Shown here: positions 1-64,000 of the stretch, one piece after another
Numbering within the stretch: the first letter of the stretch is position 1
How the letters are laid out: the number at the start of each line of letters is the position of its first letter
NCBI RefSeq assembly: GCF_000612505.1
Contig: NZ_CP004078.1
Location: 581,001-645,000, forward strand
Length of the DNA stretch: 64,000 bases
Reading direction: 5' to 3'
DNA from: Paenibacillus sabinae T27
GTDB lineage: Bacteria; Bacillota; Bacilli; Paenibacillales; Paenibacillaceae
Position numbers and translations under genes: made by a program
The notes under the pieces: generated by a model
Seen by the model: only the letters and a program-made list of their open reading frames with translations
Databases searched by the model: none
What the model was told of the DNA's origin: nothing

Positions 1-320
1 TCCGGCGCTTCGGCGCTGGCCTCGCCGGCAAAGCCGCCGCTCTCTGCCCCGCCGCTCCCGGAGCTGGGGAACAGCGCACCGCCACTCTCCTGTCGGCTCC
101 GGGCGAGCTCGAAGATCAGCTCGCGGGGAACCGATTGGATCTGCGAGTGCATGGCCTCCGCCCGGTTCGTGTAGAGAAAATTGCGCATGATCACGTATTG
201 AAGCACTCCGATGAGCAGGAGCAGTCCCGAGAGAATCAGCAGCGAGATGGCGAGCAGCCGCCCCCGAAGCGAACGGGGAGGATGCAGCCGCCGCCGGATA
301 GCTGACCAGCCGGGGATCAT
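1..320 (-). CDS. Sensor histidine kinase, N-terminal part only (runs off window start)
   Basis: The minus-strand frame from the ATG at 320 stays open to the window edge (106 codons). The protein starts MIPGWSAIRRRLHPPRSLRG, followed by a hydrophobic segment at about residues 22-43 and then a Gly/Ser/Ala-rich, probably extracellular stretch. The ATG overlaps the stop codon of the upstream response regulator (ATGA), the usual layout of a two-component operon with coupled translation. Basic N-terminus, one membrane span and a sensor loop fit an EnvZ/PhoR-like kinase. The HAMP, HisKA and ATPase domains lie outside the window, so the kinase assignment rests on this layout and context. Confidence 0.75.
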   Translation of the reverse strand, partial: MIPGWSAIRRRLHPPRSLRGRLLAISLLILSGLLLLIGVLQYVIMRNFLYTNRAEAMHSQIQSVPRELIFELARSRQESGGALFPSSGSGGAESGGFAGEASAEAP

Positions 321-1003
321 AGGAGATCCACCCGGTAGCCCGCGCCGCGCAGCGTGCGGATGATGCGGTGCTCCTTATCGCCCAGCTTCTCGCGAAGGGA
401 ACGAATGTAGACCTCCACGATATTTTCTTCCCCTCCGAAGTCGTATCCCCAGACCTTGTCAAGGATCATCGGCTTGCTCAGCACAAGCCCGTGGTTGATG
501 ACCATGTACTGCAGCAGCTCGTACTCCGTCGGCGAAAGCTCAAGCACGGAGTCCCTGAAGCGGATTTCCTTTCTCCGACCGTCGATCCGGAAGGGGCCGC
601 AGCGCACCTCGCCAAGCAGTCCCGGGAACCGGTTGCGGAGTCGCGCCTGAATGCGCGCGAGCAGCTCTTCGAAGCTGAATGGCTTGACCATATAATCGTC
701 GGCCCCGAGGGACAGTCCCTTGACGCGGTCGTCGACCTCATCCTTGGCCGTCAGCATAATAACGGCGATGTCCGGCTCTTCGTCCCGGAGAACTCGGCAG
801 ACTTCAAAACCGTCCATTCCGGGCATCATAATATCGAGAATGGCAACATGAGGTTTGAATTCGGCGGCGATTTCAAGAGCCGACAGTCCGTCCGGCGCCG
901 TTCTTATGTCAAAGCCCTCATTTATAAGTCCCAGTTCCAGGAACTGGAGGATGTGAGGCTCATCGTCCACCAGCAGCAGACGGATGCCTAGGTGAGCTTT
1001 CAT
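317..1003 (-). CDS. OmpR/PhoB-family response regulator
   Basis: A DNA-binding response regulator of 228 residues, the normal family length. The receiver domain (about 1-120) has the acidic pair DDE at 13-15, the phosphoacceptor Asp57 in LDIMMPGMDG, Thr85 and Lys107 in KPF. The C-terminal winged helix (about 133-228) has the family pattern LSPTEYELLQYM and ends RTLRGAGYRVDLL. The ATG at 1003 follows a GGAGGG box. It forms an operon with the kinase gene that overlaps it by 4 nt. It should activate or repress genes when phosphorylated by that kinase. The signal and targets cannot be told from the sequence. Confidence 0.95.
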   Translation of the reverse strand: MKAHLGIRLLLVDDEPHILQFLELGLINEGFDIRTAPDGLSALEIAAEFKPHVAILDIMMPGMDGFEVCRVLRDEEPDIAVIMLTAKDEVDDRVKGLSLGADDYMVKPFSFEELLARIQARLRNRFPGLLGEVRCGPFRIDGRRKEIRFRDSVLELSPTEYELLQYMVINHGLVLSKPMILDKVWGYDFGGEENIVEVYIRSLREKLGDKEHRIIRTLRGAGYRVDLL

Positions 1004-1203
1004 GGTTATCCCTCCATGCCTACTTTACCCAAAAACGGTGTTTTTTCATTATGCCATACCAACTTGAATGTTTGCTGAAAATTACCTTAATCATTTCATG
1101 CCTAATCTTCTTTCATCGGTGTTCAAATTGGTTAATCTAAAGTATAGGGAGAAAATATCGCTCCTCTTCTCCGTCATGGCGGACAGGCGTATTATGGTGC
1201 CTT

Positions 1204-1217
1204 AGGAAGCGATTACA
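1204..1217 (+). promoter_or_regulatory. Possible catabolite-responsive element (cre) upstream of glgC
   Basis: The sequence AGGAAGCGATTACA matches the cre pattern TGNAANCGNWNNCW at all fixed positions except the first T. It lies about 80-90 bp upstream of the proposed glgC promoter. CcpA control of glycogen metabolism is plausible, but a 14-base degenerate match alone is weak evidence. Confidence 0.35.
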
Positions 1218-1294
1218 AACAAAGGAGGACGGCGATTGCTCATGCGATGACGGCAAGCCGAAAACGTGAACTTTTTTTTATTCAGGAAAGGGTT

Positions 1295-1322
1295 TTGACG
1301 ATGGGTATCGAAAACTTATTAT
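1295..1322 (+). promoter_or_regulatory. Predicted sigma-A promoter of the glycogen operon
   Basis: TTGACG at 1295-1300 and TATTAT at 1317-1322 are separated by 16 bp. This would give a leader of about 250 nt before the glgC start. The rest of the 573-bp gap from 1004 to 1576 is AT-rich and must also hold the promoter of the divergent two-component operon. I see no riboswitch class that I can name in it. Confidence 0.55.
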
Positions 1323-1576
1323 ATAGGATTTAGGGTCGGAAACCCATTCATCCCCGTTTGGTCCGGCCGATCCAATCCATTCCAGCCTTCCCCGTTTGCA
1401 AGACTTTTTTAAACTGCCTTTCTTCTCAAAAAGTTCTGAATCACCGGTTCAAAACGGCCCGTCATCCAGTAAAATGCAATAGGAACTCTTTTCAGCGCTG
1501 TCTTTGCTTCGCACCAATCATTTTATCCCATTTATTGAAGAAGCTTTACTACCCCAAGTCAAGGAGGCTCTTCCAA

Positions 1577-2740
1577 ATGAAGAAAAAAGAAATGGTAGCC
1601 ATGCTTCTGGCAGGTGGTCAAGGCAAACGATTGAAGGGCTTGACCAAGTCTATTGCCAAACCCGCGGTCTATTTTGGGGGCACCTACCGGATCATCGATT
1701 TTCCCCTTAGTAACTGCACAAATTCGGGGATTGATACGGTTGGCGTATTGACTCAATACGAACCCCTGGTGCTGAGCTCCTACATCGGCATCGGCAGCGA
1801 CTGGGATCTCAACCGCAAGAACGGCGGGGTGTTCGTACTGCCACCGCATGAACGCGAAGACGGCAGCAGCTGGTACCGGGGAACGGCTGATGCGATTTAC
1901 CGGAACCTTAAATTTGTCGATCAATTCGACCCTGAGCATGTGCTCATTCTGTCGGGTGACCATATATACAAAATGAATTATAACGCCATGCTTGAATACC
2001 ATAAGGAAAAGAAAGCCGACTGCACCATTTCGGTCATTGACGTTCCCATCGAGGACGCCAGCCGATTCGGCATACTTAACACGGAAGAGAACCTGAAAAT
2101 TTACGAATTCGAGGAAAAACCCGCAAAGCCCAAGAGCACGCTGGCTTCGATGGGGGTCTATATTTTCAAATGGGAAGTTCTGCGCCGCGCTCTGCTGGAG
2201 GATGGGGAGGATGCGCTTTCTTCCCACGATTTCGGCAAAGACATCATTCCGGCATTGCTATCCAAAGGCAAGTCGATGTACGCCTATCCGTTCGAAGGGT
2301 ACTGGAGAGATGTCGGCACCGTGAACAGTCTCTGGGAAGCCAATATGGATCTGCTGAGCGACAACCCGCCGCTTAACCTGAATGACCCGTCCTGGAGAAT
2401 ATATACCCGCAATCCGAACCAACCCGCGCAGTATGTGGCGCCGGGAGCGAAAGTGTCGGGCTCCATCATCAACGAGGGCTGCATTGTTCGCGGGGAAGTG
2501 AAGCATTCCGTGCTCTTTTACGCCGTCGAGGTAGGCGAGGGCAGCGTCATCACGGATTCCGTCATCATGCCCAAGGTTAAAATTGGCAAAAATGTGCGCA
2601 TCCACAAAGCCATTATCAACGAAAACACGGTGATCGAAGATTATTTGGAAATCGGCACGGACCGGGAGAACGAGGATGAAATCCTGCTCATCGACAACCG
2701 CAGCAAGAAGCGCAAATCGGTTCCGGCCAAGACCATTTAA
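1577..2740 (+). CDS. glgC: Glucose-1-phosphate adenylyltransferase, catalytic subunit
   Basis: Makes ADP-glucose from glucose-1-phosphate and ATP, the committed step of glycogen synthesis. The 387-residue protein has the nucleotidyltransferase signature [10 protein letters not shown] (residues 10-19), the metal-binding [10 protein letters not shown] (Asp128) and EFEEKPAKP, then a left-handed beta-helix C-terminal domain with hexapeptide-like repeats. The ATG at 1577 is preceded by AAGGAGG at 1561-1567. The frame is open further upstream, but that extension has no ribosome binding site and does not resemble the family. It is the first gene of glgC-glgD-glgP, with 24 nt to glgD. Confidence 0.97.
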
Positions 2741-2764
2741 TCATAATAGAGGACGGTGAATCTG

Positions 2765-3868
2765 ATGAAACAGCTCATGGGAGTAATCAATCTGGATCAT
2801 GAATTGGACAATTTAAACGAACTAACCTATTTCCGCTGCGGCGCAGCCGTACCTTTTGCCAGCCGCTATCGTCTGATTGATTTTGTTCTCTCCAATATGA
2901 TGCGCGCCGAACTGGAGAGCGTGGGGCTGTTCGTCCGCCGTAAGTACCGCTCCCTGATGGACCATCTGGGCGACGGAAAATCATGGGATATGAACCGCAA
3001 GCACGGCGGCCTGTTTATTTTGCCTCCCGACTGGAACGACCCGACGGACACGTCTCTTGGGGACCTGCAGCATTTTCACAATAATCTGGACTTCTTCAAA
3101 CGGGCGTCGGCCAAGTACATTGTGCATTCCGGAAGCCAGCATATCAATACGATTGACTTTCAGGAGCTGTACAGCTATCATCTGCAAAAAGGCGCCGACG
3201 TCACGCTGGTCTACAAAAAAATCGACCAGCTCGAGCCGGAGCATGATCCCTGCCTGCGCCTTGAGGTGGATGGCGAAGGCAATGTGACGAATATTCATCA
3301 CGAGAAGAATCATCCGAACATCTATCTGGATATGTTTATCATGGAAAAAGAGCTGTTCCTCGAACAAGTGGAATACTGCATCGCCCACGGAGAAAGCTTC
3401 TTCTTCCGGGATGCGATCCAGAAGAGACGGGATAAGCTCAAGATAGCCGCTTTTGAATATACAGGTTATCACGCTGTCATTAACTCCCTGTCCAGTTATT
3501 ACAAGAACAGCATGGAACTGCTAAACCAAGAGGAATACACCGACTTGTTCCGGGACAATCTGGTTCAGACCAAAATCAAGTACGAAGCCCCGACCCACTA
3601 TCTCGAAAGCGCCAATGTTAGCAATTCGCTGGTGGCGAACGGCTGCATCATCGCGGGCACGGTGGAGAACAGCGTTATTTTTCGGGGCGTTCAAATCCGC
3701 AAAGGGGCAAGGGTTGTGAACTCCGTCGTCATGCAGAAATGCATTATCGAAGAGAATGCCGTCATTGAGAACGTCATTTTGGACAAAGACGTGCAGCTGA
3801 GTCGGGAGCGGATTCTAGTCGGCGACAGCAAGCGTCCGTTTGTCATTGCCAAGAGCAGCAAAATGTAG
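2765..3868 (+). CDS. glgD: GlgD, regulatory/non-catalytic partner of ADP-glucose pyrophosphorylase
   Basis: Shares the GlgC fold (FRCGAAVPFASRYRLIDFVL, HLGDGKSWDMNRKHGGLF, C-terminal beta-helix) in 367 residues. At the N-terminus, where GlgC has GGQGKRL, this protein has LNELTYFRCG, so the nucleotide-binding loop is lost. This is the normal sign of GlgD, which in Bacillus works as the modulating subunit of a GlgC-GlgD heterotetramer. GTG at 2756 and ATG at 2765 are both possible starts; I prefer ATG because GAGGA at 2749-2753 is too close to the GTG. Confidence 0.93.
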   Translation: MKQLMGVINLDHELDNLNELTYFRCGAAVPFASRYRLIDFVLSNMMRAELESVGLFVRRKYRSLMDHLGDGKSWDMNRKHGGLFILPPDWNDPTDTSLGDLQHFHNNLDFFKRASAKYIVHSGSQHINTIDFQELYSYHLQKGADVTLVYKKIDQLEPEHDPCLRLEVDGEGNVTNIHHEKNHPNIYLDMFIMEKELFLEQVEYCIAHGESFFFRDAIQKRRDKLKIAAFEYTGYHAVINSLSSYYKNSMELLNQEEYTDLFRDNLVQTKIKYEAPTHYLESANVSNSLVANGCIIAGTVENSVIFRGVQIRKGARVVNSVVMQKCIIEENAVIENVILDKDVQLSRERILVGDSKRPFVIAKSSKM

Positions 3869-3901
3869 GGTCGCAATACATCAGTGTCAGGAGGAACCTG
3901 C

Positions 3902-6337
3902 TTGTTGTTTACCGATAAAGAAGCGTTCAAGGAAGCATTTGTCGATGATTTGGTCGGGAAGCTGGGCAAGCCGCTGGAAGAAGCCTCAATTGCCGATGTT
4001 TACCATATCCTGGGGAGTATGGTTCGGGCACAGACGGGAAAGAACTGGGCGAATACTAATCTGAAATACAAGGCCGGCAGGGAAAAGCAGGTCTACTATT
4101 TCTCGATGGAATTTCTGATCGGCCGACTGCTGGGGAATAATCTGCTGAATATGGGCGTTTTGGAGATGGTGCGGGACGGGCTTTCGGAGCTGGGCTTTTC
4201 CCTGCAGGATGTCGAGGAGGAGGAGGCTGACGCGGGTCTGGGCAATGGCGGCCTGGGAAGGCTTGCAGCCTGTTTTCTCGATTCGCTGGCTTCCCTGCAG
4301 TATGCGGGACACGGCTGCGGCATCCGTTACAAATACGGCCTGTTCGAGCAGAAGATTGTGGACGGTTACCAAGTGGAGCTGCCCGATTATTGGCTGCAAA
4401 AGGATAATGTATGGGAAGTCCGGCGGGAAGACAAGAGTGTGGAGGTCCGGTTCTGGGGACGCGTCGATATCGACAAGGTGGGCGACAAGCTCGTGTTCCG
4501 GCACAAGGATTACGAGGCTGTGCGAGCGGTGCCGTACGATGTGCCGATTATCGGCGCCGACCGGCGGCATGTTAATACGCTGCGCAACTGGAGCGCCGAG
4601 TCGATTCTTCGGCCGGACAGCGCCTTGGGCCTGGAGCCGGGCACGGACTACCATAAATTCCTTGAGTATAAACGCTCCGTGGAATCCATCTCCGAATTTC
4701 TGTACCCGGACGATTCCGAGTATGAGGGCAAGCTGCTGCGTCTGAAACAGCAGTATTTCCTGTGCAGCGCCGGTCTGCAAAGTATACTGCGAACCTTCGG
4801 AAAGCTGGGGCTTCCTCTGTCCGAGCTTCCTAACAAGGTGGCACTGCACATCAACGATACGCATCCCACGCTCGTCATTCCGGAGTTGATGCGGATTCTG
4901 ATGGATGACAGGGGCCTGGAATGGGATGAGGCCTGGAATATAACGACCCGAATGGTTTCCTATACGAACCATACGATTCTTAGCGAAGCGCTGGAGAAGT
5001 GGCCGGTGAACATGGTCCGCGAATTGGTGCCCCGGGTCTATCTCATCATCGACGAGATTAACACAAGGTTCTGCGCCGAGCTGATGAGACGCTATCCGGG
5101 CGACCAAAACCGGATTTCGCAAATGGCGATTATTTATGACGATCAGGTCCGGATGGCGCATCTGGCCATTGTCGGCAGCCACAGCGTAAACGGCGTGGCC
5201 GCGCTGCATACGGATATTTTGCGCAAACGGGAAATGAGACTGTTCGACGAAATGTACCCGCACCGGTTCAACAACAAGACCAACGGCATTACCCATCGGC
5301 GGTGGCTGATGCATGCCAACCGGGACTTGGCCGGTTTAATCACCGATGCGATCGGCACGCGCTGGATGACCCATCCGCAGGAAATGATTGGCCTAATCAA
5401 ATACTGCGAGGATTCCTCGTTCCAGCAAAAGATAGCCGAGATCAAGCGGAAGAACAAGCTTCGTCTGGCGGAATACATCAAGAGCCGGCATAATGTCACG
5501 GTCGACCCTGATTCCATCTTCGATGTGCAGGTCAAGCGGCTGCATGCCTACAAGCGCCAGCTGCTTAATATTCTGCATATCATGCATCTTTACAATCAGA
5601 TCAAGGCGAGTCCGGGGATCGATATCGTGCCGCGCACGTTTATCTTCGCCGCCAAAGCCGCTCCAAGCTATCACTTGGCGAAGCGGATCATCAAGCTGAT
5701 CAATACCGTGGCCGACATCGTCAATAGGGATTCCGACGTCAACGGCAAGATCCGTATCTTCTTTCTGGAGAACTATTCGGTGTCGCTGGCGGAGAAGATC
5801 ATCCCGGCAGCCGATGTCAGCGAACAGATCTCGACGGCGAGTAAGGAAGCGTCGGGCACCGGTAATATGAAGTTCATGATGAACGGCGCGCTGACCATCG
5901 GGACGATGGACGGAGCCAATGTCGAGATGAACGAAATGATCGGCAACGAGAATATGTTCCTGTTCGGCCTGCGCGCCGAGCAGGTCATGGATTATTACCA
6001 GTACGGCGGGTACAATGCGCGCGGCATGTACAATAGCGACAGCCGGGTGAAGGAAGTGCTGGATCAGCTCATTACACCGGGGCCAATCTGCTGCTACCAT
6101 CAGGATTTCGAGCATATTTACCATTCGCTGCTCGACAATAACGATGAATTTTTCGTGCTGAAGGATTTTCCGAGCTACGTCGAGACGCATGTGGAAATCG
6201 ACCGCGCCTATCGCAACCGCAGCGGATGGCTGAAGAAATCCATCATCAATATCGGCCACTCCGGCAAATTCTCCAGCGACAATACGATCAGCCGCTACGC
6301 CTCCGAAATCTGGAACATCCGGCAGGTACCGCTGTAA
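3902..6337 (+). CDS. glgP: Glycogen/maltodextrin phosphorylase
   Basis: Cleaves alpha-1,4-glucan ends with phosphate to release glucose-1-phosphate. The 811-residue protein matches glycosyltransferase family 35 along its length: YFSMEFLIGRLLGNNL, GLGNGGLGRLAACFLDSLA, LHINDTHPTL, VKRLHAYKRQ and the PLP site EASGTGNMKFMMNGA with the Schiff-base Lys at about 657. I place the start at TTG 3902, 7 nt after AGGAGG (3889-3894). A GTG at 3884 lies upstream of that box and is unlikely. It ends the operon and is followed by a strong terminator. Synthesis and breakdown genes share one transcript, but glycogen synthase and branching enzyme are absent here. Confidence 0.97.
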   Translation: MLFTDKEAFKEAFVDDLVGKLGKPLEEASIADVYHILGSMVRAQTGKNWANTNLKYKAGREKQVYYFSMEFLIGRLLGNNLLNMGVLEMVRDGLSELGFSLQDVEEEEADAGLGNGGLGRLAACFLDSLASLQYAGHGCGIRYKYGLFEQKIVDGYQVELPDYWLQKDNVWEVRREDKSVEVRFWGRVDIDKVGDKLVFRHKDYEAVRAVPYDVPIIGADRRHVNTLRNWSAESILRPDSALGLEPGTDYHKFLEYKRSVESISEFLYPDDSEYEGKLLRLKQQYFLCSAGLQSILRTFGKLGLPLSELPNKVALHINDTHPTLVIPELMRILMDDRGLEWDEAWNITTRMVSYTNHTILSEALEKWPVNMVRELVPRVYLIIDEINTRFCAELMRRYPGDQNRISQMAIIYDDQVRMAHLAIVGSHSVNGVAALHTDILRKREMRLFDEMYPHRFNNKTNGITHRRWLMHANRDLAGLITDAIGTRWMTHPQEMIGLIKYCEDSSFQQKIAEIKRKNKLRLAEYIKSRHNVTVDPDSIFDVQVKRLHAYKRQLLNILHIMHLYNQIKASPGIDIVPRTFIFAAKAAPSYHLAKRIIKLINTVADIVNRDSDVNGKIRIFFLENYSVSLAEKIIPAADVSEQISTASKEASGTGNMKFMMNGALTIGTMDGANVEMNEMIGNENMFLFGLRAEQVMDYYQYGGYNARGMYNSDSRVKEVLDQLITPGPICCYHQDFEHIYHSLLDNNDEFFVLKDFPSYVETHVEIDRAYRNRSGWLKKSIINIGHSGKFSSDNTISRYASEIWNIRQVPL

Positions 6338-6379
6338 ACGATTTGGTGGAAGAACATAACGAAATGAAGGATAACGGCA

Positions 6380-6419
6380 AACGGCTGCGCCCCGAATCGG
6401 GGCGCAGCCGTTATTTTTT
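6380..6419. terminator. Bidirectional intrinsic terminator after glgP
   Basis: A near-perfect 16-bp GC-rich inverted repeat around the centre CGAATCG is followed by TATTTTTTG. It lies between the convergent glgP and methionine sulfoxide reductase genes. Confidence 0.9.
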
Positions 6420-6472
6420 GGCGTATGAGGGAATTATTAAGAAATACGGTGCGGCTGGCGGATGCAAAGAGG

Positions 6473-6952
6473 TCAGAGAACCTCGGAGACCATGGCCGCA
6501 AAGCGTTCCAGAAACCGGCGTTCCTCGTCGCTGAACCGGTGCTTGAGCGGACTGTCGACATCAAGCACGCCGAGCAGCTGGCCGTCCTTAATCAGCGGGA
6601 CGACAATCTCGCTGTTGGATGCGGCGTCGCAGGCGATATGTCCCGGAAAGGCGTGCACATCATCCACGACGAGCGTCCGGCGCTCGTTCGCCGCCGTGCC
6701 GCATACTCCGCGGCCGATCGGGATGCGGATGCAGGCCGGCATTCCCTGAAACGGACCGAGCACAAGTTCATTCCCGTCATACAGGTAGAAGCCGGCCCAG
6801 TTCGTATCCGTAAGCGAGAACTTGAGCAGCGCCGCGGCGTTGGCCAAATTCGCGATCGGGTTCGGTTCGTCTTTCATCAAGGCCCCAAGCTGAGCCAGCA
6901 CGGCTTCAAACCGTTCGCTGCGCGTTCCGTCATAAGGCATTGCCTGAAACAT
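6473..6952 (-). CDS. msrC: Free methionine-(R)-sulfoxide reductase, GAF domain
   Basis: A single-GAF protein of 159 residues that reduces free Met-R-sulfoxide in the cytoplasm. The three family cysteines are at 74, 84 and 108 (GMPACIRIPIGRGVCGTAA and HIACDAASNSEI), with the same 10 and 24 residue spacing as in the E. coli enzyme. WAGFYLY and LGVLDVDSP are also typical. It is a single-gene unit, convergent with glgP. Part of the oxidative-defence genes in the window (bacilliredoxin, Bcp, two superoxide dismutases). Confidence 0.92.
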   Translation of the reverse strand: MFQAMPYDGTRSERFEAVLAQLGALMKDEPNPIANLANAAALLKFSLTDTNWAGFYLYDGNELVLGPFQGMPACIRIPIGRGVCGTAANERRTLVVDDVHAFPGHIACDAASNSEIVVPLIKDGQLLGVLDVDSPLKHRFSDEERRFLERFAAMVSEVL

Positions 6953-7185
6953 GGAGCATCACCTTTCTGTATATGAAGTCAGTCTTGAATAAGTAAACTG
7001 TTGTAACTATCAACATAGTACAGTGATGAAGCCGCCGTCAAGCTTTGGCGCAGGATTGTCAAAATTTAAGTTTTTAGTTTATCAAAATACGGCTCGTTTC
7101 CTGATCAATGTGTGTTTCCCGCTGCTGCCCTAAGGGTAATGAATTCATAAATAATGGAAGGCTTATAGGCCGGAAGGAGTGAAAC

Positions 7186-7485
7186 ATGCGAGCCGATGTA
7201 CAGAATATGTTCATAGGGATCCACATGCTTTATTACGCCCGTGAGCGGGACCTGACGGTAGCCGATATGCAGAATGAGCTGGAGAATTACGGGTACCGTA
7301 TAGGCGAGCGGGAGGTTAAGCATGAACTGGAGCGTTTGACGCAGGACAATTTTCTGACAGCCCACGGCGAGGAGTACAGCATTACGGGGACAGGAATTGA
7401 GGAGTTCAAGGAAATTCTGGCCAAGCTGGAATTGGTGTGCGGCGAGGTTCTGGAGCCGGTGAAGGCTGCGGGAATGACAGGCTGA
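7186..7485 (+). CDS. Small winged-helix-like protein of unknown function
   Basis: I do not recognise the family. The 99-residue protein is mostly helical and charged. The order is helix (VQNMFIGIHMLYYARE), helix (VADMQNELENYGYRIG), long helix (EREVKHELERLTQDNFL), a short beta-like HGEEYSITGTG and a final helix. The arrangement resembles a winged-helix module of the PadR/MarR size, with LTVADMQNEL and REVKHELERL as the candidate helix-turn-helix. AAGGAG precedes the ATG. It stands alone between two terminators. A small DNA-binding or dimerisation protein is the best guess. Confidence 0.7.
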   Translation: MRADVQNMFIGIHMLYYARERDLTVADMQNELENYGYRIGEREVKHELERLTQDNFLTAHGEEYSITGTGIEEFKEILAKLELVCGEVLEPVKAAGMTG

Positions 7486-7543
7486 AGCCAAGGAAGCGGG
7501 CGCTGCCCGGACGATGGCGGAGTGGACATTATGATAATAATAG

Positions 7544-7591
7544 CGTCAGTAATGAAAGGTGAGGGTGCCTTTCATTACTGACGTTATTTTT
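7544..7591 (+). terminator. Intrinsic terminator
   Basis: CGTCAGTAATGAAAGG at 7544-7559 pairs with 7568-7583 (16 bp, 8-nt loop), followed by TTATTTTTGTT. It ends transcription from the small gene upstream. Confidence 0.85.
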
Positions 7592-7642
7592 GTTGATTTT
7601 GGAAATAGGATATAATGGACGGGTTCAGAAGGGGGCGAGGGG

Positions 7643-8203
7643 ATGAAGGAGCATAGCGGAACGGCGCCGGTATTGACCGGCCACAGGCTGACGCTGCGGG
7701 CTTTGAGACAGGAAGACGCCAAAGCGCTGCTTCCCTGCTGGTCGTACCCGGAAGCGGCCGTCTGGCTCGGAATCAAGCCGCTCGCCTCAAAGGCGGAAGC
7801 GGAGGAGTTGATCCGGCTGCTCCTTGTGATGGAGCGCGAGGAGGAGAGCCTGCGCTGGAGCATCACGCTGCCTAGCGGGGAAGTGATTGGAAGCTGCGGC
7901 TATAACAGCTGGCAGCTAGCGGGGGCCTTCCGGGGCGAGGTAGGCTTCGAGCTGTCGCCCGCCTTCTGGGGCCGGGGCTACATGCGCGAAGCGCTGACAC
8001 TGGCCCTCGGCTACGGCTTCGAGGAGATGGGGCTCAACCGCATCGAGGCCCAGTGCCATCCGGCCAACCTCCGGTCGGCCCGGCTGCTGGCTTCTCTCGG
8101 CTTTCGCCGCGAAGGGACGCTGCGCGAATATCGCCATACCCCGTCGGGTTACCAGGACGTGGACTTGTATACGCTCCTGCGCAGGGAATGGCAAGAACTG
8201 TAA
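7643..8203 (+). CDS. GNAT N-acetyltransferase, RimJ/RimL type
   Basis: The 186-residue protein shows the acetyl-CoA binding pattern of the RimJ/RimL branch: an N-terminal strand (LTGHRLTLRALRQEDA), VIGSCGYNSW, FELSPAFWGRGYMREAL, then MGLNRIEAQCHPANLRSARLL and the strand GFRREGTLREY. These proteins acetylate N-termini of ribosomal proteins or small molecules such as antibiotics; the substrate cannot be predicted. GGGGGCGAGGGG precedes the ATG. It is a single gene, with a terminator upstream and a long non-coding stretch downstream. Confidence 0.9.
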   Translation: MKEHSGTAPVLTGHRLTLRALRQEDAKALLPCWSYPEAAVWLGIKPLASKAEAEELIRLLLVMEREEESLRWSITLPSGEVIGSCGYNSWQLAGAFRGEVGFELSPAFWGRGYMREALTLALGYGFEEMGLNRIEAQCHPANLRSARLLASLGFRREGTLREYRHTPSGYQDVDLYTLLRREWQEL

Positions 8204-8545
8204 CCAGAGAGAAGGATGGATATACGAACTTGCCGCATACTTCCCCCAATCGCTCGATGTACACCTGACGCGGACAATTTGTAAAAAGTGTCTTTCAAAG
8301 TGTGGACACTCTGCAAAATCGGCACACACGAGGCGAGCAAGTCCGAATTTCTTATTTTTGTCCATATATTGGGGTGAATGACAGCCAATCATCAACATAT
8401 GGATGTCTGCTTTCAGAGCGTCCCTTATGCTCCGATGTCCACCTTTTAAAAGACATTTTTCATGAAATGTCTCCCTGGAATGGACGGACTGGACGCTGAT
8501 TTCCTGTATAGCTGTAGGAGCAAATGTAAAGCATGATTTCAAGCA
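8204..8545. other. 342-bp convergent intergenic stretch without a supported gene
   Basis: Lies between the acetyltransferase and the MarR terminator. It has several small inverted repeats: AGTGTC/GACACT at 8287-8292 and 8305-8310, and AGACATTT/AAATGTCT at 8451-8458 and 8465-8472. The words GATGTC and TGGAC recur. No ribosome binding site plus frame is convincing on either strand. It may be a degenerate dispersed repeat or an untranslated RNA. Confidence 0.4.
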
Positions 8546-8592
8546 AAAAAGCGGCTGAGCCGCCCTTTCAAAGGGGGCTGCAGCCGCTTTTA
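8546..8592 (-). terminator. Intrinsic terminator of the MarR gene
   Basis: Read on the minus strand, AAAGCGGCT..AGCCGCTTTTTTGC forms a long interrupted stem (outer AAGCGGCT arms, inner CCCTTT/AAAGGG arms) followed by a T run. It lies just past the MarR stop codon. Confidence 0.8.
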
Positions 8593-8627
8593 TTTGCGGT
8601 TAGCCGGTGGGAATGGACAGCCGAAGA

Positions 8628-9095
8628 TTATTTCCGCGGAAGCGGAGACAGCTTCTCAGCCTGGAGCCCCATCTTTTTCAGCAGAACGATCATCTGCTCC
8701 TTCTCCTCGTCATTCAGACCGCTGAAGGCGAGATGGATGCGTTCCGAATATTTCGGGTACATATCGTTCATCAGGCGCTCGCCCTCGGGCGTCAGCTCCG
8801 CAAAAATAACGCGTCGGTCGGTCGGGCATGGCTTGCGCTGCAAATAGCCGCGCTCTTCAAGCTTGTCGATGACGTAAGTAACGTTTCCGCTTTGGAGCAG
8901 CAGTTTGGCGCCGATCTGCTGGATCGGCTGCGGTCCTTTATAGTAGAGCACTTCCATAACGGCAAAGGCCGTCGGATTGAACCCTTCGATTTTGCTTCCG
9001 ATTACGGCATGTTCATTGATACTCTTGAACGACTTGGCGAACACCCGGTACAAGTGCAGCGTCAGCTGGGTATCGCGTTCATAGGATTGTATCAT
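8628..9095 (-). CDS. MarR-family transcriptional regulator
   Basis: A 155-residue winged-helix dimer protein. Typical sequence: helix 1 TQLTLHLYRVFAKSFKSIN, recognition region IQQIGAKLLLQSGNVTYVIDKLEERGYLQRK, wing CPTDRRVIFAELTPEGERL, and a C-terminal dimerisation helix. The ATG at 9095 is preceded by a GGGTGAGAG box; the frame is open to 9254, but that part is not MarR-like. It is divergent from the MFS transporter at 9415, with a palindrome between them, so it probably represses itself and perhaps the transporter in response to a small ligand. Confidence 0.92.
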   Translation of the reverse strand: MIQSYERDTQLTLHLYRVFAKSFKSINEHAVIGSKIEGFNPTAFAVMEVLYYKGPQPIQQIGAKLLLQSGNVTYVIDKLEERGYLQRKPCPTDRRVIFAELTPEGERLMNDMYPKYSERIHLAFSGLNDEEKEQMIVLLKKMGLQAEKLSPLPRK

Positions 9096-9255
9096 GCATC
9101 TCTCACCCTTTTTTTTCAATTCTTCGTGCGGGCCGCCCGCAGGGTTGAACAATCTCATCCTGAAAGCACGGGTCACCTGTGCAGCGAACCAGTATATATC
9201 CATACAATACGTTAAAAAATTGAAGAAAAACATGTGATTTGTCACAATGAGCAAC

Positions 9256-9270
9256 TTTTAATAATTAAAA
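9256..9270. promoter_or_regulatory. Palindrome between MarR and MFS genes, candidate operator
   Basis: TTTTAATAATTAAAA is a perfect inverted repeat with 7-bp arms around one base. It lies within the 319-bp divergent gap (9096-9414), which is AT-rich and otherwise shows no gene. AT-rich palindromes of this size are typical for MarR regulators, but here the assignment rests on position only. Confidence 0.4.
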
Positions 9271-9414
9271 ATCAAAATGCTTTCGTTCGCTGTACCGAAA
9301 AGAGAATCGGCCTGTGCGTGTAGAGTCGAGTACACCCCGGGACCGATGCTGAATGGCTCCTGTCAGCCTTAATATGGAAATATAATCAAAAAGGACGATA
9401 GGAGTGGAAAGACA

Positions 9415-10725
9415 ATGAAAGAACGGAGCAATCTAAGTGGGCCAAAAAGCAAGCTGAAGCTGGGCCGCCCGCTGACGCTGCTGCTAACAGCGCAGTTCGT
9501 ATCGAATATCGGCGATTGGCTGCACATGCTCGCGCTGCTGACGATGGTCGGCCTGAAGTGGAACGCCACGCCGTGGGAAATTACGGCAATCTCGCTGTGC
9601 ATGGCCGCTCCCATGCTGCTAGGCGGGCCATTCGCCGGAGTGGCGGCCGACCGGCTGAACCGCAAGGCGCTGATGATCGTGTCGGATGTGGTCCGCGCAG
9701 TTATCGTCGCCTCGCTCATCTTCGCCGGTTCGCTGGCTCAAGTCTATATCCTGCTGCTGCTCAAAGGAACAATGGATGTCATCTTCTCGCCGGCCAAAAG
9801 CGGCAAGCTTAAAGAGCTGGTTCCCGCTTCCCAAATGGACGCCGCGGTTAGTATCAGCTCCTCCGTGGAGCAGATTACGAAGATACTTGGCCCTGCCCTG
9901 GGAGGTCTGCTTGTGGCGATGTTCGGCATCAACGCCTGTTACCTGATTGATGCTGTGACGTTCCTCGTATCCGCTGCGATTCTGGTCTTCCTGCCAAAGG
10001 GACGGAGAGCGGATTCTCAGGCTCGGACGGAGGGACACTCCGGAAGCCGGCCGTCCTTTCGCCGCGATATAGCCGCAGGTCTTAAGGTCATTGCCGGTAT
10101 GCCCGCCGTGCTGAGCGGCATTCTTATGCTCGTAGCTGTGCTGCTTGTGCTGAATATCGCCGATTCGCAGCTTGTGACGCTGTTTCGGGTTATTCCCGGC
10201 GTCAGCGGCGATTTGCTGGGCTGGTGCATAGGGGCCGGCGGGATCGGCACGCTGGTGGCGGCGCTTCTGGTGGGACGTATGGGCGGCTCGCGGCCTCCGC
10301 TTCTCTTCATGGGCCTTGGCGCCGTATTGATGGGAGCGGTATTCACCGGAGCGGCCGTGGCGACTGCTTACGGCAAGCCGGGAGCGGTGATTTATATTCT
10401 TTTATTCTCCGCCTTTCTGCTGGCGGGAGCAGGGGCTGGGCTTGTCTTCATCCCGTTTCAGTCCATGCTGCAGAAGCGAACTCCCGCGGCTTATACCGGC
10501 CGGGTCTTCGGGACCGTAAACAGTCTGGCCAGCGCTTCCGTCATCTTGGGTCCGGTGGCCGGCGGGGCGCTTGTTACGGCGTCGGGACCGGTAGCCGCCT
10601 TTATCGTCTCCGGATTGCTTACCCTGCTGCTGGGCGCGGTGATGCTGACGCTCCGGGGCTATATCGACCGCAGGGATCAAGCGGCCGGCGCCGGAACCGC
10701 CGAAGAGAATGCGGTTGCGTACTAA
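9415..10725 (+). CDS. MFS transporter, putative drug/siderophore exporter
   Basis: The 436-residue protein has about 12 hydrophobic segments and resembles the EntS-like branch of the major facilitator superfamily: LLTAQFVSNIGDWLHMLAL at the first span, the loop motif GVAADRLNRKALMIVSD, and an internal repeat after a charged central loop at about 195-215. GGAGTGG precedes the ATG. The divergent MarR gene suggests ligand-controlled efflux. A 101-bp gap separates it from ecsA, so cotranscription is uncertain. The substrate is unknown. Confidence 0.88.
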   Translation: MKERSNLSGPKSKLKLGRPLTLLLTAQFVSNIGDWLHMLALLTMVGLKWNATPWEITAISLCMAAPMLLGGPFAGVAADRLNRKALMIVSDVVRAVIVASLIFAGSLAQVYILLLLKGTMDVIFSPAKSGKLKELVPASQMDAAVSISSSVEQITKILGPALGGLLVAMFGINACYLIDAVTFLVSAAILVFLPKGRRADSQARTEGHSGSRPSFRRDIAAGLKVIAGMPAVLSGILMLVAVLLVLNIADSQLVTLFRVIPGVSGDLLGWCIGAGGIGTLVAALLVGRMGGSRPPLLFMGLGAVLMGAVFTGAAVATAYGKPGAVIYILLFSAFLLAGAGAGLVFIPFQSMLQKRTPAAYTGRVFGTVNSLASASVILGPVAGGALVTASGPVAAFIVSGLLTLLLGAVMLTLRGYIDRRDQAAGAGTAEENAVAY

Positions 10726-10826
10726 TCAGGAGTTGCTGCAAAAGCTGTGATCAAGTGGTAATATGTGTATTAGTGTCCAACGCGGGAATGCGGCGTTGAC
10801 CTTTATTATTTATACATTACTGGGAG

Positions 10827-11570
10827 ATGGAACAGTTGGAAGATAAAGAAACGGGACGGGAGCAGCCGGATATTGTACTGGACGTTGCCATAGCCGAAGC
10901 GGGGTACGAGGAAGGTGATATTCGTATCGCGGATATTTCGTTCACCGTCCGTCGCGGTCAACTGCTTGGATTGATCGGTCCGAACGGAGCCGGCAAAAGC
11001 ACGACGATCAAGACTCTGCTCGGCTTGCTGAAGCATGCTAAGGCCAAGGTGGAGATCGGCGGCTTGGACGGCGGTTCTTGCGCCTATGTACCGGAGCAGC
11101 CGGTCTTCTACGAGGATTTGACGCTGTGGGAGCATCTGGACCTGTCGGCTGCCGCCTACGGGCTGGAATATGGGCAATTCAAGGAGGCGGCGGAGCGTCT
11201 GCTCCGTCAGTTCGGCATGGAGCATGTGCGCGACGATCTGCCAGCGGGTTTCTCCAAAGGGATGAAGCAGAAAATGATGCTGATGCTCGGCTTCCTTGCC
11301 CAGCCTGATCTTTATATTGTGGACGAGCCATTCATTGGCCTCGATCCACGCGCGACCAAGGACTTTCTGAAGCTGCTGGAGACGGAGCGGCGGCGCGGAG
11401 CCGGTGTGCTGATGTCGACGCATGTGCTGGATACGGCGGAAAAGATTTGCGACTCCTTTGTGCTCGTATCTGCCGGAAAGGTGGCGGCATCAGGGACGCT
11501 TGAGCACATCCGCGCGGCGGCGGGACTGCCGGAAGCTTCGCTGTTCGACTGCTTCGACGCGCTGGCATGA
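10827..11570 (+). CDS. ecsA: ABC transporter ATP-binding protein EcsA
   Basis: ATPase of the Ecs transporter, 247 residues. Walker A GPNGAGKST, Q-loop YVPEQPVFY, signature-like FSKGMKQKM, Walker B LYIVDEP and the switch His in STHVLD are all present. The Ecs system in Bacillus affects protein secretion, regulated membrane proteolysis and competence; its cargo is debated. The paired membrane protein directly downstream supports the name. Confidence 0.88.
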   Translation: MEQLEDKETGREQPDIVLDVAIAEAGYEEGDIRIADISFTVRRGQLLGLIGPNGAGKSTTIKTLLGLLKHAKAKVEIGGLDGGSCAYVPEQPVFYEDLTLWEHLDLSAAAYGLEYGQFKEAAERLLRQFGMEHVRDDLPAGFSKGMKQKMMLMLGFLAQPDLYIVDEPFIGLDPRATKDFLKLLETERRRGAGVLMSTHVLDTAEKICDSFVLVSAGKVAASGTLEHIRAAAGLPEASLFDCFDALA

Positions 11571-11590
11571 TAGGGGAGGGAAAGCTTGCC

Positions 11591-12853
11591 ATGAACACAA
11601 TGATGGAGAACCAAGCAGGCTATGATACTCCTTCTCCAAGGCGGCTGCTGCAAAGGCGGCTGGCCCGCCACTGGAAGGAACAATGGGGCATCATTCGCAC
11701 CGCCGCGGACTGGACGGTGTTTCTGTACCTCATAATTCCGGGGGCGCTGCTGGGCGGAAGGTACTATTACGGCTTCTGGAATGAGCCGCTTCCGAAGTGG
11801 ACTATGCTCCTGCCTTATGCCCTCCTGCCGGCGCTGCTTGCCTTACTTATGCAGGGCGGCATCCTGCTGCTGCTGCATGAAGGAGACCTGCTGTTCCTTC
11901 GTCAGCGCAAGGAGTGGCTGCGTACGGTAATACGGGGCGGAATAGAGTACAGCTTGGCGGTTACGGCCCTGAAAATTACGGCAGGTTTTCTGATTCTGCT
12001 GCCTTTTCTCGTCCGGGCCTACGGGCTAAGCGGAGCGGACACGGGAGCGCTGCTGGCCCTGAGCCTGTGCTGCGGGACATGCGTCAAGCTGCTCGCGCAC
12101 ATGGTAAGAGTACAGAAGCAGGGCTGGCGCAGATGGCTGTGGATGCTGCTTGCCTCATGGCTGCCGTGCGGGCTGTTCATCCGCGCCGCCGCGGCCTGGA
12201 GCGTTCATCCGGCGCTGCTGCTGCTTGCGGCTGCCGGGTACGCGGTGGTCGCGGCAGCCGCGCTGCGGGCAAGACTGAGGCTGCACGGCACGTTCCTTGG
12301 CGATGTGCGAGAGGACTTCAAGCAGCGGATGAAGATCGCCGGACTACTGCTGAGAGGCGTCATTGACAAGCCTCGTCCGACCCGGCATAAACCGTGGATC
12401 TTCCGTAAATCCCGGCCGCTGCTGCGATCCGTCACTCCCGAAAGCAGGCTGGCCGATGCGTCAATCAAGGCGTTTGTGCGCAATCCGGGACATTTCAAGC
12501 TGTATCTTCAGTTTACCGGGGTGGGCGCTATAGCCATTCTGATCGTGCCGGGAATGCTGAAATGGGCCGTCTGCATTGTGCTGGTATTATTGATGGCCTC
12601 CTGGCTGGTCTCGTACTGGAAGGTTTTTTCCAGTGAAGAGTTTATTGCGCTGCTCCCGTTTGCCAAAGAACGGAAAGCCGACGCGGGGAGCCGGGCGGTT
12701 CCCATTCTCCTGCTTCCGTTCTCTCTGCTGTGCTCGGCGGCTGCAGCGATTCCGCTGTACGGCTGGTGGGGGCTGGCGGTGTTCATCCCAGCCGGAGCGG
12801 TGATCGGTATTATGGCGGCAAGGGTATTTACCGCTTTTCGCCTGGCCAGATGA
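11591..12853 (+). CDS. ecsB: ABC transporter permease EcsB
   Basis: The membrane half of the Ecs transporter, 420 residues with several hydrophobic segments (for example AVTALKITAGFLILLPFLV, GAIAILIVPGMLKWAVCIVL and the last span near the C-terminus). The EcsB-like cytoplasmic motif EDFKQRMKIAGLLLRGVIDK is visible. I choose ATG 11591, about 10 nt after GGGGAGGG. An alternative ATG at 11567 overlaps the ecsA stop codon (ATGA) and cannot be excluded. It is the last gene before a terminator. Confidence 0.85.
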   Translation: MNTMMENQAGYDTPSPRRLLQRRLARHWKEQWGIIRTAADWTVFLYLIIPGALLGGRYYYGFWNEPLPKWTMLLPYALLPALLALLMQGGILLLLHEGDLLFLRQRKEWLRTVIRGGIEYSLAVTALKITAGFLILLPFLVRAYGLSGADTGALLALSLCCGTCVKLLAHMVRVQKQGWRRWLWMLLASWLPCGLFIRAAAAWSVHPALLLLAAAGYAVVAAAALRARLRLHGTFLGDVREDFKQRMKIAGLLLRGVIDKPRPTRHKPWIFRKSRPLLRSVTPESRLADASIKAFVRNPGHFKLYLQFTGVGAIAILIVPGMLKWAVCIVLVLLMASWLVSYWKVFSSEEFIALLPFAKERKADAGSRAVPILLLPFSLLCSAAAAIPLYGWWGLAVFIPAGAVIGIMAARVFTAFRLAR

Positions 12854-12871
12854 ATCGAAATGAATAAACGC

Positions 12872-12919
12872 ACCAGCGTGAACGACGAGGGCATCGTCTG
12901 TTCACGCTGGTTTAATTTT
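12872..12919 (+). terminator. Intrinsic terminator after ecsB
   Basis: ACCAGCGTGAAC at 12872-12883 pairs with 12900-12911, and GACGA/TCGTC extends the stem inside; TTTAATTTTA follows. Confidence 0.85.
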
Positions 12920-12992
12920 ACAAAATATTTTGTTTCATCCCGGATTTTACCGGGTAAGTGGGAATTACTTTTAAAATTAAGGATTACCGCCT

Positions 12993-14258
12993 TCAGGCTT
13001 CCGGCCGTGCGGCATGCATCCCGGCTGTATATCCCGTTGAGAAAGCCGCAGTGATGTTATAACCGCCCGTATATCCGTGTATATCCAGGATTTCGCCGCA
13101 GAAATACAGACCCGGCATCAGCTTTGACTGCATGGTTCCGGGATCGATTTCCTTCAAATGAACGCCGCCCCCCGTAACAAACGCTTCCTCCAAAGGACGG
13201 GTACCGTGAACAGTAACCGGCATGCGCTTCATCAGGGCGGCGAGCGCCGCAAGATTGCTTTTGGAGAGATGAGGCACGGTAAGATCGCCATCAATTCCCG
13301 CCTTGGACAGCAGAAGCGGAATGAGCCGTTCCGGCAGCAGCCCCTTAAGCGCGTTGCGGACGGCCTTTTTAGACTCTGCTTCCAGCTTGTTCCGCAGCTC
13401 TGCTTCCATTTCATTTGGACTGAGGTCCGGGAACAGATCGATAGACAGCTCCACCGCCGGTTGTCCTGTCCTGCGCTGAACCTGCCGCAGAAACTGGCTG
13501 CAGCGCAGCGCAACCGGACCGGACAGCCCGAAGTGGGTAAAAATCATGTCGCCCCTGTGGGAGATCAGCTTTTTGCCCTTTTCATTCCAGACGGTAAGCG
13601 ATACATCGCGCAGAGAGAGCCCCTGCAGCTCGCCGGACCTGACCCAGTCCTCACGCGATACAATCGGTACCTCCGTCGGGTACAGCTCCGTTACCGAATG
13701 CCCCGCTGCTTGGGCCCATGCATATCCATCGCCGGTGGAGCCGGTATGCGGGACCGATTTGCCTCCTGTCGCGATAATAACCGCCCGGGCGGTGAGCTTT
13801 TTCCCCGAAGCCAGCAGAACGCCGTGAACGCAGTCCTTCCCATATATCACTTCCCGGACCGGACTGTCCGTAATAACCTGAACGCCGAGGCTCTTGACTC
13901 TGCCGACCAACGCGGAGACGACACTGGAAGCTTTATCGGAAACGGGAAACATTCGGCCGTTATCTTCTTCCTTTAACTTAATGCCCAAATTTTCAAAAAA
14001 GGCGACGATGGAACGATTGTCGAATTGGCCGAGCGCGCTGTACAGAAAACGTCCATTGCCCGGTATATTGGCGATCAGCTCAGCTGTTTCCTTCATATTC
14101 GTCACATTGCAGCGGCCGCCGCCGGAGATGCCCAGCTTGCGTCCGAGCTTGGTTCCCTTGTCGATTAGCAGCACGGACGCCCCATGCTCCGCTGCGGCAA
14201 CGCTTGCCATCAGACCGGAGGGTCCGCCGCCGATGACGATAACATCGAATTCACTCAT
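12993..14258 (-). CDS. NAD(P)/FAD-dependent oxidoreductase, HI0933/BaiN-like family
   Basis: A 421-residue flavoprotein. The N-terminal FAD-binding Rossmann motif is VIVIGGGPSGLMASVAAAEHG, followed by DKGTKLGRKLGISGGGRCNVTN, the family hallmark. The C-terminal part has TGGGVHLKEIDPGTM and the FAD-closing LYFCGEILDIHGYTGGYN. Relatives include B. subtilis YtfP and clostridial BaiN. The physiological substrate is not established for most members. It is monocistronic, with ATG at 14258 behind AAGGAG. Confidence 0.92.
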   Translation of the reverse strand: MSEFDVIVIGGGPSGLMASVAAAEHGASVLLIDKGTKLGRKLGISGGGRCNVTNMKETAELIANIPGNGRFLYSALGQFDNRSIVAFFENLGIKLKEEDNGRMFPVSDKASSVVSALVGRVKSLGVQVITDSPVREVIYGKDCVHGVLLASGKKLTARAVIIATGGKSVPHTGSTGDGYAWAQAAGHSVTELYPTEVPIVSREDWVRSGELQGLSLRDVSLTVWNEKGKKLISHRGDMIFTHFGLSGPVALRCSQFLRQVQRRTGQPAVELSIDLFPDLSPNEMEAELRNKLEAESKKAVRNALKGLLPERLIPLLLSKAGIDGDLTVPHLSKSNLAALAALMKRMPVTVHGTRPLEEAFVTGGGVHLKEIDPGTMQSKLMPGLYFCGEILDIHGYTGGYNITAAFSTGYTAGMHAARPEA

Positions 14259-14361
14259 GATATGGCTCCTTTTGCATATGGCAGGGCTGCGTTGATTCAG
14301 GTCTCATCATACCATTACCGCCCCTGCACGGGCCAGTCCAGCCCATAAAGGTATTCTTTCA

Positions 14362-16152
14362 TTGTCAGATTGCACCAATTGCTTTAATCTAAGTCTGCAC
14401 ATAAAATTAACCGGGCCCGGATGGATGGTGATTACAATTACAACCGCGATAAAAGATATCATACTGCAAATTGCCGCTGCCTCATCTTTTTTGCTGTTGT
14501 TTCAATGGAGACTGAATCAAAGCCATCCCGCGCGCAGAAATCTTAAATTTCCGGATGACCACACTTTCCTAGCGTTGTGCTGTGCGCTTAGCCTTATACT
14601 CTGCTCTGTGCTGTCCGGCAGCCTGTTCGGGATTATCAATCTGAACTGGGCTGTGGTTCCGGCGTTTATCGGTATGCTGTATGGAAGCTTGCGCTCCCGT
14701 ATTTTTCTCGGGGTGCTGCTGCTGGCGTGCACCATTGTGTTTCACTATCCGTTCACACCGCTCCATATTCTGCTCGATTCGAATATTTTAATATTTCCGC
14801 TCGTATTCAGTCTGGCCAAACGATTCAAGCAAGGAACGGATCTGGAGAAAATTTCGATTATGTGGGGCCTGCTGGCCTCGTGCACGCTGTTCAGAGTGCT
14901 TACGCCTCTGCTCGACGGCAAGAGCTACTCTGTACTTCGACCAAATGAAATCGCACTCATTTTGTGCATGCTGTTCTTCAGATTCCTGTTCGGAGGCTTC
15001 ATGATTTATTGGCTGGAATCGGCTCTGGACAAGCTTGAAGTCGAGGAACGCATAGCCCATATGTCCGAGAGATTCAGATGGGAAACCGATAATCTTCAGC
15101 AGATTACCAATATGGTGCCCTTAAGTATCTTTTCCATTGACGACAATTACAAGATTACCAGCATCAACGATACGATGATGAAGAAATTGCAAACCCGGCT
15201 GCCGAATATAAAAAGGAGCGATGTTCTGTTTCTTCCCGTATTCGACCTGATACATAAGCTGAAACTTAACGAGGATAAGGAACTGGACCGCCTACTGGAA
15301 ATTATTGTGCTTAAGCAAAGGTTCATGGAGAAGGTCAATTGCTTAGGGAGAGTCCTGCATATTCTTGCAGCTCCCCTGGTTCCGCAAGAGCCCGGCCAGA
15401 TCGGAGGGATGGTTCTCGTCATTCAAGACGTGACGGAGGAAGAGATGATTCGAAGCGAACTGGATCATGTCGAGCGCTTGACGCTGGTCGGCCAGATGGC
15501 GGCGGGAATTACCCACGAAATTCGCAATCCGATGGCGGTGGTGCGCGGCTTCCTCCAATTGATGAGAGAGAAGAGCACACCGGATATGGATTCTTATTAC
15601 CAGATTGTCATGGATGAGCTGGACCGGGCCAACAGCATTATCACTGACTTTCTGTCACTTGCGCAGAGCGGTATTTCCAGCAAAGAGGACAGCAACCTTC
15701 ACGATGTGATCGAAGAGCTGGCGCCGCTGCTGTGGGCCGATGCGAATCTTCGCGGGCAAATTGTCGAGCTCAAGCTGTGCGACTCCCTGCCGGTTCTGCG
15801 TCTCAATGTTAAGGAGATCAAGCAGCTGGTGCTGAACCTGGGACGCAATGCCATGGAGGCGATGGAGGCGAAGGGCGTGCTGACGCTGGAAACCCGCTGT
15901 GAGTCGGGAAAGGTTGAACTGCTGGTAAGAGATACGGGAAGCGGAATGTCGGAGACGGAGCTGGAGAAAATGTTCGTTCCTTTCTTTACCACCAAAGACC
16001 AGGGGACCGGGCTGGGCCTTCCGTTATGCCTCAGCATTGTCGAGCGGCACGGCGGTGCGATCTCCGTCGATTCCTGCGCCGGTTCCGGTACGGTCTTTAT
16101 AGTGTCTTTTCCATACGAAACTAAGGAGAAAGCAACCTACGCCGAAGCTTAG
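14362..16152 (+). CDS. Membrane sensor histidine kinase with 5TM input and PAS domain (sporulation-kinase type)
   Basis: The protein has 596 residues if it starts at TTG 14362; an ATG at 14425 is an alternative, and neither has a strong ribosome binding site. The N-terminal half has 5-6 membrane spans of the 5TM-5TMR_LYT kind. Then come a linker helix (EVEERIAHMSERFRWE), a PAS domain (about 240-365), HisKA with the phosphoacceptor His385 in AAGITHEIRNPMAVVRG, and an HATPase domain (LNLGRNAMEAM, DTGSGM, TTKDQGTGLGL). No response regulator is adjacent. Orphan kinases of this build in Bacilli (KinB-like) feed the Spo0A phosphorelay, which is my best inference. Confidence 0.88.
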   Translation: MSDCTNCFNLSLHIKLTGPGWMVITITTAIKDIILQIAAASSFLLLFQWRLNQSHPARRNLKFPDDHTFLALCCALSLILCSVLSGSLFGIINLNWAVVPAFIGMLYGSLRSRIFLGVLLLACTIVFHYPFTPLHILLDSNILIFPLVFSLAKRFKQGTDLEKISIMWGLLASCTLFRVLTPLLDGKSYSVLRPNEIALILCMLFFRFLFGGFMIYWLESALDKLEVEERIAHMSERFRWETDNLQQITNMVPLSIFSIDDNYKITSINDTMMKKLQTRLPNIKRSDVLFLPVFDLIHKLKLNEDKELDRLLEIIVLKQRFMEKVNCLGRVLHILAAPLVPQEPGQIGGMVLVIQDVTEEEMIRSELDHVERLTLVGQMAAGITHEIRNPMAVVRGFLQLMREKSTPDMDSYYQIVMDELDRANSIITDFLSLAQSGISSKEDSNLHDVIEELAPLLWADANLRGQIVELKLCDSLPVLRLNVKEIKQLVLNLGRNAMEAMEAKGVLTLETRCESGKVELLVRDTGSGMSETELEKMFVPFFTTKDQGTGLGLPLCLSIVERHGGAISVDSCAGSGTVFIVSFPYETKEKATYAEA

Positions 16153-16260
16153 AAGGGCGGCCGTTTGAAGCCGGATGTCTGCCAGCGGCAAGCAAAAGCC
16201 GGAGCTGCGCGGCCCTTCCGCTTGCTTTCGGAGGGTAGGAATGTATAATAAAGTTAACGA

Positions 16261-16281
16261 ATGAACTGTTAAAAAGTTCAT
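16261..16281. promoter_or_regulatory. Inverted repeat upstream of bacilliredoxin gene
   Basis: ATGAACT at 16261-16267 and AGTTCAT at 16275-16281 flank a 7-nt AT-rich spacer. It lies 40 bp upstream of the start codon, in the expected leader or promoter. No known regulator site is recognised. Confidence 0.3.
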
Positions 16282-16320
16282 AGACAAAACTATTTAAGTG
16301 TAGAGGAGAGTGCGAAAGCG

Positions 16321-16755
16321 ATGTCCATGTCTTTTGACCAATATATGAAGGATTCCATTCAACCGATGCGTGACGATCTGACCAGCATTGGCTTTAAAGA
16401 GCTGAGAACTCCGGAGGAAGTGGAAGCCGCACTGCCAACCGCGAAGGGAACCTCCCTTGTCGTCGTTAACTCCGTATGCGGATGCGCCGCCGGACAATGC
16501 CGTCCCGGTGTGGCTGAGGCGTTGCAGCATGACATCAAGCCGGATCATCTCTTTACCGTCTTTGCCGGACAGGAGAAGGAAGCCACTGCGAAAGCCCGCG
16601 AATATTTCGCTCCTTACCCGCCTTCCTCGCCTTCCATCGCTCTGATGAAGGATGGGGAGCTGGTGCATTTTATTGAGCGTCACGGGGTAGAGAACCGTTC
16701 GGCTATGGAAATCGCGGCAGAGCTGAAGGATGTCTTTGACCGCTACTGTCAATAA
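16321..16755 (+). CDS. brxB: Bacilliredoxin, BrxA/BrxB (UPF0403) family
   Basis: A thioredoxin-like protein of 144 residues that removes bacillithiol from S-bacillithiolated proteins. The family motif VCGCAAGQCRPG gives Cys53, Cys55 and Cys60; the CGC pair at 53-55 is the active site. YPPSSPSIALMKDGELVHFI is the thioredoxin-fold cis-Pro region. GAGGAG precedes the ATG. It implies that the organism makes bacillithiol, as expected for Bacillota of this group. BrxA and BrxB are close paralogues, so the letter is uncertain. Confidence 0.9.
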   Translation: MSMSFDQYMKDSIQPMRDDLTSIGFKELRTPEEVEAALPTAKGTSLVVVNSVCGCAAGQCRPGVAEALQHDIKPDHLFTVFAGQEKEATAKAREYFAPYPPSSPSIALMKDGELVHFIERHGVENRSAMEIAAELKDVFDRYCQ

Positions 16756-16780
16756 AACGAGGAGTTTTGCCTGCCTTTTC

Positions 16781-16822
16781 ATCCCGCGGCGCCGGTTATT
16801 CCGGTGCCGCGGGATTATTTTT
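16781..16822 (+). terminator. Intrinsic terminator after bacilliredoxin gene
   Basis: ATCCCGCGGCGCCGG at 16781-16795 pairs with 16801-16815 (one G-T), 5-nt loop, followed by TATTTTTGG. Confidence 0.88.
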
Positions 16823-16856
16823 GGATTTCAGCATGATGAAACGGAGTTGAGCTGCT

Positions 16857-17663
16857 GTGAGCCTGCAGGAAGAGATCATTGCCGCACTCGGCGTTAAGCC
16901 GGTGATTGATGCGGAGGCGGAAGTAAGGAAGAGAGTCGATTTTCTGAAAGCGTATATTGTGGAATCGGGAGCCAAAGGACTGCTGATCGCGATAAGCGGG
17001 GGCGTGGACAGCGCGGTGGCCGCAGGTCTGTGCAAACGCGCGACGGACGAGCTGAGTGCTGAACGGGGCAGGGATTATTTGACGCTTGGAGTGTTCCAGC
17101 CTTACGGGGAGCAGGAGGATATTGGAGACAGCTACGCGGTGGCCGGGACGTTTGGGCTTATAACGGTGGAGACGAATATCGAGGATACCGTTGGCGAGAT
17201 TGCGCTTGAAACGGAGTATGCGCTGAAGGCAATGGGGCAGTACCGCCATTTGACGCACAAAGGCAAAGGCAACGTCAAAGCGAGAACGCGGATGGTGATT
17301 CAGTATGCGCTCTCTTTTGAGAACAACCTGCTCGTGGTTGGTACCGACCACGCATCCGAGGCGATTACCGGCTTTTACACCAAATGGGGCGACGGAGCCG
17401 TGGATATAGCGCCGCTCCGTTCCCTGAACAAACGCCAGGTGCGCCAGCTGGCCTCTTATCTCGGAGTGCCCGCCGAAATCATTGGCAAGGAACCGACTGC
17501 CGGATTATGGCCCGGGCAGACGGATGAAGCCGAGCTTGGCGTTACGTATGAGGAGAACAGCGATTACCTGGAGGGAAAGCCGGTAAGGCCCGAAGCGGCG
17601 GAGCTGCTGGAGAAATTCTACCGCGAAACGGCGCATAAGCGGGGCGCTATCCCCGGCATCTAG
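16857..17663 (+). CDS. nadE: Ammonia-dependent NAD+ synthetase
   Basis: Amidates nicotinic acid adenine dinucleotide to NAD using ATP and ammonia, the last step of NAD synthesis. The 268-residue length is typical of the single-domain NH3-dependent form; there is no glutaminase domain. The PP-loop is SGGVDS (residues 47-52). Further family motifs are NVKARTRMVIQYALS, GTDHASEAITGFYTKWGDG, LNKRQVRQLA and KEPTAGLWPGQTDE. The start is a GTG with GGAG about 10 nt upstream. It appears monocistronic. Confidence 0.96.
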   Translation: MSLQEEIIAALGVKPVIDAEAEVRKRVDFLKAYIVESGAKGLLIAISGGVDSAVAAGLCKRATDELSAERGRDYLTLGVFQPYGEQEDIGDSYAVAGTFGLITVETNIEDTVGEIALETEYALKAMGQYRHLTHKGKGNVKARTRMVIQYALSFENNLLVVGTDHASEAITGFYTKWGDGAVDIAPLRSLNKRQVRQLASYLGVPAEIIGKEPTAGLWPGQTDEAELGVTYEENSDYLEGKPVRPEAAELLEKFYRETAHKRGAIPGI

Positions 17664-17753
17664 TATGAACAATATGCCGGGTTAGCCGCACCGCTGCGGC
17701 AGTTCAGTGCCGAAAGCAGCAGGCCGCCGCAGAGCGGTATTCCTGCTAAGACT

Positions 17754-18578
17754 TCAGGATTGCAGCACCCGGTCAATAAAGGCCTCGGTCGCGAACAGTG
17801 CCTGTTCCAATTGCGGGGTAGGCCCGGCAAACGGGTGGACCGTTCCAAAGGTATGGTCTCCTTCGGGAATCTGAATCCAGTCGATATCCGGTCTGACGGC
17901 GATCAGCTTCTCGGACCCCTTCTGCAGACGGGCGCCGTCATTGCTTCCCTGAATGAGCGCAACCGGGAATGCCGCCGTCCGCATCCGTTCAATAATATTG
18001 TAGCGCTCTTTCTGATGCTCCAAATCCTCCAGAATGACGGCGTCCAGAGGCATTTGCTGGCCTGTCCGCCCGTTAAGGACATAGGCGCGGCCTTTTTCAC
18101 GCATGTCCCGTTTCTGTTCTTCCGTGAACAGATCCAGATCGGTAACGCCGTTCCAGGAGATGACGCCGGCGGCATCGCCCGGATGGTCCAGCGCGTACAG
18201 CAGACAGTCGCCTCCGCCCCGGCTGTGTCCCAGGAGGAAGAGCGGAAGTCCGCCAAGCTTCGGATGCTGGCTGAGATAGGAGAGCAGCACTTCCAGATCT
18301 TTGAGCTCACGATGATAGGTATTGCGCGCGAATTTATCGAGCTCGGTGAAATTCTGGAGATCCTCGCCGATTCCGCCATGGGAGAAATTGAAGGTGACGA
18401 CCTCGTGCTTCCCGCTCAGCGATTCCGCGGCATAAGGGAACATTCCCCAATCCTTGAAGCCTTTATAACCGTGTGCGATTACAATCAGACTGGCTGCCGC
18501 TCCCCGGGAAGGGAAACGCGTACAGCGCAGAACGGCGTCATCACCTGCGGGTATTTTAAAATTGATGCTTCGACTCAT
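17754..18578 (-). CDS. Alpha/beta hydrolase
   Basis: A cytoplasmic serine hydrolase of 274 residues. It shows the oxyanion region VIAHGYKGFKDWG, the nucleophile elbow GHSRGGGD, and the acid/His region IQGSNDGARL and IPEGDHTFGTVHPF. This pattern fits peptidase-S9/dienelactone-type hydrolases. I choose ATG 18578 behind AGAGGGG; an ATG at 18617 has no visible binding site. The substrate is unknown. Confidence 0.85.
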   Translation of the reverse strand: MSRSINFKIPAGDDAVLRCTRFPSRGAAASLIVIAHGYKGFKDWGMFPYAAESLSGKHEVVTFNFSHGGIGEDLQNFTELDKFARNTYHRELKDLEVLLSYLSQHPKLGGLPLFLLGHSRGGGDCLLYALDHPGDAAGVISWNGVTDLDLFTEEQKRDMREKGRAYVLNGRTGQQMPLDAVILEDLEHQKERYNIIERMRTAAFPVALIQGSNDGARLQKGSEKLIAVRPDIDWIQIPEGDHTFGTVHPFAGPTPQLEQALFATEAFIDRVLQS

Positions 18579-18761
18579 CAGAAAATGTCCCCTCTCGTAA
18601 GCGAATGGCTGGTCCATTCAGGTGCCGAAGGCACCGCTATGGCGGCATGGACTTCGGCTCGGTTTTCTTTTAAGATAGCAGAAAGCCTGCCTCAACACTA
18701 TACTATTATACCATTCCCCATATGAATTTACGGAAAAAGAAGATTTGAGGAGCGTGTACCC

Positions 18762-19163
18762 TTGATCTATGGAATCGGGCACGATGTGCTGGAAATCGAA
18801 CGAATTGCCGTTCTGCTGAAAGGGCGGCTCGGCGGCAGGTTCGCGCGCCGCATTCTGACCGAAGGCGAGCTTCGCCTGGCCGGAAGCCGGGGCGGCCTTA
18901 CGGCCGAATTCGCCGCCGGACGGTTTGCCGCCAAGGAAGCCGTCGCCAAGGCACTCGGGAGCGGTATCGGCGCTGCGGTCGGATTTGCGGATATCGAAGT
19001 CCTCCCCGGGGAGAGCGGAAGACCGGAGGCTGTCCTTTCGGAAGAAGCCTGGACGCGGCTGAATCTGCCGGGAGGACATCCGTACGCCATCCATCTTACC
19101 ATTACGCATACCCGCGGTCTGGCGTCGGCCTTCGCCGTCGTTGAACAGCGGACGAGAGATTGA
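18762..19163 (+). CDS. acpS: Holo-[acyl-carrier-protein] synthase
   Basis: Transfers 4'-phosphopantetheine from CoA to acyl carrier protein. The 133-residue protein has the Mg-binding Asp8 in IGHDVLEIERI and Glu59 in GRFAAKEAVAKALG, then ITHTRGLASAFAVVE. The start is TTG, 9 nt after GAGGAG. It is followed after 47 nt by mutY on the same strand. The length is slightly above the usual ~120 residues because of a Gly/Arg-rich loop near 40-48. Confidence 0.95.
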   Translation: MIYGIGHDVLEIERIAVLLKGRLGGRFARRILTEGELRLAGSRGGLTAEFAAGRFAAKEAVAKALGSGIGAAVGFADIEVLPGESGRPEAVLSEEAWTRLNLPGGHPYAIHLTITHTRGLASAFAVVEQRTRD

Positions 19164-19210
19164 ACGGCGCAGTATTTTGCCAAAAGAATTTGACATCAAG
19201 GAGCGTGAGC

Positions 19211-20491
19211 ATGGCACAAGAAGAACGGCAGGACATGGAGCGGCGTCAGGATATGGAATTCTTCAGCCGTCATTTGCTTGAGTGGTACCACGAGCAGAAG
19301 CGGGACTTACCGTGGCGGCGCTCCCGCGATCCGTATCATATCTGGGTATCGGAAATTATGCTGCAGCAGACCCGGGTGGATACGGTCATCCCGTATTTCA
19401 ACCGCTTTATCGGGCGTTTCCCGACGATCGAGTCTTTGGCCGAAGCGCCGGAGGAAGAGGTGCTGAAATGCTGGGAAGGACTCGGTTATTACTCCAGAGC
19501 CCGCAATCTGCAGCATGCCGCAAGACAGGTGAAGGAGACTTACGGAGGAAAGGTGCCGGACGACCGCGAGGCGGTGTTTGGCCTTAAAGGGGTAGGCCCC
19601 TACACGGCCGGTGCGATTCTCAGCATCGCCTTTAACCGGCCGGAGCCGGCAGTGGACGGGAATGTGATGCGGGTGCTCTCCCGCTTCTTTCTGCTTGAAG
19701 ACGATATTGCCAAGGCCAAGACCCGTGTGAAAATGGAAGGCTTGGCGAAGGAGCTTATTCCCGCTGGCGAGGCGTCCCATTTCAATCAGGCGCTGATGGA
19801 GCACGGAGCGCTTGTCTGCACCCCGAAATCGCCGCGCTGCCTCGTCTGCCCGGTGATGGAGCGCTGCGCTGGGCGGTTTGCGGGCCGCGAGACGGAGCTG
19901 CCCGTCAAGACCAAGGCCAAGCCGCCGCGCCCGGAAACGCGGCTTGCGGCCCTGGTGGAGGGCCGCGGCGAGCGCGCGGGCCGGGTGCTTGTGCGGCAGC
20001 GGCCGTCCAGCGGGCTTCTGGCCCGCATGTGGGAGCTGCCGCACTGGCCGGCGCCGGAGGCTCTCGGCGCCGGAACTGCGCGGCCGGGGGACGCGGCCGC
20101 GATGGACCGGCTGCGCCGGTCCCTGAGCGAGGCCGGGATCTCCGCCCGGCCGGAGGAGCATTTTATGGCTGCCGAGCATACGTTCAGCCATATCCATTGG
20201 ACCCTGCAGGTGTACCGCTGCAGGGAGGAGCCGCTTCCGCTGCCGGTGGCTGCGGAAGCGCGCGGGCCGTACGCCGTGCAGGGTACGGCCGAAGGGGCGA
20301 CGGCGCTATCTCCGGGCGCGTCCACTAAGGAGCCCGAGCTGTTCGCCGACGAAGCCGGACATGACGGGGATCGGGCGGAAATCCGCTGGATCGGGCGCGA
20401 GGACATGGCGAAATACGCTTTTCCGAACGTCTTCCTTAAGCTGCTTAACGCTTATTTCGATCAAAGGGATAGCGCTGAGTTCAGTGGATAG
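19211..20491 (+). CDS. mutY: A/G-specific adenine DNA glycosylase
   Basis: Removes adenine mispaired with 8-oxoguanine. Catalytic Glu48 lies in SEIMLQQTRVDT, the helix-hairpin-helix is GLKGVGPYTAGAIL, and catalytic Asp149 is in VDGNV. The [4Fe-4S] cysteines are C203, C210, C213 and C219 (C-x6-C-x2-C-x5-C). The C-terminal domain (about 235-420) is the NUDIX-like 8-oxoG reader; it carries Gly/Ala/Pro-rich insertions, including a long one near 355-395, making the protein (426 aa) longer than most relatives (~350-370). ATG 19211 follows AAGGAGCG; an upstream in-frame ATG has no good site. Confidence 0.95.
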   Translation: MAQEERQDMERRQDMEFFSRHLLEWYHEQKRDLPWRRSRDPYHIWVSEIMLQQTRVDTVIPYFNRFIGRFPTIESLAEAPEEEVLKCWEGLGYYSRARNLQHAARQVKETYGGKVPDDREAVFGLKGVGPYTAGAILSIAFNRPEPAVDGNVMRVLSRFFLLEDDIAKAKTRVKMEGLAKELIPAGEASHFNQALMEHGALVCTPKSPRCLVCPVMERCAGRFAGRETELPVKTKAKPPRPETRLAALVEGRGERAGRVLVRQRPSSGLLARMWELPHWPAPEALGAGTARPGDAAAMDRLRRSLSEAGISARPEEHFMAAEHTFSHIHWTLQVYRCREEPLPLPVAAEARGPYAVQGTAEGATALSPGASTKEPELFADEAGHDGDRAEIRWIGREDMAKYAFPNVFLKLLNAYFDQRDSAEFSG

Positions 20492-20585
20492 GCCTGCCGC
20501 CCCCGCGGAATGGCCGTCTTTGCAGGGCGGCTTTAGCGAGGTGGCTAACGGCACGGTCCGCGGTGCATAAGTGCCGCTTCGGTAG

Positions 20586-20635
20586 AATAAAGGTGCGAAG
20601 TAAACGTAAAAATAAAGGTGCGAAGTAAACGTAAA
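20586..20635. repeat. Two tandem 25-bp repeats
   Basis: The unit AATAAAGGTGCGAAGTAAAC plus GTAAA occurs at 20586-20610 and again at 20611-20635. It lies between mutY and the terminator shared with sodA. No function is evident. Confidence 0.85.
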
Positions 20636-20636
20636 A

Positions 20637-20670
20637 AAGGGATTGCCCCGCGCAGGGCAATCCCTTTTTA
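20637..20670. terminator. Bidirectional terminator between mutY and sodA
   Basis: AAGGGATTGCCC at 20637-20648 pairs perfectly with 20655-20666, with A and T runs on the two outer sides. It serves both convergent genes. Confidence 0.9.
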
Positions 20671-20674
20671 AATG

Positions 20675-20734
20675 TTAACTGCGTAATAGCAACTTGCTGC
20701 TGCCTTAACTGCGCAATGGCAACTTGCTGCTGCC
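20675..20734. repeat. Two tandem 30-bp repeats
   Basis: A 30-bp unit starting TTAACTGCG and ending TTGCTGCTGCC is repeated at 20675-20704 and 20705-20734 with two differences. It would be in the 3' untranslated part of sodA mRNA. Confidence 0.85.
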
Positions 20735-20766
20735 GTCACACGAACTGCGGCTAAGCCGCAGCCGGT

Positions 20767-21375
20767 TTACTTCGCGCTTTCGTAGAGTTTGCCGACGGCA
20801 TCCCAGTTCACAACGTTCCAGAACGCTTTGATGTAGTCGGGGCGTTTGTTTTGGTATTTCAGGTAGTAGGCGTGCTCCCATACGTCCAGTCCGAGCAGAG
20901 GAGTCGCGCCTTCCATAATAGGGCTGTCTTGGTTAGGCGTGCTCGATACAGCCAGTTTGCCGTCCTTGATCGAGAGCCAGGCCCAGCCGCTGCCGAAGCG
21001 GGTCGTTGCCGCAACAGCGAAGTCTTCCTTGAATTTCTCAAAGCCGCCCAGTTCGCTGTCGATGGCTTCAGCCAGTGCGCCTGTCGGTGCGCCGCCGCCG
21101 TTTGGTCCGATCGTTTCCCAGAACAAGGAGTGGTTGGCATGCCCGCCGCCGTTGTTGCGAACTGCAGTGCGGATTGCTTCCGGTACCGCGTCCAGATTGG
21201 AAATGAGCTCTTCAAGGCCTTTTCCTTGCAGTTCGGGTGCCTTTTCCAGTGCGGCATTGAGGTTGGTCACATACGTATTGTGGTGTCTGTCGTGGTGAAT
21301 CTCCATCGTCGTTGCGTCGATGTGCGGTTCGAGTGCGTCATTTGGATATGGAAGTGCCGGTAATTCAAAAGCCAT
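20767..21375 (-). CDS. sodA: Superoxide dismutase, Mn/Fe type
   Basis: Cytoplasmic superoxide dismutase of 202 residues. All four metal ligands are visible: His27 ([13 protein letters not shown]), His82 ([11 protein letters not shown]), Asp164 and His168 ([10 protein letters not shown]). The sequence resembles Bacillus SodA, which uses manganese. The ATG at 21375 is preceded by GGAGGG. It is monocistronic. A second superoxide dismutase domain lies about 4 kb away in a two-domain protein. Confidence 0.97.
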
Positions 21376-21626
21376 GGAAAAATCCCTCCTGATTTCAAAT
21401 GGAATTTGTATACATCATATTAAACCGTATCTGAATCGAGAATGCAACACTAAACAAACAAAAATGTTTATTAAGTGAAATACCCTGCATCCACCGACTC
21501 ATGCCCGCCATAATTTGTGTAAACTTGGTGTTAACTCTGTTAATATTTCCTGATATAAGAAACTTACACCCTAAATATTTCCTAAATGATGAACAATTTG
21601 CATACAGCGTGATGTATGCGCTTTAT

Positions 21627-21640
21627 ATTAAGCGCTTTCG
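21627..21640. promoter_or_regulatory. cre-like palindrome in the sodA/acetyltransferase intergenic region
   Basis: ATTAAGCGCTTTCG contains the symmetric cre core AAGCGCTT. A further inverted repeat, GCATAC/GTATGC, lies just upstream near 21600-21618. The 419-bp AT-rich gap 21376-21794 separates divergent genes and must hold both promoters; I find no gene in it. Confidence 0.3.
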
Positions 21641-21794
21641 CTAGAAAAGTAATGATATCGCCCGAATTATGTGATTTAATAGAGACAAAAGCAGGTATTC
21701 CTCGTTAATTGATGCTTTTTTCGCCCTCCGGATTATAAAGGGAACTCCTTCTTTTTGTAAAATCCAAAGCCAAAGAAAAGGGAGACTGTAAAGA

Positions 21795-22217
21795 ATGCAC
21801 GTTCGTTCCTTTCAATTAAGCGACGTAAGTCTAGTGACTGAACTGTTGCAAGCCGCTTTATCCGAAGAATGTTACGAGAACACCTTGGAACCCTTCTCCA
21901 GACAGCTTTCTTGGGATTCGGATCTCATTGTTGTTGCGGAAGAAGAAGGGGAGATTGTCGGAGCGCTTATTGGCACGATTGAGAAAAATTATGGTTGTTA
22001 TTTCCGTATTGCCATCCATCCCGATTATCGCCGCAGAGGAATCGGCAGACGTCTTGTTTCGGCTATGGAGAGCAGATTTCAAGCGCGCAAGGTCAACGGT
22101 ATTTACGTTGTCGGCGATGAGCATAATGCGGCCGCCCTCCCGCTGTACGAAGCGATGGGTTATGGCGAGAACCATATCTTTAAATCGGTGCGTAAGCTGA
22201 GCATCGTTGGACAATAA
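21795..22217 (+). CDS. GNAT N-acetyltransferase
   Basis: A compact acetyltransferase of 140 residues. The acetyl-CoA pyrophosphate loop is IAIHPDYRRRGIGRRLVSAME, preceded by the strand VVAEEEGEIVGALIGT and followed by NGIYVVGDEHNAAALPLYEAMGY. The layout resembles RimI-type and small stand-alone GNAT enzymes. The substrate is unknown. AAAAGGGAGA precedes the ATG. It appears monocistronic; a small hairpin with GGAGCCG/CGGCTCC arms at 22280-22298 may be its terminator. Confidence 0.88.
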   Translation: MHVRSFQLSDVSLVTELLQAALSEECYENTLEPFSRQLSWDSDLIVVAEEEGEIVGALIGTIEKNYGCYFRIAIHPDYRRRGIGRRLVSAMESRFQARKVNGIYVVGDEHNAAALPLYEAMGYGENHIFKSVRKLSIVGQ

Positions 22218-22403
22218 AGAGTAGGTCGATCTGCACCTGCGAAAGCGGAAACATTAACCAGACTACACCAGCATCATATGGAGCCGGAAGTCGGCTCCTT
22301 TCCTTACTTGGCATATCATCCTGAACGTTGCAAACGTGCGGGAGATATGCTTTTCTATTGTTAGGAGTTAGGAGTCATTCATATACCGGATCAGGGGTGG
22401 ATT

Positions 22404-23021
22404 ATGGAGCGGAAATTGGAAGAGGGAGGCTTGCCTTACCGCAAACGAAGCGACCGGACTTCCAGACTGAAGAAATACCGTTCCTTCCGGAGAAGAAAAT
22501 GGATCGCGGAATTCAAAGACTGGTTCATTATGGCGGTTGTCGTATTCTCGGTCATATCGATGCTGAATCTGTTCGTGTTCAATATCTCCATGGTTAAAGG
22601 CCATTCAATGCAGCCGACACTATATGAAGGCGAACGGCTGTTTATCAATAAAATAACGCTTGCGTTCAGGGACCCAAGACGCGGCGATATTGTCGTGCTG
22701 CATGATCCGAGCAACGGGCCGGACCGGAAGGAATATCTGGTCAAGCGGGTCGTCGGCATCCCCGGCGATATTGTGGAAGTGCGGGAGCACAAGCTGTACG
22801 TCAACGGCAAGCCTGCCACCGAGCCGTACGTGGATACGGCTATCGAAGATGCGGATTTTGCGCCGGTTCCCGTCGGCAGGGGATTTTATTTCGTTATGGG
22901 CGACAATCGCCATGCCGGCGCCAGCAAGGACAGCCGCTTTTTCGGGGCCGTTCCCTTGAAGATGATCGTTGGCAGAGCCGCCTTTATCTGGTGGCCGCTG
23001 CCAAAAGTAAATGCGCTATAA
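22404..23021 (+). CDS. Signal peptidase I
   Basis: Membrane serine protease that removes signal peptides from exported proteins. The 205-residue protein has a basic cytoplasmic N-terminus, one membrane span (about 41-61), catalytic Ser68 in KGHSMQPTLYEG and catalytic Lys114 in YLVKRVVGIPGD, then the box MGDNRHAGASKDSRFFG. This is the Bacillus SipS-type with one N-terminal anchor. It is followed after 39 nt by queG and may be cotranscribed with it. Confidence 0.95.
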   Translation: MERKLEEGGLPYRKRSDRTSRLKKYRSFRRRKWIAEFKDWFIMAVVVFSVISMLNLFVFNISMVKGHSMQPTLYEGERLFINKITLAFRDPRRGDIVVLHDPSNGPDRKEYLVKRVVGIPGDIVEVREHKLYVNGKPATEPYVDTAIEDADFAPVPVGRGFYFVMGDNRHAGASKDSRFFGAVPLKMIVGRAAFIWWPLPKVNAL

Positions 23022-23060
23022 TGGAGTCTTGGCAATACCAATAGCAAAGGAGGCGGAAGG

Positions 23061-24245
23061 TTGAACAACATGAAATCTGCATCTTATTCGCCCCCGTCCT
23101 CAAGGTGGGAAGAATTAAAGAAGGAAATGAAGGAGGCGGCGCCGTCGCTGGGCATTGACGAAATTGGATTTGCGACGGCGGAGCCGTTTCTTTTTTTGAA
23201 GGATCTGCTGCAGGAGCACCGGGACAAGGGCTATGATTCGGGCTTTGAGGAGCCGGATCTGGACAAGCGGACGATTCCGGCCCTGAGGGAAGGGCAGCCG
23301 AAGTCCATTATTGCCATTGCGGTTGCCTACCCGTCCAAAATGGACAAGCCCCCAAAGTCCGAGCCGGGCGAACGCAGGGGTATTCTGGCGAGATCGGCCT
23401 GGGGCCGCGACTATCATCTCGTGCTGCGCGAGGCGCTGGAGCGACTGGAAGCCTTTATCCGGCAGCGGGTGCCGGACGCGGTGCTGGAGAGCATGGTGGA
23501 TACCGGCGTTCTGGTCGACCGGGCGGTCGCTCAGCGGGCGGGAATCGGCTTCAGCGGCAAAAATTGCTCGATCATTTCTCTGAAATGGGGCTCGTGGATC
23601 TATTTAGGCGAAATGGTCACGGATATCCCATTCCCGCCTGATACGCCTGTGACGGAAGGCTGTGGCACCTGCACCAAATGCATTGACGCCTGTCCGACGG
23701 GCGCGCTGGTGGGACCCGGAGAGCTGAACGCTCAGGCCTGCGTCTCTTATCTGACCCAGACGAAAGGCTTTCTGGACGAAACGTATATGTCCAAGATCGG
23801 CAACCGTCTCTACGGCTGCGATACGTGCCAGATTGTCTGCCCCCACAACCGGGGGAAGAACTGGGACCATCATCCCGGGCTTCTGCCCGATCCCGAGCAG
23901 GCGAAGCCGCTGCTTCTGCCGATCCTTGACCTCAGCAACCGGGAATTCAAGGAGAAGTTCGGAAGCAGCGCCGCTGCCTGGAGGGGCAAAAAGCCGATCC
24001 AGCGCAACGCCGTCATCGCGCTCGGCAACTTCAAGGATGCTTCCGCCGTGCCGAAGCTGACGGAAGTGCTGATTGGGGACCCGCGTCCGGAGCTGCGCGG
24101 CGCGGCCGCCTGGTCGCTTGGCGTGATAGGCGGCGAAGCGGCGCTTGCGGCCGTGGAGCTTGCGCTTGAGAGCGAGCGGGATGACGAGGTCGTCCGGCGC
24201 CTGAACCGAGCCCGGGGCAAGCTGGCAGGGCATGCGGAGGCTTGA
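23061..24245 (+). CDS. queG: Epoxyqueuosine reductase
   Basis: Reduces epoxyqueuosine to queuosine in tRNA, using cobalamin and two [4Fe-4S] clusters. The 394-residue protein has the ferredoxin-type motifs CGTCTKCIDACPTG and CDTCQIVCPHN, the catalytic-domain stretch VDRAVAQRAGIGFSGKN, and a C-terminal HEAT-like repeat region (about 320-390). The TTG at 23061 lies 7 nt after AAAGGAGG; an ATG three codons later is possible. Confidence 0.95.
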   Translation: MNNMKSASYSPPSSRWEELKKEMKEAAPSLGIDEIGFATAEPFLFLKDLLQEHRDKGYDSGFEEPDLDKRTIPALREGQPKSIIAIAVAYPSKMDKPPKSEPGERRGILARSAWGRDYHLVLREALERLEAFIRQRVPDAVLESMVDTGVLVDRAVAQRAGIGFSGKNCSIISLKWGSWIYLGEMVTDIPFPPDTPVTEGCGTCTKCIDACPTGALVGPGELNAQACVSYLTQTKGFLDETYMSKIGNRLYGCDTCQIVCPHNRGKNWDHHPGLLPDPEQAKPLLLPILDLSNREFKEKFGSSAAAWRGKKPIQRNAVIALGNFKDASAVPKLTEVLIGDPRPELRGAAAWSLGVIGGEAALAAVELALESERDDEVVRRLNRARGKLAGHAEA

Positions 24246-24365
24246 AAATAAAGAGCCCGGACAGGAGCGGATATTCCAATTGCTGTCCAGTTCCCGAAAT
24301 GCTATGATAGATTCGCGCGCGTTAAATTAGGCGTGCCACAATACAACTCAGAGGTGGGTTTTTAA

Positions 24366-24617
24366 ATGGATATTGCTCTTCCGATTATTACACTGGTCGT
24401 GGGGCTGATTGGCGGCTTCTTCATTGGTGTATATTATCTGCGCAAGCAAATGACCAGCATGCAGAACGATCCGGAAATGCTGCAAAAGGTCGCTAAGCAG
24501 ATGGGATATAATTTGAACAGTAAGCAAATGCAGCGCGCCCAGCAAATGATGAAGAATCAGAACATGGGGGGACGCGGTCCTGCCGGTGGCAAAGGGCCAA
24601 AAAGAAAGAGCAAGTAA
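24366..24617 (+). CDS. yneF: UPF0154 small membrane protein YneF
   Basis: An 83-residue protein with one N-terminal membrane segment (LPIITLVVGLIGGFFIGVYYL) and a conserved cytoplasmic part (MQNDPEMLQKVAKQMGYNLNSKQMQRAQQMM), ending in a basic Gly-rich tail. It matches the Bacillus YneF/UPF0154 family. The function is not known. GAGGTGG precedes the ATG at a somewhat large distance. Confidence 0.88.
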   Translation: MDIALPIITLVVGLIGGFFIGVYYLRKQMTSMQNDPEMLQKVAKQMGYNLNSKQMQRAQQMMKNQNMGGRGPAGGKGPKRKSK

Positions 24618-24668
24618 CCGGCCCGCTTCTCAGGTTGTTAGCGGGACGGCATGAATGGAGGAAGTTTC

Positions 24669-25262
24669 ATGGGCGGCATCAAAGATTATGTGAACGAAAC
24701 CGTATCGGCTAACCGTGAGAAGATAGAGTACCATGTTCAGAAAATATTGGAGCTGATCGGCGAAGATACCGGACGGGAAGGGCTGCTGGAGACTCCGGCG
24801 CGGGTAACGCGGATGTACGAGGAGATTTTCGGCGGCTATTCCATTGATCCGAAAGAGGCGCTTGGCGTTACCTTTGACGAGTCCCATGAAGAGCTTGTTA
24901 TCGTCAAGGATATCGTCTATTACAGCCAGTGCGAACACCATATGGCGCCTTTCTTCGGCAAGGTGCATATCGGGTACATTCCGAGCGGACGCATCGCTGG
25001 ACTCAGCAAGCTGGCGCGGCTTACGGAAGCCGTGACGCGCCGCCTGCAGGTGCAGGAGCGCATTACCTCGCAAATCGCCGATATCATGACCGAAGTGCTT
25101 CATCCGCACGGGGTCATGGTCGTCGTCGAAGGCGAGCATCTGTGCATGTGCGCCCGGGGCGTCAAGAAGCCGGGCAGTAAGACGGTCACTTCGGCTGTCA
25201 GAGGGACTTTCCGTAAGAACCCTGCAGCCCGGGCGGAATTTTTGTCGTTAATTAAAGAATAA
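24669..25262 (+). CDS. folE: GTP cyclohydrolase I
   Basis: Converts GTP to dihydroneopterin triphosphate, the first step of folate synthesis (and of queuosine synthesis). The 197-residue type IA enzyme has the zinc ligands in [10 protein letters not shown] and [11 protein letters not shown], the GTP-binding [12 protein letters not shown], and the C-terminal QVQERIT region. I choose ATG 24669, 7 nt after GGAGG, over an in-frame ATG at 24651 that lies upstream of that box. Its nearness to queG fits, since both feed queuosine synthesis. Confidence 0.96.
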
Positions 25263-25277
25263 CGGACGTATGCAGCG

Positions 25278-25318
25278 AACCGGCCCCATGTTGATTTCAG
25301 GGGGCCGGTTTATTTTTT
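25278..25318. terminator. Intrinsic terminator after folE
   Basis: AACCGGCCCC at 25278-25287 pairs with GGGGCCGGTT at 25301-25310, followed by TATTTTTTAG. It faces the convergent superoxide dismutase gene. Confidence 0.87.
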
Positions 25319-25337
25319 AGGGATTGTGGGGTTCTTA

Positions 25338-26492
25338 TTAGTAGGGCTTCCAGGCGAGTTTGCTTGCCGCGGCATATCTTTCGGATACATAAGGCCAGTT
25401 TACAACTTTCCACCAGTCCTGAATATAATCGCCGCGCTTGTTCTGATGCTTCAGGTAGTAGGCATGCTCCCAGACATCGAGGGCGAGCAGCGGGATGACA
25501 TCCCACTGGGACAGGTTCTGGTGCTTCTCCGCCGTCAGAATCTCGAGTCTGCGGCTGCGCGGACTCCAGACGAGAATGGCCCAGCCCCCGCCTTCAACCT
25601 TCTCGGCGGCTTCGCTGAACTGCTTCTTGAAGGCGTCAAAGCTTCCGAAGTCCCGCTCGATGGCCGCAAGCAAAGCTCCGGTCGGACGCCCTCCGCCCTG
25701 CGGAGACATTTCGTCCCAGAATATCGTATGCAGATAATGACCGGCCCCGTTGAAGGCAAGCTCCCGCTCCCAATGCTTGACTAGATCGAAATCTCCGCTC
25801 TTTCGGGCGTCCGCCAGCTTTTTCTCCGCCTTGTTCAGGCCGTCCACATAGCTCTTATGATGGATGTCGTGATGAATCCGCATCGTCTTCTCGTCGATGT
25901 ACGGCTCAAGGGCGTTGTAAGGATACGGCAGAGGGGGGAGCTTATGCCCTCCGATCGGCACGGACGGCAGGTCGCGGTGGGCGGAAGCAAGCTCCGGGTC
26001 CTGTGCAGCCGTGCCGACGGCAAATGGCCCGGGCGGAAGATCGGCGGCATAATCCCGTAAGTCTCCGAAATGGTTGACGGGATGGCCGAGCCCGCCCAGG
26101 ACGCCGAGAAAATATTCCGTCTCGCGGATAACATGAGGCAGAAAGGTCTCCGCCGTCTCTGCCCTTAGGTCCGGGCTCTGTTCTTTCAAGGCTTGCAGGT
26201 GGCGAATAAATTCGCGGGATTGTTCGACGGATACCGCCGCCAGTCTGTTAATCTCGGCGGGATCCACGCTCCCGGCCGCCGCAGGCGAAAGCGCCGCCTC
26301 CAGCAGGCTCCGGGCGCTATGCTCCGTAGCGCCGAAAACGGCGTTCCATTCATCCAGCAGCTTGACGTAAGGCTCCTCCAGTTCGGGAACGGCGAGCTTG
26401 ATCAGTGCTGCGTTCTCCTTCTCCTGATTTTTCCAGAATGCAATTTCATTCAATACGTGCACCGCCGGCGGTGGCCCATATACATACTGCAT
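25338..26492 (-). CDS. Two-domain protein: N-terminal DUF2935-like helical domain plus Fe/Mn superoxide dismutase
   Basis: The C-terminal half (about 183-384) is a complete superoxide dismutase with all four ligands: His207 (RIHHDIHHKSYV), His255 (GAGHYLHTIFW), Asp339 and His343 ([11 protein letters not shown]). The N-terminal ~150 residues form helices rich in His and Glu (VHVLNEIAFW, GATEHSARSLLEAAL, PHVIRETEYFLGVL), reminiscent of the ferritin-like DUF2935 family; a Pro-rich linker joins them (about 150-182). Bacillus SodF is similarly longer than SodA. The helical domain could bind metal, deliver it, or set the oligomer state. Convergent with folE; ATG at 26492. Confidence 0.88.
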   Translation of the reverse strand: MQYVYGPPPAVHVLNEIAFWKNQEKENAALIKLAVPELEEPYVKLLDEWNAVFGATEHSARSLLEAALSPAAAGSVDPAEINRLAAVSVEQSREFIRHLQALKEQSPDLRAETAETFLPHVIRETEYFLGVLGGLGHPVNHFGDLRDYAADLPPGPFAVGTAAQDPELASAHRDLPSVPIGGHKLPPLPYPYNALEPYIDEKTMRIHHDIHHKSYVDGLNKAEKKLADARKSGDFDLVKHWERELAFNGAGHYLHTIFWDEMSPQGGGRPTGALLAAIERDFGSFDAFKKQFSEAAEKVEGGGWAILVWSPRSRRLEILTAEKHQNLSQWDVIPLLALDVWEHAYYLKHQNKRGDYIQDWWKVVNWPYVSERYAAASKLAWKPY

Positions 26493-26569
26493 GACGTACA
26501 GCCCTCCCGTAATATGTCTTTTCCCTATAGAGTATGAAGGATGAGGGTTGTACTATGTGAGACTTAGCT

Positions 26570-27595
26570 CTACTGCTGCTTCTCCCTCTGGGCTTTGGCC
26601 AGCGGGACATTGCTCAAGAAGGCGGACACCCGGCGCAGATATTCGCGGGGATGCTCACGGAACAGCAGCTCGTGATGGCTGTCTTTGACAATCCAGGAAT
26701 CGGAATACCGATTGGTCTGATGGGCGGCCAGCGCTTCGGCGATTGGATAAGGCGCTTTTTCATCCGACGTTCCATGCATGAACAAAGTCGGGAAAGGATA
26801 ATCCTCCGCCTTAACCTTGCCGTATGGAATCTGATTCAGTCCGGTCCCGTTCAGCACAGGGAAGAGCAGCTCCATAATTTCAAGCGAAGGATGACGCGGA
26901 AGATCGATATTTTGCCTGATGTTGTGATACAGCGTATCGGGCTCCAGCAGAAAGGTGCTGTCCAGAATCATCGCGTCCACATCCTTGGTAACGAGCCCTG
27001 CCTGCAAGGCGGTGCCTGCGCCCATGGAGAATCCCCATACGACGATCTCCTTCGCTCCGCGCTGCTTCGCGAGCTGAATGGCGCCGAGCAGCTCGCGGGA
27101 TTCTTTTTTGCCGCCTGTTGCCACATCTTTATTGCTTTGGGAAGCGAAGCCGTAGTCGAACATAATGACATTGAAATTCAGACGGTGCGCAAAATGGGCA
27201 AGATCGTACATCGGAACCCACGATTCCTCGCGGTTGGCGCCATAGCCGTGGCTGAATACGATCGTCTTGGCCGATTTGTCGGCGGGAATGTACCAGCCCT
27301 GAATATTGCGGCTGCCGTCGCTTGCCGGAAAGGTTACGTCCTCATATTTCAGTCCCTTGGCCAGCATCGGATTGGAGAACACCGGAGCGACCGTCGGATT
27401 GGACAGCACCCAGGTAATATAAGCGTGCAGCGAGATGAAACAGAATGTTAAAAAAAAGAAAACGGACAACAGCAGCGCCACAATCACATGCTTTATGCGA
27501 ATCATCCGCAGGGACAGCTGCGGCTGTTGATTGGACGGACGGTCCAGCGGCCTTGGGGAGACCGGCGTGCCGGCGCGAGATGTTGCAAGATCCAT
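26570..27595 (-). CDS. Membrane-anchored alpha/beta hydrolase
   Basis: The 341-residue protein has one N-terminal membrane segment (about 32-60) after a basic stretch, then an alpha/beta-hydrolase domain outside the membrane or at its face. Visible parts are the oxyanion strand TIVFSHGYGANREES, the nucleophile elbow WGFSMGAGTALQAG, the acid region FMHGTSDEKAPY and the catalytic His in VKDSHHELLF. The ATG at 27595 follows AGGAGGGG; an ATG further upstream (27637) overlaps repeat DNA. The substrate is unknown; relatives are often called peptidase or lysophospholipase-like. Confidence 0.87.
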   Translation of the reverse strand: MDLATSRAGTPVSPRPLDRPSNQQPQLSLRMIRIKHVIVALLLSVFFFLTFCFISLHAYITWVLSNPTVAPVFSNPMLAKGLKYEDVTFPASDGSRNIQGWYIPADKSAKTIVFSHGYGANREESWVPMYDLAHFAHRLNFNVIMFDYGFASQSNKDVATGGKKESRELLGAIQLAKQRGAKEIVVWGFSMGAGTALQAGLVTKDVDAMILDSTFLLEPDTLYHNIRQNIDLPRHPSLEIMELLFPVLNGTGLNQIPYGKVKAEDYPFPTLFMHGTSDEKAPYPIAEALAAHQTNRYSDSWIVKDSHHELLFREHPREYLRRVSAFLSNVPLAKAQREKQQ

Positions 27596-27610
27596 AAGGT
27601 CCCCTCCTAA

Positions 27611-27798
27611 AAGTTTTGCGAGCGCATAGGCCAGCAATTAATTCATCAGCAAAACTCGCTTCGAAAGCATAAGCTAAGTTTTGCGAGCGCAAAAGCTACA
27701 GTTATTCATCAGCAAAACTCGCTTCGAAAGCATAGGCTAAGTTTTGCGAGTGCAGGCAGCAGTGAATTCTTCAGCAAAACTCGCTCCGAAAATAGTGG
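27611..27798. repeat. Three-unit direct repeat, 63-65 bp period
   Basis: Units begin with AAGTTTTGCGAGYGCA at 27611, 27676 and 27739. Each carries, about 35-40 bp later, CAGCAAAACTCGCTYCGAAA. The two words contain the complementary core AGTTTTGC/GCAAAACT, so each unit can fold into a hairpin. It occupies the divergent gap between the hydrolase and the IclR gene. The variable middle part of each unit differs, but the block is too short and not regular enough for CRISPR. Confidence 0.85.
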
Positions 27799-27970
27799 AT
27801 TCGTTTGCACTCCTGTGTTTAATCGTAGGGTTCTGTTAAGGCAAAGTCAATGAATGTGCCTCATTTGTAATGCAACTGTAAACTGAGTCGCAGGACCTGC
27901 CTCGAGATGAAGATACTGGACTTTTCACAGACTTTTGCTAAGATAGAAATGACTATAAATATTGTAACCG

Positions 27971-27989
27971 TGTTTCATTTAGTGAAACA
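27971..27989. promoter_or_regulatory. Likely IclR-family operator
   Basis: TGTTTCA at 27971-27977 and TGAAACA at 27983-27989 form an inverted repeat with a 5-nt spacer, 17 bp upstream of the IclR start codon. TGTTTCA half-sites are common in operators of IclR/KdgR-type regulators, so autoregulation is likely. Confidence 0.6.
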
Positions 27990-28005
27990 TGAAGGGGAGA
28001 TATCC

Positions 28006-28752
28006 GTGGACGACGACCGTAAGCTAACGGTGCGCGCCGTGGAGCGTGCGCTTGATATTCTGCTGTGTTTTACTAGAGACAGCGATCTGAGCCTGACCGA
28101 AATTGCCGCGAGCATCAGCCTGCACAAAAGCACGGTGCACCGGCTGCTCACGACGCTTGAGGACCGGGGCTTCATTACCCGCAATCCGGCGACGGAAAAA
28201 TACCGGCTCGGCATCCGGGTTTGGGAGCTCTCGACCCATCTGCCGGTTTCGGAGAACCCGGGAACGCTGCTGCTGCCCGCAATGGAGCGCCTGCGTGACC
28301 GGCTTGGGGAGACGGTCAGTTTATATTTGCGTGACGGCTTTGAGCGGGTGCGCATCCAGGCGGTGCAGAGCAATCAGGCGATCCGGCGTGTGGCGCAGAT
28401 CGGCGCAAGGCTGCCGCTGACCGTGGGGGCATCCAGCAAGGTGCTGGCCGCCTACGCTCCGCCGGAAGTCCAACAGGAGCTGCTTGAAGGCGAGGACTGG
28501 CCCCCGGCTATTGACCGCAAGCGTTACGCGGACCAATTGAAAGAAGTGCTGCATGCCGGCTATGCGACCAGCTTTGAGGAGCGCGAGCCAGGAGCGGCCG
28601 CCGTGGCCGTACCCGTTATCGGGCGGAGCGGCGAAATCGCCGCCGCCTTGTCGCTGTCCGGGCCGGTCAACAGGCTTGCCCGCGAGACGCTGGTCGAATA
28701 TGCGGGCGTGCTGAAGGAAGCGGCGGCGGAAATGGGGCTTATGGTGCCCTGA
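28006..28752 (+). CDS. IclR-family transcriptional regulator
   Basis: The 248-residue protein has an N-terminal winged helix (about 5-65; LTVRAVERALDILLCF, LSLTEIAASISLHKSTVHRLLTTL) and the IclR effector domain (about 80-245) with VSLYLRDGFERVRIQAVQS, GASSKVLAAYAPPEVQQ and the conserved tail region SFEEREPGAAAVAVPV. I place the start at GTG 28006, 5 nt after AGGGGAGA; the frame is open upstream, but it crosses the operator. It is not next to an obvious sugar or aromatic catabolic gene, so the effector and targets are unknown. Confidence 0.9.
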   Translation: MDDDRKLTVRAVERALDILLCFTRDSDLSLTEIAASISLHKSTVHRLLTTLEDRGFITRNPATEKYRLGIRVWELSTHLPVSENPGTLLLPAMERLRDRLGETVSLYLRDGFERVRIQAVQSNQAIRRVAQIGARLPLTVGASSKVLAAYAPPEVQQELLEGEDWPPAIDRKRYADQLKEVLHAGYATSFEEREPGAAAVAVPVIGRSGEIAAALSLSGPVNRLARETLVEYAGVLKEAAAEMGLMVP

Positions 28753-28770
28753 CTCATCTAATATAAAAAC

Positions 28771-28823
28771 CGGTGGCAGTAATGGACGTGAATGCGGGGT
28801 CCTGAACTGCCGCCGTTTTTTTT
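28771..28823 (+). terminator. Intrinsic terminator after the IclR gene
   Basis: CGGTGGCAGT at 28771-28780 pairs with ACTGCCGCCG at 28806-28815 (one G-T), followed by eight T. Confidence 0.8.
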
Positions 28824-28954
28824 AATCCGGACATGCGCTCGGCGGCTATATTTTCATAGATGTGCAGTGCGATATAGTACATTTGCGGCATGGGAATTAT
28901 ACATAAATTGGAATACAATTTGAATTGCATGTGGATGATGATAGGGAGGTTATG

Positions 28955-30031
28955 ATGAAAAGGTTAGCTTATTGGTGCTCCATCGTTTTAGTAACGGTTC
29001 TATTTTCTAACTACGCATACGCCGACGAGAGCTTGCCCCCAAGCCTTGGTTCCACGGATATCCTTTCAGCCGGTGATCATGCGGCCGTTCTGGTTGACCG
29101 TACAGCTGGGAAAGTGCTGTTAGCCGATTTACAAGCAAATAAATTTACGAGTCTTTCAGACGACGCTTCTCCCGTGCTTGACGTGGAGGTGGTGAAACAG
29201 CCTGAGAAGATTGTGCTGCTGAAGAAAACAAACCGGAATACGATCTCGAAAACCGTGTTTTCTTATAAGGGAGCCATTCTCTCTAAAACAACCATCCCGC
29301 TAAACCTTAAGGATGGGGATAAGATCAAATGGGTAGCCCCTGCCGGAAAAGCAAATGAAAGAATTATGCTTCAAAGATTAAACGATTTTAATCTATACCA
29401 ATATCCTTGGAAGAAGCCGAGTGTCAGCTATGACGCCAAGGTCGTGGACAACGGTTGGGAGTCTGTTAGTGTGCTGGATTGGGATTTTCAGGGCTATCCT
29501 TACTTGGCAATAAAGTATATGGCATCGGGCATTATGAACCAGGTTTATTTTGCGAAAGCAGTGAATCTATATACGAAGAAAGAGGCTCTTTTCAAGGACT
29601 TTAACACGAATTTCAACCTTGAAATCGGGGGGGGAAATGCGTTGTTGTTTACCTCCAATGTGTATGAATCGGTGTACCAGCCATTTCCGCCAAATGTCCT
29701 TCGTCCCAAATCTACTGAAATCCAGCCTTACTACCAAATCATTAATGCGGATAAGGGGATCAAGAGCAAGGTGCTGGAAGGAGTTTTTGCCGACAAGGGC
29801 GATCACTCGGGGTGGCAAACGGAGCTCATTAACAATCAGTTATTTGTAGGGGATTTGGCGGAGCATACCTGGTCCTTGTATTCGGCAAATGGGTCGGAGA
29901 TTGTAACGAATCAGGCCTGGCCGGGCAACAGCGAGTCCAAGTTTGCCGGTTACAATGCGGCTGCGGGGATTGGCTACTTTTTGGAATACCACTCGGGCAA
30001 AGCCTCAATTACTGCTTATCCGGTTCATTAA
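28955..30031 (+). CDS. Secreted protein of unknown function
   Basis: I do not recognise the family. The 358-residue precursor has a clear signal peptide (MKRLAYWCSIVLVTVLFSNY, cleavage likely after AYA). The mature part is beta-rich with aromatic residues and short turns (STDILSAGDHAAVLVDRTAG, WESVSVLDWDFQGYPYLAIK, NQLFVGDLAEHTWSLYSANG), which suggests a beta-propeller-like or repeat fold. GGGAGG precedes two adjacent ATGs. Codon use is visibly more AT-rich than in neighbours, a possible sign of transfer. It is monocistronic with a terminator on each side. Confidence 0.75.
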   Translation: MKRLAYWCSIVLVTVLFSNYAYADESLPPSLGSTDILSAGDHAAVLVDRTAGKVLLADLQANKFTSLSDDASPVLDVEVVKQPEKIVLLKKTNRNTISKTVFSYKGAILSKTTIPLNLKDGDKIKWVAPAGKANERIMLQRLNDFNLYQYPWKKPSVSYDAKVVDNGWESVSVLDWDFQGYPYLAIKYMASGIMNQVYFAKAVNLYTKKEALFKDFNTNFNLEIGGGNALLFTSNVYESVYQPFPPNVLRPKSTEIQPYYQIINADKGIKSKVLEGVFADKGDHSGWQTELINNQLFVGDLAEHTWSLYSANGSEIVTNQAWPGNSESKFAGYNAAAGIGYFLEYHSGKASITAYPVH

Positions 30032-30054
30032 TAATATATGTTATTTTTAAAAAA

Positions 30055-30092
30055 AAGGCGCGGGTCCGAACACGGGAGTCCCGCGCCTTCTT
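30055..30092 (+). terminator. Intrinsic terminator before the cysteine operon
   Basis: AAGGCGCGGG at 30055-30064 pairs with CCCGCGCCTT at 30080-30089; an A run precedes it and CTTG follows. The A run makes it also usable on the minus strand. Confidence 0.7.
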
Positions 30093-30150
30093 GTATGCCT
30101 GCAGCTTGTCTATTCGAAGGAGAAAATGTCTTTTTTTTCAAAGAAGCCGC

Positions 30151-30179
30151 TAGACAGAAAAATGTCGAACTGCTATAAT
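30151..30179 (+). promoter_or_regulatory. Predicted sigma-A promoter of the cysteine/encapsulin operon
   Basis: TAGACA at 30151-30156 and TATAAT at 30174-30179 are separated by exactly 17 bp. It is the only strong promoter-like sequence I see upstream of the six-gene operon. Confidence 0.7.
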
Positions 30180-30185
30180 GAAATC

Positions 30186-30217
30186 AACTTATTCCTACAA
30201 TATTGCTCGGAATAGTT
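30186..30217. promoter_or_regulatory. CymR-like operator overlapping the transcription start
   Basis: The inverted repeat CAACTTATTCC..GGAATAGTTG, with core TATTCC (30190-30195) and GGAATA (30209-30214) and AT-rich middle, lies just downstream of the -10 box. From memory, the CymR motif of Bacillus and Staphylococcus has the same ATTCC/GGAAT half-sites at about this spacing. CymR is the Rrf2-type master repressor of cysteine metabolism, working with CysK. A repressor bound here would block transcription when cysteine is plentiful. Confidence 0.6.
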
Positions 30218-30276
30218 GGACATGGTATGGATGCGGAGAAACTGGCGAAAAAGCCAGCAGGTTAGGGGACTTCACA

Positions 30277-31206
30277 TTGGCAAATAACCATTACGGGATT
30301 ATTGAATCTATCGGCAATACACCGCTTATACGTCTTGTGAATGTGACGAAGGATCTGGGGCGAACCGACGTGAGCGTGTATGTGAAGGCCGAGCAGCTTA
30401 ATCCGAGCGGTTCGGTCAAGGACCGCGCCGCGAAGGCCATGATTTTGCAGGGAATCCAGTCAGGGCAGTTGACCAAGGAGAAATCCATCATCGACGGGAC
30501 GAGCGGCAATACCGGCATTGCTTACGCAATGATCGGTGCGGCTCTCGGATACAAAGTGACCCTGTGTCTTCCAGGTAACGCGAATGTCGAACGCAAGCGG
30601 ATTCTGCGGGCTTACCGCGCGGAAATTATCGAGACGGACCCGCTGCAAAGCTCGGATGGCGCTCAGCTTGAAGCCAAGCGGATAGCGGAGCTTGAGGCCG
30701 ACCGGTATTTTTATCCCGATCAATACAATAATGATGCGAACTGGAAAGCGCACTACGAGACGACCGCCCCGGAAATCTGGGAACAGACGGATCATAAGGT
30801 TACTCATTTTATCGCCGGCATGGGTACGTCAGGAACTTTTATCGGAACCTCCAGAAGATTGAAGGAGCTTAATCCCGCGATCCAGACCGTTGCGATGCAG
30901 CCGGATTCGCCTCTGCACGGATTGGAGGGAATGAAGCATCTGGCAACGACGCTTAAGCCGGGGATTTACGACCAGTCGGTAGCCGACGGGCTGATCGAGG
31001 TTGAAACCGAGGAAGCGTACGCCATGACGCGCAGGCTGGCGCGGGAAGAAGGGCTGCTGGTGGGAATCAGTTCCGGGGCCAATGTGCACGCCGCGCTGAA
31101 GCTGGCTGCTACCGTCCCTCCCGGATCAGTCGTCGTTACCATTTTATGCGACAGCGGGCTTCGATATTTAAGCGACGACCTGTGGATAAGGGGGGATGCA
31201 ACATGA
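30277..31206 (+). CDS. cysM: Cysteine synthase, PLP-dependent (CysM/CysK family)
   Basis: A 309-residue fold-type II PLP enzyme that makes cysteine from O-acetylserine (or O-phosphoserine) and a sulfur donor. Residues visible: IGNTPLIRL, the PLP Lys48 in NPSGSVKDRAAK, the substrate loop DGTSGNTGIAYA, and the phosphate-binding GMGTSGTFIGTSRRL. The TTG start lies 7 nt after TAGGGGAC; the frame is open upstream, but it runs through the operator. It is first in the operon and overlaps the JAMM gene by 4 nt (ATGA). The position beside a JAMM peptidase and a sulfur-carrier/E1 gene mirrors mec-cysO-cysM of actinobacteria, so thiocarboxylated carrier protein may be the sulfur donor. Confidence 0.9.
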   Translation: MANNHYGIIESIGNTPLIRLVNVTKDLGRTDVSVYVKAEQLNPSGSVKDRAAKAMILQGIQSGQLTKEKSIIDGTSGNTGIAYAMIGAALGYKVTLCLPGNANVERKRILRAYRAEIIETDPLQSSDGAQLEAKRIAELEADRYFYPDQYNNDANWKAHYETTAPEIWEQTDHKVTHFIAGMGTSGTFIGTSRRLKELNPAIQTVAMQPDSPLHGLEGMKHLATTLKPGIYDQSVADGLIEVETEEAYAMTRRLAREEGLLVGISSGANVHAALKLAATVPPGSVVVTILCDSGLRYLSDDLWIRGDAT

Positions 31207-31631
31207 TCCATCTGAAGCGGGAGCATATCGACCAAATCAATAAACACGCCGAGGAGGATTACCCGCATGAATGCTGCGGTATTGTGTTCGGCAAATTGGG
31301 TGAGGATCAGACGAAGGTGGTAAGCGAGCTGCTTCCGATTTCCAATTCGCGGGAAGAGCAGGCCAGGCATAACCGCTTTCTCATCACTTCGGAGGATATC
31401 ATGAGAAGCGAGCTGTACGCCCGGAAGCATAAGCTGGACGTTCTCGGCTTCTATCACTCGCATCCCGATCATCCTGCGCGTCCCTCGGCGTTCGACTTGG
31501 AGCATGCCTGGCCGACTTACTCTTATCTGATTGTCGCGGTTGCGGGGGGGCGGGCGGGAGAATTGACTTCCTGGGAGCTGAACAGTGACCGTTCCGCGTT
31601 CTATTCTGAAACCATTAATAGGGAGGATTAG
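31203..31631 (+). CDS. JAMM/MPN+ metallopeptidase, Mec type
   Basis: The 142-residue zinc peptidase shows the complete JAMM motif: Glu23 in YPHECCGIVFG, then His85, His87, Ser95 and Asp98 in FYHSHPDHPARPSAFD. In mycobacteria the homologue Mec cuts cysteine from the C-terminus of the carrier CysO after CysM has formed the CysO-cysteine adduct. Here the gene is coupled to cysM (4-nt overlap) and followed after 4 nt by the carrier/E1 fusion, so the same role is likely. It might also cut the carrier domain free after its internal Gly-Gly. Confidence 0.88.
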   Translation: MIHLKREHIDQINKHAEEDYPHECCGIVFGKLGEDQTKVVSELLPISNSREEQARHNRFLITSEDIMRSELYARKHKLDVLGFYHSHPDHPARPSAFDLEHAWPTYSYLIVAVAGGRAGELTSWELNSDRSAFYSETINRED

Positions 31632-31635
31632 CCGT

Positions 31636-33096
31636 ATGACAGTAAGTTTGCTTATTCCTACCGCCCTGCGCTCTTTTACGGACGGTTTGTCGGAAATCGG
31701 TTTGGAGGCGGCCACGGTTGAAGAGGCGCTGGCTGTACTAACCGAACAATATGTCGATCTTCGGCGGCATTTGTTTAACGATCAGGGCCAGCTGCGCAGC
31801 TATGTGAATATCTACGTGAATGAAGAGGATATCCGGCAAAAGAACGGCCTGCAGACAGCCTTGTCGGATGGAGACGACGTAATGCTTGTGCCTTCCATTG
31901 CCGGCGGCTCGCCGACGGAAACGGAAGGAATCGGGAGCCCGGACCTTGGCGGGCTTCCCGAACTGACCAAAGACGAAATTACCCGGTACAGCCGGCACCT
32001 TATTCTGCCGGAGGTCGGCGTGGAAGGGCAGCGCATCCTCAAGAAAAGCCGGGTACTGCTGATCGGAACCGGGGGACTGGGCGCGCCGATCGCCATGTAT
32101 TTGGCCGCCGCTGGCGTCGGGACGCTCGGCATTGTCGATTTTGACTTCGTGGATGAGACGAATTTGCAGCGCCAGATTATTCACGGCACGCGCGATATCG
32201 GCAGACCGAAGATCGCGTCTGCAAAGGACCGGATCAAGAGCATTAATCCGAAAGTAAACGTCATTGCCATCGAACAGAGACTGTCCAGTGAGAACGCCCT
32301 CGACATTATCAAGGATTACGATGTGGTCGTGGATGGAACGGATAATTTCCCGACGCGGTATTTGGTCAATGACGCCTGCGTTTTATTGGGCAAGCCGAAC
32401 GTGTACGGCTCCGTATTCCGGTTCGAAGGACAGGTCAGCGTGTTCTATGCACAGGAAGGAGCCTGTTACCGCTGTCTGTATCCGGAGCCGCCTCCAGCCG
32501 GACTTGTCCCCACTTGCTCCGAGGGCGGCATACTCGGCGTTCTTCCCGGCATCATAGGCTGCATTCAGGCAAATGAAACGATCAAGCTGCTCCTTGGCAA
32601 AGGTGAACCTCTAATCAATCGGCTGCTGCTGTTCGATGCGCTGAAGATGAAGTTTCGGGAGCTTAAGCTCAGCAAGGACACGAACTGCCCCATTTGCGGA
32701 ACACATCCTACCATTACATCCCCTATTGATTATGAAGAATTTTGCGGTTTGAAGAAGCCTGCCGAAGAGGAGCCAATCGAGGAGATCACGGCTATCGAGC
32801 TGAAAAGACGCTTTGATGGCGGGGAAGAGGTGCAAATCCTTGACATCCGGGAGCCTCATGAGCTTGCGATAGGGAAGCTACCGGGAACGAAAGCCATTCC
32901 TTTCGGGCAGATCGTTCGCCGCAAAGCGGAGCTCGATCCCGAACGCGATACGATCGTCATATGTAAAATCGGCCAGCGCAGCGTGATGGCGATTCGTACT
33001 TTACGGGATTCCGGCTATAACGGCAGACTGCTGAATTTGAAAGACGGCATGAATGCATGGGCGCAGGAAATAGATCCCCGGATTGCGCAGTACTGA
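31636..33096 (+). CDS. Fusion of MoaD/CysO-like sulfur carrier, ThiF/MoeB-type E1 enzyme and rhodanese
   Basis: Three domains in 486 residues. Residues 1-91: a ubiquitin-like carrier (VSLLIPTALRSFTDG, LRSYVNIYVNEEDIR) ending in VPSIAGG at 85-91, where free carriers terminate. Residues about 108-370: an E1 adenylating domain with ATP loop GTGGLGA (144-150), VDFDFVDETNLQRQ, DGTDNFPTRYLVND, and zinc cysteines C277, C280, C351 and C354. Residues about 383-486: rhodanese with active-site loop CKIGQRS (Cys443). It should adenylate the carrier C-terminus and transfer sulfur to give a thiocarboxylate. A carrier fused in front of its own E1 needs release or an internal mode of action. GGGAGG precedes ATG 31636. 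Confidence 0.88.
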   Translation: MTVSLLIPTALRSFTDGLSEIGLEAATVEEALAVLTEQYVDLRRHLFNDQGQLRSYVNIYVNEEDIRQKNGLQTALSDGDDVMLVPSIAGGSPTETEGIGSPDLGGLPELTKDEITRYSRHLILPEVGVEGQRILKKSRVLLIGTGGLGAPIAMYLAAAGVGTLGIVDFDFVDETNLQRQIIHGTRDIGRPKIASAKDRIKSINPKVNVIAIEQRLSSENALDIIKDYDVVVDGTDNFPTRYLVNDACVLLGKPNVYGSVFRFEGQVSVFYAQEGACYRCLYPEPPPAGLVPTCSEGGILGVLPGIIGCIQANETIKLLLGKGEPLINRLLLFDALKMKFRELKLSKDTNCPICGTHPTITSPIDYEEFCGLKKPAEEEPIEEITAIELKRRFDGGEEVQILDIREPHELAIGKLPGTKAIPFGQIVRRKAELDPERDTIVICKIGQRSVMAIRTLRDSGYNGRLLNLKDGMNAWAQEIDPRIAQY

Positions 33097-33128
33097 TGCA
33101 TATCTGACTTATAAAACTCATTATAGTA

Positions 33129-33190
33129 GGCCCATTGCTGAACCAATGCGCTTATGCACGCGAGCATATGGGCCATATTATATATTTTTC
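33129..33190 (+). promoter_or_regulatory. Hairpin plus AT-rich tract between the E1 fusion and the encapsulin gene
   Basis: GGCCCATTGCT at 33129-33139 pairs with AGCATATGGGCC at 33163-33174 (one bulge), followed by ATATTATATATTTTTC. It lies in the largest gap of the operon (119 nt), 26-87 nt before the encapsulin start. It may act as a leaky terminator or as an mRNA-stabilising end that sets shell stoichiometry. Confidence 0.5.
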
Positions 33191-33215
33191 ATTATTATCT
33201 TAAGGGGGCTTTACT

Positions 33216-34169
33216 ATGTCCGAACAAGACAATGGCAATCTGGCCGTACCGGCGCTCGGTTCATCGGCAGCTTATCAACTGGCAAATGTTACTAAATCTG
33301 CACCGCAATTCGATTCCCTTACACCGCGTTGGATCACAAGGCTGTTCGACTGGAAGGGACTTGAAACGGGGATTTACCGGCTGAACAAGGTACAGGAAGG
33401 CGATACGCCGCTTGATGTATTGTGCAGTACCGGCGACACCTCGAATATTACCGAAGGCTTTGTCGATTATAGTACAAGCCCGCGCGAATACGTGCTGAAT
33501 TCCATTTCGACGATTATCAACGTCAATACCCGCGTATCGGACATATACAGCAGCCCCTTCAACCAGATTCAGGAACAGTTGCGGCTTGCCATTGAGAGCA
33601 TCAAGGAAAGGCAGGAAAGCCAGCTCATCAACAGCGATGATTACGGTCTTTTGAAAAATGCGGCGCCTTCCCAGCGCATCCAGACACGTAACGGTGCGCC
33701 GACGCCGGATGATCTGGACGAGTTAATCTCCAAGGTGTGGAAAGAGCCTTCCTATTTCCTGGCTCATCCGCGGGCCATCGCGGCCATCGGCCGGGAATGC
33801 ACAAGACGCGGCGTTCCGCCGCAAACGGTGCAGATCTTTGGTTCGCATTTTCTGACCTGGAGAGGCATCCCTATTATTCCTACGGACAAGCTGTTCGTCG
33901 ACGGTCATAAGAACCCGAAAGGCCAGGCGGGCAAAACGAATATTCTGCTGGTGCGCACCGGAGAAAATAAGCAGGGCGTTCTCGGCTTGTATCAAACCGG
34001 TCTTCCGGGCGAGCAGTCACGCGGGCTTTCGGTCCGGTTTACGGGTATCGACAAGCAGGGCATCGGCTCGTATCTCCTTTCCTTGTACTGCTCCGTTGCC
34101 ATTCTTGCGGATGACGCGGTAGGCGTGCTGGAAGATGTGGATGTAGGTAACTACTATGACTACGAATAG
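33216..34169 (+). CDS. Family 2A encapsulin shell protein (SrpI-like)
   Basis: The 317-residue protein matches the SrpI-type HK97-fold shell proteins that assemble into icosahedral nanocompartments. Recognisable parts are an extended N-arm (FDSLTPRWITRLFDWKGLETGIYRLNK), the E-loop region (PREYVLNSISTIINVNTRVSD), QLRLAIESIKERQE, and the P/A-domain stretch EPSYFLAHPRAIAAIGREC with IFGSHFLTWRGIPIIPTDKL. There is no cyclic-nucleotide-binding domain, so it is 2A rather than 2B. AAGGGGGC precedes the ATG. The next gene overlaps by 14 nt and encodes the expected cargo, a cysteine desulfurase. Confidence 0.9.
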   Translation: MSEQDNGNLAVPALGSSAAYQLANVTKSAPQFDSLTPRWITRLFDWKGLETGIYRLNKVQEGDTPLDVLCSTGDTSNITEGFVDYSTSPREYVLNSISTIINVNTRVSDIYSSPFNQIQEQLRLAIESIKERQESQLINSDDYGLLKNAAPSQRIQTRNGAPTPDDLDELISKVWKEPSYFLAHPRAIAAIGRECTRRGVPPQTVQIFGSHFLTWRGIPIIPTDKLFVDGHKNPKGQAGKTNILLVRTGENKQGVLGLYQTGLPGEQSRGLSVRFTGIDKQGIGSYLLSLYCSVAILADDAVGVLEDVDVGNYYDYE

Positions 34170-35751
34170 CAATCATCCATCCCTTCCGGACCCATCCGTC
34201 CTGGCGGCGCTGGCGAGTGCATACTTTCCGGAATTTTCATCCGGGGAAGCGGCTGCGGCCGCTTCATCCGCTCCGGAGCTTGCACCATCCGTTCAAAACG
34301 TTCAGAATACGGTTCCTTCGCCTCCAACCTTTACACCGTCCGTACAGGGGGGTTACCCTGCGGCGCAACCGTACCATGGATTATGGACCGAGGCGGACTT
34401 TCTGCGGGCGATTCCCGGTGCTTTTGAATCGGACAATCTAGGGACAAGCTCTTTGCCGGGCAGCTATGCACCGTCGGTTGAGTTCTTGTCAGGCAGCCAA
34501 GCTGCATCCGCCGTTTCGGCTCCTTCGCTATCTTTCGGGGCGTTTGATGTAAACGCGGTGCGAAAGGATTTTCCGATTCTGGCGGAGAAGGTGAACGGTA
34601 AAGATCTGGTGTGGCTGGACAATGCCGCGACGACCCATAAGCCCCGGCAGGTTATTGAACGGATCAAGTACTATTATGAGCATGAGAATTCCAATGTGCA
34701 CCGCGCGGCTCATGAGCTGGCGGCGCGCTCCACGGATGCTTACGAGGGCGCCCGCGAGAAGGCGGCCCGGTTTCTGAATGCCCCTTCGGAGAAGGAAATC
34801 GTGTTCGTCCGGGGAGCGACTGAGGCAATCAATTTGGTCGCAAGCAGCTATGCCAGACATCATTTGCAGAAAGATGATGAAATTCTCATCACGTGGCTGG
34901 AGCATCATGCCAACATCGTGCCCTGGCAGCTGGTCTGCGAGGAGACCGGGGCGAAGCTCCGTGTCGCGCCTGTCGATGAGAGCGGACAAATCCTGCTGGA
35001 CGAATATGCGAAGCTGCTGAGCTCCCGGACGAAGTTCGTCTCCCTGACGCATGTATCCAACGCGCTTGGTACGGTTACTCCTGTAGCGGAGATGGTCAGC
35101 CTGGCCCACCGTTACGGCGCCAAAGTGCTGGTTGACGGCGCGCAGGCCGTCTCCCACTTGAAAGTGGACGTGCAGTCGCTGGATGCCGATTTTTACGTGT
35201 TCTCGGGTCATAAAGTATTTGGTCCTACGGGAATCGGCGTTCTTTACGGCAAACCCGAAGCGCTAGAAGCCATGCGTCCCTACCAGGGCGGAGGCAATAT
35301 GATCGTGGATGTAACGTTTGAGAAGACCATTGTTCACCCGGCTCCGGCCCGTTTTGAAGCGGGAACCGGTAATATTGCGGATGCGGTCGGACTTGGCGCG
35401 GCGCTGGACTACGTTTCCTCAATCGGCCTGGATGTGATTAACCGATATGAACATTTTCTGCTCGAATACGGCATAGAATCGCTTTCCCGCGTCCCTGGCC
35501 TGCGGCTCATCGGCACGGCAAAGGAAAAAGCGGGCGTGCTGTCCTTCGTTCTCTCAGGGTATACGACGGAGGAAGTCGGCAAGGCCCTTAGCAATGAAGG
35601 GATCGCCGTTCGTTCCGGCCACCATTGCGCTCAGCCGATTCTCCGCAGATTCGGGCTTGAGAGCGCGGTAAGACCGTCGCTGGCACTCTATAACACCTGC
35701 GGGGAAATTGACGCCTTGACGTCTGTGCTGTTGAAGCTGAAGCATAGCTGA
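34156..35751 (+). CDS. Encapsulated cysteine desulfurase with N-terminal cargo-loading domain
   Basis: Removes sulfur from L-cysteine as a persulfide, leaving alanine. The SufS-type fold spans about 130-531: LDNAATTHKPRQV, HRAAHELAARSTDAYEGAR, THVSNALGTV, the PLP Lys353 in FSGHKVFGPTG and the catalytic Cys491 in RSGHHCAQPIL. Ahead of it lie ~130 residues rich in Ala, Pro and Ser, predicted disordered, with a short helix-like motif LPDPSVLAALASAYFPEF near the start and GLWTEADFLRAIP further on. Such extensions target this enzyme to family 2A shells. The 14-nt overlap with the shell gene implies coupled translation. It is 120-130 residues longer than ordinary SufS. Confidence 0.93.
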   Translation: MTTNSNHPSLPDPSVLAALASAYFPEFSSGEAAAAASSAPELAPSVQNVQNTVPSPPTFTPSVQGGYPAAQPYHGLWTEADFLRAIPGAFESDNLGTSSLPGSYAPSVEFLSGSQAASAVSAPSLSFGAFDVNAVRKDFPILAEKVNGKDLVWLDNAATTHKPRQVIERIKYYYEHENSNVHRAAHELAARSTDAYEGAREKAARFLNAPSEKEIVFVRGATEAINLVASSYARHHLQKDDEILITWLEHHANIVPWQLVCEETGAKLRVAPVDESGQILLDEYAKLLSSRTKFVSLTHVSNALGTVTPVAEMVSLAHRYGAKVLVDGAQAVSHLKVDVQSLDADFYVFSGHKVFGPTGIGVLYGKPEALEAMRPYQGGGNMIVDVTFEKTIVHPAPARFEAGTGNIADAVGLGAALDYVSSIGLDVINRYEHFLLEYGIESLSRVPGLRLIGTAKEKAGVLSFVLSGYTTEEVGKALSNEGIAVRSGHHCAQPILRRFGLESAVRPSLALYNTCGEIDALTSVLLKLKHS

Positions 35752-35845
35752 AGCGTACTGAAACGGCTGCGGTATCCGCAGTCAATCCCCTGTTATCTCC
35801 GGCGCCGGACGATGCCATTGAAGCAGGGGGAAAGGAGGTTGAGTC

Positions 35846-36790
35846 TTGAGCAGCATTAATGACAACCGAATGAACCGTCTCGTTGCGGAGATTGCGGCCA
35901 GCTATCGGGAACAACCGATTAATCCTTTACTGGATTATTCGCTGCTTCCGAGCCGTAAGCTGGTAATTGAGAGCATACATTTGGTTTGGGAACTGCTGTT
36001 CCCCGGTTATTTCGGCAAGCAGGACTTGAATGATGAGACGATGGAGTATCATATTGGCTCTGTTCTCATACAGATTCAGGAGAAGCTGTCCGACCAGATT
36101 GGCCGTTCTTTGCTGTACCGGAGGGGCCAGAATTCCCATTCCTCCCAAGAGGTAATACCGGAGGCGGAGGAAATCATCCATCAATTTTTGGCGGAAATTC
36201 CGCGGATTCGGAGCGTGCTGGCCACCGATGCCCAAATCGCTTTCGACGGAGATCCGGCGGCCAATGATTTGAGCGAGATCATTTTCTCCTATCCCGGCTT
36301 ATTCGCGGTGGGGATCTACCGTATGGCCCATGAACTGGAACTGCTGTCTGTCCCGCTTATTCCTCGGATTATGACCGAATATGCGCACAGCGTCACAGGT
36401 ATTGATATCCATCCCGGGGCGAAGATTGGCAGTTCCTTCTTTATCGACCATGGTACCGGGGTGGTGATTGGAGAAACGACGGAGATCGGGAATCGGGTGA
36501 AGATTTACCACGGGGTGACGCTGGGAGCCTTATCGCTCCGGGAGGGTCATTCGATGTATGGGAAAAAGCGCCATCCGACGCTTGAGGATGATGTGACAGT
36601 GTATTCCGGCGCATCCATTCTGGGCGGGGATACCGTTATCGGCAAAGGGGTCGTGATCGGCAGCAATGTCTCCATCTTCAAGTCCGTGCCTGCCGGCGCG
36701 AAAGTGACTGTAAGGAACCCGGAACTGATCATCAAAGGCCAGGCGCCGCAAGAATTCCCGCAGGAATTCACCTGGGATTGGGTGATTTGA
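35846..36790 (+). CDS. Serine O-acetyltransferase, EpsC/CysE type
   Basis: Makes O-acetylserine, the acceptor for cysteine synthase. The 314-residue protein has a long helical N-terminal part (1-~165) and a left-handed beta-helix with MTEYAHSVTGIDIHPGAKIG, the catalytic-type DHGTGVVIGET, IYHGVTLGAL, and KKRHPTLEDDVTVYSGASIL. It is longer than housekeeping CysE (~220-270 aa) and resembles the EpsC form often found beside family 2A encapsulins. The C-terminus ends in TWDWVI; a terminal Ile is what binds the cysteine synthase active site in the classical complex. The TTG start follows AAAGGAGG by 7 nt. Last gene of the operon. Confidence 0.92.
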   Translation: MSSINDNRMNRLVAEIAASYREQPINPLLDYSLLPSRKLVIESIHLVWELLFPGYFGKQDLNDETMEYHIGSVLIQIQEKLSDQIGRSLLYRRGQNSHSSQEVIPEAEEIIHQFLAEIPRIRSVLATDAQIAFDGDPAANDLSEIIFSYPGLFAVGIYRMAHELELLSVPLIPRIMTEYAHSVTGIDIHPGAKIGSSFFIDHGTGVVIGETTEIGNRVKIYHGVTLGALSLREGHSMYGKKRHPTLEDDVTVYSGASILGGDTVIGKGVVIGSNVSIFKSVPAGAKVTVRNPELIIKGQAPQEFPQEFTWDWVI

Positions 36791-36800
36791 AGCTCCGTTA

Positions 36801-36842
36801 CCAAGAAGAAACGCCTGACGGCGTCTTTCAAGACGCAAGTAC
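36801..36842 (+). repeat. Dispersed 42-bp repeat, copy 1
   Basis: Runs from CCAAGAAGAAACGCCTGACG to AAGACGCAAGTAC and contains the perfect hairpin GCGTCTT-TC-AAGACGC. A second copy in opposite orientation at 55644-55685 agrees at 40 of 42 positions. Both lie just outside coding genes. Confidence 0.85.
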
Positions 36843-36853
36843 GTTTCTCGTAG

Positions 36854-36901
36854 AAATATAAGACAAAATGATAAGCGCTCAGCTTATAAATTCTTATATT
36901 T
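36854..36901. repeat. AT-rich nested inverted repeat next to the dispersed repeat
   Basis: AAATATAAGA at 36854-36863 pairs with 36892-36901, and ATAAGC at 36871-36876 pairs with GCTTAT at 36882-36887. It directly follows the 42-bp repeat and is absent from its other copy. It may belong to a longer mobile palindromic element. Confidence 0.6.
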
Positions 36902-36904
36902 TCA

Positions 36905-36966
36905 AAAAAAAACGAACCCGACTTCCACTCCATAATCGGTGGAAGGACGGGTTCGTTTCATTTTAT
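36905..36966. terminator. Bidirectional terminator between the cysteine operon and acnA
   Basis: AACGAACCCG at 36911-36920 pairs with CGGGTTCGTT at 36948-36957, with an inner TTCCA/TGGAA stem, an A run on the left and TTCATTTTATTT on the right. Confidence 0.88.
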
Positions 36967-37030
36967 TTAGCAGGTTAGGCGGGTCATGCCCGAAATGGCC
37001 TCACGGGATATGCCCGCGCCGTTCCTTATC

Positions 37031-39769
37031 TTACTCCGCTTTAGCGGCAGTAGGAGACGCGTCCGCCAGCATTTGGCGCAGCACCGTTTGCAGGATGCCG
37101 CCGTTACGGTAGTAATCGACGTCGACCATGCTGTCCAGCCGCGCGATGACCGGGAAGTCGAACTTCGTGCCGTCTTCGCGGGTGGCGGTAACCGTCAGCT
37201 CTTGTCCAGGCTGTACGTCATTGCTGAGGCCGTTAATATCGAAGGTCTCGCGGCCCGTCAGCCCCAGATTGCTCCAGCCGTGGCCTTCCTGGAACTGCAG
37301 CGGCAGCACGCCCATGCCGACAAGGTTGCTGCGGTGAATCCGCTCGAAGCTCTCGGCGATGACGGCTTTGACGCCCAGCAGGAACGTGCCTTTGGCCGCC
37401 CAGTCGCGCGAGCTGCCCGTGCCGTATTCCTTGCCCGCGATAACGACGAGGTTCTGTCCGTCAGCCTGATAGCGCATGGAAGCGTCATAGATCGGCATCA
37501 CTTCGTTGGTCGGCAGGTAGGTGGTGACGCCGCCTTCCGTTCCCGGAGCAACCGCGTTGCGGATACGGATGTTGGCGAACGTTCCGCGCATCATGACTTC
37601 ATGGTTGCCTCGGCGGGAGCCGTAGGAGTTGAAGTCCTTGCGCTCAACGCCGTGCTCGCTGAGGTATTTGCCCGCAGGGCCGGACGTTGTAATATTACCG
37701 GCAGGCGAGATATGGTCGGTCGTTACCGAATCGCCCAGCAGGGCGAGTACGCGCGCACCGTTGATATCCTCGATGTCGCCGAGTCCGTCGGCCAGATGCT
37801 CGAAGAACGGCGGGTTCTGGATATACGTCGATTTCTCGTCCCATTCGTAGAGCTCGCCTTCCGGAACGGGAATCGCATTCCAGCGCTCGTTGGCCGTAAA
37901 GACGTTCTCGTATTTGCTGCGGAACATTTCCGGGCTGACCGACAACTGAATCGCTTCGCGGATTTCAGCGCTTGTCGGCCAGATGTCTTTCAGGTAGACC
38001 GGCTCTCCGAGCGAGTCATAACCGAGTGGATCGTTCTGCAGGTCGATATTAACCGTACCCGCGATCGCATAGGCCACAACCAGCGGCGGAGAAGCGAGAT
38101 AGTTCGCCTTGACCTGGGCGTGCACGCGTCCTTCGAAGTTCCGGTTACCCGAAATGACGGAAGCCACGGTCATATCGTTCGCCGCAACCGCCTGGGCCAC
38201 CTCATCCGGAAGCGGTCCGGAGTTGCCGATACAGGTGGCGCAGCCGTAGCCGGCGACGTAGAAGCCGAGCTCTTCCAGCGGCTTCAGGAGATCTGCCTTC
38301 ACCAGGTAATCCGTCACGACGAGCGAACCCGGCGTCAGGCTGCTCTTGACATAGCCCGGTTTGGTCAGGCCGCGCTCGACGGCTTTCTTGGCAAGCAGAC
38401 CCGCGCCAAGCATAACGCTTGGGTTCGAGGTGTTCGTACAGCTTGTGATTGCCGCGATGACGACTGCGCCGGTGGACAGCTCGCTTTTGCTGCCGTCTTT
38501 ATGCTGAAGCTCGACCTTTTGCGCGATTTTCTCGTCGCTCAGGCCGTAACCGCCTTTGTCGATCGGAGTGCGGATAATGCCTTCGAAATTCTCTTTCATA
38601 TGTGTAAGCTCGATCCGGTCCTGAGGACGCTTCGGTCCCGCCAAGCTTGGCACAACCGAGGCCAGATCCAGTTCAATCGTATCGCTGAATACCGGGTCCG
38701 GCGTTTCCGCCGTACGGAACATGCCTTGAGCTTTGTAGTACGTCTCCACCAGTTCGACCTGCTCATCAGAACGGCCTGTGCTACGAAGATAGAACAGCGT
38801 CTCGTCGTCCACAGGGAAGAAGCCGATCGTCGCGCCGTATTCAGGCGCCATGTTGGCGACCGTCGCCCGGTCGGCCAGGCTGATATTGGCAAGGCCCGGG
38901 CCGTAAAATTCGACGAATTTGCCGACCACGCCTTTTTTGCGCAGCATTTGGGTAACGGTCAGTGCCAGATCGGTTGCCGTAGCGCCTTCCACCAGACTGC
39001 CTGTCAGCTTGAAGCCGATTACGTCAGGGGTCACAAAATAGAGCGGCTGCCCCAGCATGCCGGCTTCCGCCTCAATGCCGCCGACGCCCCAGCCTACAAC
39101 GCCCAGACCATTAATCATGGTTGTGTGGGAGTCGGTGCCTACCAGCGAATCCGGATACACGGTCGTTTCGCCGTCCACGGTCTTCGTGGCCGCAACCGAA
39201 GCCAGATACTCCAGGTTGACCTGGTGCACGATGCCGGTTGCCGGAGGAACGGCGCGGAAGTTGTTGAATGCCGTCTGCGCCCAGCGCAGGAACCGGTAGC
39301 GTTCCTCGTTGCGTTCGAATTCAACGTTCATATTGTATTCCAGCGCGTCCTTGGTGCCGAAGGCGTCAACCATGACCGAATGGTCGATGACGAGGTCGAC
39401 CGGCACGAGCGGATTGATCTGCTTCGGATCACCGCCGGCTTTTTTTACAGTGTCGCGCATGGCCGCTAGGTCTACAACCACCGGTACGCCGGTGAAATCC
39501 TGCAGCACGATCCGCGCCGGAATGAAGGGGATTTCCTTCCCGCGGTCGATGTCGCCCGCCCAGCCGGCAAGCTGTTTGACATGCTCTTCTGTAATGGCTC
39601 TTCCGTCGAATTGGCGGACGGCCGCCTCAAGCAGCACTTTAATGGAAAAAGGAAGGGAGGAGATATTGCCGAGTCCCTGCTGTTCAAGCGCTTGAAGATC
39701 ATAGTAGCGGTACGTTGTGCCGCCCGACGTGAGCGAGCGGGCCAAATTGAAATTATCCTTGCTTGGCAT
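37031..39769 (-). CDS. acnA: Aconitate hydratase
   Basis: Isomerises citrate to isocitrate in the TCA cycle with a [4Fe-4S] cluster. The 912-residue length is typical of AcnA/IRP1-type enzymes. Visible signatures are [20 protein letters not shown], the cluster cysteines in [14 protein letters not shown] and [18 protein letters not shown], and the swivel-domain [18 protein letters not shown]. The ATG at 39769 follows AAGGAGG; an upstream in-frame ATG at 39805 is unlikely. In Bacillus the apo-form also binds iron-responsive-like RNA elements. Monocistronic. Confidence 0.97.
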
Positions 39770-40066
39770 GAATTTGCCTCCTTGTTTCATCTGTTGAAAC
39801 TCCATTTCATATTCATCTCTGCCTTTTAGTATAACGGTTACAGGAGGGGGAGTAAAGTTTTTTCCTTCAATTTTATCCGAAAAATCCGCATCCCTTCGGC
39901 CCCTGATTTATTGTCCGTATAGCTGCCCGTTCCGCCTCATATATATAGTACGGCAGCATACTGCCCTGGTAGAGCTTAACCAGATTTGCTTATCGGAGTT
40001 TTTTTACGGGCAGCGCGTAAGTGCGGCGTAATTTAGATTGGTGGGGAAAGGGGCGGGAAAAGGACA

Positions 40067-41086
40067 ATGGATCAGAAATGGAAGAAAAGTCTGTATATAT
40101 ATGTAGACCAATACAACAAAAGCCGGGTGGTGCCTGAAACCGAGGTCTTCTCCGGGAGCGGCTTTGGGCTCGATCTTGGGCAGCGGGAGCGCGGCCTGAG
40201 AATGGCGAAATGGTACGAGGACAGGGGGATTAAGCCCCGGCGCTGCGAGACGGGGGTGAAGGTGCTGCGGTCCGCGCAGCGGAATGAGGGGGACATCCTG
40301 GCGGAAGTCGCCCTGCACAGCGCCTTTTTCTATGAGAAAGGCGGGATCACGCACCGTGAGGACAAGGTGGAGCGGGAGCGCTTGATCTTTGCGGGCGGGA
40401 ACGGAGAGGCTGGGTGGACCTTGGCTGGTGTGGAGCGCGACATTCCGGAGCGGAGCTTTCGAAGGGGCAAGGGGGGAGCCGCCAGCGTAGAAATTCATAC
40501 CCTTGAAGAAGCGTTCGGCCAGCCGTCACTTCCGGGCCCTCTGCTCAGCCGCAGGGTGCTCTCCACTGCTACCCGCGATGTCCGTTACCGCCGGGAAGAC
40601 GCCGCGGCTTATGCGGACCGGTGGTGGAATGATTTTAATCCGGAATATGAAACATTCGCCGTCGACTGCACCAATTACGTATCCCAATGTCTCTTTGCAG
40701 GGGGAGCACCGATCAACTATACTGGTAAAAGAGAAACGGGCTGGTGGTACAAAGGTTATGTAGGCGGACAGGAAGGGTGGAGCTACAGCTGGGCAGTCTC
40801 GGACAGTCTCCGCCGTTACCTGGATGGAGAGCGGCGCTCAGGCTTGCGCGCCCAAATTGTGGAGCGTCCCGAGCAGCTGATGCTTGGAGACGTCATTCAG
40901 TATGACTGGGACGGAGACGGCCGCTATCAGCACAGCACCGTCATTACGGCGTTTGACGCGGGAGGCATGCCGCTTGTCAACGCGCATACGGTTCCCAGCC
41001 GCCATCGCTATTGGGACTATCGGGATTCCTATGCCTGGACCGACAGAACGGCTTATCGTTTTTTTCACATTTACGACTACTTATAA
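40067..41086 (+). CDS. Amidase-domain (putative NlpC/P60-like, Amidase_6) protein
   Basis: The C-terminal half (about 185-335) is an amidase-type cysteine hydrolase: AAAYADRWWNDFNPEYETF, the catalytic Cys in VDCTNYVSQCLFAGGAP, LMLGDVIQYDWDGDG and the His in YQHSTVITAFD, similar to B. subtilis YhbB. Residues 1-180 are unassigned, charged and without a signal peptide or membrane span. Family members cut peptide or amide bonds, often in cell-wall peptides, but lack of an export signal leaves the location open. It precedes ddl by 19 nt, which supports a cell-wall link. Confidence 0.82.
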   Translation: MDQKWKKSLYIYVDQYNKSRVVPETEVFSGSGFGLDLGQRERGLRMAKWYEDRGIKPRRCETGVKVLRSAQRNEGDILAEVALHSAFFYEKGGITHREDKVERERLIFAGGNGEAGWTLAGVERDIPERSFRRGKGGAASVEIHTLEEAFGQPSLPGPLLSRRVLSTATRDVRYRREDAAAYADRWWNDFNPEYETFAVDCTNYVSQCLFAGGAPINYTGKRETGWWYKGYVGGQEGWSYSWAVSDSLRRYLDGERRSGLRAQIVERPEQLMLGDVIQYDWDGDGRYQHSTVITAFDAGGMPLVNAHTVPSRHRYWDYRDSYAWTDRTAYRFFHIYDYL

Positions 41087-41105
41087 TTCAGAGAGAGGTT
41101 AAGGG

Positions 41106-42200
41106 ATGGATAATGCAAAGCTGACCGTGGGCCTGGCGTACGGCGGGAAATCGGGGGAGCACGAAGTATCGCTGCAGACCGCTTTTGCCGTGATGAACGC
41201 TTTTGACTACGATAAATATGAGATTCTGCCTTTTTATATATCGAAGCAGGGACTGTGGAAGATCGGGGAGAAGCTGCAGGCCCCCTTCAGTCGGCTGGAG
41301 CAGCTTAAGCTGGAAGGAGAGTCCGCGGATACGGGCAAGGCGCTGAACGCTGTATTCAGCGGGCTGGACGGCGGCGAAAGAGCGGTTGACGTGATGTTCC
41401 CGCTGCTGCACGGCACGAACGGGGAAGACGGGACGATTCAGGGCCTGTTCGAGATGGCTAATATTCCTTATATCGGAGCGGGTGTGCTGGCTTCGGCGGC
41501 GGGCATGGATAAAGTCATCATGAAGAAGCTGTTCGCGGAGGCGGGGCTGGAGCAGTGCAAGTACTGCTACTTTCACGCTAGCACATGGAAGCGCAAGAGC
41601 CATGATCTGATCATCGAGGTCGAGGATAAGCTGGGGTATCCGGTATTCGTCAAGCCCGCAAATCTGGGCTCAAGCGTCGGCATTTCCAAGGCTGTCGCCA
41701 AGGAGTCCCTGATCAAAGCTGTCGAGACAGCCTTCCGTTACGATACCAAGGTGATTATCGAGGAGTTCGTCGAGGCGCGGGAGCTGGAGGTCAGTGTGCT
41801 GGGCAATGACGAGCCGGAGGCATCCGTTCCCGGCGAAATCGTCTCCTCCGGCGAATATTACGATTATGCGGCCAAATATATCGACGGCAAGTCGCAAATG
41901 CTGATTCCGGCTCCCGTCGACCCGGAGACCGCCGACCGGCTGCGGGAATTGGCGATAGCCGCTTTTCGCGCAATTGAAGGCAGCGGGATTACACGGGCCG
42001 ATTTCTTCGTCCGCAAATCCGACGGCAGAATATTGATCAACGAAGTCAACACGATGCCCGGCTTCACGCCGTTCAGCATGTACCCCCTGTTGTGGCGGGA
42101 GACGGGCGTAACCTATCAGGCTCTGCTGGACCGTATGATCGCGCTGGCGCTCGAGCGGTATAATCTTAAGCAGGGCTTGAAATACGATAACGAGCAATAA
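41106..42200 (+). CDS. ddl: D-alanine--D-alanine ligase
   Basis: Joins two D-alanines for peptidoglycan precursor synthesis. The 364-residue ATP-grasp enzyme shows AYGGKSGEHEVSLQTAFAV, FPLLHGTNGEDGTIQG, YPVFVKPANLGSSVGISKA, IIEEFVEARELEVSVLG and the metal-binding ADFFVRKSDGRILINEVNTM. GAGAGG precedes the ATG. The omega-loop Tyr/Phe position that sets D-Ala versus D-Lac use was not resolved by eye. It is likely cotranscribed with the upstream amidase gene. Confidence 0.95.
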   Translation: MDNAKLTVGLAYGGKSGEHEVSLQTAFAVMNAFDYDKYEILPFYISKQGLWKIGEKLQAPFSRLEQLKLEGESADTGKALNAVFSGLDGGERAVDVMFPLLHGTNGEDGTIQGLFEMANIPYIGAGVLASAAGMDKVIMKKLFAEAGLEQCKYCYFHASTWKRKSHDLIIEVEDKLGYPVFVKPANLGSSVGISKAVAKESLIKAVETAFRYDTKVIIEEFVEARELEVSVLGNDEPEASVPGEIVSSGEYYDYAAKYIDGKSQMLIPAPVDPETADRLRELAIAAFRAIEGSGITRADFFVRKSDGRILINEVNTMPGFTPFSMYPLLWRETGVTYQALLDRMIALALERYNLKQGLKYDNEQ

Positions 42201-42242
42201 TAGAGAATAGGCGGATGATCCGGCCGGAAAGGAGAAGGTATC

Positions 42243-42560
42243 ATGGGATTTCAAACAGAGTTCAATTCGGTCTGTAAATTCAAGAATGAACAGGAATTAT
42301 ATGAACTGCTGGAATACGGGCGCTGTAAAATGCTGAAGCAAGGGTTCCGCATCTTTCCGACCGGGCAGAAGGTTATTGCCTATACGCCGGACAACGTCGC
42401 CGTGGCCATCGTCAAAATCTCGGCGTCCATCGCGGAGATCAATTTCCAGGGTCATGAAGTCACCGCGGTCGAGATGGAACTGGTCCGCAAGCTGAATGAT
42501 GAGGAATCCAGAGTGCAGACGGCTCTGGCCGACGAGATGTTCTTCGGAGAGCGGGAATGA
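42243..42560 (+). CDS. Small conserved protein of unknown function, coupled to uvsE
   Basis: I do not recognise the family. The 105-residue protein is soluble and mixed alpha/beta: TEFNSVCKFKNEQELYELLE, MLKQGFRIFPTGQKVIAYTP, DNVAVAIVKISASIAEINFQ and a helical acidic tail. GGAAAGGAG precedes the ATG. Its end overlaps the uvsE start by 4 nt (ATGA), so the two are translated together. Confidence 0.75.
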   Translation: MGFQTEFNSVCKFKNEQELYELLEYGRCKMLKQGFRIFPTGQKVIAYTPDNVAVAIVKISASIAEINFQGHEVTAVEMELVRKLNDEESRVQTALADEMFFGERE

Positions 42561-43564
42561 TCGTCCGCTTCGGTTATGTCGCAATGTCCACTGTGATCAA
42601 AGATTGTTCACCGTCCAAGACGATGACCATGACTTCGCTTCGCAAGCTGGACGACCGCGAGGCGGCGGTTCGCCGCCTTGAGTCGATCGCCAGGGGCAAT
42701 TTGTATAACACGCTCAGGCTGCTGAGGCATAACCGGGCGTCGGATATCAAAGTATACCGGCTGACCTCGAAGCTGGTCCCTCTGGCCACGCATCCGGAGC
42801 TGCGGGATTGGAACCCTTTTGCCGCGCTGGGCGGTGATTTTGCCGAGGTTGGCCAATATATTAAAGAGAACGGGATACGGGTGTCCTTTCATCCCGATCA
42901 TTTTACCGTTCTGAGTACGCCAAGGCCCGAGGTGCTGGCCAGTTCCGTCCGCGACCTCCGTCACCATACGGACATGCTGTCCGCAATGGAGCTTCCGGCT
43001 ACGGCCAAGAACAATATTCATATCGGCGGCGCGTACGGGGATAAGCCCCTTGCGGCGGCCCGGTTCGCCCAGAACTTCCGGGAGCTTGCGCCGGAACTGC
43101 AGGAGCGCATTACCCTTGAGAACGACGATAAGACGTTCAACGCGGTAGAGACGCTGGAAGTCTGCAAGACGCTTGGTCTCCCGATGGTGCTCGATCTCCA
43201 TCATCAATGGGTGAATAACGAGGGAGAGCTTCCCTGGGAGCTGTGGCCGGACATCAGCCGGACCTGGCAGACGCCGCTGGCTCAGAAGGATGCCCCAAGC
43301 GACCGGCCCCTTCCGCCCAAGATTCATGTCTCAAGCCCCCGCAGCCCGTCCGATCCCCGCAGCCATGCCGATAACGTGGACCCGGCGCCGCTGCTCGCTT
43401 TTCTGAAGCGGATTGCGGCGGATACGGCGGCGGTGGATGTCATGATCGAAGCCAAGGCGAAGGACGGCGCGCTGTTTGAGCTGATGGAGACGCTGAAAGG
43501 AATGGAAGGCGCAGGGAGCGGAATTACTGTGCTGGACGGAGCAAGCATTCGCATTGAGACCTAG
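42557..43564 (+). CDS. uvsE: UV damage endonuclease UvsE/UvdE
   Basis: Nicks DNA 5' to UV photoproducts, an excision pathway separate from UvrABC, often important in spores. The 335-residue TIM-barrel enzyme has the metal-binding residues in GIRVSFHPDHFTVLSTP, NIHIGGAYGDK, ITLENDDKTF, MVLDLHHQWVN and KIHVSSPRS, and starts with the typical RFGYVAMS. The ATG overlaps the preceding small gene. Confidence 0.94.
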   Translation: MIVRFGYVAMSTVIKDCSPSKTMTMTSLRKLDDREAAVRRLESIARGNLYNTLRLLRHNRASDIKVYRLTSKLVPLATHPELRDWNPFAALGGDFAEVGQYIKENGIRVSFHPDHFTVLSTPRPEVLASSVRDLRHHTDMLSAMELPATAKNNIHIGGAYGDKPLAAARFAQNFRELAPELQERITLENDDKTFNAVETLEVCKTLGLPMVLDLHHQWVNNEGELPWELWPDISRTWQTPLAQKDAPSDRPLPPKIHVSSPRSPSDPRSHADNVDPAPLLAFLKRIAADTAAVDVMIEAKAKDGALFELMETLKGMEGAGSGITVLDGASIRIET

Positions 43565-43661
43565 AATATGGCAATGACGACTTGATAAGTAGCCGCAAAT
43601 GCGGTACGTTGAAGGAAACTTCGGTTTACCCTATATCTTAACAATTAAAGGAGTATACGAA

Positions 43662-44432
43662 ATGGGAGAACTGCTGACCGGAAAAAATATTGTGGTGATG
43701 GGCGTGGCGAACGACCGCAGCATTGCCTGGGCGATTGCCAAGAGCCTGTCGGAACAGGGGGCGCGCCTGGCCTTTACATATGAAAGCGAACGTGTGGAGG
43801 GCCGGGTGCGCAAGCTGGCCGAGACCATCCCCGGTTCGGTCATTTTGCCGTGCAACGTGACGGTGGACGAGGATATCGACAAGCTGGCGGAGGAGCTGAA
43901 AGAGAACTTCGGCGTGCTGCACGGTATTGTGCACAGCATTGCCTTCGCCAAGGGAGAGGATCTGGAAGGCCGCTTTGCCGCCACTTCGCGTTCCGGCTTT
44001 GCGCTGGCGCATGACATCAGCGCGTATTCGCTGGTCGCTGTCGCCCAGCGGCTGCATCCCCTCATGACCGAGGGCGGGTCCATCATTACGATGACCTATA
44101 TGGGCTCGGAGCGCGTGATGCGCAATTATAACGTCATGGGCGTAGCCAAAGCAGCGCTTGAAGCTTCGGTTCGCTATCTGGCAAGCGATCTTGGTCCGGA
44201 CAACATCCGCGTGAACGCCATTTCCGCCGGACCGATCCGCACCCTGGCTGCCAAAGGCATCAGCGATTTCAACTCGATTCTGCGCGTCGTGGAAGAAAAA
44301 GCGCCGCTTCGCCGCGGCACCGATGCCGCTGAAGTCGGCGATACGGCAATGTTCCTGATAAGCCAGCTGTCGCGAGGGATTACCGGAGAAGTAATCTATG
44401 TCGACGGCGGGTACCACATCATCGGAGGTTAG
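43662..44432 (+). CDS. fabI: Enoyl-[acyl-carrier-protein] reductase (NADH)
   Basis: Last reduction step of type II fatty-acid elongation. The 256-residue short-chain dehydrogenase has GKNIVVMGVANDRSIAWAIA at the cofactor site, the FabI-type Tyr-x6-Lys pair in NYNVMGVAKAALEAS, an additional Tyr in MTYMGSER, and AGPIRTLAAKGISDF in the substrate loop. The ATG at 43662 follows AAAGGAG; the frame continues upstream without a binding site. It is the target of triclosan-type inhibitors. Confidence 0.95.
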   Translation: MGELLTGKNIVVMGVANDRSIAWAIAKSLSEQGARLAFTYESERVEGRVRKLAETIPGSVILPCNVTVDEDIDKLAEELKENFGVLHGIVHSIAFAKGEDLEGRFAATSRSGFALAHDISAYSLVAVAQRLHPLMTEGGSIITMTYMGSERVMRNYNVMGVAKAALEASVRYLASDLGPDNIRVNAISAGPIRTLAAKGISDFNSILRVVEEKAPLRRGTDAAEVGDTAMFLISQLSRGITGEVIYVDGGYHIIGG

Positions 44433-44516
44433 CAAGCGGGCCGGACGGCAAGGTCCCCGCGAGCTGCGAAGGGATCTCACGCCCGGCTATCAAGTTTAAG
44501 AAAGCGGAGTGAAGAG

Positions 44517-45395
44517 ATGAGTTCTTTAAATCCTAATAGCAGGAATGAGCGGGAGCCCTATGTCGTATCCAGCAAAGGTTACACAGCGGTAGCCATCAAT
44601 GCGGCCGCCAAAGCCGGGGAGTTCATTAAGAGCAGACAGGGAACGGTTAAGGAGCTGGGAACGAAGTCATCGGCTCAGGATCTGGTAACGGAAGTGGACA
44701 AAGGCGCGGAGCAGATGATCCGCAGACTTGTGCTGACGCATTATCCCGATCACGCCATTCTGGGCGAAGAGGGAGTGGTGCCCGGTGCCGATGCCGTGAC
44801 CGCCGCGCTGGAGGAAGCGAAAGAGAATGAGTTCCTCTGGATCGTCGATCCGGTGGACGGGACAACGAATTTTGTCCATGGCTTTCCTTTTTACGCGGTG
44901 TCGATTGCACTTGCCGTACGCGGTGAATTGACGGTCGGCGTCATTTACGACCCGGTGCGCGATGAGATGTTCGTGGCCGAAAAAGGCAAGGGCGCTTACG
45001 TTCATGGCGTCAAGACCGCCGTCTCTTCGGAAACTTCGCTTGGCGACAGCCTGATCGCGCTCGGCTTCCCGCCGGACCGGCAGGTTGCGCAGCCGGCCAA
45101 TCTGGCCGCTCTGCAGAACATTCTGCCGAAGGTCCGGGGCATCCGCGCCGGAGGCTCCGCCGCCCTGCATCTGGCCTACGTGGCTGCGGGACGGGTCAGC
45201 GCCTACTATGAAGTCGGCCTGAGCCCTTGGGACTGTGCCGCAGGTGTGCTGCTGGTCAAGGAGTCCGGCGGACAGGTTACCGATACGCAGGGCAACCCGT
45301 ACCATATCGGCACACGCCATGTCGTGGCCAGCAACGGGCATATCCATGAGGACATCGTATCTTCGCTGAAGGAAGCGGGAGCGACCGGATTCTAG
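44517..45395 (+). CDS. Inositol monophosphatase family protein
   Basis: A Mg-dependent, Li-sensitive type phosphatase of 292 residues. Metal-binding motifs: ILGEEGVVPG, WIVDPVDGTTNFVHGFPFYA and SPWDCAAGVLLVKESGGQVTD. Substrates in this family include inositol phosphates, NADP and 3'-phosphoadenosine 5'-phosphate; the true substrate here is open. An N-terminal ~20-residue extension precedes the family start. It lies 84 nt after fabI and 26 nt before the small coiled-coil gene. Confidence 0.92.
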   Translation: MSSLNPNSRNEREPYVVSSKGYTAVAINAAAKAGEFIKSRQGTVKELGTKSSAQDLVTEVDKGAEQMIRRLVLTHYPDHAILGEEGVVPGADAVTAALEEAKENEFLWIVDPVDGTTNFVHGFPFYAVSIALAVRGELTVGVIYDPVRDEMFVAEKGKGAYVHGVKTAVSSETSLGDSLIALGFPPDRQVAQPANLAALQNILPKVRGIRAGGSAALHLAYVAAGRVSAYYEVGLSPWDCAAGVLLVKESGGQVTDTQGNPYHIGTRHVVASNGHIHEDIVSSLKEAGATGF

Positions 45396-45421
45396 CAAGA
45401 GCGAAAGGAGGCGGGCTTTTA

Positions 45422-45700
45422 GTGAGCGGGAAGGAAGATCTGGAGCGCCGTTTGAGCGAAATGCTGAACGAGGGCGAGCTGGAACAAAGCAGCCGGGAAG
45501 CAAGGGAGCTTCGCCAAATATCGCCGAAATACGAAATCCGTATTCAGACAACGCTTGATCCGATTGTGGAGGAAACACAGCGGTACCGTTCAATCGCCCG
45601 CGAGCTGGACGACCGGTACGATAAATACCTGGAACGGACGCGGAAGCGGCAGGATTCCGTTACTCGCGAATCGGCGGGAGACCAGGAAGGAAGCCCCTGA
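45422..45700 (+). CDS. Small charged, helical protein of unknown function
   Basis: No family recognised. The 92-residue protein is strongly charged and helical (KEDLERRLSEMLNEGELEQS, VEETQRYRSIARELDDRYDK), consistent with a coiled coil. The GTG start lies behind AAAGGAGG. It follows the phosphatase gene by 26 nt and is probably in the same transcript. Confidence 0.65.
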   Translation: MSGKEDLERRLSEMLNEGELEQSSREARELRQISPKYEIRIQTTLDPIVEETQRYRSIARELDDRYDKYLERTRKRQDSVTRESAGDQEGSP

Positions 45701-45858
45701 AGGCGAGTGGCTAGCGTAATATCATATATAATCAAGAGAAAGAGTCAAGGGCGCGGTGATGTGGAACCTTGGCTCTTTTTTTGCTCGGCGCCGAGATCTA
45801 CCTTTACAGGAAATGGAATGATAGAATGGAAGAATCATTGCAGACTTGGAGGGATATG

Positions 45859-47136
45859 ATGATCAATTTGCGGAAAAAATGGATAAACGCCGCCAGCTTC
45901 CTGCTGCTCGCAGCCACCCTGCTGGGCACCTCTGCCCCGGGCGTTTCGGCAGCCGCCAAACAAACGCCGCAGCCGGAAACGTTCGGCATCGTGGCTTTGG
46001 GAGACTCCGTTTCGGCAGGCTATGAACCGGGCATGACGATAAGCTCTACGCCCTACGGCTACGCGGAGCGGCTGCTGGAGCAGGCCTGGTTTCACGGCAA
46101 GCGGGCAGAGCTTGGCAATTACGGCATTCTCGGGCTGAAGACCGCAGGGCTTCGACAGCTTACGGCGGCGATCAAGGACGGCACGGCCATTACGGCCGAC
46201 AGCATCCAGCCTGGCATCGCCGATCCGCGCCTGCCCTCGTTTGCAGCTAAGGCAGAGCAGACCAAGGCCGATATTGCCGCAGCGAAGCTGATAACCATCA
46301 CGATCGGCGGCAATGATGTGAGCAGCCTGCTGCAGCAGGCCAAAGACTTGTCAGATGCCGATCTTCAGGCTCGCGTGCAAGAGCTGCTGGCAGCTTACAC
46401 GGACAATGTCACGGCAGCGCTGGAGAACCTGCGGGCGATAAATCCGAATGCGACGATTATCATCGCCGACCAGTATCAGCCGGTTCCGCAGCTCTATGCC
46501 GGCCAGAGCTACGCGAAGCTGATGAGCGCCGCCGCAAGCTTTACGCAGGCTACCGACCGTCTGGCCGCAAGCGTGACGCTACCAGGCGCTCCCGTGCTGG
46601 TCGCCCATGCGGCCTCGCGGTTTGCGGGCCAGGAGGGATCGCTGACGCATATCATCGCTGACTCCGATTTCCATCCAACCCAGCTTGGCTACGAGACGAT
46701 TGCCAAGGCGTTCACCGAAGAGGTCTGGGGCGACTACCGGGTGCCGGCCTCCTTCCTGACACCTTCCGCCTCGCAGCGGCCGATGACGATTGTCGTGAAC
46801 AGCCAGGAGCTGAACACGCCGAACAAACCGGTCGTCCGCAGCGGCCAGAATTTCCTTGCGCTGGCGGATGTGCTCAAAGCGATGGGAGCAGGCGGAAAGT
46901 GGGACAACAAGACGTCCAGCGCGACCATTGTATACGGCGGACGGACGGTCGTCATTACGATCGGCTCCAAGACGATCCTGGCGGACGGCCGCAAGATCGT
47001 GATAGACACTCCGGCTTTTCTGCAAAAGAACGGCAAGGAAGCCAAGACCTATTTGCCACTGGCCGCCCTCGCCTCGGGTCTGGGCTTTGATGTGGAATAC
47101 AGCGCGCAGCTGCGTACCGCTTTTATCAACCCTTAA
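45859..47136 (+). CDS. Secreted SGNH/GDSL hydrolase with C-terminal copper-amine-oxidase-like domain
   Basis: The 425-residue precursor starts with a signal peptide (INLRKKWINAASFLLLAATL, cleavage likely after VSA). The lipase/esterase domain (about 40-300) has the GDSL block IVALGDSVSAGYEPG, block III ITIGGNDVSSLL and the catalytic DFHPTQLGYE. The last ~115 residues match the copper amine oxidase N-like domain common in Paenibacillus exoproteins (TIVVNSQELN, YLPLAALASGLGFDVEY), thought to mediate surface binding. GGAGGG precedes the start; an ATG one codon earlier is equally possible. The esterase substrate is unknown. Confidence 0.9.
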   Translation: MINLRKKWINAASFLLLAATLLGTSAPGVSAAAKQTPQPETFGIVALGDSVSAGYEPGMTISSTPYGYAERLLEQAWFHGKRAELGNYGILGLKTAGLRQLTAAIKDGTAITADSIQPGIADPRLPSFAAKAEQTKADIAAAKLITITIGGNDVSSLLQQAKDLSDADLQARVQELLAAYTDNVTAALENLRAINPNATIIIADQYQPVPQLYAGQSYAKLMSAAASFTQATDRLAASVTLPGAPVLVAHAASRFAGQEGSLTHIIADSDFHPTQLGYETIAKAFTEEVWGDYRVPASFLTPSASQRPMTIVVNSQELNTPNKPVVRSGQNFLALADVLKAMGAGGKWDNKTSSATIVYGGRTVVITIGSKTILADGRKIVIDTPAFLQKNGKEAKTYLPLAALASGLGFDVEYSAQLRTAFINP

Positions 47137-47202
47137 ATATATTAATAATCAAGCAAGCGCGTATTAAAAGTTCATCATGTGAAGCAAAGGTGGAGAGCAA
47201 CG

Positions 47203-47808
47203 GTGTCTGACGCAAAGTTTACGAAGGATTATGTAATTACGATGGATGATATTGTAAGAGAGGGGCATCCGGCGCTTCGCATCATCACGGAGCCGGTTAA
47301 GCTGCCTCTGACGGAGGAGGACCGCGAAACGCTGCTGTGCATGCTTCAGTTTCTGAAGAACAGCCAGGACGAGGAGATGGCCGCGAGGTATAAGCTGCGT
47401 TCCGGAGTGGGGCTGTCGGCCAATCAGATCGGACTGAACAAGCGGATGTTTGTTATGTATTCCCATGACGAGACCGGCGCGCTGATCGAGCATGCTCTGG
47501 TCAATCCCAAAATCGTCAGCCATTCCCTGGCGATGATCTATTTGCCGGATAGCGAGGGCTGCCTGTCGGTCGACCGGCCGATTCAGGGCTTTGTGCCGCG
47601 ATATGAGTCGGTCAAAGTAAAAGCGTATGATCTGGCCGCGGGCAAAGAGGTCCAGCTTCGGTTCAAGGGCTATACTTCAATCATCATCCAGCATGAGATG
47701 GATCATCTGGACGGAAAGATGTTCTACGACCGGATCAATAAAGAGAATCCGTTCAAGCTTCCGCAGGGCGTACCGATCCGCAGCCTGTACGACCGGGATG
47801 AAGATTAA
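47203..47808 (+). CDS. def: Peptide deformylase
   Basis: Removes the formyl group from new proteins. The 201-residue type II enzyme has the three motifs GVGLSANQIG, SEGCLSVD and QHEMDHLDGKMFYD; Cys and two His bind the metal. Motif 1 has Ser-Ala-Asn in place of the usual Ala-Ala-(Pro/Ile), a conservative change. I choose GTG 47203 with GGTGGAGAG upstream over a GTG at 47179. Confidence 0.94.
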   Translation: MSDAKFTKDYVITMDDIVREGHPALRIITEPVKLPLTEEDRETLLCMLQFLKNSQDEEMAARYKLRSGVGLSANQIGLNKRMFVMYSHDETGALIEHALVNPKIVSHSLAMIYLPDSEGCLSVDRPIQGFVPRYESVKVKAYDLAAGKEVQLRFKGYTSIIIQHEMDHLDGKMFYDRINKENPFKLPQGVPIRSLYDRDED

Positions 47809-47871
47809 AGCTTGAAATGAAATGACTTGCAGTGAATAATTTTCTGAAAAAAGTGCAGATTAAGAAGCAAG

Positions 47872-47913
47872 GCGGCCGTAGCTATCCTCGATCGGGGCGA
47901 CGGTCGTTTTTTT
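47872..47913 (+). terminator. Putative terminator after def
   Basis: CGGCCGT and ACGGTCG arms (one G-T pair) enclose an interrupted loop and are followed by TTTTTTT. Confidence 0.55.
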
Positions 47914-47942
47914 ACGCGTTAATCTGGAGACGGCCCGGATGC

Positions 47943-47987
47943 AAAAAAAAGCCGTTCAAAGGCGGTACTGCTCTGCCTTTGAACGGT
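47943..47987 (-). terminator. Intrinsic terminator of hemL
   Basis: GCCGTTCAAAGGC at 47951-47963 pairs with 47975-47987; read on the minus strand, eight T follow. It lies 26 bp past the hemL stop. Confidence 0.88.
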
Positions 47988-48012
47988 GCTGATCCGCTGC
48001 TTGCGGTTACGT

Positions 48013-49329
48013 TTATCGCTCTTCCTTCATGGCGCGGAAGGAGGCTTCTGCCGCTTCCAGCGTAGCGTCAATGTCTTCGTCGGTGTGAGCCGTGGTCAGG
48101 AACCACGCTTCATACTTCGAGGCCGCCAGGTTGATGCCCCGATCCAGCATATGGCGGAAGAAGCTGGCGAACGCTTCGCCGTCGGTGTCCTGGGCCTCGT
48201 CGTAGTTGGTCACGGGATGATCGCAGAAGTGGGTCGAGAAGGCGCCGCGAATGCGGTTGATCGTCAGCGGAATGCCGTGCCGATCCGCCGACTCTTTCAG
48301 TCCGTCCGTTAACCGGATGGCCAGCCGCTCCATCTCCTCGTACACGCCTGCTCCCTGGAGTACCTCCAGACAGGCGATGCCAGCCGAGATGGATGCGGGG
48401 TTGCCCGCCATCGTGCCGGCCTGGTACGCCGGTCCGAGCGGCGCGACCTGATCCATAATCTCCTTGCGGCCGCCGTAGGCGCCGATCGGCAGACCACCGC
48501 CGAAGATTTTGCCCATCGCCGTCAGATCAGGTACGATCTGCTCGTGATTATCCAGTCCGGCGTAATTCTGCGCGCCGCCGTAGTGGAAACGGAAGTTGGT
48601 AATCACCTCGTCGTAGATGACGAGCGAGCCGTTGTCATGCGCCAGCTTGCACATGCCCTCCAGGAACCCGGGCTTCGGCATGACTATGCCGAAATTGCCG
48701 ACGATCGGCTCGACCATGACGGCGGCGACGTCGTCGCCCCACCGGTTCAGGGCCTCGCGCAGCCCGTTCAGGCTGTTGAACGGCACGGTAATGACCTCGT
48801 GCGCGATGCTCACCGGAATACCGGCGCTGTCCGGGATGCCCAGCGTGGACGGGCCGGAGCCCGCTGCAACCAGCACCAGGTCGGAGTGGCCGTGGTAGCA
48901 GCCGGCGAACTTGATGATTTTGCTGCGGCCGGTGAACGCCCGGGCGACCCGGATCGTCGACATGACTGCCTCGGTGCCGGAATTGACGAACCGTACCTTG
49001 TCCAGTGACGGAATGGCTTCCTTGACCATTTTGGCCAAGGTAATCTCCAGCGCCGTTGGGGTGCCGTACAGCACGCCGTTCTCTGCGGCTCTTGTGATCG
49101 CGGCCGTAATATGCGGGTGGGCGAACCCGGTAATGACCGGGCCAAAGGCCGCCAGATAATCGATATAGCGGTTGCCGTCTTCGTCCCAGAAGTGGGCGCC
49201 CGAGGCGCGCTTCATGAAGACGGGCGCTCCGCCGCCTACGGCTTTAAAGGAACGGGAGGGGCTGTTGACGCCTCCGACGATATGCTTAAGAGCCTCTTGA
49301 TACAGCTGTTCTGAGGTGGAACGATTCAT
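48013..49329 (-). CDS. hemL: Glutamate-1-semialdehyde 2,1-aminomutase
   Basis: Makes 5-aminolevulinate for tetrapyrrole synthesis. The 438-residue class III PLP enzyme has [20 protein letters not shown] near the N-terminus, [21 protein letters not shown], and the PLP lysine in [19 protein letters not shown]. The upstream ATG (49341) is directly next to the AAAGG box, so I prefer ATG 49329. Other hem genes are not in the window; Bacillus has a second paralogue (GsaB), so this may be either copy. Confidence 0.94.
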
Positions 49330-49462
49330 AACAATAGTCATCCTTTCGTTTTAAGGGATGGCGCAAGGCAACGGGCGAACAACGGTCCATGCCGTTGTCC
49401 GCCCGTTGCCAGGGTGAAGCGCCAATTGTTCAAGCCACCGCCGAAAGACAGCGGCAGGATAA

Positions 49463-50512
49463 TTACTGGGAGCTGTCGCTTCCCGCCGTGGCGGAAGGCG
49501 ATGAAGATGGAGACAGAGAGGCCACAGGTTCCTTCTTGGCCATCGTTTCCTGCACGAACTGCTTCAGTTCATCGTAATCCCGGACGCCCAGCACGGACGA
49601 GCCCCGGATGGTCTCCTCTTTCAGGAGGTTCATCGGCGGGATCTGCTCGCTGCCGGCCACGCTGCTGCCATAACCGACGTTCGCCAGCTTCCACATATCG
49701 TTGATGGACAGATTCGTGTCGATATAGGGGCTGACCTGCGACAAAATGCCGGGAAGCTTAACGAGCGATGTGGTGCTCTTGAGCTTGTCCGCCACGGCGC
49801 TCAGAAAGGCCCGCTGGCGCTGGGTGCGCGTAAAGTCCGAAGTGGCGTCGTGCCGGAAGCGTACATATTGCAGCGCCATGTTGCCGTCAAGGTGCTGATA
49901 GCCTTTTTTGAGATCGATATCGTATTCGGGGCCGTCGGCCTTGGTCTTGTAGACCATGTCCTTCTCAACTGTATAATCAATGCCGCCCACCGCATCAATC
50001 AGCTTGATAAAGCCTTGAAAGTCAGTGTAGACATAATATTGAATCGGAAGGCCTAGCAGATCGCTGACCGTCTGCATCGCCGTGTTGGGGCCGTAAATGA
50101 TCGCTGTGTTTATACGGTCCTCGCCGTGATCGGGAATTGGCACATAGGTGTCCCGAAGGATGGAGAAGACGTGGGCTTTCTTGTTCACCGGATCGAGGGA
50201 CACGACCAGCATTGTGTCGGAACGCGGAATTTCACCCTTTTTCACGCCGCGCGCATCCACGCCCATCAGCAGGATATTCACCGGCTCTGTACCTTCCCAT
50301 TTCGGGGGTTCGGGGGTGTCGGCATCTACCGTTTTCACATTATTAAAAGGGGATTGTTCGCCCTGCTTCTGCAGGCCGTCAAGGCCTTGATAGATGGAAG
50401 TGAAGTAATACACAGCTCCCCCGACCAAGAGCAGGAGAAGGAGACTGAAGCTCCAAAGCAACGGTTTCCTGGACTTTCGCTTTTTTGCGTGTCGTTTCGA
50501 TCGTGGCGGCAT
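49463..50512 (-). CDS. LytR-CpsA-Psr (LCP) family ligase
   Basis: A membrane-anchored phosphotransferase that attaches teichoic acids or other glycopolymers to peptidoglycan. The 349-residue protein has a basic cytoplasmic start, one membrane span (about 17-37) and the LCP domain with NILLMGVDARG, RSDTMLVVSLDP, FSILRDTYVPIP, HGEDRINTA and the Arg-rich YVRFRHDATSDFTRTQRQ. The tail is Ser/Pro-rich. It lies upstream of hemL on the same strand with a 133-nt gap, so linkage is uncertain. Confidence 0.94.
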   Translation of the reverse strand: MPPRSKRHAKKRKSRKPLLWSFSLLLLLLVGGAVYYFTSIYQGLDGLQKQGEQSPFNNVKTVDADTPEPPKWEGTEPVNILLMGVDARGVKKGEIPRSDTMLVVSLDPVNKKAHVFSILRDTYVPIPDHGEDRINTAIIYGPNTAMQTVSDLLGLPIQYYVYTDFQGFIKLIDAVGGIDYTVEKDMVYKTKADGPEYDIDLKKGYQHLDGNMALQYVRFRHDATSDFTRTQRQRAFLSAVADKLKSTTSLVKLPGILSQVSPYIDTNLSINDMWKLANVGYGSSVAGSEQIPPMNLLKEETIRGSSVLGVRDYDELKQFVQETMAKKEPVASLSPSSSPSATAGSDSSQ

Positions 50513-50644
50513 TAATCGCTCTTCCTTTCACATTCGCATTCCCTACATTATAATTTCTTTTATGGTTACAATCAATTCTAGGTCCTATTTGGCGGGACAG
50601 TACCCGTTTTAAGAGGATTAACAAATCGGAGGAGTGCATAAACT

Positions 50645-51112
50645 ATGGAAGAACTAACCATCGGACAAGAGGCGCCTGATTTTACGCTGCCCGCTTCGGA
50701 CGGAAGCGAGGTAAGCCTGAGCCAGTACAGAGGACGGAAGGTTTTGCTCTATTTTTATCCGAAAAATATGACCCCGGGCTGCACCCAGGAAGCCTGTGAA
50801 TTCCGGGACGTCAATGACCGGATTACGGCAAAGGGCGCCGTCGTTCTCGGCGTGAGCCCGGACAGCCTTCAGTCGCACGCCAAGTTTATCGCGAAGAATG
50901 AACTGCCTTTTCTGCTTCTGTCCGACGAAGACCACAAAGTAAGCGAGCAGTATGGGGTATGGCAGCTCAAGAAGCTGTACGGCAAGGAATTTATGGGCAT
51001 TGTGCGCTCCACCTTCCTGATCGACGAGTCGGGCAAGATAACGGATATGTGGAAAAAGGTGCGGGTAAAGGGGCATGCGGAGACGGTTGCGGCGCGCCTT
51101 GACGGAGAATAG
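50645..51112 (+). CDS. bcp: Thioredoxin-dependent thiol peroxidase Bcp
   Basis: A peroxiredoxin of 155 residues. The peroxidatic Cys46 and the resolving-type Cys51 lie in NMTPGCTQEACEFRD. LPASDGSEVSLSQYRGRKVLLYFYPK and RSTFLIDESGKI are typical of Bcp/PrxQ. GGAGGAG precedes the ATG. Monocistronic. It adds to the peroxide and thiol-redox genes in this region. Confidence 0.95.
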   Translation: MEELTIGQEAPDFTLPASDGSEVSLSQYRGRKVLLYFYPKNMTPGCTQEACEFRDVNDRITAKGAVVLGVSPDSLQSHAKFIAKNELPFLLLSDEDHKVSEQYGVWQLKKLYGKEFMGIVRSTFLIDESGKITDMWKKVRVKGHAETVAARLDGE

Positions 51113-51140
51113 GTCGGCAGGCGGTGTTACCTCCGGTCAA

Positions 51141-51168
51141 TTACATTTTTAATTGTTACATTTTTAAT
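51141..51168. repeat. Two 13-bp direct repeats upstream of the activase gene
   Basis: TTACATTTTTAAT occurs at 51141-51153 and 51156-51168, about 70 bp before the start codon of the 1425-residue protein. Spaced AT-rich direct repeats at this place could bind a regulator, but none is identified. Confidence 0.45.
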
Positions 51169-51239
51169 AGCTTTCATTAGCCTATTATGTGATATTTTTC
51201 CTAAAGTTAAAAATTTCAATAAGGCATGGTGATTGCAGG

Positions 51240-54200
51240 ATGCAGCTGAGGATCGGACTGGATGTCGGATCGACTACGGCCAAGTTGGTTGTCATGGAGC
51301 AAAGCGAGATTGTCCATCAGGATTATGTCAGACACTACAGCGATATCAAAAAAGCGGTGCTCACTTTGCTGGATAAGGTCATCTCCCTATTCCCGGGAAG
51401 GGACGCGGTACTCGCGGTAAGCGGTTCTTCGGGCCTATCTCTGTCCAAGCTGGGGGATGTGCCTTTTGTTCAGGAGGTCATCGCCTGCACGAAAGCGATC
51501 GGCGAGCTGCTTCCGTCCTGCGATACCGCCATTGAGCTTGGGGGAGAGGACGCCAAGCTGATCTATCTCAGCGGCGGCATCGAGCAGCGGATGAACAATG
51601 CCTGCGCGGGCGGGACGGGCGCTTTTATAGACCAGATGGCCGCTCTGCTGAAGACGGACCCTACCGGGCTCGACGCGCTTGCGGCGGGTCACGAGCGGAT
51701 TTATCCGATCGCTTCCCGCTGCGGCGTCTTTGCCAAGAGCGACATTCAGCCGCTGCTGAATGAAGGGGCGCGCCGCGAGGATGTGGCGGCTTCGATCTTC
51801 CAAAGCATCGTCAATCAGACGATCGCCGGACTGGCCTGCGGGCGTCCGATTCGCGGCCGCGTCGCTTTTCTGGGCGGTCCGCTGACGTACTTGTCCCAGC
51901 TGCGGGCCCGGTTCGTTGAGACGCTCGAGCTTGCCGAGGACGACATCCTGTTCCCGGAGAGATCGCAGTATTTCGTGGCGATCGGCTCGGCCCTGTCGGA
52001 AAGCGGCGGGGCCGCTGTGCCGCTTGCGGAGTGGCGGGCCCGGATCGCGGCCGTCGATTTTGCGTCGGAGCGCTCCGAGGACGGCGAGCTTCCGCCGCTC
52101 TTTGAGACGAAGGCCGAGCTTGACGAATTCCGGCGGCGCCATTCGGAGGCCGGGGCGGTGCGGGCCGATCTGTCCTCTTACCGCGGACCGTGCTATCTCG
52201 GCATCGACGCCGGCTCAACGACAACGAAGCTTGTGCTTACGGGCAGCGTCGATGAGATTTTGTATACATATTACGGGAGCAATCAAGGAAATCCGCTTAA
52301 ATCGGTCAGCGAAGCGCTGAAGGAGATTTACCGGCTGCTGCCGGACGGCTGCTATATTGCCGGCTGTTATGCGACCGGCTACGGCGAGGGGCTGATCAAG
52401 GCGGCTCTGAAGGCCGACGGCGGCGAAGTGGAGACGGTTGCCCATTATAAAGCGGCCGCCAAGTTTATGCCGGAGGTCGATTTTATTCTCGACATCGGCG
52501 GCCAGGACATGAAATGCATCAAAATCCGCGGCGGCGCCATCGACAGCCTCATGCTGAACGAAGCCTGCTCCGCGGGCTGCGGCTCTTTTCTGGAGAGCTT
52601 TGCCTCGGCGCTTGGTCTTGGCGTCTCGGAGTTCGCCGAGGCCGCGCTGCATTCGGAGAAGCCCGTCAATCTGGGCTCCCGCTGCACCGTGTTCATGAAC
52701 TCGAAGGTGAAGCAGGCGCAGAAGGAAGGGGCGTCCCTGTCCGATCTTTCGGCCGGGCTGGCCTACTCCGTCATCAAGAACGCGCTGCAGAAGGTTATCA
52801 AAATCCGCAGATTCGATGAACTGGGCGAACACATTATCGTGCAGGGAGGCACTTTCTACAATGAAGCCGTGCTGCGCGCCTTTGAGCAACTGACGGGGAG
52901 AACCGTCATACGCCCGGATATCGCCGGCGTGATGGGAGCCTACGGCTGCGCCCTGCTCGCCAGAGAGAACGCGGCGGAGAGCGGCGTCAGCACGCTGCTC
53001 GGCGCTGAGGAGCTGGAGAGCTTTGCCTATGAGGTGACGCAGGGCCGCTGCGGCCGCTGCGGCAACAACTGCCCGCTGACGATCAGCCGGTTCCCGGACC
53101 GCAGCTTCCATGTCACCGGCAACCGCTGCGAACGCGGAGCCGGCGGGAAGAAAGAAAAGAACAAGCTGCCGAATCTGATGCAGTATAAATACGAACGCTT
53201 CCTGGATTACGCTCCCCTCCCCGATGAGGAGGCCGTCCGAGGCGTTGTCGGAATGCCGCGCGCCATGAACCTGTTCGAGAACTATCCATTCTGGCATGCG
53301 TTCTTTACCTCTCTTCGCTACAAGGTGGTACTGTCTCCAAAGTCGGACAAAAAGCTGTACGAAAGCGGCATGGACACCATTCCGTCCGAAGCGGTCTGCT
53401 ATCCGGCCAAAATGGCCCACGGCCATGTGCAGAGCCTGCTCGGCAAGGGCGTCGATTTTATTTTCTACCCCGCCATCGTTTATGAGAAGAAAGAGGATGA
53501 AGCCGCCGACAACCACTTTAACTGCCCGGTCGTCGCCTCCTACCCGGAAGTCATCCGCAACAATATGGACGGCCTCAAAGAGAAGGGCATTCCGCTTGTC
53601 AGCCCGTTCCTGACCTTTGATGACATTTCGGCGCTGACGAAAGGGCTGGCGCGCACGTTCCCGGATATCCCGAAGGATGAGATTGCCGCCGCCATTCAGG
53701 CCGGGCTGGCCGAAGCGGAGCGGGCGAAGAGCGACTTGCGCCGGAAAGGCGAGGAGACGCTGGCGTTCCTGGAAGAGACCGGCATCAAGGGCATTCTGCT
53801 GTGCGGGCATCCGTATCACGCTGATCCTGAAATCAACCATGGCATCGCAGATCTTATTACCGGCATGGGGCTGGCCGTTCTGACCGAGGATGCCGTCTTC
53901 CATCTGGGGAGCGCCGAGGGCGAACTGGGCGTGGTCAATCAATGGACCTACCACGCCCGGATCTACCGGGCCGCGCGGCTCGCCGCTGAGCGCAGTGACC
54001 TGGAGCTGGTGCAGCTTACCTCGTTCGGCTGCGGCATCGACGCCATTACCTGCGATGCGGTGCAGAATATTTTGGAGCGGAGGGGCAAGGTGTATACGCT
54101 GATCAAGATCGACGAGATCAGCAATTTGGGAGCGGCCCGCATCCGCCTGCGCTCGCTGCTCGCGGCGATGCGCGAGCGGGAGAACGGCGAGGAAGCGCCG

Positions 54201-55517
54201 CTTCGGGCCGAAGCTGCCGGAAAGACTGTGCCGTTTACCAAAGACATGAAGTCGGCTTATACGATCCTTGCGCCGCAGATGTCGCCGGTCCACTTCGAGC
54301 TGTTCGAGCGGGTGTTCCGGGATTTCGGATACCGGCTTAAAGTGCTTGAGAAGTCCGGCCCCGAGGAGACGGAGGAAGGCCTGAAGTATGTCAATAACGA
54401 CGCCTGCTACCCGGCCATTGTGACGATCGGTCAAATCCTGTCGGCTCTGCAGAGCGGGGATTACGATCCGGAACGCACAGCGGTCATCATGTCGCAGACG
54501 GGCGGGGGCTGCCGGGCAACGAATTACATTTCCCTGCTGCGCAAGGCGCTTAAGGATGCGGGTCTTGAGAAGATTCCGGTGCTGTCGCTGAACGCTTCGG
54601 GTATGGAGAACCAGCCGGGCTTCCGGATCGGACTCAAGATGATCAACCGGATGTTCGCCGCGGCGTGCTACGGCGACTTGCTGATGCGGCTGCTGCACCG
54701 CTTCAGACCCTACGAGAAGGTTCCGGGGAGCGCCGAAGCGCTGTTCCGGAAGGGGATGGAGCGCTGCAAGGACAGCTTGTCATCCTTCTCGTTCCGCGAT
54801 TACAAGAAGCTCGCCCGCGAGATTGCTTCCGAATTCAGCCGCCTGCCGCTGACGTCTGCGGTTAAGCCGCGGGTCGGCGTCGTCGGCGAGATTCTGATCA
54901 AGTTCCATCCCGACGCCAACAATCGGATTGTCGAGCTGATCGAAGCCGAGGGTGGGGAAGCGGTGCTGCCCGATTTTCTCGATTTCATCTTCTACTGCCT
55001 GTACAATCCGATTTACCGGGCGGAGCAGTTCGGCAAGAACAAAACGCTCGGACTGATCAACCCGCTGCTCATTTCGTATTTGCAGATGTACCGTAAGCCG
55101 ATCGCGGCTGCGCTTGAAGAGGCGGGGGTCGCTCATAAGGACAAGAACATTTACCGTCTGGCCGAGAAGGCCGAACGGCTCGTGTCCATCGGCAACCAGA
55201 TGGGCGAGGGCTGGTTCCTGACCGCCGAGATGATGGAGCTTCTTGACCACGGCGTCAACAATATCGTCTGCATCCAGCCGTTCGCCTGCCTTCCGAACCA
55301 TATTACCGGGCGCGGGACGATGAAAGGCCTGAAAGAGCTGTATCCAAGCGCGAATATCGCCGCGATCGATTATGATGCAGGGGTCAGTGTCGTGAACCAG
55401 ACGAACCGGATCAAGCTGATGATGTCGATTGCGGCCGAGCTCGAGAACGGCGGGGCGTTCTTTGAGGAATCAAGCGGCCCCAAGGCGGGGTCGCAGCTGA
55501 AGACGGCCCGGGCTTAG
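51240..55517 (+). CDS. Giant acyl-CoA dehydratase activase-related protein with two BadF/HgdC-type ATPase modules
   Basis: A 1425-residue protein. Two actin-like ATPase modules come first: one at about 1-290 (IGLDVGSTTAKLVV) and one at about 315-600 (LGIDAGSTTTKLVL). Each keeps two cysteines at the positions that bridge the [4Fe-4S] cluster in HgdC activase dimers: C122 and C161 in module 1, C443 and C482 in module 2. A Cys-rich motif GRCGRCGNNCPLTISRFPD follows near 605. The rest (~660-1425) is DUF2229/2-hydroxyacyl-CoA dehydratase-like (TIPSEAVCYPAKMAHGHV, NNDACYPAIVTIGQ, GGGCRATNYISLLR). Such proteins occur in many Bacillota; the reaction is unknown. No dehydratase subunits are adjacent. 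ATG 51240 has only a weak binding site. Confidence 0.88.
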   Translation: MQLRIGLDVGSTTAKLVVMEQSEIVHQDYVRHYSDIKKAVLTLLDKVISLFPGRDAVLAVSGSSGLSLSKLGDVPFVQEVIACTKAIGELLPSCDTAIELGGEDAKLIYLSGGIEQRMNNACAGGTGAFIDQMAALLKTDPTGLDALAAGHERIYPIASRCGVFAKSDIQPLLNEGARREDVAASIFQSIVNQTIAGLACGRPIRGRVAFLGGPLTYLSQLRARFVETLELAEDDILFPERSQYFVAIGSALSESGGAAVPLAEWRARIAAVDFASERSEDGELPPLFETKAELDEFRRRHSEAGAVRADLSSYRGPCYLGIDAGSTTTKLVLTGSVDEILYTYYGSNQGNPLKSVSEALKEIYRLLPDGCYIAGCYATGYGEGLIKAALKADGGEVETVAHYKAAAKFMPEVDFILDIGGQDMKCIKIRGGAIDSLMLNEACSAGCGSFLESFASALGLGVSEFAEAALHSEKPVNLGSRCTVFMNSKVKQAQKEGASLSDLSAGLAYSVIKNALQKVIKIRRFDELGEHIIVQGGTFYNEAVLRAFEQLTGRTVIRPDIAGVMGAYGCALLARENAAESGVSTLLGAEELESFAYEVTQGRCGRCGNNCPLTISRFPDRSFHVTGNRCERGAGGKKEKNKLPNLMQYKYERFLDYAPLPDEEAVRGVVGMPRAMNLFENYPFWHAFFTSLRYKVVLSPKSDKKLYESGMDTIPSEAVCYPAKMAHGHVQSLLGKGVDFIFYPAIVYEKKEDEAADNHFNCPVVASYPEVIRNNMDGLKEKGIPLVSPFLTFDDISALTKGLARTFPDIPKDEIAAAIQAGLAEAERAKSDLRRKGEETLAFLEETGIKGILLCGHPYHADPEINHGIADLITGMGLAVLTEDAVFHLGSAEGELGVVNQWTYHARIYRAARLAAERSDLELVQLTSFGCGIDAITCDAVQNILERRGKVYTLIKIDEISNLGAARIRLRSLLAAMRERENGEEAPLRAEAAGKTVPFTKDMKSAYTILAPQMSPVHFELFERVFRDFGYRLKVLEKSGPEETEEGLKYVNNDACYPAIVTIGQILSALQSGDYDPERTAVIMSQTGGGCRATNYISLLRKALKDAGLEKIPVLSLNASGMENQPGFRIGLKMINRMFAAACYGDLLMRLLHRFRPYEKVPGSAEALFRKGMERCKDSLSSFSFRDYKKLAREIASEFSRLPLTSAVKPRVGVVGEILIKFHPDANNRIVELIEAEGGEAVLPDFLDFIFYCLYNPIYRAEQFGKNKTLGLINPLLISYLQMYRKPIAAALEEAGVAHKDKNIYRLAEKAERLVSIGNQMGEGWFLTAEMMELLDHGVNNIVCIQPFACLPNHITGRGTMKGLKELYPSANIAAIDYDAGVSVVNQTNRIKLMMSIAAELENGGAFFEESSGPKAGSQLKTARA

Positions 55518-55606
55518 CAGCCAAGGGAAAGGACGGCGCGGCATTTATGTTGTACCGTCTGTGCTTTGAGAGCGAACCGTCCGCTTTTATTATGGAAAAA
55601 TAATCA

Positions 55607-55640
55607 AGAGATTCTGTCCGGAGGGACAGGGTCTCTTTTT
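55607..55640 (+). terminator. Intrinsic terminator after the activase gene
   Basis: AGAGATTCTGTCC at 55607-55619 pairs with GGACAGGGTCTCT (two G-T pairs), followed by TTTTTCTTG. Confidence 0.82.
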
Positions 55641-55643
55641 CTT

Positions 55644-55685
55644 GTACTTGCGTCTTAAAAGACGCCGTCAGGCATTTCTTCTTGG
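55644..55685 (-). repeat. Dispersed 42-bp repeat, copy 2
   Basis: Reverse complement of the repeat at 36801-36842 with two differences, one of them in the loop of the hairpin GCGTCTTTTAAGACGC. It follows the terminator of the activase gene directly. Confidence 0.85.
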
Positions 55686-55702
55686 AAACTTTCAGTGCCC
55701 GG

Positions 55703-55749
55703 TTGACGGAAATTTAAGTAAGCAGTAAAATATTTCGCATACGAAATAT
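55703..55749 (+). promoter_or_regulatory. Promoter with overlapping MarR-type palindrome
   Basis: TTGACG at 55703-55708 and TAAAAT at 55726-55731 have a 17-bp spacer. The palindrome ATATTTCGCATACGAAATAT (55730-55749, 8-bp arms) covers the end of the -10 box and the transcription start. A MarR repressor bound here would block its own operon with the efflux pump. Confidence 0.72.
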
Positions 55750-55781
55750 ATAGGTTTAAAATAGATGGAGGATCAAGATAG

Positions 55782-56231
55782 ATGGATGACAGGGAACAGC
55801 TTGACGAAATCGTGTCCTCCTTCCGGCGCATCAGCCATTCGTTTCAGCAGCTGCTGTGGAAGGACGCGGAGCAGTTCGGCATTACTCCCGCCCAGCTGAT
55901 GGTGCTGCGCAAGCTTTCGCTTTGCTCGGAGATGTCGGTAACCGAGCTTGCGGAACGGATGTATCTCGGCAACAGCTCGGTGAGCGGACTGGTTGAACGG
56001 ATGGTTAAGGCGGAATTGATTACAAGGAAGCGGGCGGAGGATGATCGCCGTATTTTCCGGCTCGCGCTGACAGAGAAAGGCAAGGAAATCTGGGAGAAGA
56101 GCGAAGTGGAGCTGAGGAAGCATCTGCTTCCGCTGACTCACATTCCCCGGGAAGACGTGAAGGAGCTGCTCCGGATTCATGGCCGGATTATTGAAATATT
56201 AGAACAAGGGAGAGAACAGTCAGAATTATGA
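55782..56231 (+). CDS. MarR-family regulator of the adjacent efflux pump
   Basis: A 149-residue winged-helix protein: DEIVSSFRRISHSFQQLLWK, the recognition part MSVTELAERMYLGNSSVSGL, VERMVKAELITRKRAEDDRR, and wing RRIFRLALTEKGKEIW. GGAGG precedes the ATG by about 10 nt. The stop overlaps the transporter start by 4 nt (ATGA). With the palindrome in the promoter it is almost certainly a ligand-released repressor of the two-gene operon. Confidence 0.94.
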   Translation: MDDREQLDEIVSSFRRISHSFQQLLWKDAEQFGITPAQLMVLRKLSLCSEMSVTELAERMYLGNSSVSGLVERMVKAELITRKRAEDDRRIFRLALTEKGKEIWEKSEVELRKHLLPLTHIPREDVKELLRIHGRIIEILEQGREQSEL

Positions 56232-57736
56232 GCACGATAACCGCAAACGCTGCAGTGGCGGCAAAAAATATCCGCAGAGGCCCGATCATCGCGGCGCTCC
56301 TGATCGGCGCGTTCGTCGCGCTGCTGAATCAGACGCTGATGAACGTCGCTCTGCCGAAGATGATGGACAGCCTTGGCATCGAGGCCAATACAGCCCAATG
56401 GCTGACCACCGGCTTTATGCTGGTGAACGGGGTATTTGTTCCGGTCAGCGCCTATCTTACCGAGAAGTTTACGACGCGCACCCTGTTTATTACGGCTATG
56501 TCCTTATTTTCAATCGGTACGCTGGTCTGTGCACTCGGGCCCGGCTTTGAGGTGATTATGGTCGGGCGGGTCATCCAGGCCGCGGGTGCCGGCATTCTGA
56601 TGCCGCTGATGAACATCGTATTTCTGATGATCTTCCCGATCGAAGAGCGCGGCAAAGCGATGGGACTGATGGCGGTCGCCATGATTTTTGCGCCGGCCGT
56701 TGGCCCGACTCTCTCAGGCTGGGTTGTTCAGAACTATTCCTGGCGGGTGCTGTTCTATATTGTGCTGCCACTCGCTATTTTTGCCACGCTGCTGGGCGTG
56801 AAGTTTATGCAGAACGTGACGGTCAAGACATCGCCCAAGCTGGATAAGCCGGGAGTTATTTTCTCGACACTCGGGTTTGGCGGACTGCTGTACGGCTTAA
56901 GCGACGCGGGAACCGACGGCTGGAACAGCATCACGGTTATCCTCTCGCTGACTGTGGGTGTGATCGGACTCGCCCTGCTCGTATGGAGAGAACTGGTCAC
57001 GGATAAGCCGATGCTCGAATTCCGCATTTTCCGCTACAACATGTATTCGCTCACCACCGTCATTAACATTATCGTCACGATGGGCATGTATTCCGGCATG
57101 ATCCTGCTGCCGCTGTACCTGCAGAAGATCCGCGGATTTACACCGCTGGAATCCGGCGTCATGCTGCTGCCGGGAGCGATTCTGATGGGGATTATGTCTC
57201 CGATCACCGGCATGATTTTTGATAAAATCGGGGCCAGGTGGCTTACGATCGTCGGTCTGGTCATTACAGTCATTACGACATGGGAGTTCAGCCAGTTGAC
57301 CGATTCGACCACGTTTACGCATTTGATTCTGACTTACACGGTGCGGATGTTCGGCTTGTCCATGCTGATGATGCCGATTACCACCGCCGGTCTGAACCAG
57401 CTGCCGCAGCGCCTCAGCTCGCACGGAACCGCGATGGCCAATACGCTGCGGACTGTAGCGGGGGCGCTCGGAATGGCGCTGTTTGTCACCTTAATGACGA
57501 ACCGCACGAAGAGCGAAATTACCGACGCCGTAGTAAGCGGCCAAATCTCACAAGCCGACAAGCTGGCTTTCGCCAAGTTCTCGCAGGAAGCGATGATTCA
57601 CGGGATTACGCATGCCTTTGTCATTGCAACATGGGTGACGGTGGCCGGACTTGCACTGGCCTTCTTCATCCGCAAAACATCGCCGCAGCCGGATTTTCTG
57701 AAGACCGGGAACGAAACTGTGACTGAAAAAGAATAA
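56228..57736 (+). CDS. DHA2-family (EmrB/QacA-type) multidrug efflux MFS transporter
   Basis: Proton-driven drug exporter of 502 residues with about 14 hydrophobic segments. Family motifs: LLNQTLMNVALPKMMDSLG in the first span, WLTTGFMLVNGVFVPVSAYL, GRVIQAAGAGILMPLMNIVF (motif with the Arg in span 4) and GPTLSGWVVQNYSWR (antiporter motif C). It is translationally coupled to the MarR gene. The inducing compound is unknown. Confidence 0.93.
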   Translation: MSTITANAAVAAKNIRRGPIIAALLIGAFVALLNQTLMNVALPKMMDSLGIEANTAQWLTTGFMLVNGVFVPVSAYLTEKFTTRTLFITAMSLFSIGTLVCALGPGFEVIMVGRVIQAAGAGILMPLMNIVFLMIFPIEERGKAMGLMAVAMIFAPAVGPTLSGWVVQNYSWRVLFYIVLPLAIFATLLGVKFMQNVTVKTSPKLDKPGVIFSTLGFGGLLYGLSDAGTDGWNSITVILSLTVGVIGLALLVWRELVTDKPMLEFRIFRYNMYSLTTVINIIVTMGMYSGMILLPLYLQKIRGFTPLESGVMLLPGAILMGIMSPITGMIFDKIGARWLTIVGLVITVITTWEFSQLTDSTTFTHLILTYTVRMFGLSMLMMPITTAGLNQLPQRLSSHGTAMANTLRTVAGALGMALFVTLMTNRTKSEITDAVVSGQISQADKLAFAKFSQEAMIHGITHAFVIATWVTVAGLALAFFIRKTSPQPDFLKTGNETVTEKE

Positions 57737-57749
57737 TAACGCAAGAGGG

Positions 57750-57788
57750 GCTCCTTCCAAGGTTGTAAAACCGGGAGGGGTCTTTTTT
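57750..57788 (+). terminator. Probable intrinsic terminator after the efflux operon
   Basis: GCTCCTTCC at 57750-57758 pairs with GGGAGGGGT at 57773-57781 (three G-T pairs), followed by CTTTTTTCT. Confidence 0.6.
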
Positions 57789-57885
57789 CTGTGTAAGAAG
57801 GGAAAGAGGGATTGCTATCGGCAGTATATTTGATTATTATCTAATTAGATATTTATTTAATTTGTGGTTTGAGAGGATGGAGATT

Positions 57886-59145
57886 ATGAAAAAAAGTACG
57901 TCCGGCCGTGATGGCGTAAGCGTCGGCTATTACAGGCTGTTCTCCGCCGGGATGATCAACGGGATCGGGGATCGCTTCAGCCAGGTTGCAATGCTGTCGC
58001 TGATTCTAAGCCTGACCGGATCGGGCATGGCCGTAGGGCTGTCGCTTGGCATCCGGCTGCTTCCTTCCCTTGTGCTGGCCCCCCTCGGGGGATATCTGGG
58101 CGGAAAGCTGCCGCGCAAGGCCGTTATGATGACGACCGATATCGCCCGCGTTCCTTTCGCGCTCTCTTTCCTGTGGGTGACGAGTGGAGACCGGCTGTGG
58201 CTGCTCTACGCCGCCAGCTTCGTGCTCGCCGCGGGCGAGGCGATTTACGCGCCGGTCCGCAAATCATCGATACCGCTGCTTGCGGAGCGGAGCGCACTTA
58301 TGCGGATTAACGGTATGGAGCAGCTGATGACCGGGTGTGTGCTGATTCTGGGGGCGCTGACGGGGGGATTCGTCTCCCATTGGCTCGGACCGGAGACGGC
58401 ATTCGTGCTGAATGCATGCTCGTTTCTGGCTGCGGCGGCGATCATTTCCGGCATTTCGTTTCCAAGCAGCGCGCCGGAAGGCAGGGAAGAGGAGGTTCGG
58501 GGTAATGAGTCGGAGCCCGGCAACGTATCCCGCCGGAAAGGGCTGGCCTCACTGGTGGCCGGGAGCCTTGTTTTGCAGACGGTCCTTGGATATGAGCTGC
58601 TTGTTCCGCTGGTGAACGGGCTGGACAATGTGCTGATCAGCGTGTATGCCATCCGGGTGTTTTATGCCGGGGATATCGGGGTGGGGGCTTTTTATGCAGC
58701 GCTCGGCGCCGGGCTTACGCTCAGCTTCTGGGCCGGAGGATGGATCAAGCGGAACTTCTTGACGGCGGCGCTGGGAGGGCTGCTGCTGGAAGGTCTGCTG
58801 CTGATGGGAATCAGCGCGGCCGGAGGCTTTTGGGCTGCCTGCGGATTGTATGTGCTGCTGTCCCTGGCCTCGGGAATCGGCGGCGCTTCGCTCGACACGC
58901 TGCTGATGCGGGAGACGCCCGCCAAATGGCAGCCTGTATTGTTCGGGCTCCTCACTGCGGTGACCAATACACTGCTAGGCTTGTCCATGCTGCTGGCCGG
59001 TTGGCTGCTGGCCGGAACGGACCCCCGTACGCTTGGATTCGCGGGGGGCGCCTGCTTTGCCGCAATTGCGATTGCGCTGGGGGCATACGTATGGATCAGA
59101 GGCGGAAGGGGCGGGGAAGTCAGCGTTCCTTCGAGGACTCTTTAA
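57886..59145 (+). CDS. MFS transporter
   Basis: The 419-residue protein has about 12 hydrophobic segments. RLFSAGMINGIGDRFSQVAM in the first span and LGGYLGGKLPRKAVMMTTDI in the 2-3 loop are typical of the EntS/MFS_3-like exporters, as in the transporter at 9415. ATG 57886 is chosen; ATG 57877 is possible because the GAGAGGATGGAG box is ambiguous. No regulator is adjacent on the downstream side; the MarR gene upstream is separated by a terminator. The 3' end overlaps the convergent DedA gene by 26 nt. Confidence 0.87.
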   Translation: MKKSTSGRDGVSVGYYRLFSAGMINGIGDRFSQVAMLSLILSLTGSGMAVGLSLGIRLLPSLVLAPLGGYLGGKLPRKAVMMTTDIARVPFALSFLWVTSGDRLWLLYAASFVLAAGEAIYAPVRKSSIPLLAERSALMRINGMEQLMTGCVLILGALTGGFVSHWLGPETAFVLNACSFLAAAAIISGISFPSSAPEGREEEVRGNESEPGNVSRRKGLASLVAGSLVLQTVLGYELLVPLVNGLDNVLISVYAIRVFYAGDIGVGAFYAALGAGLTLSFWAGGWIKRNFLTAALGGLLLEGLLLMGISAAGGFWAACGLYVLLSLASGIGGASLDTLLMRETPAKWQPVLFGLLTAVTNTLLGLSMLLAGWLLAGTDPRTLGFAGGACFAAIAIALGAYVWIRGGRGGEVSVPSRTL

Positions 59146-59767
59146 CCCTCATGGCGCCAAGAACTTTAGGTCTGCGGCGGTAGCGGAAGCGGTAGGCGAG
59201 AATCAGCGCGGCCGCGAGGACGGCGGCGAGCACGATCCACGGGGCGTAAGCCTCGAACAGATGGAACACTGCGGTCCATTGAGGACCGAATACCCGGCCG
59301 ATTCCGACAAACAGAATGACCCAGAACAGCGCGCCTCCATAGGCGTACAGGGCAAACTTGCGGAAAGGAAGAGCGATGATGCCGGAGAAATAACCGGTAA
59401 AATGGCGTACCCCGGGGATAAAATAACCAATCGAAATCAAAATGCTGCCGTACCGCTCGAACCAGCGCTGCGTTTTCTCAAGCTTGGCGGGCGAGAAGAG
59501 GAACCACCGGCCGTATCGCTGGATGAACGGCAGACCGGCTTTTACACCGATGAAATAGGTAATAGTCATCCCCACGGTCGTTCCAAAGAAGGCGACGATA
59601 ATGAGCAGGATGAAGTCAAGCCGCCCCGTATAAGAGAGATAGCCCGCAAAGGCCATCGTTGTTTCCCCCGGAAAGGGCAAAGCGATAAACTCCAGCAGCA
59701 GCCCGAAGAACAGCACACTGTATCCATACTGCGCGAATAATTCCTGTATCCATTTCAGCATTTCCAT
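59120..59767 (-). CDS. DedA-family membrane protein
   Basis: An integral membrane protein of 215 residues with 5-6 spans. Typical DedA features: LLLEFIALPFPGETTMAFAG, GTTVGMTITYFIGVKAG, the conserved FERYGSILISIGYFIPGVRH with Arg, and YGGALFWVILFVGIGRVFG. DedA proteins flip or recycle membrane lipid carriers and help resist cationic peptides and alkaline stress. Its end overlaps the end of the convergent transporter gene. The ATG at 59767 has GGAG at a long distance; an ATG two codons later is possible. Confidence 0.92.
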   Translation of the reverse strand: MEMLKWIQELFAQYGYSVLFFGLLLEFIALPFPGETTMAFAGYLSYTGRLDFILLIIVAFFGTTVGMTITYFIGVKAGLPFIQRYGRWFLFSPAKLEKTQRWFERYGSILISIGYFIPGVRHFTGYFSGIIALPFRKFALYAYGGALFWVILFVGIGRVFGPQWTAVFHLFEAYAPWIVLAAVLAAALILAYRFRYRRRPKVLGAMRVKESSKER

Positions 59768-59903
59768 AATTGATGTCACTCTCCAAAACAATGGACTGCG
59801 GACGCCGGTCTGCCCCCTGAAGGAGCATGTCTATTTTGCGGCTTGTCCTCATATAATCCAGCACAAGGCTTAGGTAGCCAATAGAATGCTGGAGGTCGAG
59901 AAT

Positions 59904-61349
59904 ATGGCTTGGAAAAAGCGCGGAATCAGCCGCCGTACGGCTGTCCGGCTCGTGCTGGCCGCCGCGGTCCTCGCGGCAGCCCTGATTTACCGTGAAGCGG
60001 GGCTCAATCCATTTGGAAAAGAATCCGCAGGACTTCATGACGCAGACGGCGGGGGAGGCGCCATAGACAAGGGAGGCCCGCTGTCTGATTCCTCTCAAGC
60101 CCCGGCGTCGACCGGGGCGCCGAAGGGACAGGCCATCTCAGGCTTGCCAATCGGAGGCGGCGCGGGGTCGTCGCCGGACGTACGCCTGGCGCTCCCCTCT
60201 CATTCACAGTGGTCAGCGGTTTCCCGCATCTCCGCAGCTTCCGGGCATCCGGTAAAGGCCGCTGCGGCGGCGGTTAGGACAGGCGCCCGGCCCAAAACAG
60301 TCTACCTGACGTTTGACGACGGACCCAGCGCCGTTACCCCCAAGGTGCTTGAGATATTGAATCGGGAACGGGTAAAAGCAACTTTTTTCGTGCTGGGAAA
60401 CGAGGCGGAAACGCATCCCGAATGGATTAACGCAATCCGGGAACAGGGCAGCTCTATCGGAAATCATACCTACGATCATAACTATAAAGAGTTATACAGC
60501 GGCTTTACCCGGTTCTGGAGCCAAATTAAAAAAACGGAGGAAACCATCCGCCTCATCACCGGGACCCGGCCGCAGCTTGTGCGCGCTCCAGGCGGAACGT
60601 TTGGTCATTTTGATGATACCTACTTCCAACTGATGAAGCAAGCGGGCTACCGGGTGACGGACTGGACGGTGGACAGCGGCGATTCGAAGCGGCGGGGAGT
60701 GCCCGCCTCGGAAATTACGAAGAACTCCATACCGGATACGAAGGCCTCCAAGGTTATTCTGCTGCTGCATGACGGCGCGGGGCATGAGCAAAGCGCAAAG
60801 GCGCTGCCTGATATCATCAAGCGGTATAAAGCGGCGGGGTATGTCTTCAAGACACTGGACGCAGCGGCGGAGCCGGTTCAGTTCAAGGCGCATCCGGGCA
60901 AGAGCGGCAAGGGAAGAATCAAGCCGGCCGAAGCATGGATCGAAGCCAATGTCCTCCCCAACGCAGCCTTGTTTGCTTCCGGAAAAAAACTCGTAGTGGA
61001 AGCCGGCATGCTGCAAGCCTCCCTTCAGCCCGGGGAATACCGCGTTGAGGACGGGCGGTATATCGTCCCGCTTCGTTCCGTGGTCGAGCGGTTTGGCGGC
61101 CGGGTAAGCTGGTCTGCCGGCACCCATAGCGGCCAGGCCGAGCTGAACGGACGGAAAATAACGGCAGACACGGCCAGTGGCAGGCTCACTCTGACCGGCG
61201 CCGGACCGGAGCAGGAAGCGATCTCTTCGGGGGTTGTGCTTGATGGCGGCGCCATCTGGCTGCCGCTGCGGGATTTGCTGGAGGCCACGGGACACCCGTT
61301 GCTCGGAGTGGCAAACGAACCGGAAGCACGGACGTTGAAGGCATCCTGA
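59904..61349 (+). CDS. Polysaccharide deacetylase with copper-amine-oxidase-like domain
   Basis: The 481-residue exported protein has an N-terminal membrane anchor (about 15-32), a Gly/Ser-rich linker to ~110, then a NodB deacetylase domain: the metal Asp-Asp in YLTFDDGPSAVTPKVLEIL, NHTYDHNYKEL with the two metal His, RAPGGTFGHFDD and ILLLHDGAGHEQS. The C-terminal ~125 residues resemble the copper amine oxidase N-like domain (EDGRYIVPLRSVVERFGGRV, IWLPLRDLLEATGHPLLG). It probably deacetylates peptidoglycan or surface glycan. GGAGG precedes the ATG. Confidence 0.92.
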   Translation: MAWKKRGISRRTAVRLVLAAAVLAAALIYREAGLNPFGKESAGLHDADGGGGAIDKGGPLSDSSQAPASTGAPKGQAISGLPIGGGAGSSPDVRLALPSHSQWSAVSRISAASGHPVKAAAAAVRTGARPKTVYLTFDDGPSAVTPKVLEILNRERVKATFFVLGNEAETHPEWINAIREQGSSIGNHTYDHNYKELYSGFTRFWSQIKKTEETIRLITGTRPQLVRAPGGTFGHFDDTYFQLMKQAGYRVTDWTVDSGDSKRRGVPASEITKNSIPDTKASKVILLLHDGAGHEQSAKALPDIIKRYKAAGYVFKTLDAAAEPVQFKAHPGKSGKGRIKPAEAWIEANVLPNAALFASGKKLVVEAGMLQASLQPGEYRVEDGRYIVPLRSVVERFGGRVSWSAGTHSGQAELNGRKITADTASGRLTLTGAGPEQEAISSGVVLDGGAIWLPLRDLLEATGHPLLGVANEPEARTLKAS

Positions 61350-61447
61350 ATCAGTGACAACGGGATGCCGCATTATGCAAGGTCTGTCTGCTCCTTTTCA
61401 TGGGAAGAATAATAGAAAACCCTTGATAAGGAAGGAGAATGCACTCC

Positions 61448-62929
61448 ATGAAATCCATTCGCCAGACCGGTCTTCCTCCCACTTCTCCGAATATAAGTCT
61501 GCCCGGCCAATGGGCGCGCGCGCTGGCCGCAGCGGGCATTGTCGCCGGACTGTACGGATCGCTTGGCGGCTCCGCCCTCTTGTTCCTTCTAATATTCATC
61601 GGGCTCGTCATGCTCGGCGGGCTGCTGCTGCAGACGCTTGGTCCAAGAAAGATTGAGCTGGCCCATACGCTTTCTTCTTCGCAGCCGACGGCGGGGAACG
61701 GCGTGCTGGTAGCCGTCAGCCTCAGCTTTCGCTCCCGTCTGCCGATTCCCTGGCTGATGATAGAAGAGCGCTGGACCTGCGGGGATCACCGCCTGCTGCT
61801 GTTCCCCGGATTCCGGCGCGAATTTCAGTACACGTACCGTCTGGAAGGGCTGACGAGAGGCCGTCAGCAGCTGCTCTGCTGCCGCGTCAGCTGGGGCGAT
61901 CTTCCGGGCTGGTTCACCGGGACAACCGCCACCGAGGCCGGTCATTCGTTCAAAGTGCTGCCGTCGCCGCTTTACCTCGGAAAGAGGCAGTCTGAGGAAG
62001 GAGCCGGGTGGCTGCCGGACCAAGTTCCAAGCCGAGGGCGCCAAAGACCGGATGAAGGATTTGATATCCGTAACTATCAGCCGGGCGATCCGATGAGCCG
62101 GGTGCATTGGAAAAATACGGCCCGCCGCGGCTTCCTCCAAAGCCGCGTTCCCGAAAGGGAGAAAGGGCGCATGCTCTGCGTCGTCCTGGACAACTGCCCA
62201 AGCTCCTATGAAATACCGTGGGAGTCGCTTCCTCCAAGGGGACATTCCGCGCCGTGGGAACCGCCCTTCGAACGGGCCGTTTCGGCGGCCTTGGGTCTGC
62301 TGCTTAGCGCGGAACGCGCGGGCGCCTACACCCAATTGTTCACCGGGGGCTGGCCGGAAGGGATGGCCAGATACGATGGACTGGGCGTCATCCCGGGACG
62401 GGTGCTCGATACCCTGTCGGAGATCGCGGCGGACGGAACCCGCACGCTGTCCAGACTGCTCGAAGACGCTTCCCGGCAATGGATTCCCGGCATGCGCGTT
62501 GCGGTGATCACAGGCAGTCCCGACCGGGAAGCGGCGCTGACCATCTCCCGGCTGCTCACTCAGGGGATCAAGGTGGATCTGTATTATGTATGGGACAGGA
62601 AGGCTCCGGAAAAGCGGAATCCGGCTCCCGGCCCCGGGCAGCGGCGCCCTTCTGCCGAAGCGGGGGTGCATGTTTCCGATTCCGCTCCGGTCCTGAGCGA
62701 CAAGATCACCGCCTTGTATGAACCCGGGCAGGGCGGAGGTCACGCATCGCCGGAGCCGTTGCCCGGCCTTGGCGGAAGCGAAGCGTCAGGACCCGCACCC
62801 GCCGCGACGATCTGCGGCAGCCTGGGCCGTCAGGGAGCCGGCCTGTACTGCCTGGAGCCTGTCCCGCCGGCCGGATCAAGCGGGGAGGGGAGCACGGATG
62901 GAGAAGTCCGCAAACCGTCGGCTCGTTAA
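61448..62929 (+). CDS. DUF58 domain protein (YeaD-like)
   Basis: The 493-residue protein has two membrane segments near the N-terminus (about 25-60), then a beta-rich part and the DUF58 core DIRNYQPGDPMSRVHWKNTA followed by a vWA-like fold (MLCVVLDNCPSSYEIP). The last ~100 residues are Pro/Gly/Ala-rich and low complexity. In Bacilli the usual set is MoxR ATPase, DUF58 and TgpA transglutaminase; here the transglutaminase follows with a 32-nt overlap, but no MoxR gene precedes. Two ATGs (61439 and 61448) fit the AAGGAG box; I prefer the second. Confidence 0.85.
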   Translation: MKSIRQTGLPPTSPNISLPGQWARALAAAGIVAGLYGSLGGSALLFLLIFIGLVMLGGLLLQTLGPRKIELAHTLSSSQPTAGNGVLVAVSLSFRSRLPIPWLMIEERWTCGDHRLLLFPGFRREFQYTYRLEGLTRGRQQLLCCRVSWGDLPGWFTGTTATEAGHSFKVLPSPLYLGKRQSEEGAGWLPDQVPSRGRQRPDEGFDIRNYQPGDPMSRVHWKNTARRGFLQSRVPEREKGRMLCVVLDNCPSSYEIPWESLPPRGHSAPWEPPFERAVSAALGLLLSAERAGAYTQLFTGGWPEGMARYDGLGVIPGRVLDTLSEIAADGTRTLSRLLEDASRQWIPGMRVAVITGSPDREAALTISRLLTQGIKVDLYYVWDRKAPEKRNPAPGPGQRRPSAEAGVHVSDSAPVLSDKITALYEPGQGGGHASPEPLPGLGGSEASGPAPAATICGSLGRQGAGLYCLEPVPPAGSSGEGSTDGEVRKPSAR

Positions 62930-64000
62930 GCTGCCTGTTACTAACAGCCTTCCGCTGTCCGGGATGGATAGACCGGAGTGGTACCGCTTGGACGGAGGAA
63001 GCCCCCAAAGCGTACCTGACCGGGCACCGCTGTACAGTGCCCCGCTTTGGCAGTCGGGTCGCAAGGAATCGGGGGTTCGGGCCGCCGGTGTCTCTTCCCA
63101 TGAGGCAGGCGGAGCCGGTTGCGCTTCAGCCGAAACGTCACTCACCTATCGCACGCTGTTCTCCCTGTCCCTGTTCGGGTTGTTTGCGGACTGGCTGCAT
63201 CCGCTGTACCGGATGAACCTTGGGACGGAGACGGAAAGACTGCTGGACGTACTGGCGCTGATGGCTGCGGCGCTGCTCGCCGCCGGGATGCTGCGTGTAC
63301 CGTCCTGGCGGATCATTCCGGTCCGGTTCGCCATTTTTGCGCTGTCCTGGTTCTATTTATGCTCGGGGCTTACGGGTACGGCCTGGCCGGTCGAATATTT
63401 CCCGGGTATCGGGAAGGACGCCGTGCTTCTGCTGTCCGGCCAAATTCATGAAATAAGCGCCGAGAGCCGGCTGCTTCTGCTGCTGACCGGCTGGAGCCTG
63501 CTTGTCTCGTCCGTGCAGCATCTGGCGCTGTTCAGGGGGAGCACGATGCTCTTCACATCCGTGACGCTGGTCTATTTGCTGATCCTCGACAAGGGGCTCG
63601 GGCGAGATACGTCTGCAGACATCATGCTTTCCGCAGCGCTTATCGCTTGGATGCAGGGGATGAGCGGGCTGCCGCGCCTCTTGGACAAAGCCGGCGGCGC
63701 TGCATGGATTCCGTTTCGCCGCTGGGCCGCCGCCGCTTTCGTGTTGGCGGCGGGTCTGACACTCGCCGCCTGGGCCGGGACGGCGGCGACGGGTGGGCAG
63801 CCGGGCCGGATTGAGCCGCTCCAGTCGGCCGCCCAGCGGCTGCAAGCCTGGGCGGCGGAGGGACTGCGCAGCCGCGCGGCGGAGATCACCGGGACGGCCG
63901 GTTATGGCACTGGCGGCGAGCTTGGCGGTCCGCTTACGCGAAGCGGCGCTCCGGTCTTCACGGTGGAGAGCCCCCAGTCCGCCTATTGGCGCGGAGAGAG
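62898..64000 (+). CDS. TgpA-like transglutaminase-family membrane protein, N-terminal part (runs off window end)
   Basis: The frame is open from ATG 62898, behind GAGGGGAG, to the last base (367 codons). After a hydrophilic start of ~75 residues come hydrophobic segments (YRTLFSLSLFGLFADWLHPL, LLDVLALMAAALLAAGM, FAIFALSWFYLCSGL, LLLLLTGWSLLVSS, LFTSVTLVYLLIL, WAAAAFVLAAGLTLAAWAG) and then the beginning of an outside domain (APVFTVESPQSAYWRGE). The last stretch resembles the region before the transglutaminase core of YebA/TgpA proteins, and the neighbouring DUF58 gene supports this. The catalytic triad lies beyond the window. Confidence 0.8.
   Translation, partial: MEKSANRRLVKLPVTNSLPLSGMDRPEWYRLDGGSPQSVPDRAPLYSAPLWQSGRKESGVRAAGVSSHEAGGAGCASAETSLTYRTLFSLSLFGLFADWLHPLYRMNLGTETERLLDVLALMAAALLAAGMLRVPSWRIIPVRFAIFALSWFYLCSGLTGTAWPVEYFPGIGKDAVLLLSGQIHEISAESRLLLLLTGWSLLVSSVQHLALFRGSTMLFTSVTLVYLLILDKGLGRDTSADIMLSAALIAWMQGMSGLPRLLDKAGGAAWIPFRRWAAAAFVLAAGLTLAAWAGTAATGGQPGRIEPLQSAAQRLQAWAAEGLRSRAAEITGTAGYGTGGELGGPLTRSGAPVFTVESPQSAYWRGE

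Follow-up and report, generated by a model that had tools for sequence, protein, structure and literature searches.

How sulfur held by a family 2A encapsulin returns to metabolism, and what accepts it, is left open where published accounts treat the point. Encapsulins are virus-like protein shells, and in the soil bacterium Paenibacillus sabinae T27 the gene neighbourhood of one such shell names an acceptor chain (rhodanese, E1, carrier, then CysM) that lies beside the shell in several lineages. The six genes of this operon all lie on the plus strand at 30151-36790 of the window (the whole 64-kb stretch of DNA that was analysed), and the six gene identities named in a preliminary description were all borne out by Pfam and NCBIfam profile matches (Table 1). 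We give about an even chance to the reading, drawn from the sequence, that the operon is a sulfur store whose withdrawal arm works through a protein thiocarboxylate instead of free sulfide.

Table 1. Features of the operon and its flanks, in window coordinates.
Feature	Coordinates	Strand	Basis or remark
Promoter-like site TAGACA-17-TATAAT, TG before -10	30151..30179	+	11/12 consensus bases
ATTCC-N13-GGAAT dyad	30191..30213	+	possible operator, putative regulator
Cysteine synthase, CysM-like (fold type II PLP enzyme)	30277..31206	+	PF00291 247 bits, TIGR01138 341 bits; TTG 30277 the likely start
JAMM/JAB metallopeptidase, Mec-like	31203..31631	+	PF14464 (Prok-JAB) 93 bits
Sulfur-carrier domain, ThiS/CysO-like, residues 1-91, end ...SIAGG	31636..31908	+	PF02597
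Linker after Gly-Gly, predicted cleavage region	31909..31962	+	pLDDT under 50, residues 88-104
E1-like adenylyltransferase domain, MoeB/ThiF/Uba4 fold	31963..32700	+	PF00899 287 bits
Rhodanese domain, CKIGQRS active-site loop (Cys443)	32760..33096	+	PF00581 47 bits
Hairpin GGCCCAT...ATGGGCC, E1-shell gap	33129..33174	+	conserved
Family 2A encapsulin shell protein	33216..34169	+	NF041162 511 bits
SufS-type cysteine desulfurase, N-terminal encapsulation region	34156..35751	+	NF041166 836 bits
Serine O-acetyltransferase	35846..36790	+	TIGR01172 160 bits
Probable terminator 3' of operon	36909..36962	+	stem-loop -29.7 kcal/mol, then T-rich tail

The earlier characterization of the genes as tightly packed holds for CysM, JAMM and E1 (a 4-nt overlap followed by a 4-nt gap) and for shell and desulfurase (a 14-nt overlap), and fails at the E1-shell and desulfurase-acetyltransferase junctions, where the gaps measure 119 and 94 nt. 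The promoter-like site is the sole one reported on the plus strand across 29900-37050, and its -35 element, -10 element and spacing are preserved in six aligned genomes of the genus. The CysM open frame runs from ATG 30178, which was rejected as the start because it overlaps the -10 box of this site and because a 1-nt deletion between ATG and TTG in P. rhizophilus breaks the ATG frame; judged from the sequence, TTG 30277, behind TTAGGGGAC, is the likelier start, and six genomes of the genus all keep TTAGGGGAC. A cysteine-type operator had also been proposed. The dyad occurs once in the window (0.46 matches expected from mononucleotide shuffles), its arms are intact in four of six relatives in the genus, and ATTCC-N(6-16)-GGAAT is absent from nine stretches of the same genome around other cysteine-synthase-like, cysE and PAPS-reductase genes; for these reasons we do not retain it as a demonstrated cysteine operator. 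Within the 64-kb window no Rfam family reached its gathering score, and no tRNA or tmRNA was found.

The storage half of the operon is readily recognized. The shell scores above the NF041162 cut-off of 380 bits, with 392 bits to the 2B model and 334 bits to PF19307, and the profile search reported no cNMP domain; its PDB matches include 8t6r and SrpI 6x8m (410 bits each). On these sequence grounds the family 2A identity proposed earlier stands, and icosahedral assembly is predicted. The desulfurase exceeds the 800-bit cut-off of the model for encapsulin cargo desulfurases, carries the motifs SGHK and RSGHHC, and contains an N-terminal LAALASAYF that resembles the published LARLANEFFS (PMC8049743). 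The acetyltransferase scores 160 and 146 bits against CysE/EpsC-type models, under their cut-offs of 211 and 150, and is a second copy in this genome, a 255-bit CysE being encoded elsewhere. The genome also holds other PALP enzymes, a PAPS reductase and two further ThiS-family carriers, and the PALP enzymes, CysE and PAPS reductase together indicate that the operon is not the sole route to cysteine. The CysM-like synthase carries the PLP lysine motif SVKDR and finds its best NCBIfam model in TIGR01138 (cysM), under that model's cut-off of 394 bits. Compared with the S. elongatus cysK encoded beside SrpI, it has 41% identity and lacks an 11-residue insert present there.

The anatomy of the carrier sets the central constraint on how such an operon could work. 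ThiS, ThiF and Rhodanese domains were found by profile search in one chain. The best carrier-only PDB sequence match of the carrier domain, at 55.8 bits across residues 1-91, is chain C of 3dwg, which we take to be CysO bound to CysM; 3dwg chains are absent from the 60 best CysM matches listed. The E1 domain carries the motifs GTGGLG, CYRC, CPIC and PTCSEGG, and its top Foldseek matches are Uba4 6yub and MoeB-MoaD 1jw9. The Gly-Gly of the carrier, unlike the terminal one of CysO, is internal, with 25 residues following before the E1 domain. E1 enzymes adenylate a free C-terminal glycine. Since an internal Gly-Gly cannot be adenylated by E1, the carrier must be cut after it, and the JAMM peptidase is the obvious and most likely candidate for this putative cut. 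Its residues E23, H85-S86-H87, S95 and D98 are invariant in 13 of 13 relatives, so that a JAMM with a complete metal-site motif lies beside the carrier, as in a CysO-CysM-Mec pathway. In one natural homologue, P0020, JAMM, carrier, E1 and rhodanese form a single chain. A structure model of P0020, made to judge docking of the JAMM on the carrier, has pLDDT below 50 for much of the JAMM part, too poor for that purpose. Trimming of the kind proposed has precedents in QbsE/QbsD of thioquinolobactin synthesis and HcyS/HcyD of Wolinella, in which a JAMM protease removes the one or two residues that follow the carrier's Gly-Gly. The shell-linked carriers likewise have residues after their Gly-Gly, but most of these tails are an entire E1-rhodanese protein, and the product would be cysteine. 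The arrangement offers a case of a ubiquitin-like protein made within its own E1 and in need of proteolysis before use.

In all 23 shell-linked carriers the chain continues past IAGG, in 18 by fusion through linkers of 21-51 residues and in five separate carriers as tails of 1, 2, 4, 4 and 25 residues; the linker after the invariant IAGG is variable, and in the P. sabinae chain Gly-Gly and linker are predicted to be disordered. The pattern [AVILM][AS]GG is present in every one of the 115 fused homologues, out of 120 listed, whose carrier domain precedes a recognized E1 start (in P0020 it matched first inside the JAMM part). Post-Gly-Gly residues were considered as a mark specific to encapsulin loci and rejected, because fused carriers with a linker are present in all six shell-less carrier-E1 operons inspected, a subset of 30 loci. 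Such fusions are widespread in databases, and the residues are a property of the carrier-E1 class; two other Paenibacillaceae carriers (L088, L089) terminate exactly at GG. Neither the internal Gly-Gly nor the hairpin in the E1-shell gap had a place in the interpretation given by the preliminary description.

If the operon does store sulfur, a sequence of events can be proposed in which homology to known enzymes supplies most of the steps. The N-terminal region would load the desulfurase into the 2A shell, where conversion of cysteine to alanine would leave sulfane sulfur that is presumably kept inside. On demand, persulfide-level sulfur would exit the shell to rhodanese Cys443, and a cut after the Gly-Gly, most likely by the operon JAMM, would release the carrier. 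By homology to MoeZ and Uba4, E1 would then adenylate the carrier and the rhodanese persulfide would convert it to the thiocarboxylate. CysM would join the thiocarboxylate sulfur to acrylate, which probably arises from O-acetylserine made by the operon acetyltransferase, to give carrier-cysteine, and the same JAMM, acting as Mec does, would free cysteine and reset the carrier. Because the free-sulfide enzyme of S. elongatus is replaced here by a carrier-bound one, the sulfur need never be free sulfide. The fuller proposition, that encapsulin sulfur is paid out by a carrier built into its own E1 and freed by JAMM, bypassing free sulfide, with JAMM both the switch of the withdrawal arm and the releaser of its product, is offered as a tentative one that could well be wrong. 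Against storage with withdrawal stands the consideration that a cycle from cysteine to cysteine is futile unless it is split in time or place.

The same genes could serve to load the shell. The carrier route would then make cysteine from inorganic sulfane such as thiosulfate, and the desulfurase would strip its sulfur into the shell in one direction. The gene set is identical under this scheme and under storage with withdrawal, a gene for a sulfate-transporter binding protein lies directly 5' of CysM on the Aliarcobacter plasmid pACIB, and the rhodanese domains of mycobacterial MoeZR and MoeBR showed thiosulfate sulfurtransferase activity (PMC3227635). We consider one-way loading unlikely nonetheless, as a genome that already has other synthase-like genes and a PAPS reductase would have no obvious use for a second, carrier-bound synthase if supplying cysteine were its only task. 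Less probable still is a direct relay, in which the desulfurase persulfide would pass through the E1-rhodanese to carriers generally, for Moco, thiamine or tRNA, and cysteine synthesis would be incidental. In its favour, 2A operons are enriched in rhodaneses, for which a role as acceptors at the shell has been suggested (PMC8346489), and the two other ThiS-family carriers would be available as recipients; a dedicated carrier fused in cis, and the presence of CysM and the acetyltransferase with the carrier-E1 in most complete loci, argue against it.

Separate descriptions of the two halves of the operon have been published (Iyer 2006; Andreas & Giessen 2021), and a search of the open-access literature returned no paper that joins the 2A encapsulin and carrier-cysteine halves. 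With the SrpI system of S. elongatus the operon shares the shell, the N-terminally extended SufS-type desulfurase and a neighbouring serine acetyltransferase (PMC8049743, PMC8346489). The cyanobacterial cluster, ordered cysK-SAT-shell-desulfurase-rhodanese in the genome view, has cysK and a lone rhodanese where Paenibacillus has the carrier-E1-rhodanese, JAMM and the CysM-like enzyme, and no carrier, JAMM or E1 appears in the 12.9 kb viewed. All four functions of row 4c in Table 1 of Iyer 2006 (ThiS/MoaD, E1-rhodanese, JAB and cysteine synthase, with predicted sulfur transfer to cysteine; PMC1779556) are present in Paenibacillus; the account of that operon mentions no encapsulin, and the shell, desulfurase, acetyltransferase and carrier-E1 fusion are additions to it. 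In the mycobacterial system the CysO thiocarboxylate forms on the last glycine of GG, unlike the internal GG here, and CysM uses O-phosphoserine, whereas the Paenibacillus operon has an adjacent acetyltransferase (PMC3227635). Paired CXXC motifs are a MoeB/MoeBR-like feature, and MoeZR, not MoeBR, sulfurated CysO; the Paenibacillus E1 has both motifs, which counts against the storage reading (PMC3227635). In its general make-up the operon resembles CysO-CysM-Mec-MoeZR: a rhodanese-bearing E1 adjoins JAMM and a CysM-like enzyme, and the carrier matches 3dwg chain C, which we take to be CysO, over its whole length.

Conservation bears directly on whether the two halves belong together. A close carrier-E1 homologue (at least 738 bits; next best 295 bits) occurs in eight of 394 Paenibacillaceae genomes, always beside the shell, which is itself present in nine; the linkage is thus kept in eight of nine shell-bearing genomes, the exception being P. 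sinopodophylli, which has shell, desulfurase and acetyltransferase without the carrier-E1 module. The six genes keep strand and order in seven Paenibacillaceae genomes and three MAG loci (L010-L012), the union recurs in clostridial MAGs, and pACIB, which also carries IS insertions and an extra cysK, keeps strand and order as well. Outside Paenibacillaceae, in searches covering some of the phyla other than actinobacteria, the carrier-E1 adjoins the shell in 14 of 26 chromosomal loci, a set biased to close shells; in an even draw across phyla it did so in only one of six, the module being missing from five of six loci other than our own. The same order in other genera and phyla indicates that the linkage is more than chance, and pairwise divergence of the components is correlated (r 0.65-0.93; 21 pairs, n 7-15 loci). 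Neither of two outcomes that the preliminary description named as refuting it, a linkage that relatives lack and a shell search that misses family 2A, was observed. Whether the union arose once was addressed with a shell tree of 38 of 40 rows (the L110 and L111 shells were dropped as too short), in which the label for the union needs three changes, at least two of them forced by well-supported branches. The gene set, recurring in some distant bacteria, suggests how shell-held sulfur might be released, and the gene neighbourhood opens the question to test in a genus that is culturable and non-pathogenic.

Given the hairpin in the E1-shell gap, transcription of all six genes as one unit is putative. 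The arms of the hairpin are preserved in six genomes of the genus, with a core of 46 to 126 nt and energies of -17 to -58 kcal/mol, and together with the occurrence of either half alone, in P. sinopodophylli and in shell-less carrier-E1 operons, it would fit two independent sulfur operons that share a locus and perhaps form separate transcripts divided at the 119-nt gap. That the union recurs in other genera and phyla, that the divergence of its components is correlated, and that the scan of 29900-37050 found no plus-strand promoter-like site in the gap make two independent operons improbable. Some other loci count against the storage reading: the shell neighbourhoods of L086, L107 and L108 showed no CysM, and in f35-order genomes JAMM does not adjoin E1, lying elsewhere in five of six and not found in G853, which is 85% complete. 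In G727, G939 and G907 the distant JAMM adjoins a second E1, which it may serve.

The operon reads, 5′ to 3′, CysM-like synthase, JAMM peptidase, carrier-E1-rhodanese, family 2A shell, SufS-type cysteine desulfurase and serine acetyltransferase (SAT), with the ThiS-type carrier, the E1 domain and the rhodanese domain in one polypeptide chain. In profile searches the shell protein exceeds the curated NCBI cut-off for a family 2A encapsulin shell, and the desulfurase that for a family 2A cargo cysteine desulfurase; the shell also matches SrpI, the family 2A shell of S. elongatus, at 410 bits, so the assignment to family 2A in the preliminary description stands; no NCBIfam equivalog cut-off was reached by the synthase, JAMM or SAT. 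Sequence inspection found active-site motifs in CysM and JAMM, in the E1 and rhodanese domains of the fused chain, and in the desulfurase. Near the N-terminus of the desulfurase lies LAALASAYF, which resembles LARLANEFFS, one of two N-terminal motifs given for 2A cargo desulfurases in PMC8049743.

Features of the P. sabinae operon and of the plasmid cassette compared with it
Feature	Coordinates	Strand	Basis or remark
Six-gene operon	bounded by 30151-30179 and 36909-36962	+	gene calls, family profile searches
Promoter-like site	30151-30179	+	start of operon
Probable terminator	36909-36962	+	end of operon
Hairpin in 119-nt E1-shell gap	33129-33174		arms GGCCCAT/ATGGGCC; alignment of six genomes
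pACIB cassette (L100)	3007-13521 of L100		plasmid typed mobilizable

The linkage of the six genes, first described from this stretch alone, is conserved in relatives. Among 394 Paenibacillaceae genomes, nine carry the shell and eight a carrier-E1 homologue of at least 738 bits (next best 295 bits). E1 lies directly upstream of the shell in all eight, and seven have the complete set in the same order; the eighth contig stops after the shell. The ninth shell genome, P. sinopodophylli, has shell-desulfurase-SAT alone, without the carrier-E1 module, and since its shell is placed inside the Paenibacillus clade of the shell tree, loss of the module is likely.

Outside the family, 26 distinct chromosomal shell loci were compared, taken from an even draw on 398 phylum genomes (6), the orders of genomes G582 (3) and G727 (6), and named contigs (11); carrier-E1 adjoins the shell in 14 of them. 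Split by source, the arrangement occurs in one of the six even-draw loci, in none of the six shell genomes of the G582 order, in 6 of 7 of the G727 order, and in 8 of 11 named contigs, which came from a search with peptide patterns from the operon's own shell that favours close relatives. Several loci lacking the module (L006, L007, L110 and L114) sit on short contigs. The complete set in a single order and strand is found in L010, L011 and L012; SAT is on the opposite strand in L008 and L016 and was not seen at the locus in L009, L013 and L015; JAMM does not adjoin in L105 and L106; and SAT stands on both flanks in L086 and L107, with CysM not detected at either locus. L010, labelled an Acidobacteriota MAG, is possibly mis-binned, because its shell and E1 cluster with Family XIII MAGs of the same sample series. 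In the otherwise complete cassettes of L011 and L012, no LAxLAxxYF-type motif is visible near the start of the desulfurase. L086 (2013-8268) and L107 also have a second, rhodanese-less E1 with JAMM upstream of SAT-carrier/E1-shell-desulfurase-SAT; further upstream frames resemble, by eye, sulfite reductase and O-acetylhomoserine sulfhydrylase, and the whole is a putative second carrier pathway beside the encapsulin.

The preliminary description overlooked that the carrier's ...IAGG (residues 88-91) is internal, followed in the same chain by a linker and E1. Because MoaD and CysO must first be adenylated at their last glycine to become thiocarboxylated (PMC3227635), a fused carrier, by analogy, cannot be loaded before it is cut. 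None of the 23 shell-linked carriers (22 distinct sequences) stops at IAGG: the 18 fused ones continue into linkers of 21-51 residues, and the five made as separate proteins bear tails of 1, 2, 4, 4 and 25 residues. Among 120 fused or related proteins listed of 8000 scored, 115 have a long N-terminal part before the recognised E1 start, and all 115 contain [AVILM][AS]GG, after which 12-50 variable residues usually come; in one database protein, P0020, the pattern matched first within its JAMM part. An AlphaFold2 model of the fused chain is of good overall confidence (mean pLDDT 83) and drops below 50 at precisely residues 88-104, where the Gly-Gly and linker lie. Such extensions also occur outside encapsulin loci: all six shell-less phylum operons inspected encode a fused carrier whose GG is internal, and JAMM is weakly matched nearby in 6/6 and a synthase found in 5/6. 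Two other Paenibacillaceae carriers terminate exactly at GG.

JAMM enzymes trim the residues after Gly-Gly in QbsE and HcyS. P0020 is a natural single chain of JAMM, carrier, E1 and rhodanese (626 residues), and the JAMM metal-site residues are invariant in 13 of 13 relatives. Together with the internal Gly-Gly and linker, these lead us to predict that the operon's JAMM acts twice: it would free the carrier from the fused chain and, later, cysteine from the carrier. JAMM scores at least 76 bits in eight of nine module genomes checked, the sole exception being G853 (85% complete), where it was not found. In G727, G939 and G907 it adjoins a second, rhodanese-less E1 and may serve that pathway instead.

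Pairwise component divergence across 15 representative loci correlates with r of 0.65-0.93 (21 pairs, 7-15 shared loci each), to which shared ancestry of the hosts contributes, the comparison being among operon components alone; no more than 6 of 2000 permutations gave as high a value. On the shell tree the module label requires three changes, as few as in none of 500 shuffles, an outcome that near-copies favour. The shell is matched in 32 plasmid records and the carrier-E1 chain (E <= 1e-100) in three, near a shell only in Aliarcobacter cibarius pACIB. There the order is sulfate-binding protein, synthase, JAMM, IS110, carrier, E1, IS5, rhodanese, shell, desulfurase, SAT, hypothetical protein and an additional cysK; the cassette has thus moved, and this copy is interrupted by the IS110- and IS5-family elements. 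In Methylosinus pOB3b1 (L102, 1166-9870), among the five of 32 plasmid neighbourhoods inspected, a 'nitrogenase component 1' gene and a regulator of the Rrf2 family lie close to the 2A shell and its desulfurase.

Elsewhere the P. sabinae genome has six other PALP matches of at least 261 bits, CysE (255 bits), PAPS reductase and two further carriers of the ThiS family; the operon's cysteine route is therefore special-purpose. A 2A shell reportedly stores elemental sulfur in Acinetobacter (work of 2024). The S. elongatus cluster is cysK-SAT-shell-desulfurase-rhodanese, whereas here a carrier-bound chain replaces the free-sulfide synthase and lone rhodanese; by this analogy, the simplest reading is that the operon would do the same job of returning sulfur to cysteine, but without free sulfide. 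According to Andreas & Giessen (PMC8346489), no accessory genes are more enriched in 2A desulfurase operons than SAT and rhodanese, and a rhodanese may accept sulfur at the shell. We infer the direction of flow, the form in which sulfur leaves the shell, and the CysM substrate, taken to be O-acetylserine and not O-phosphoserine. Both CXXC pairs, a mark of MoeB/MoeBR in PMC3227635, where CysO is sulfurated only by MoeZR, are present in the operon's E1 and count against a carrier-cysteine route, as does a synthase not clearly matching the CysM type of the mycobacterial CysO pathway.

An operon type corresponding to the carrier half was already predicted in 2006 (PMC1779556, Table 1 row 4c), and the shell half was surveyed in 2021 (PMC8346489). 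Among the open-access papers listed, none treating both together was found; 'ThiF', 'MoeB', 'JAB', 'ubiquitin' and 'thiocarboxyl' are absent from the main text of PMC8346489, and 'CysO', 'MoeB', 'ubiquitin', 'thiocarboxyl' and 'rhodanese' from PMC8049743. The union is likely novel.

As a further point against the proposed reading, the operon halves may be separated by the E1-shell hairpin, as an attenuator or RNA-processing element. Its arms are conserved in six genomes (core 46-126 nt; the gap recurs in loci L026, L027, L028, L030 and L031), with a T-containing AT-rich stretch 3′ of it, ATATTATATATTTTT or near variants; a promoter scan reported no + strand promoter-like site in the gap. Elsewhere in the window, 51189-55517 encodes a protein of 1442 residues in which the BcrAD/BadFG ATPase and DUF2229 domains each match in two stretches.
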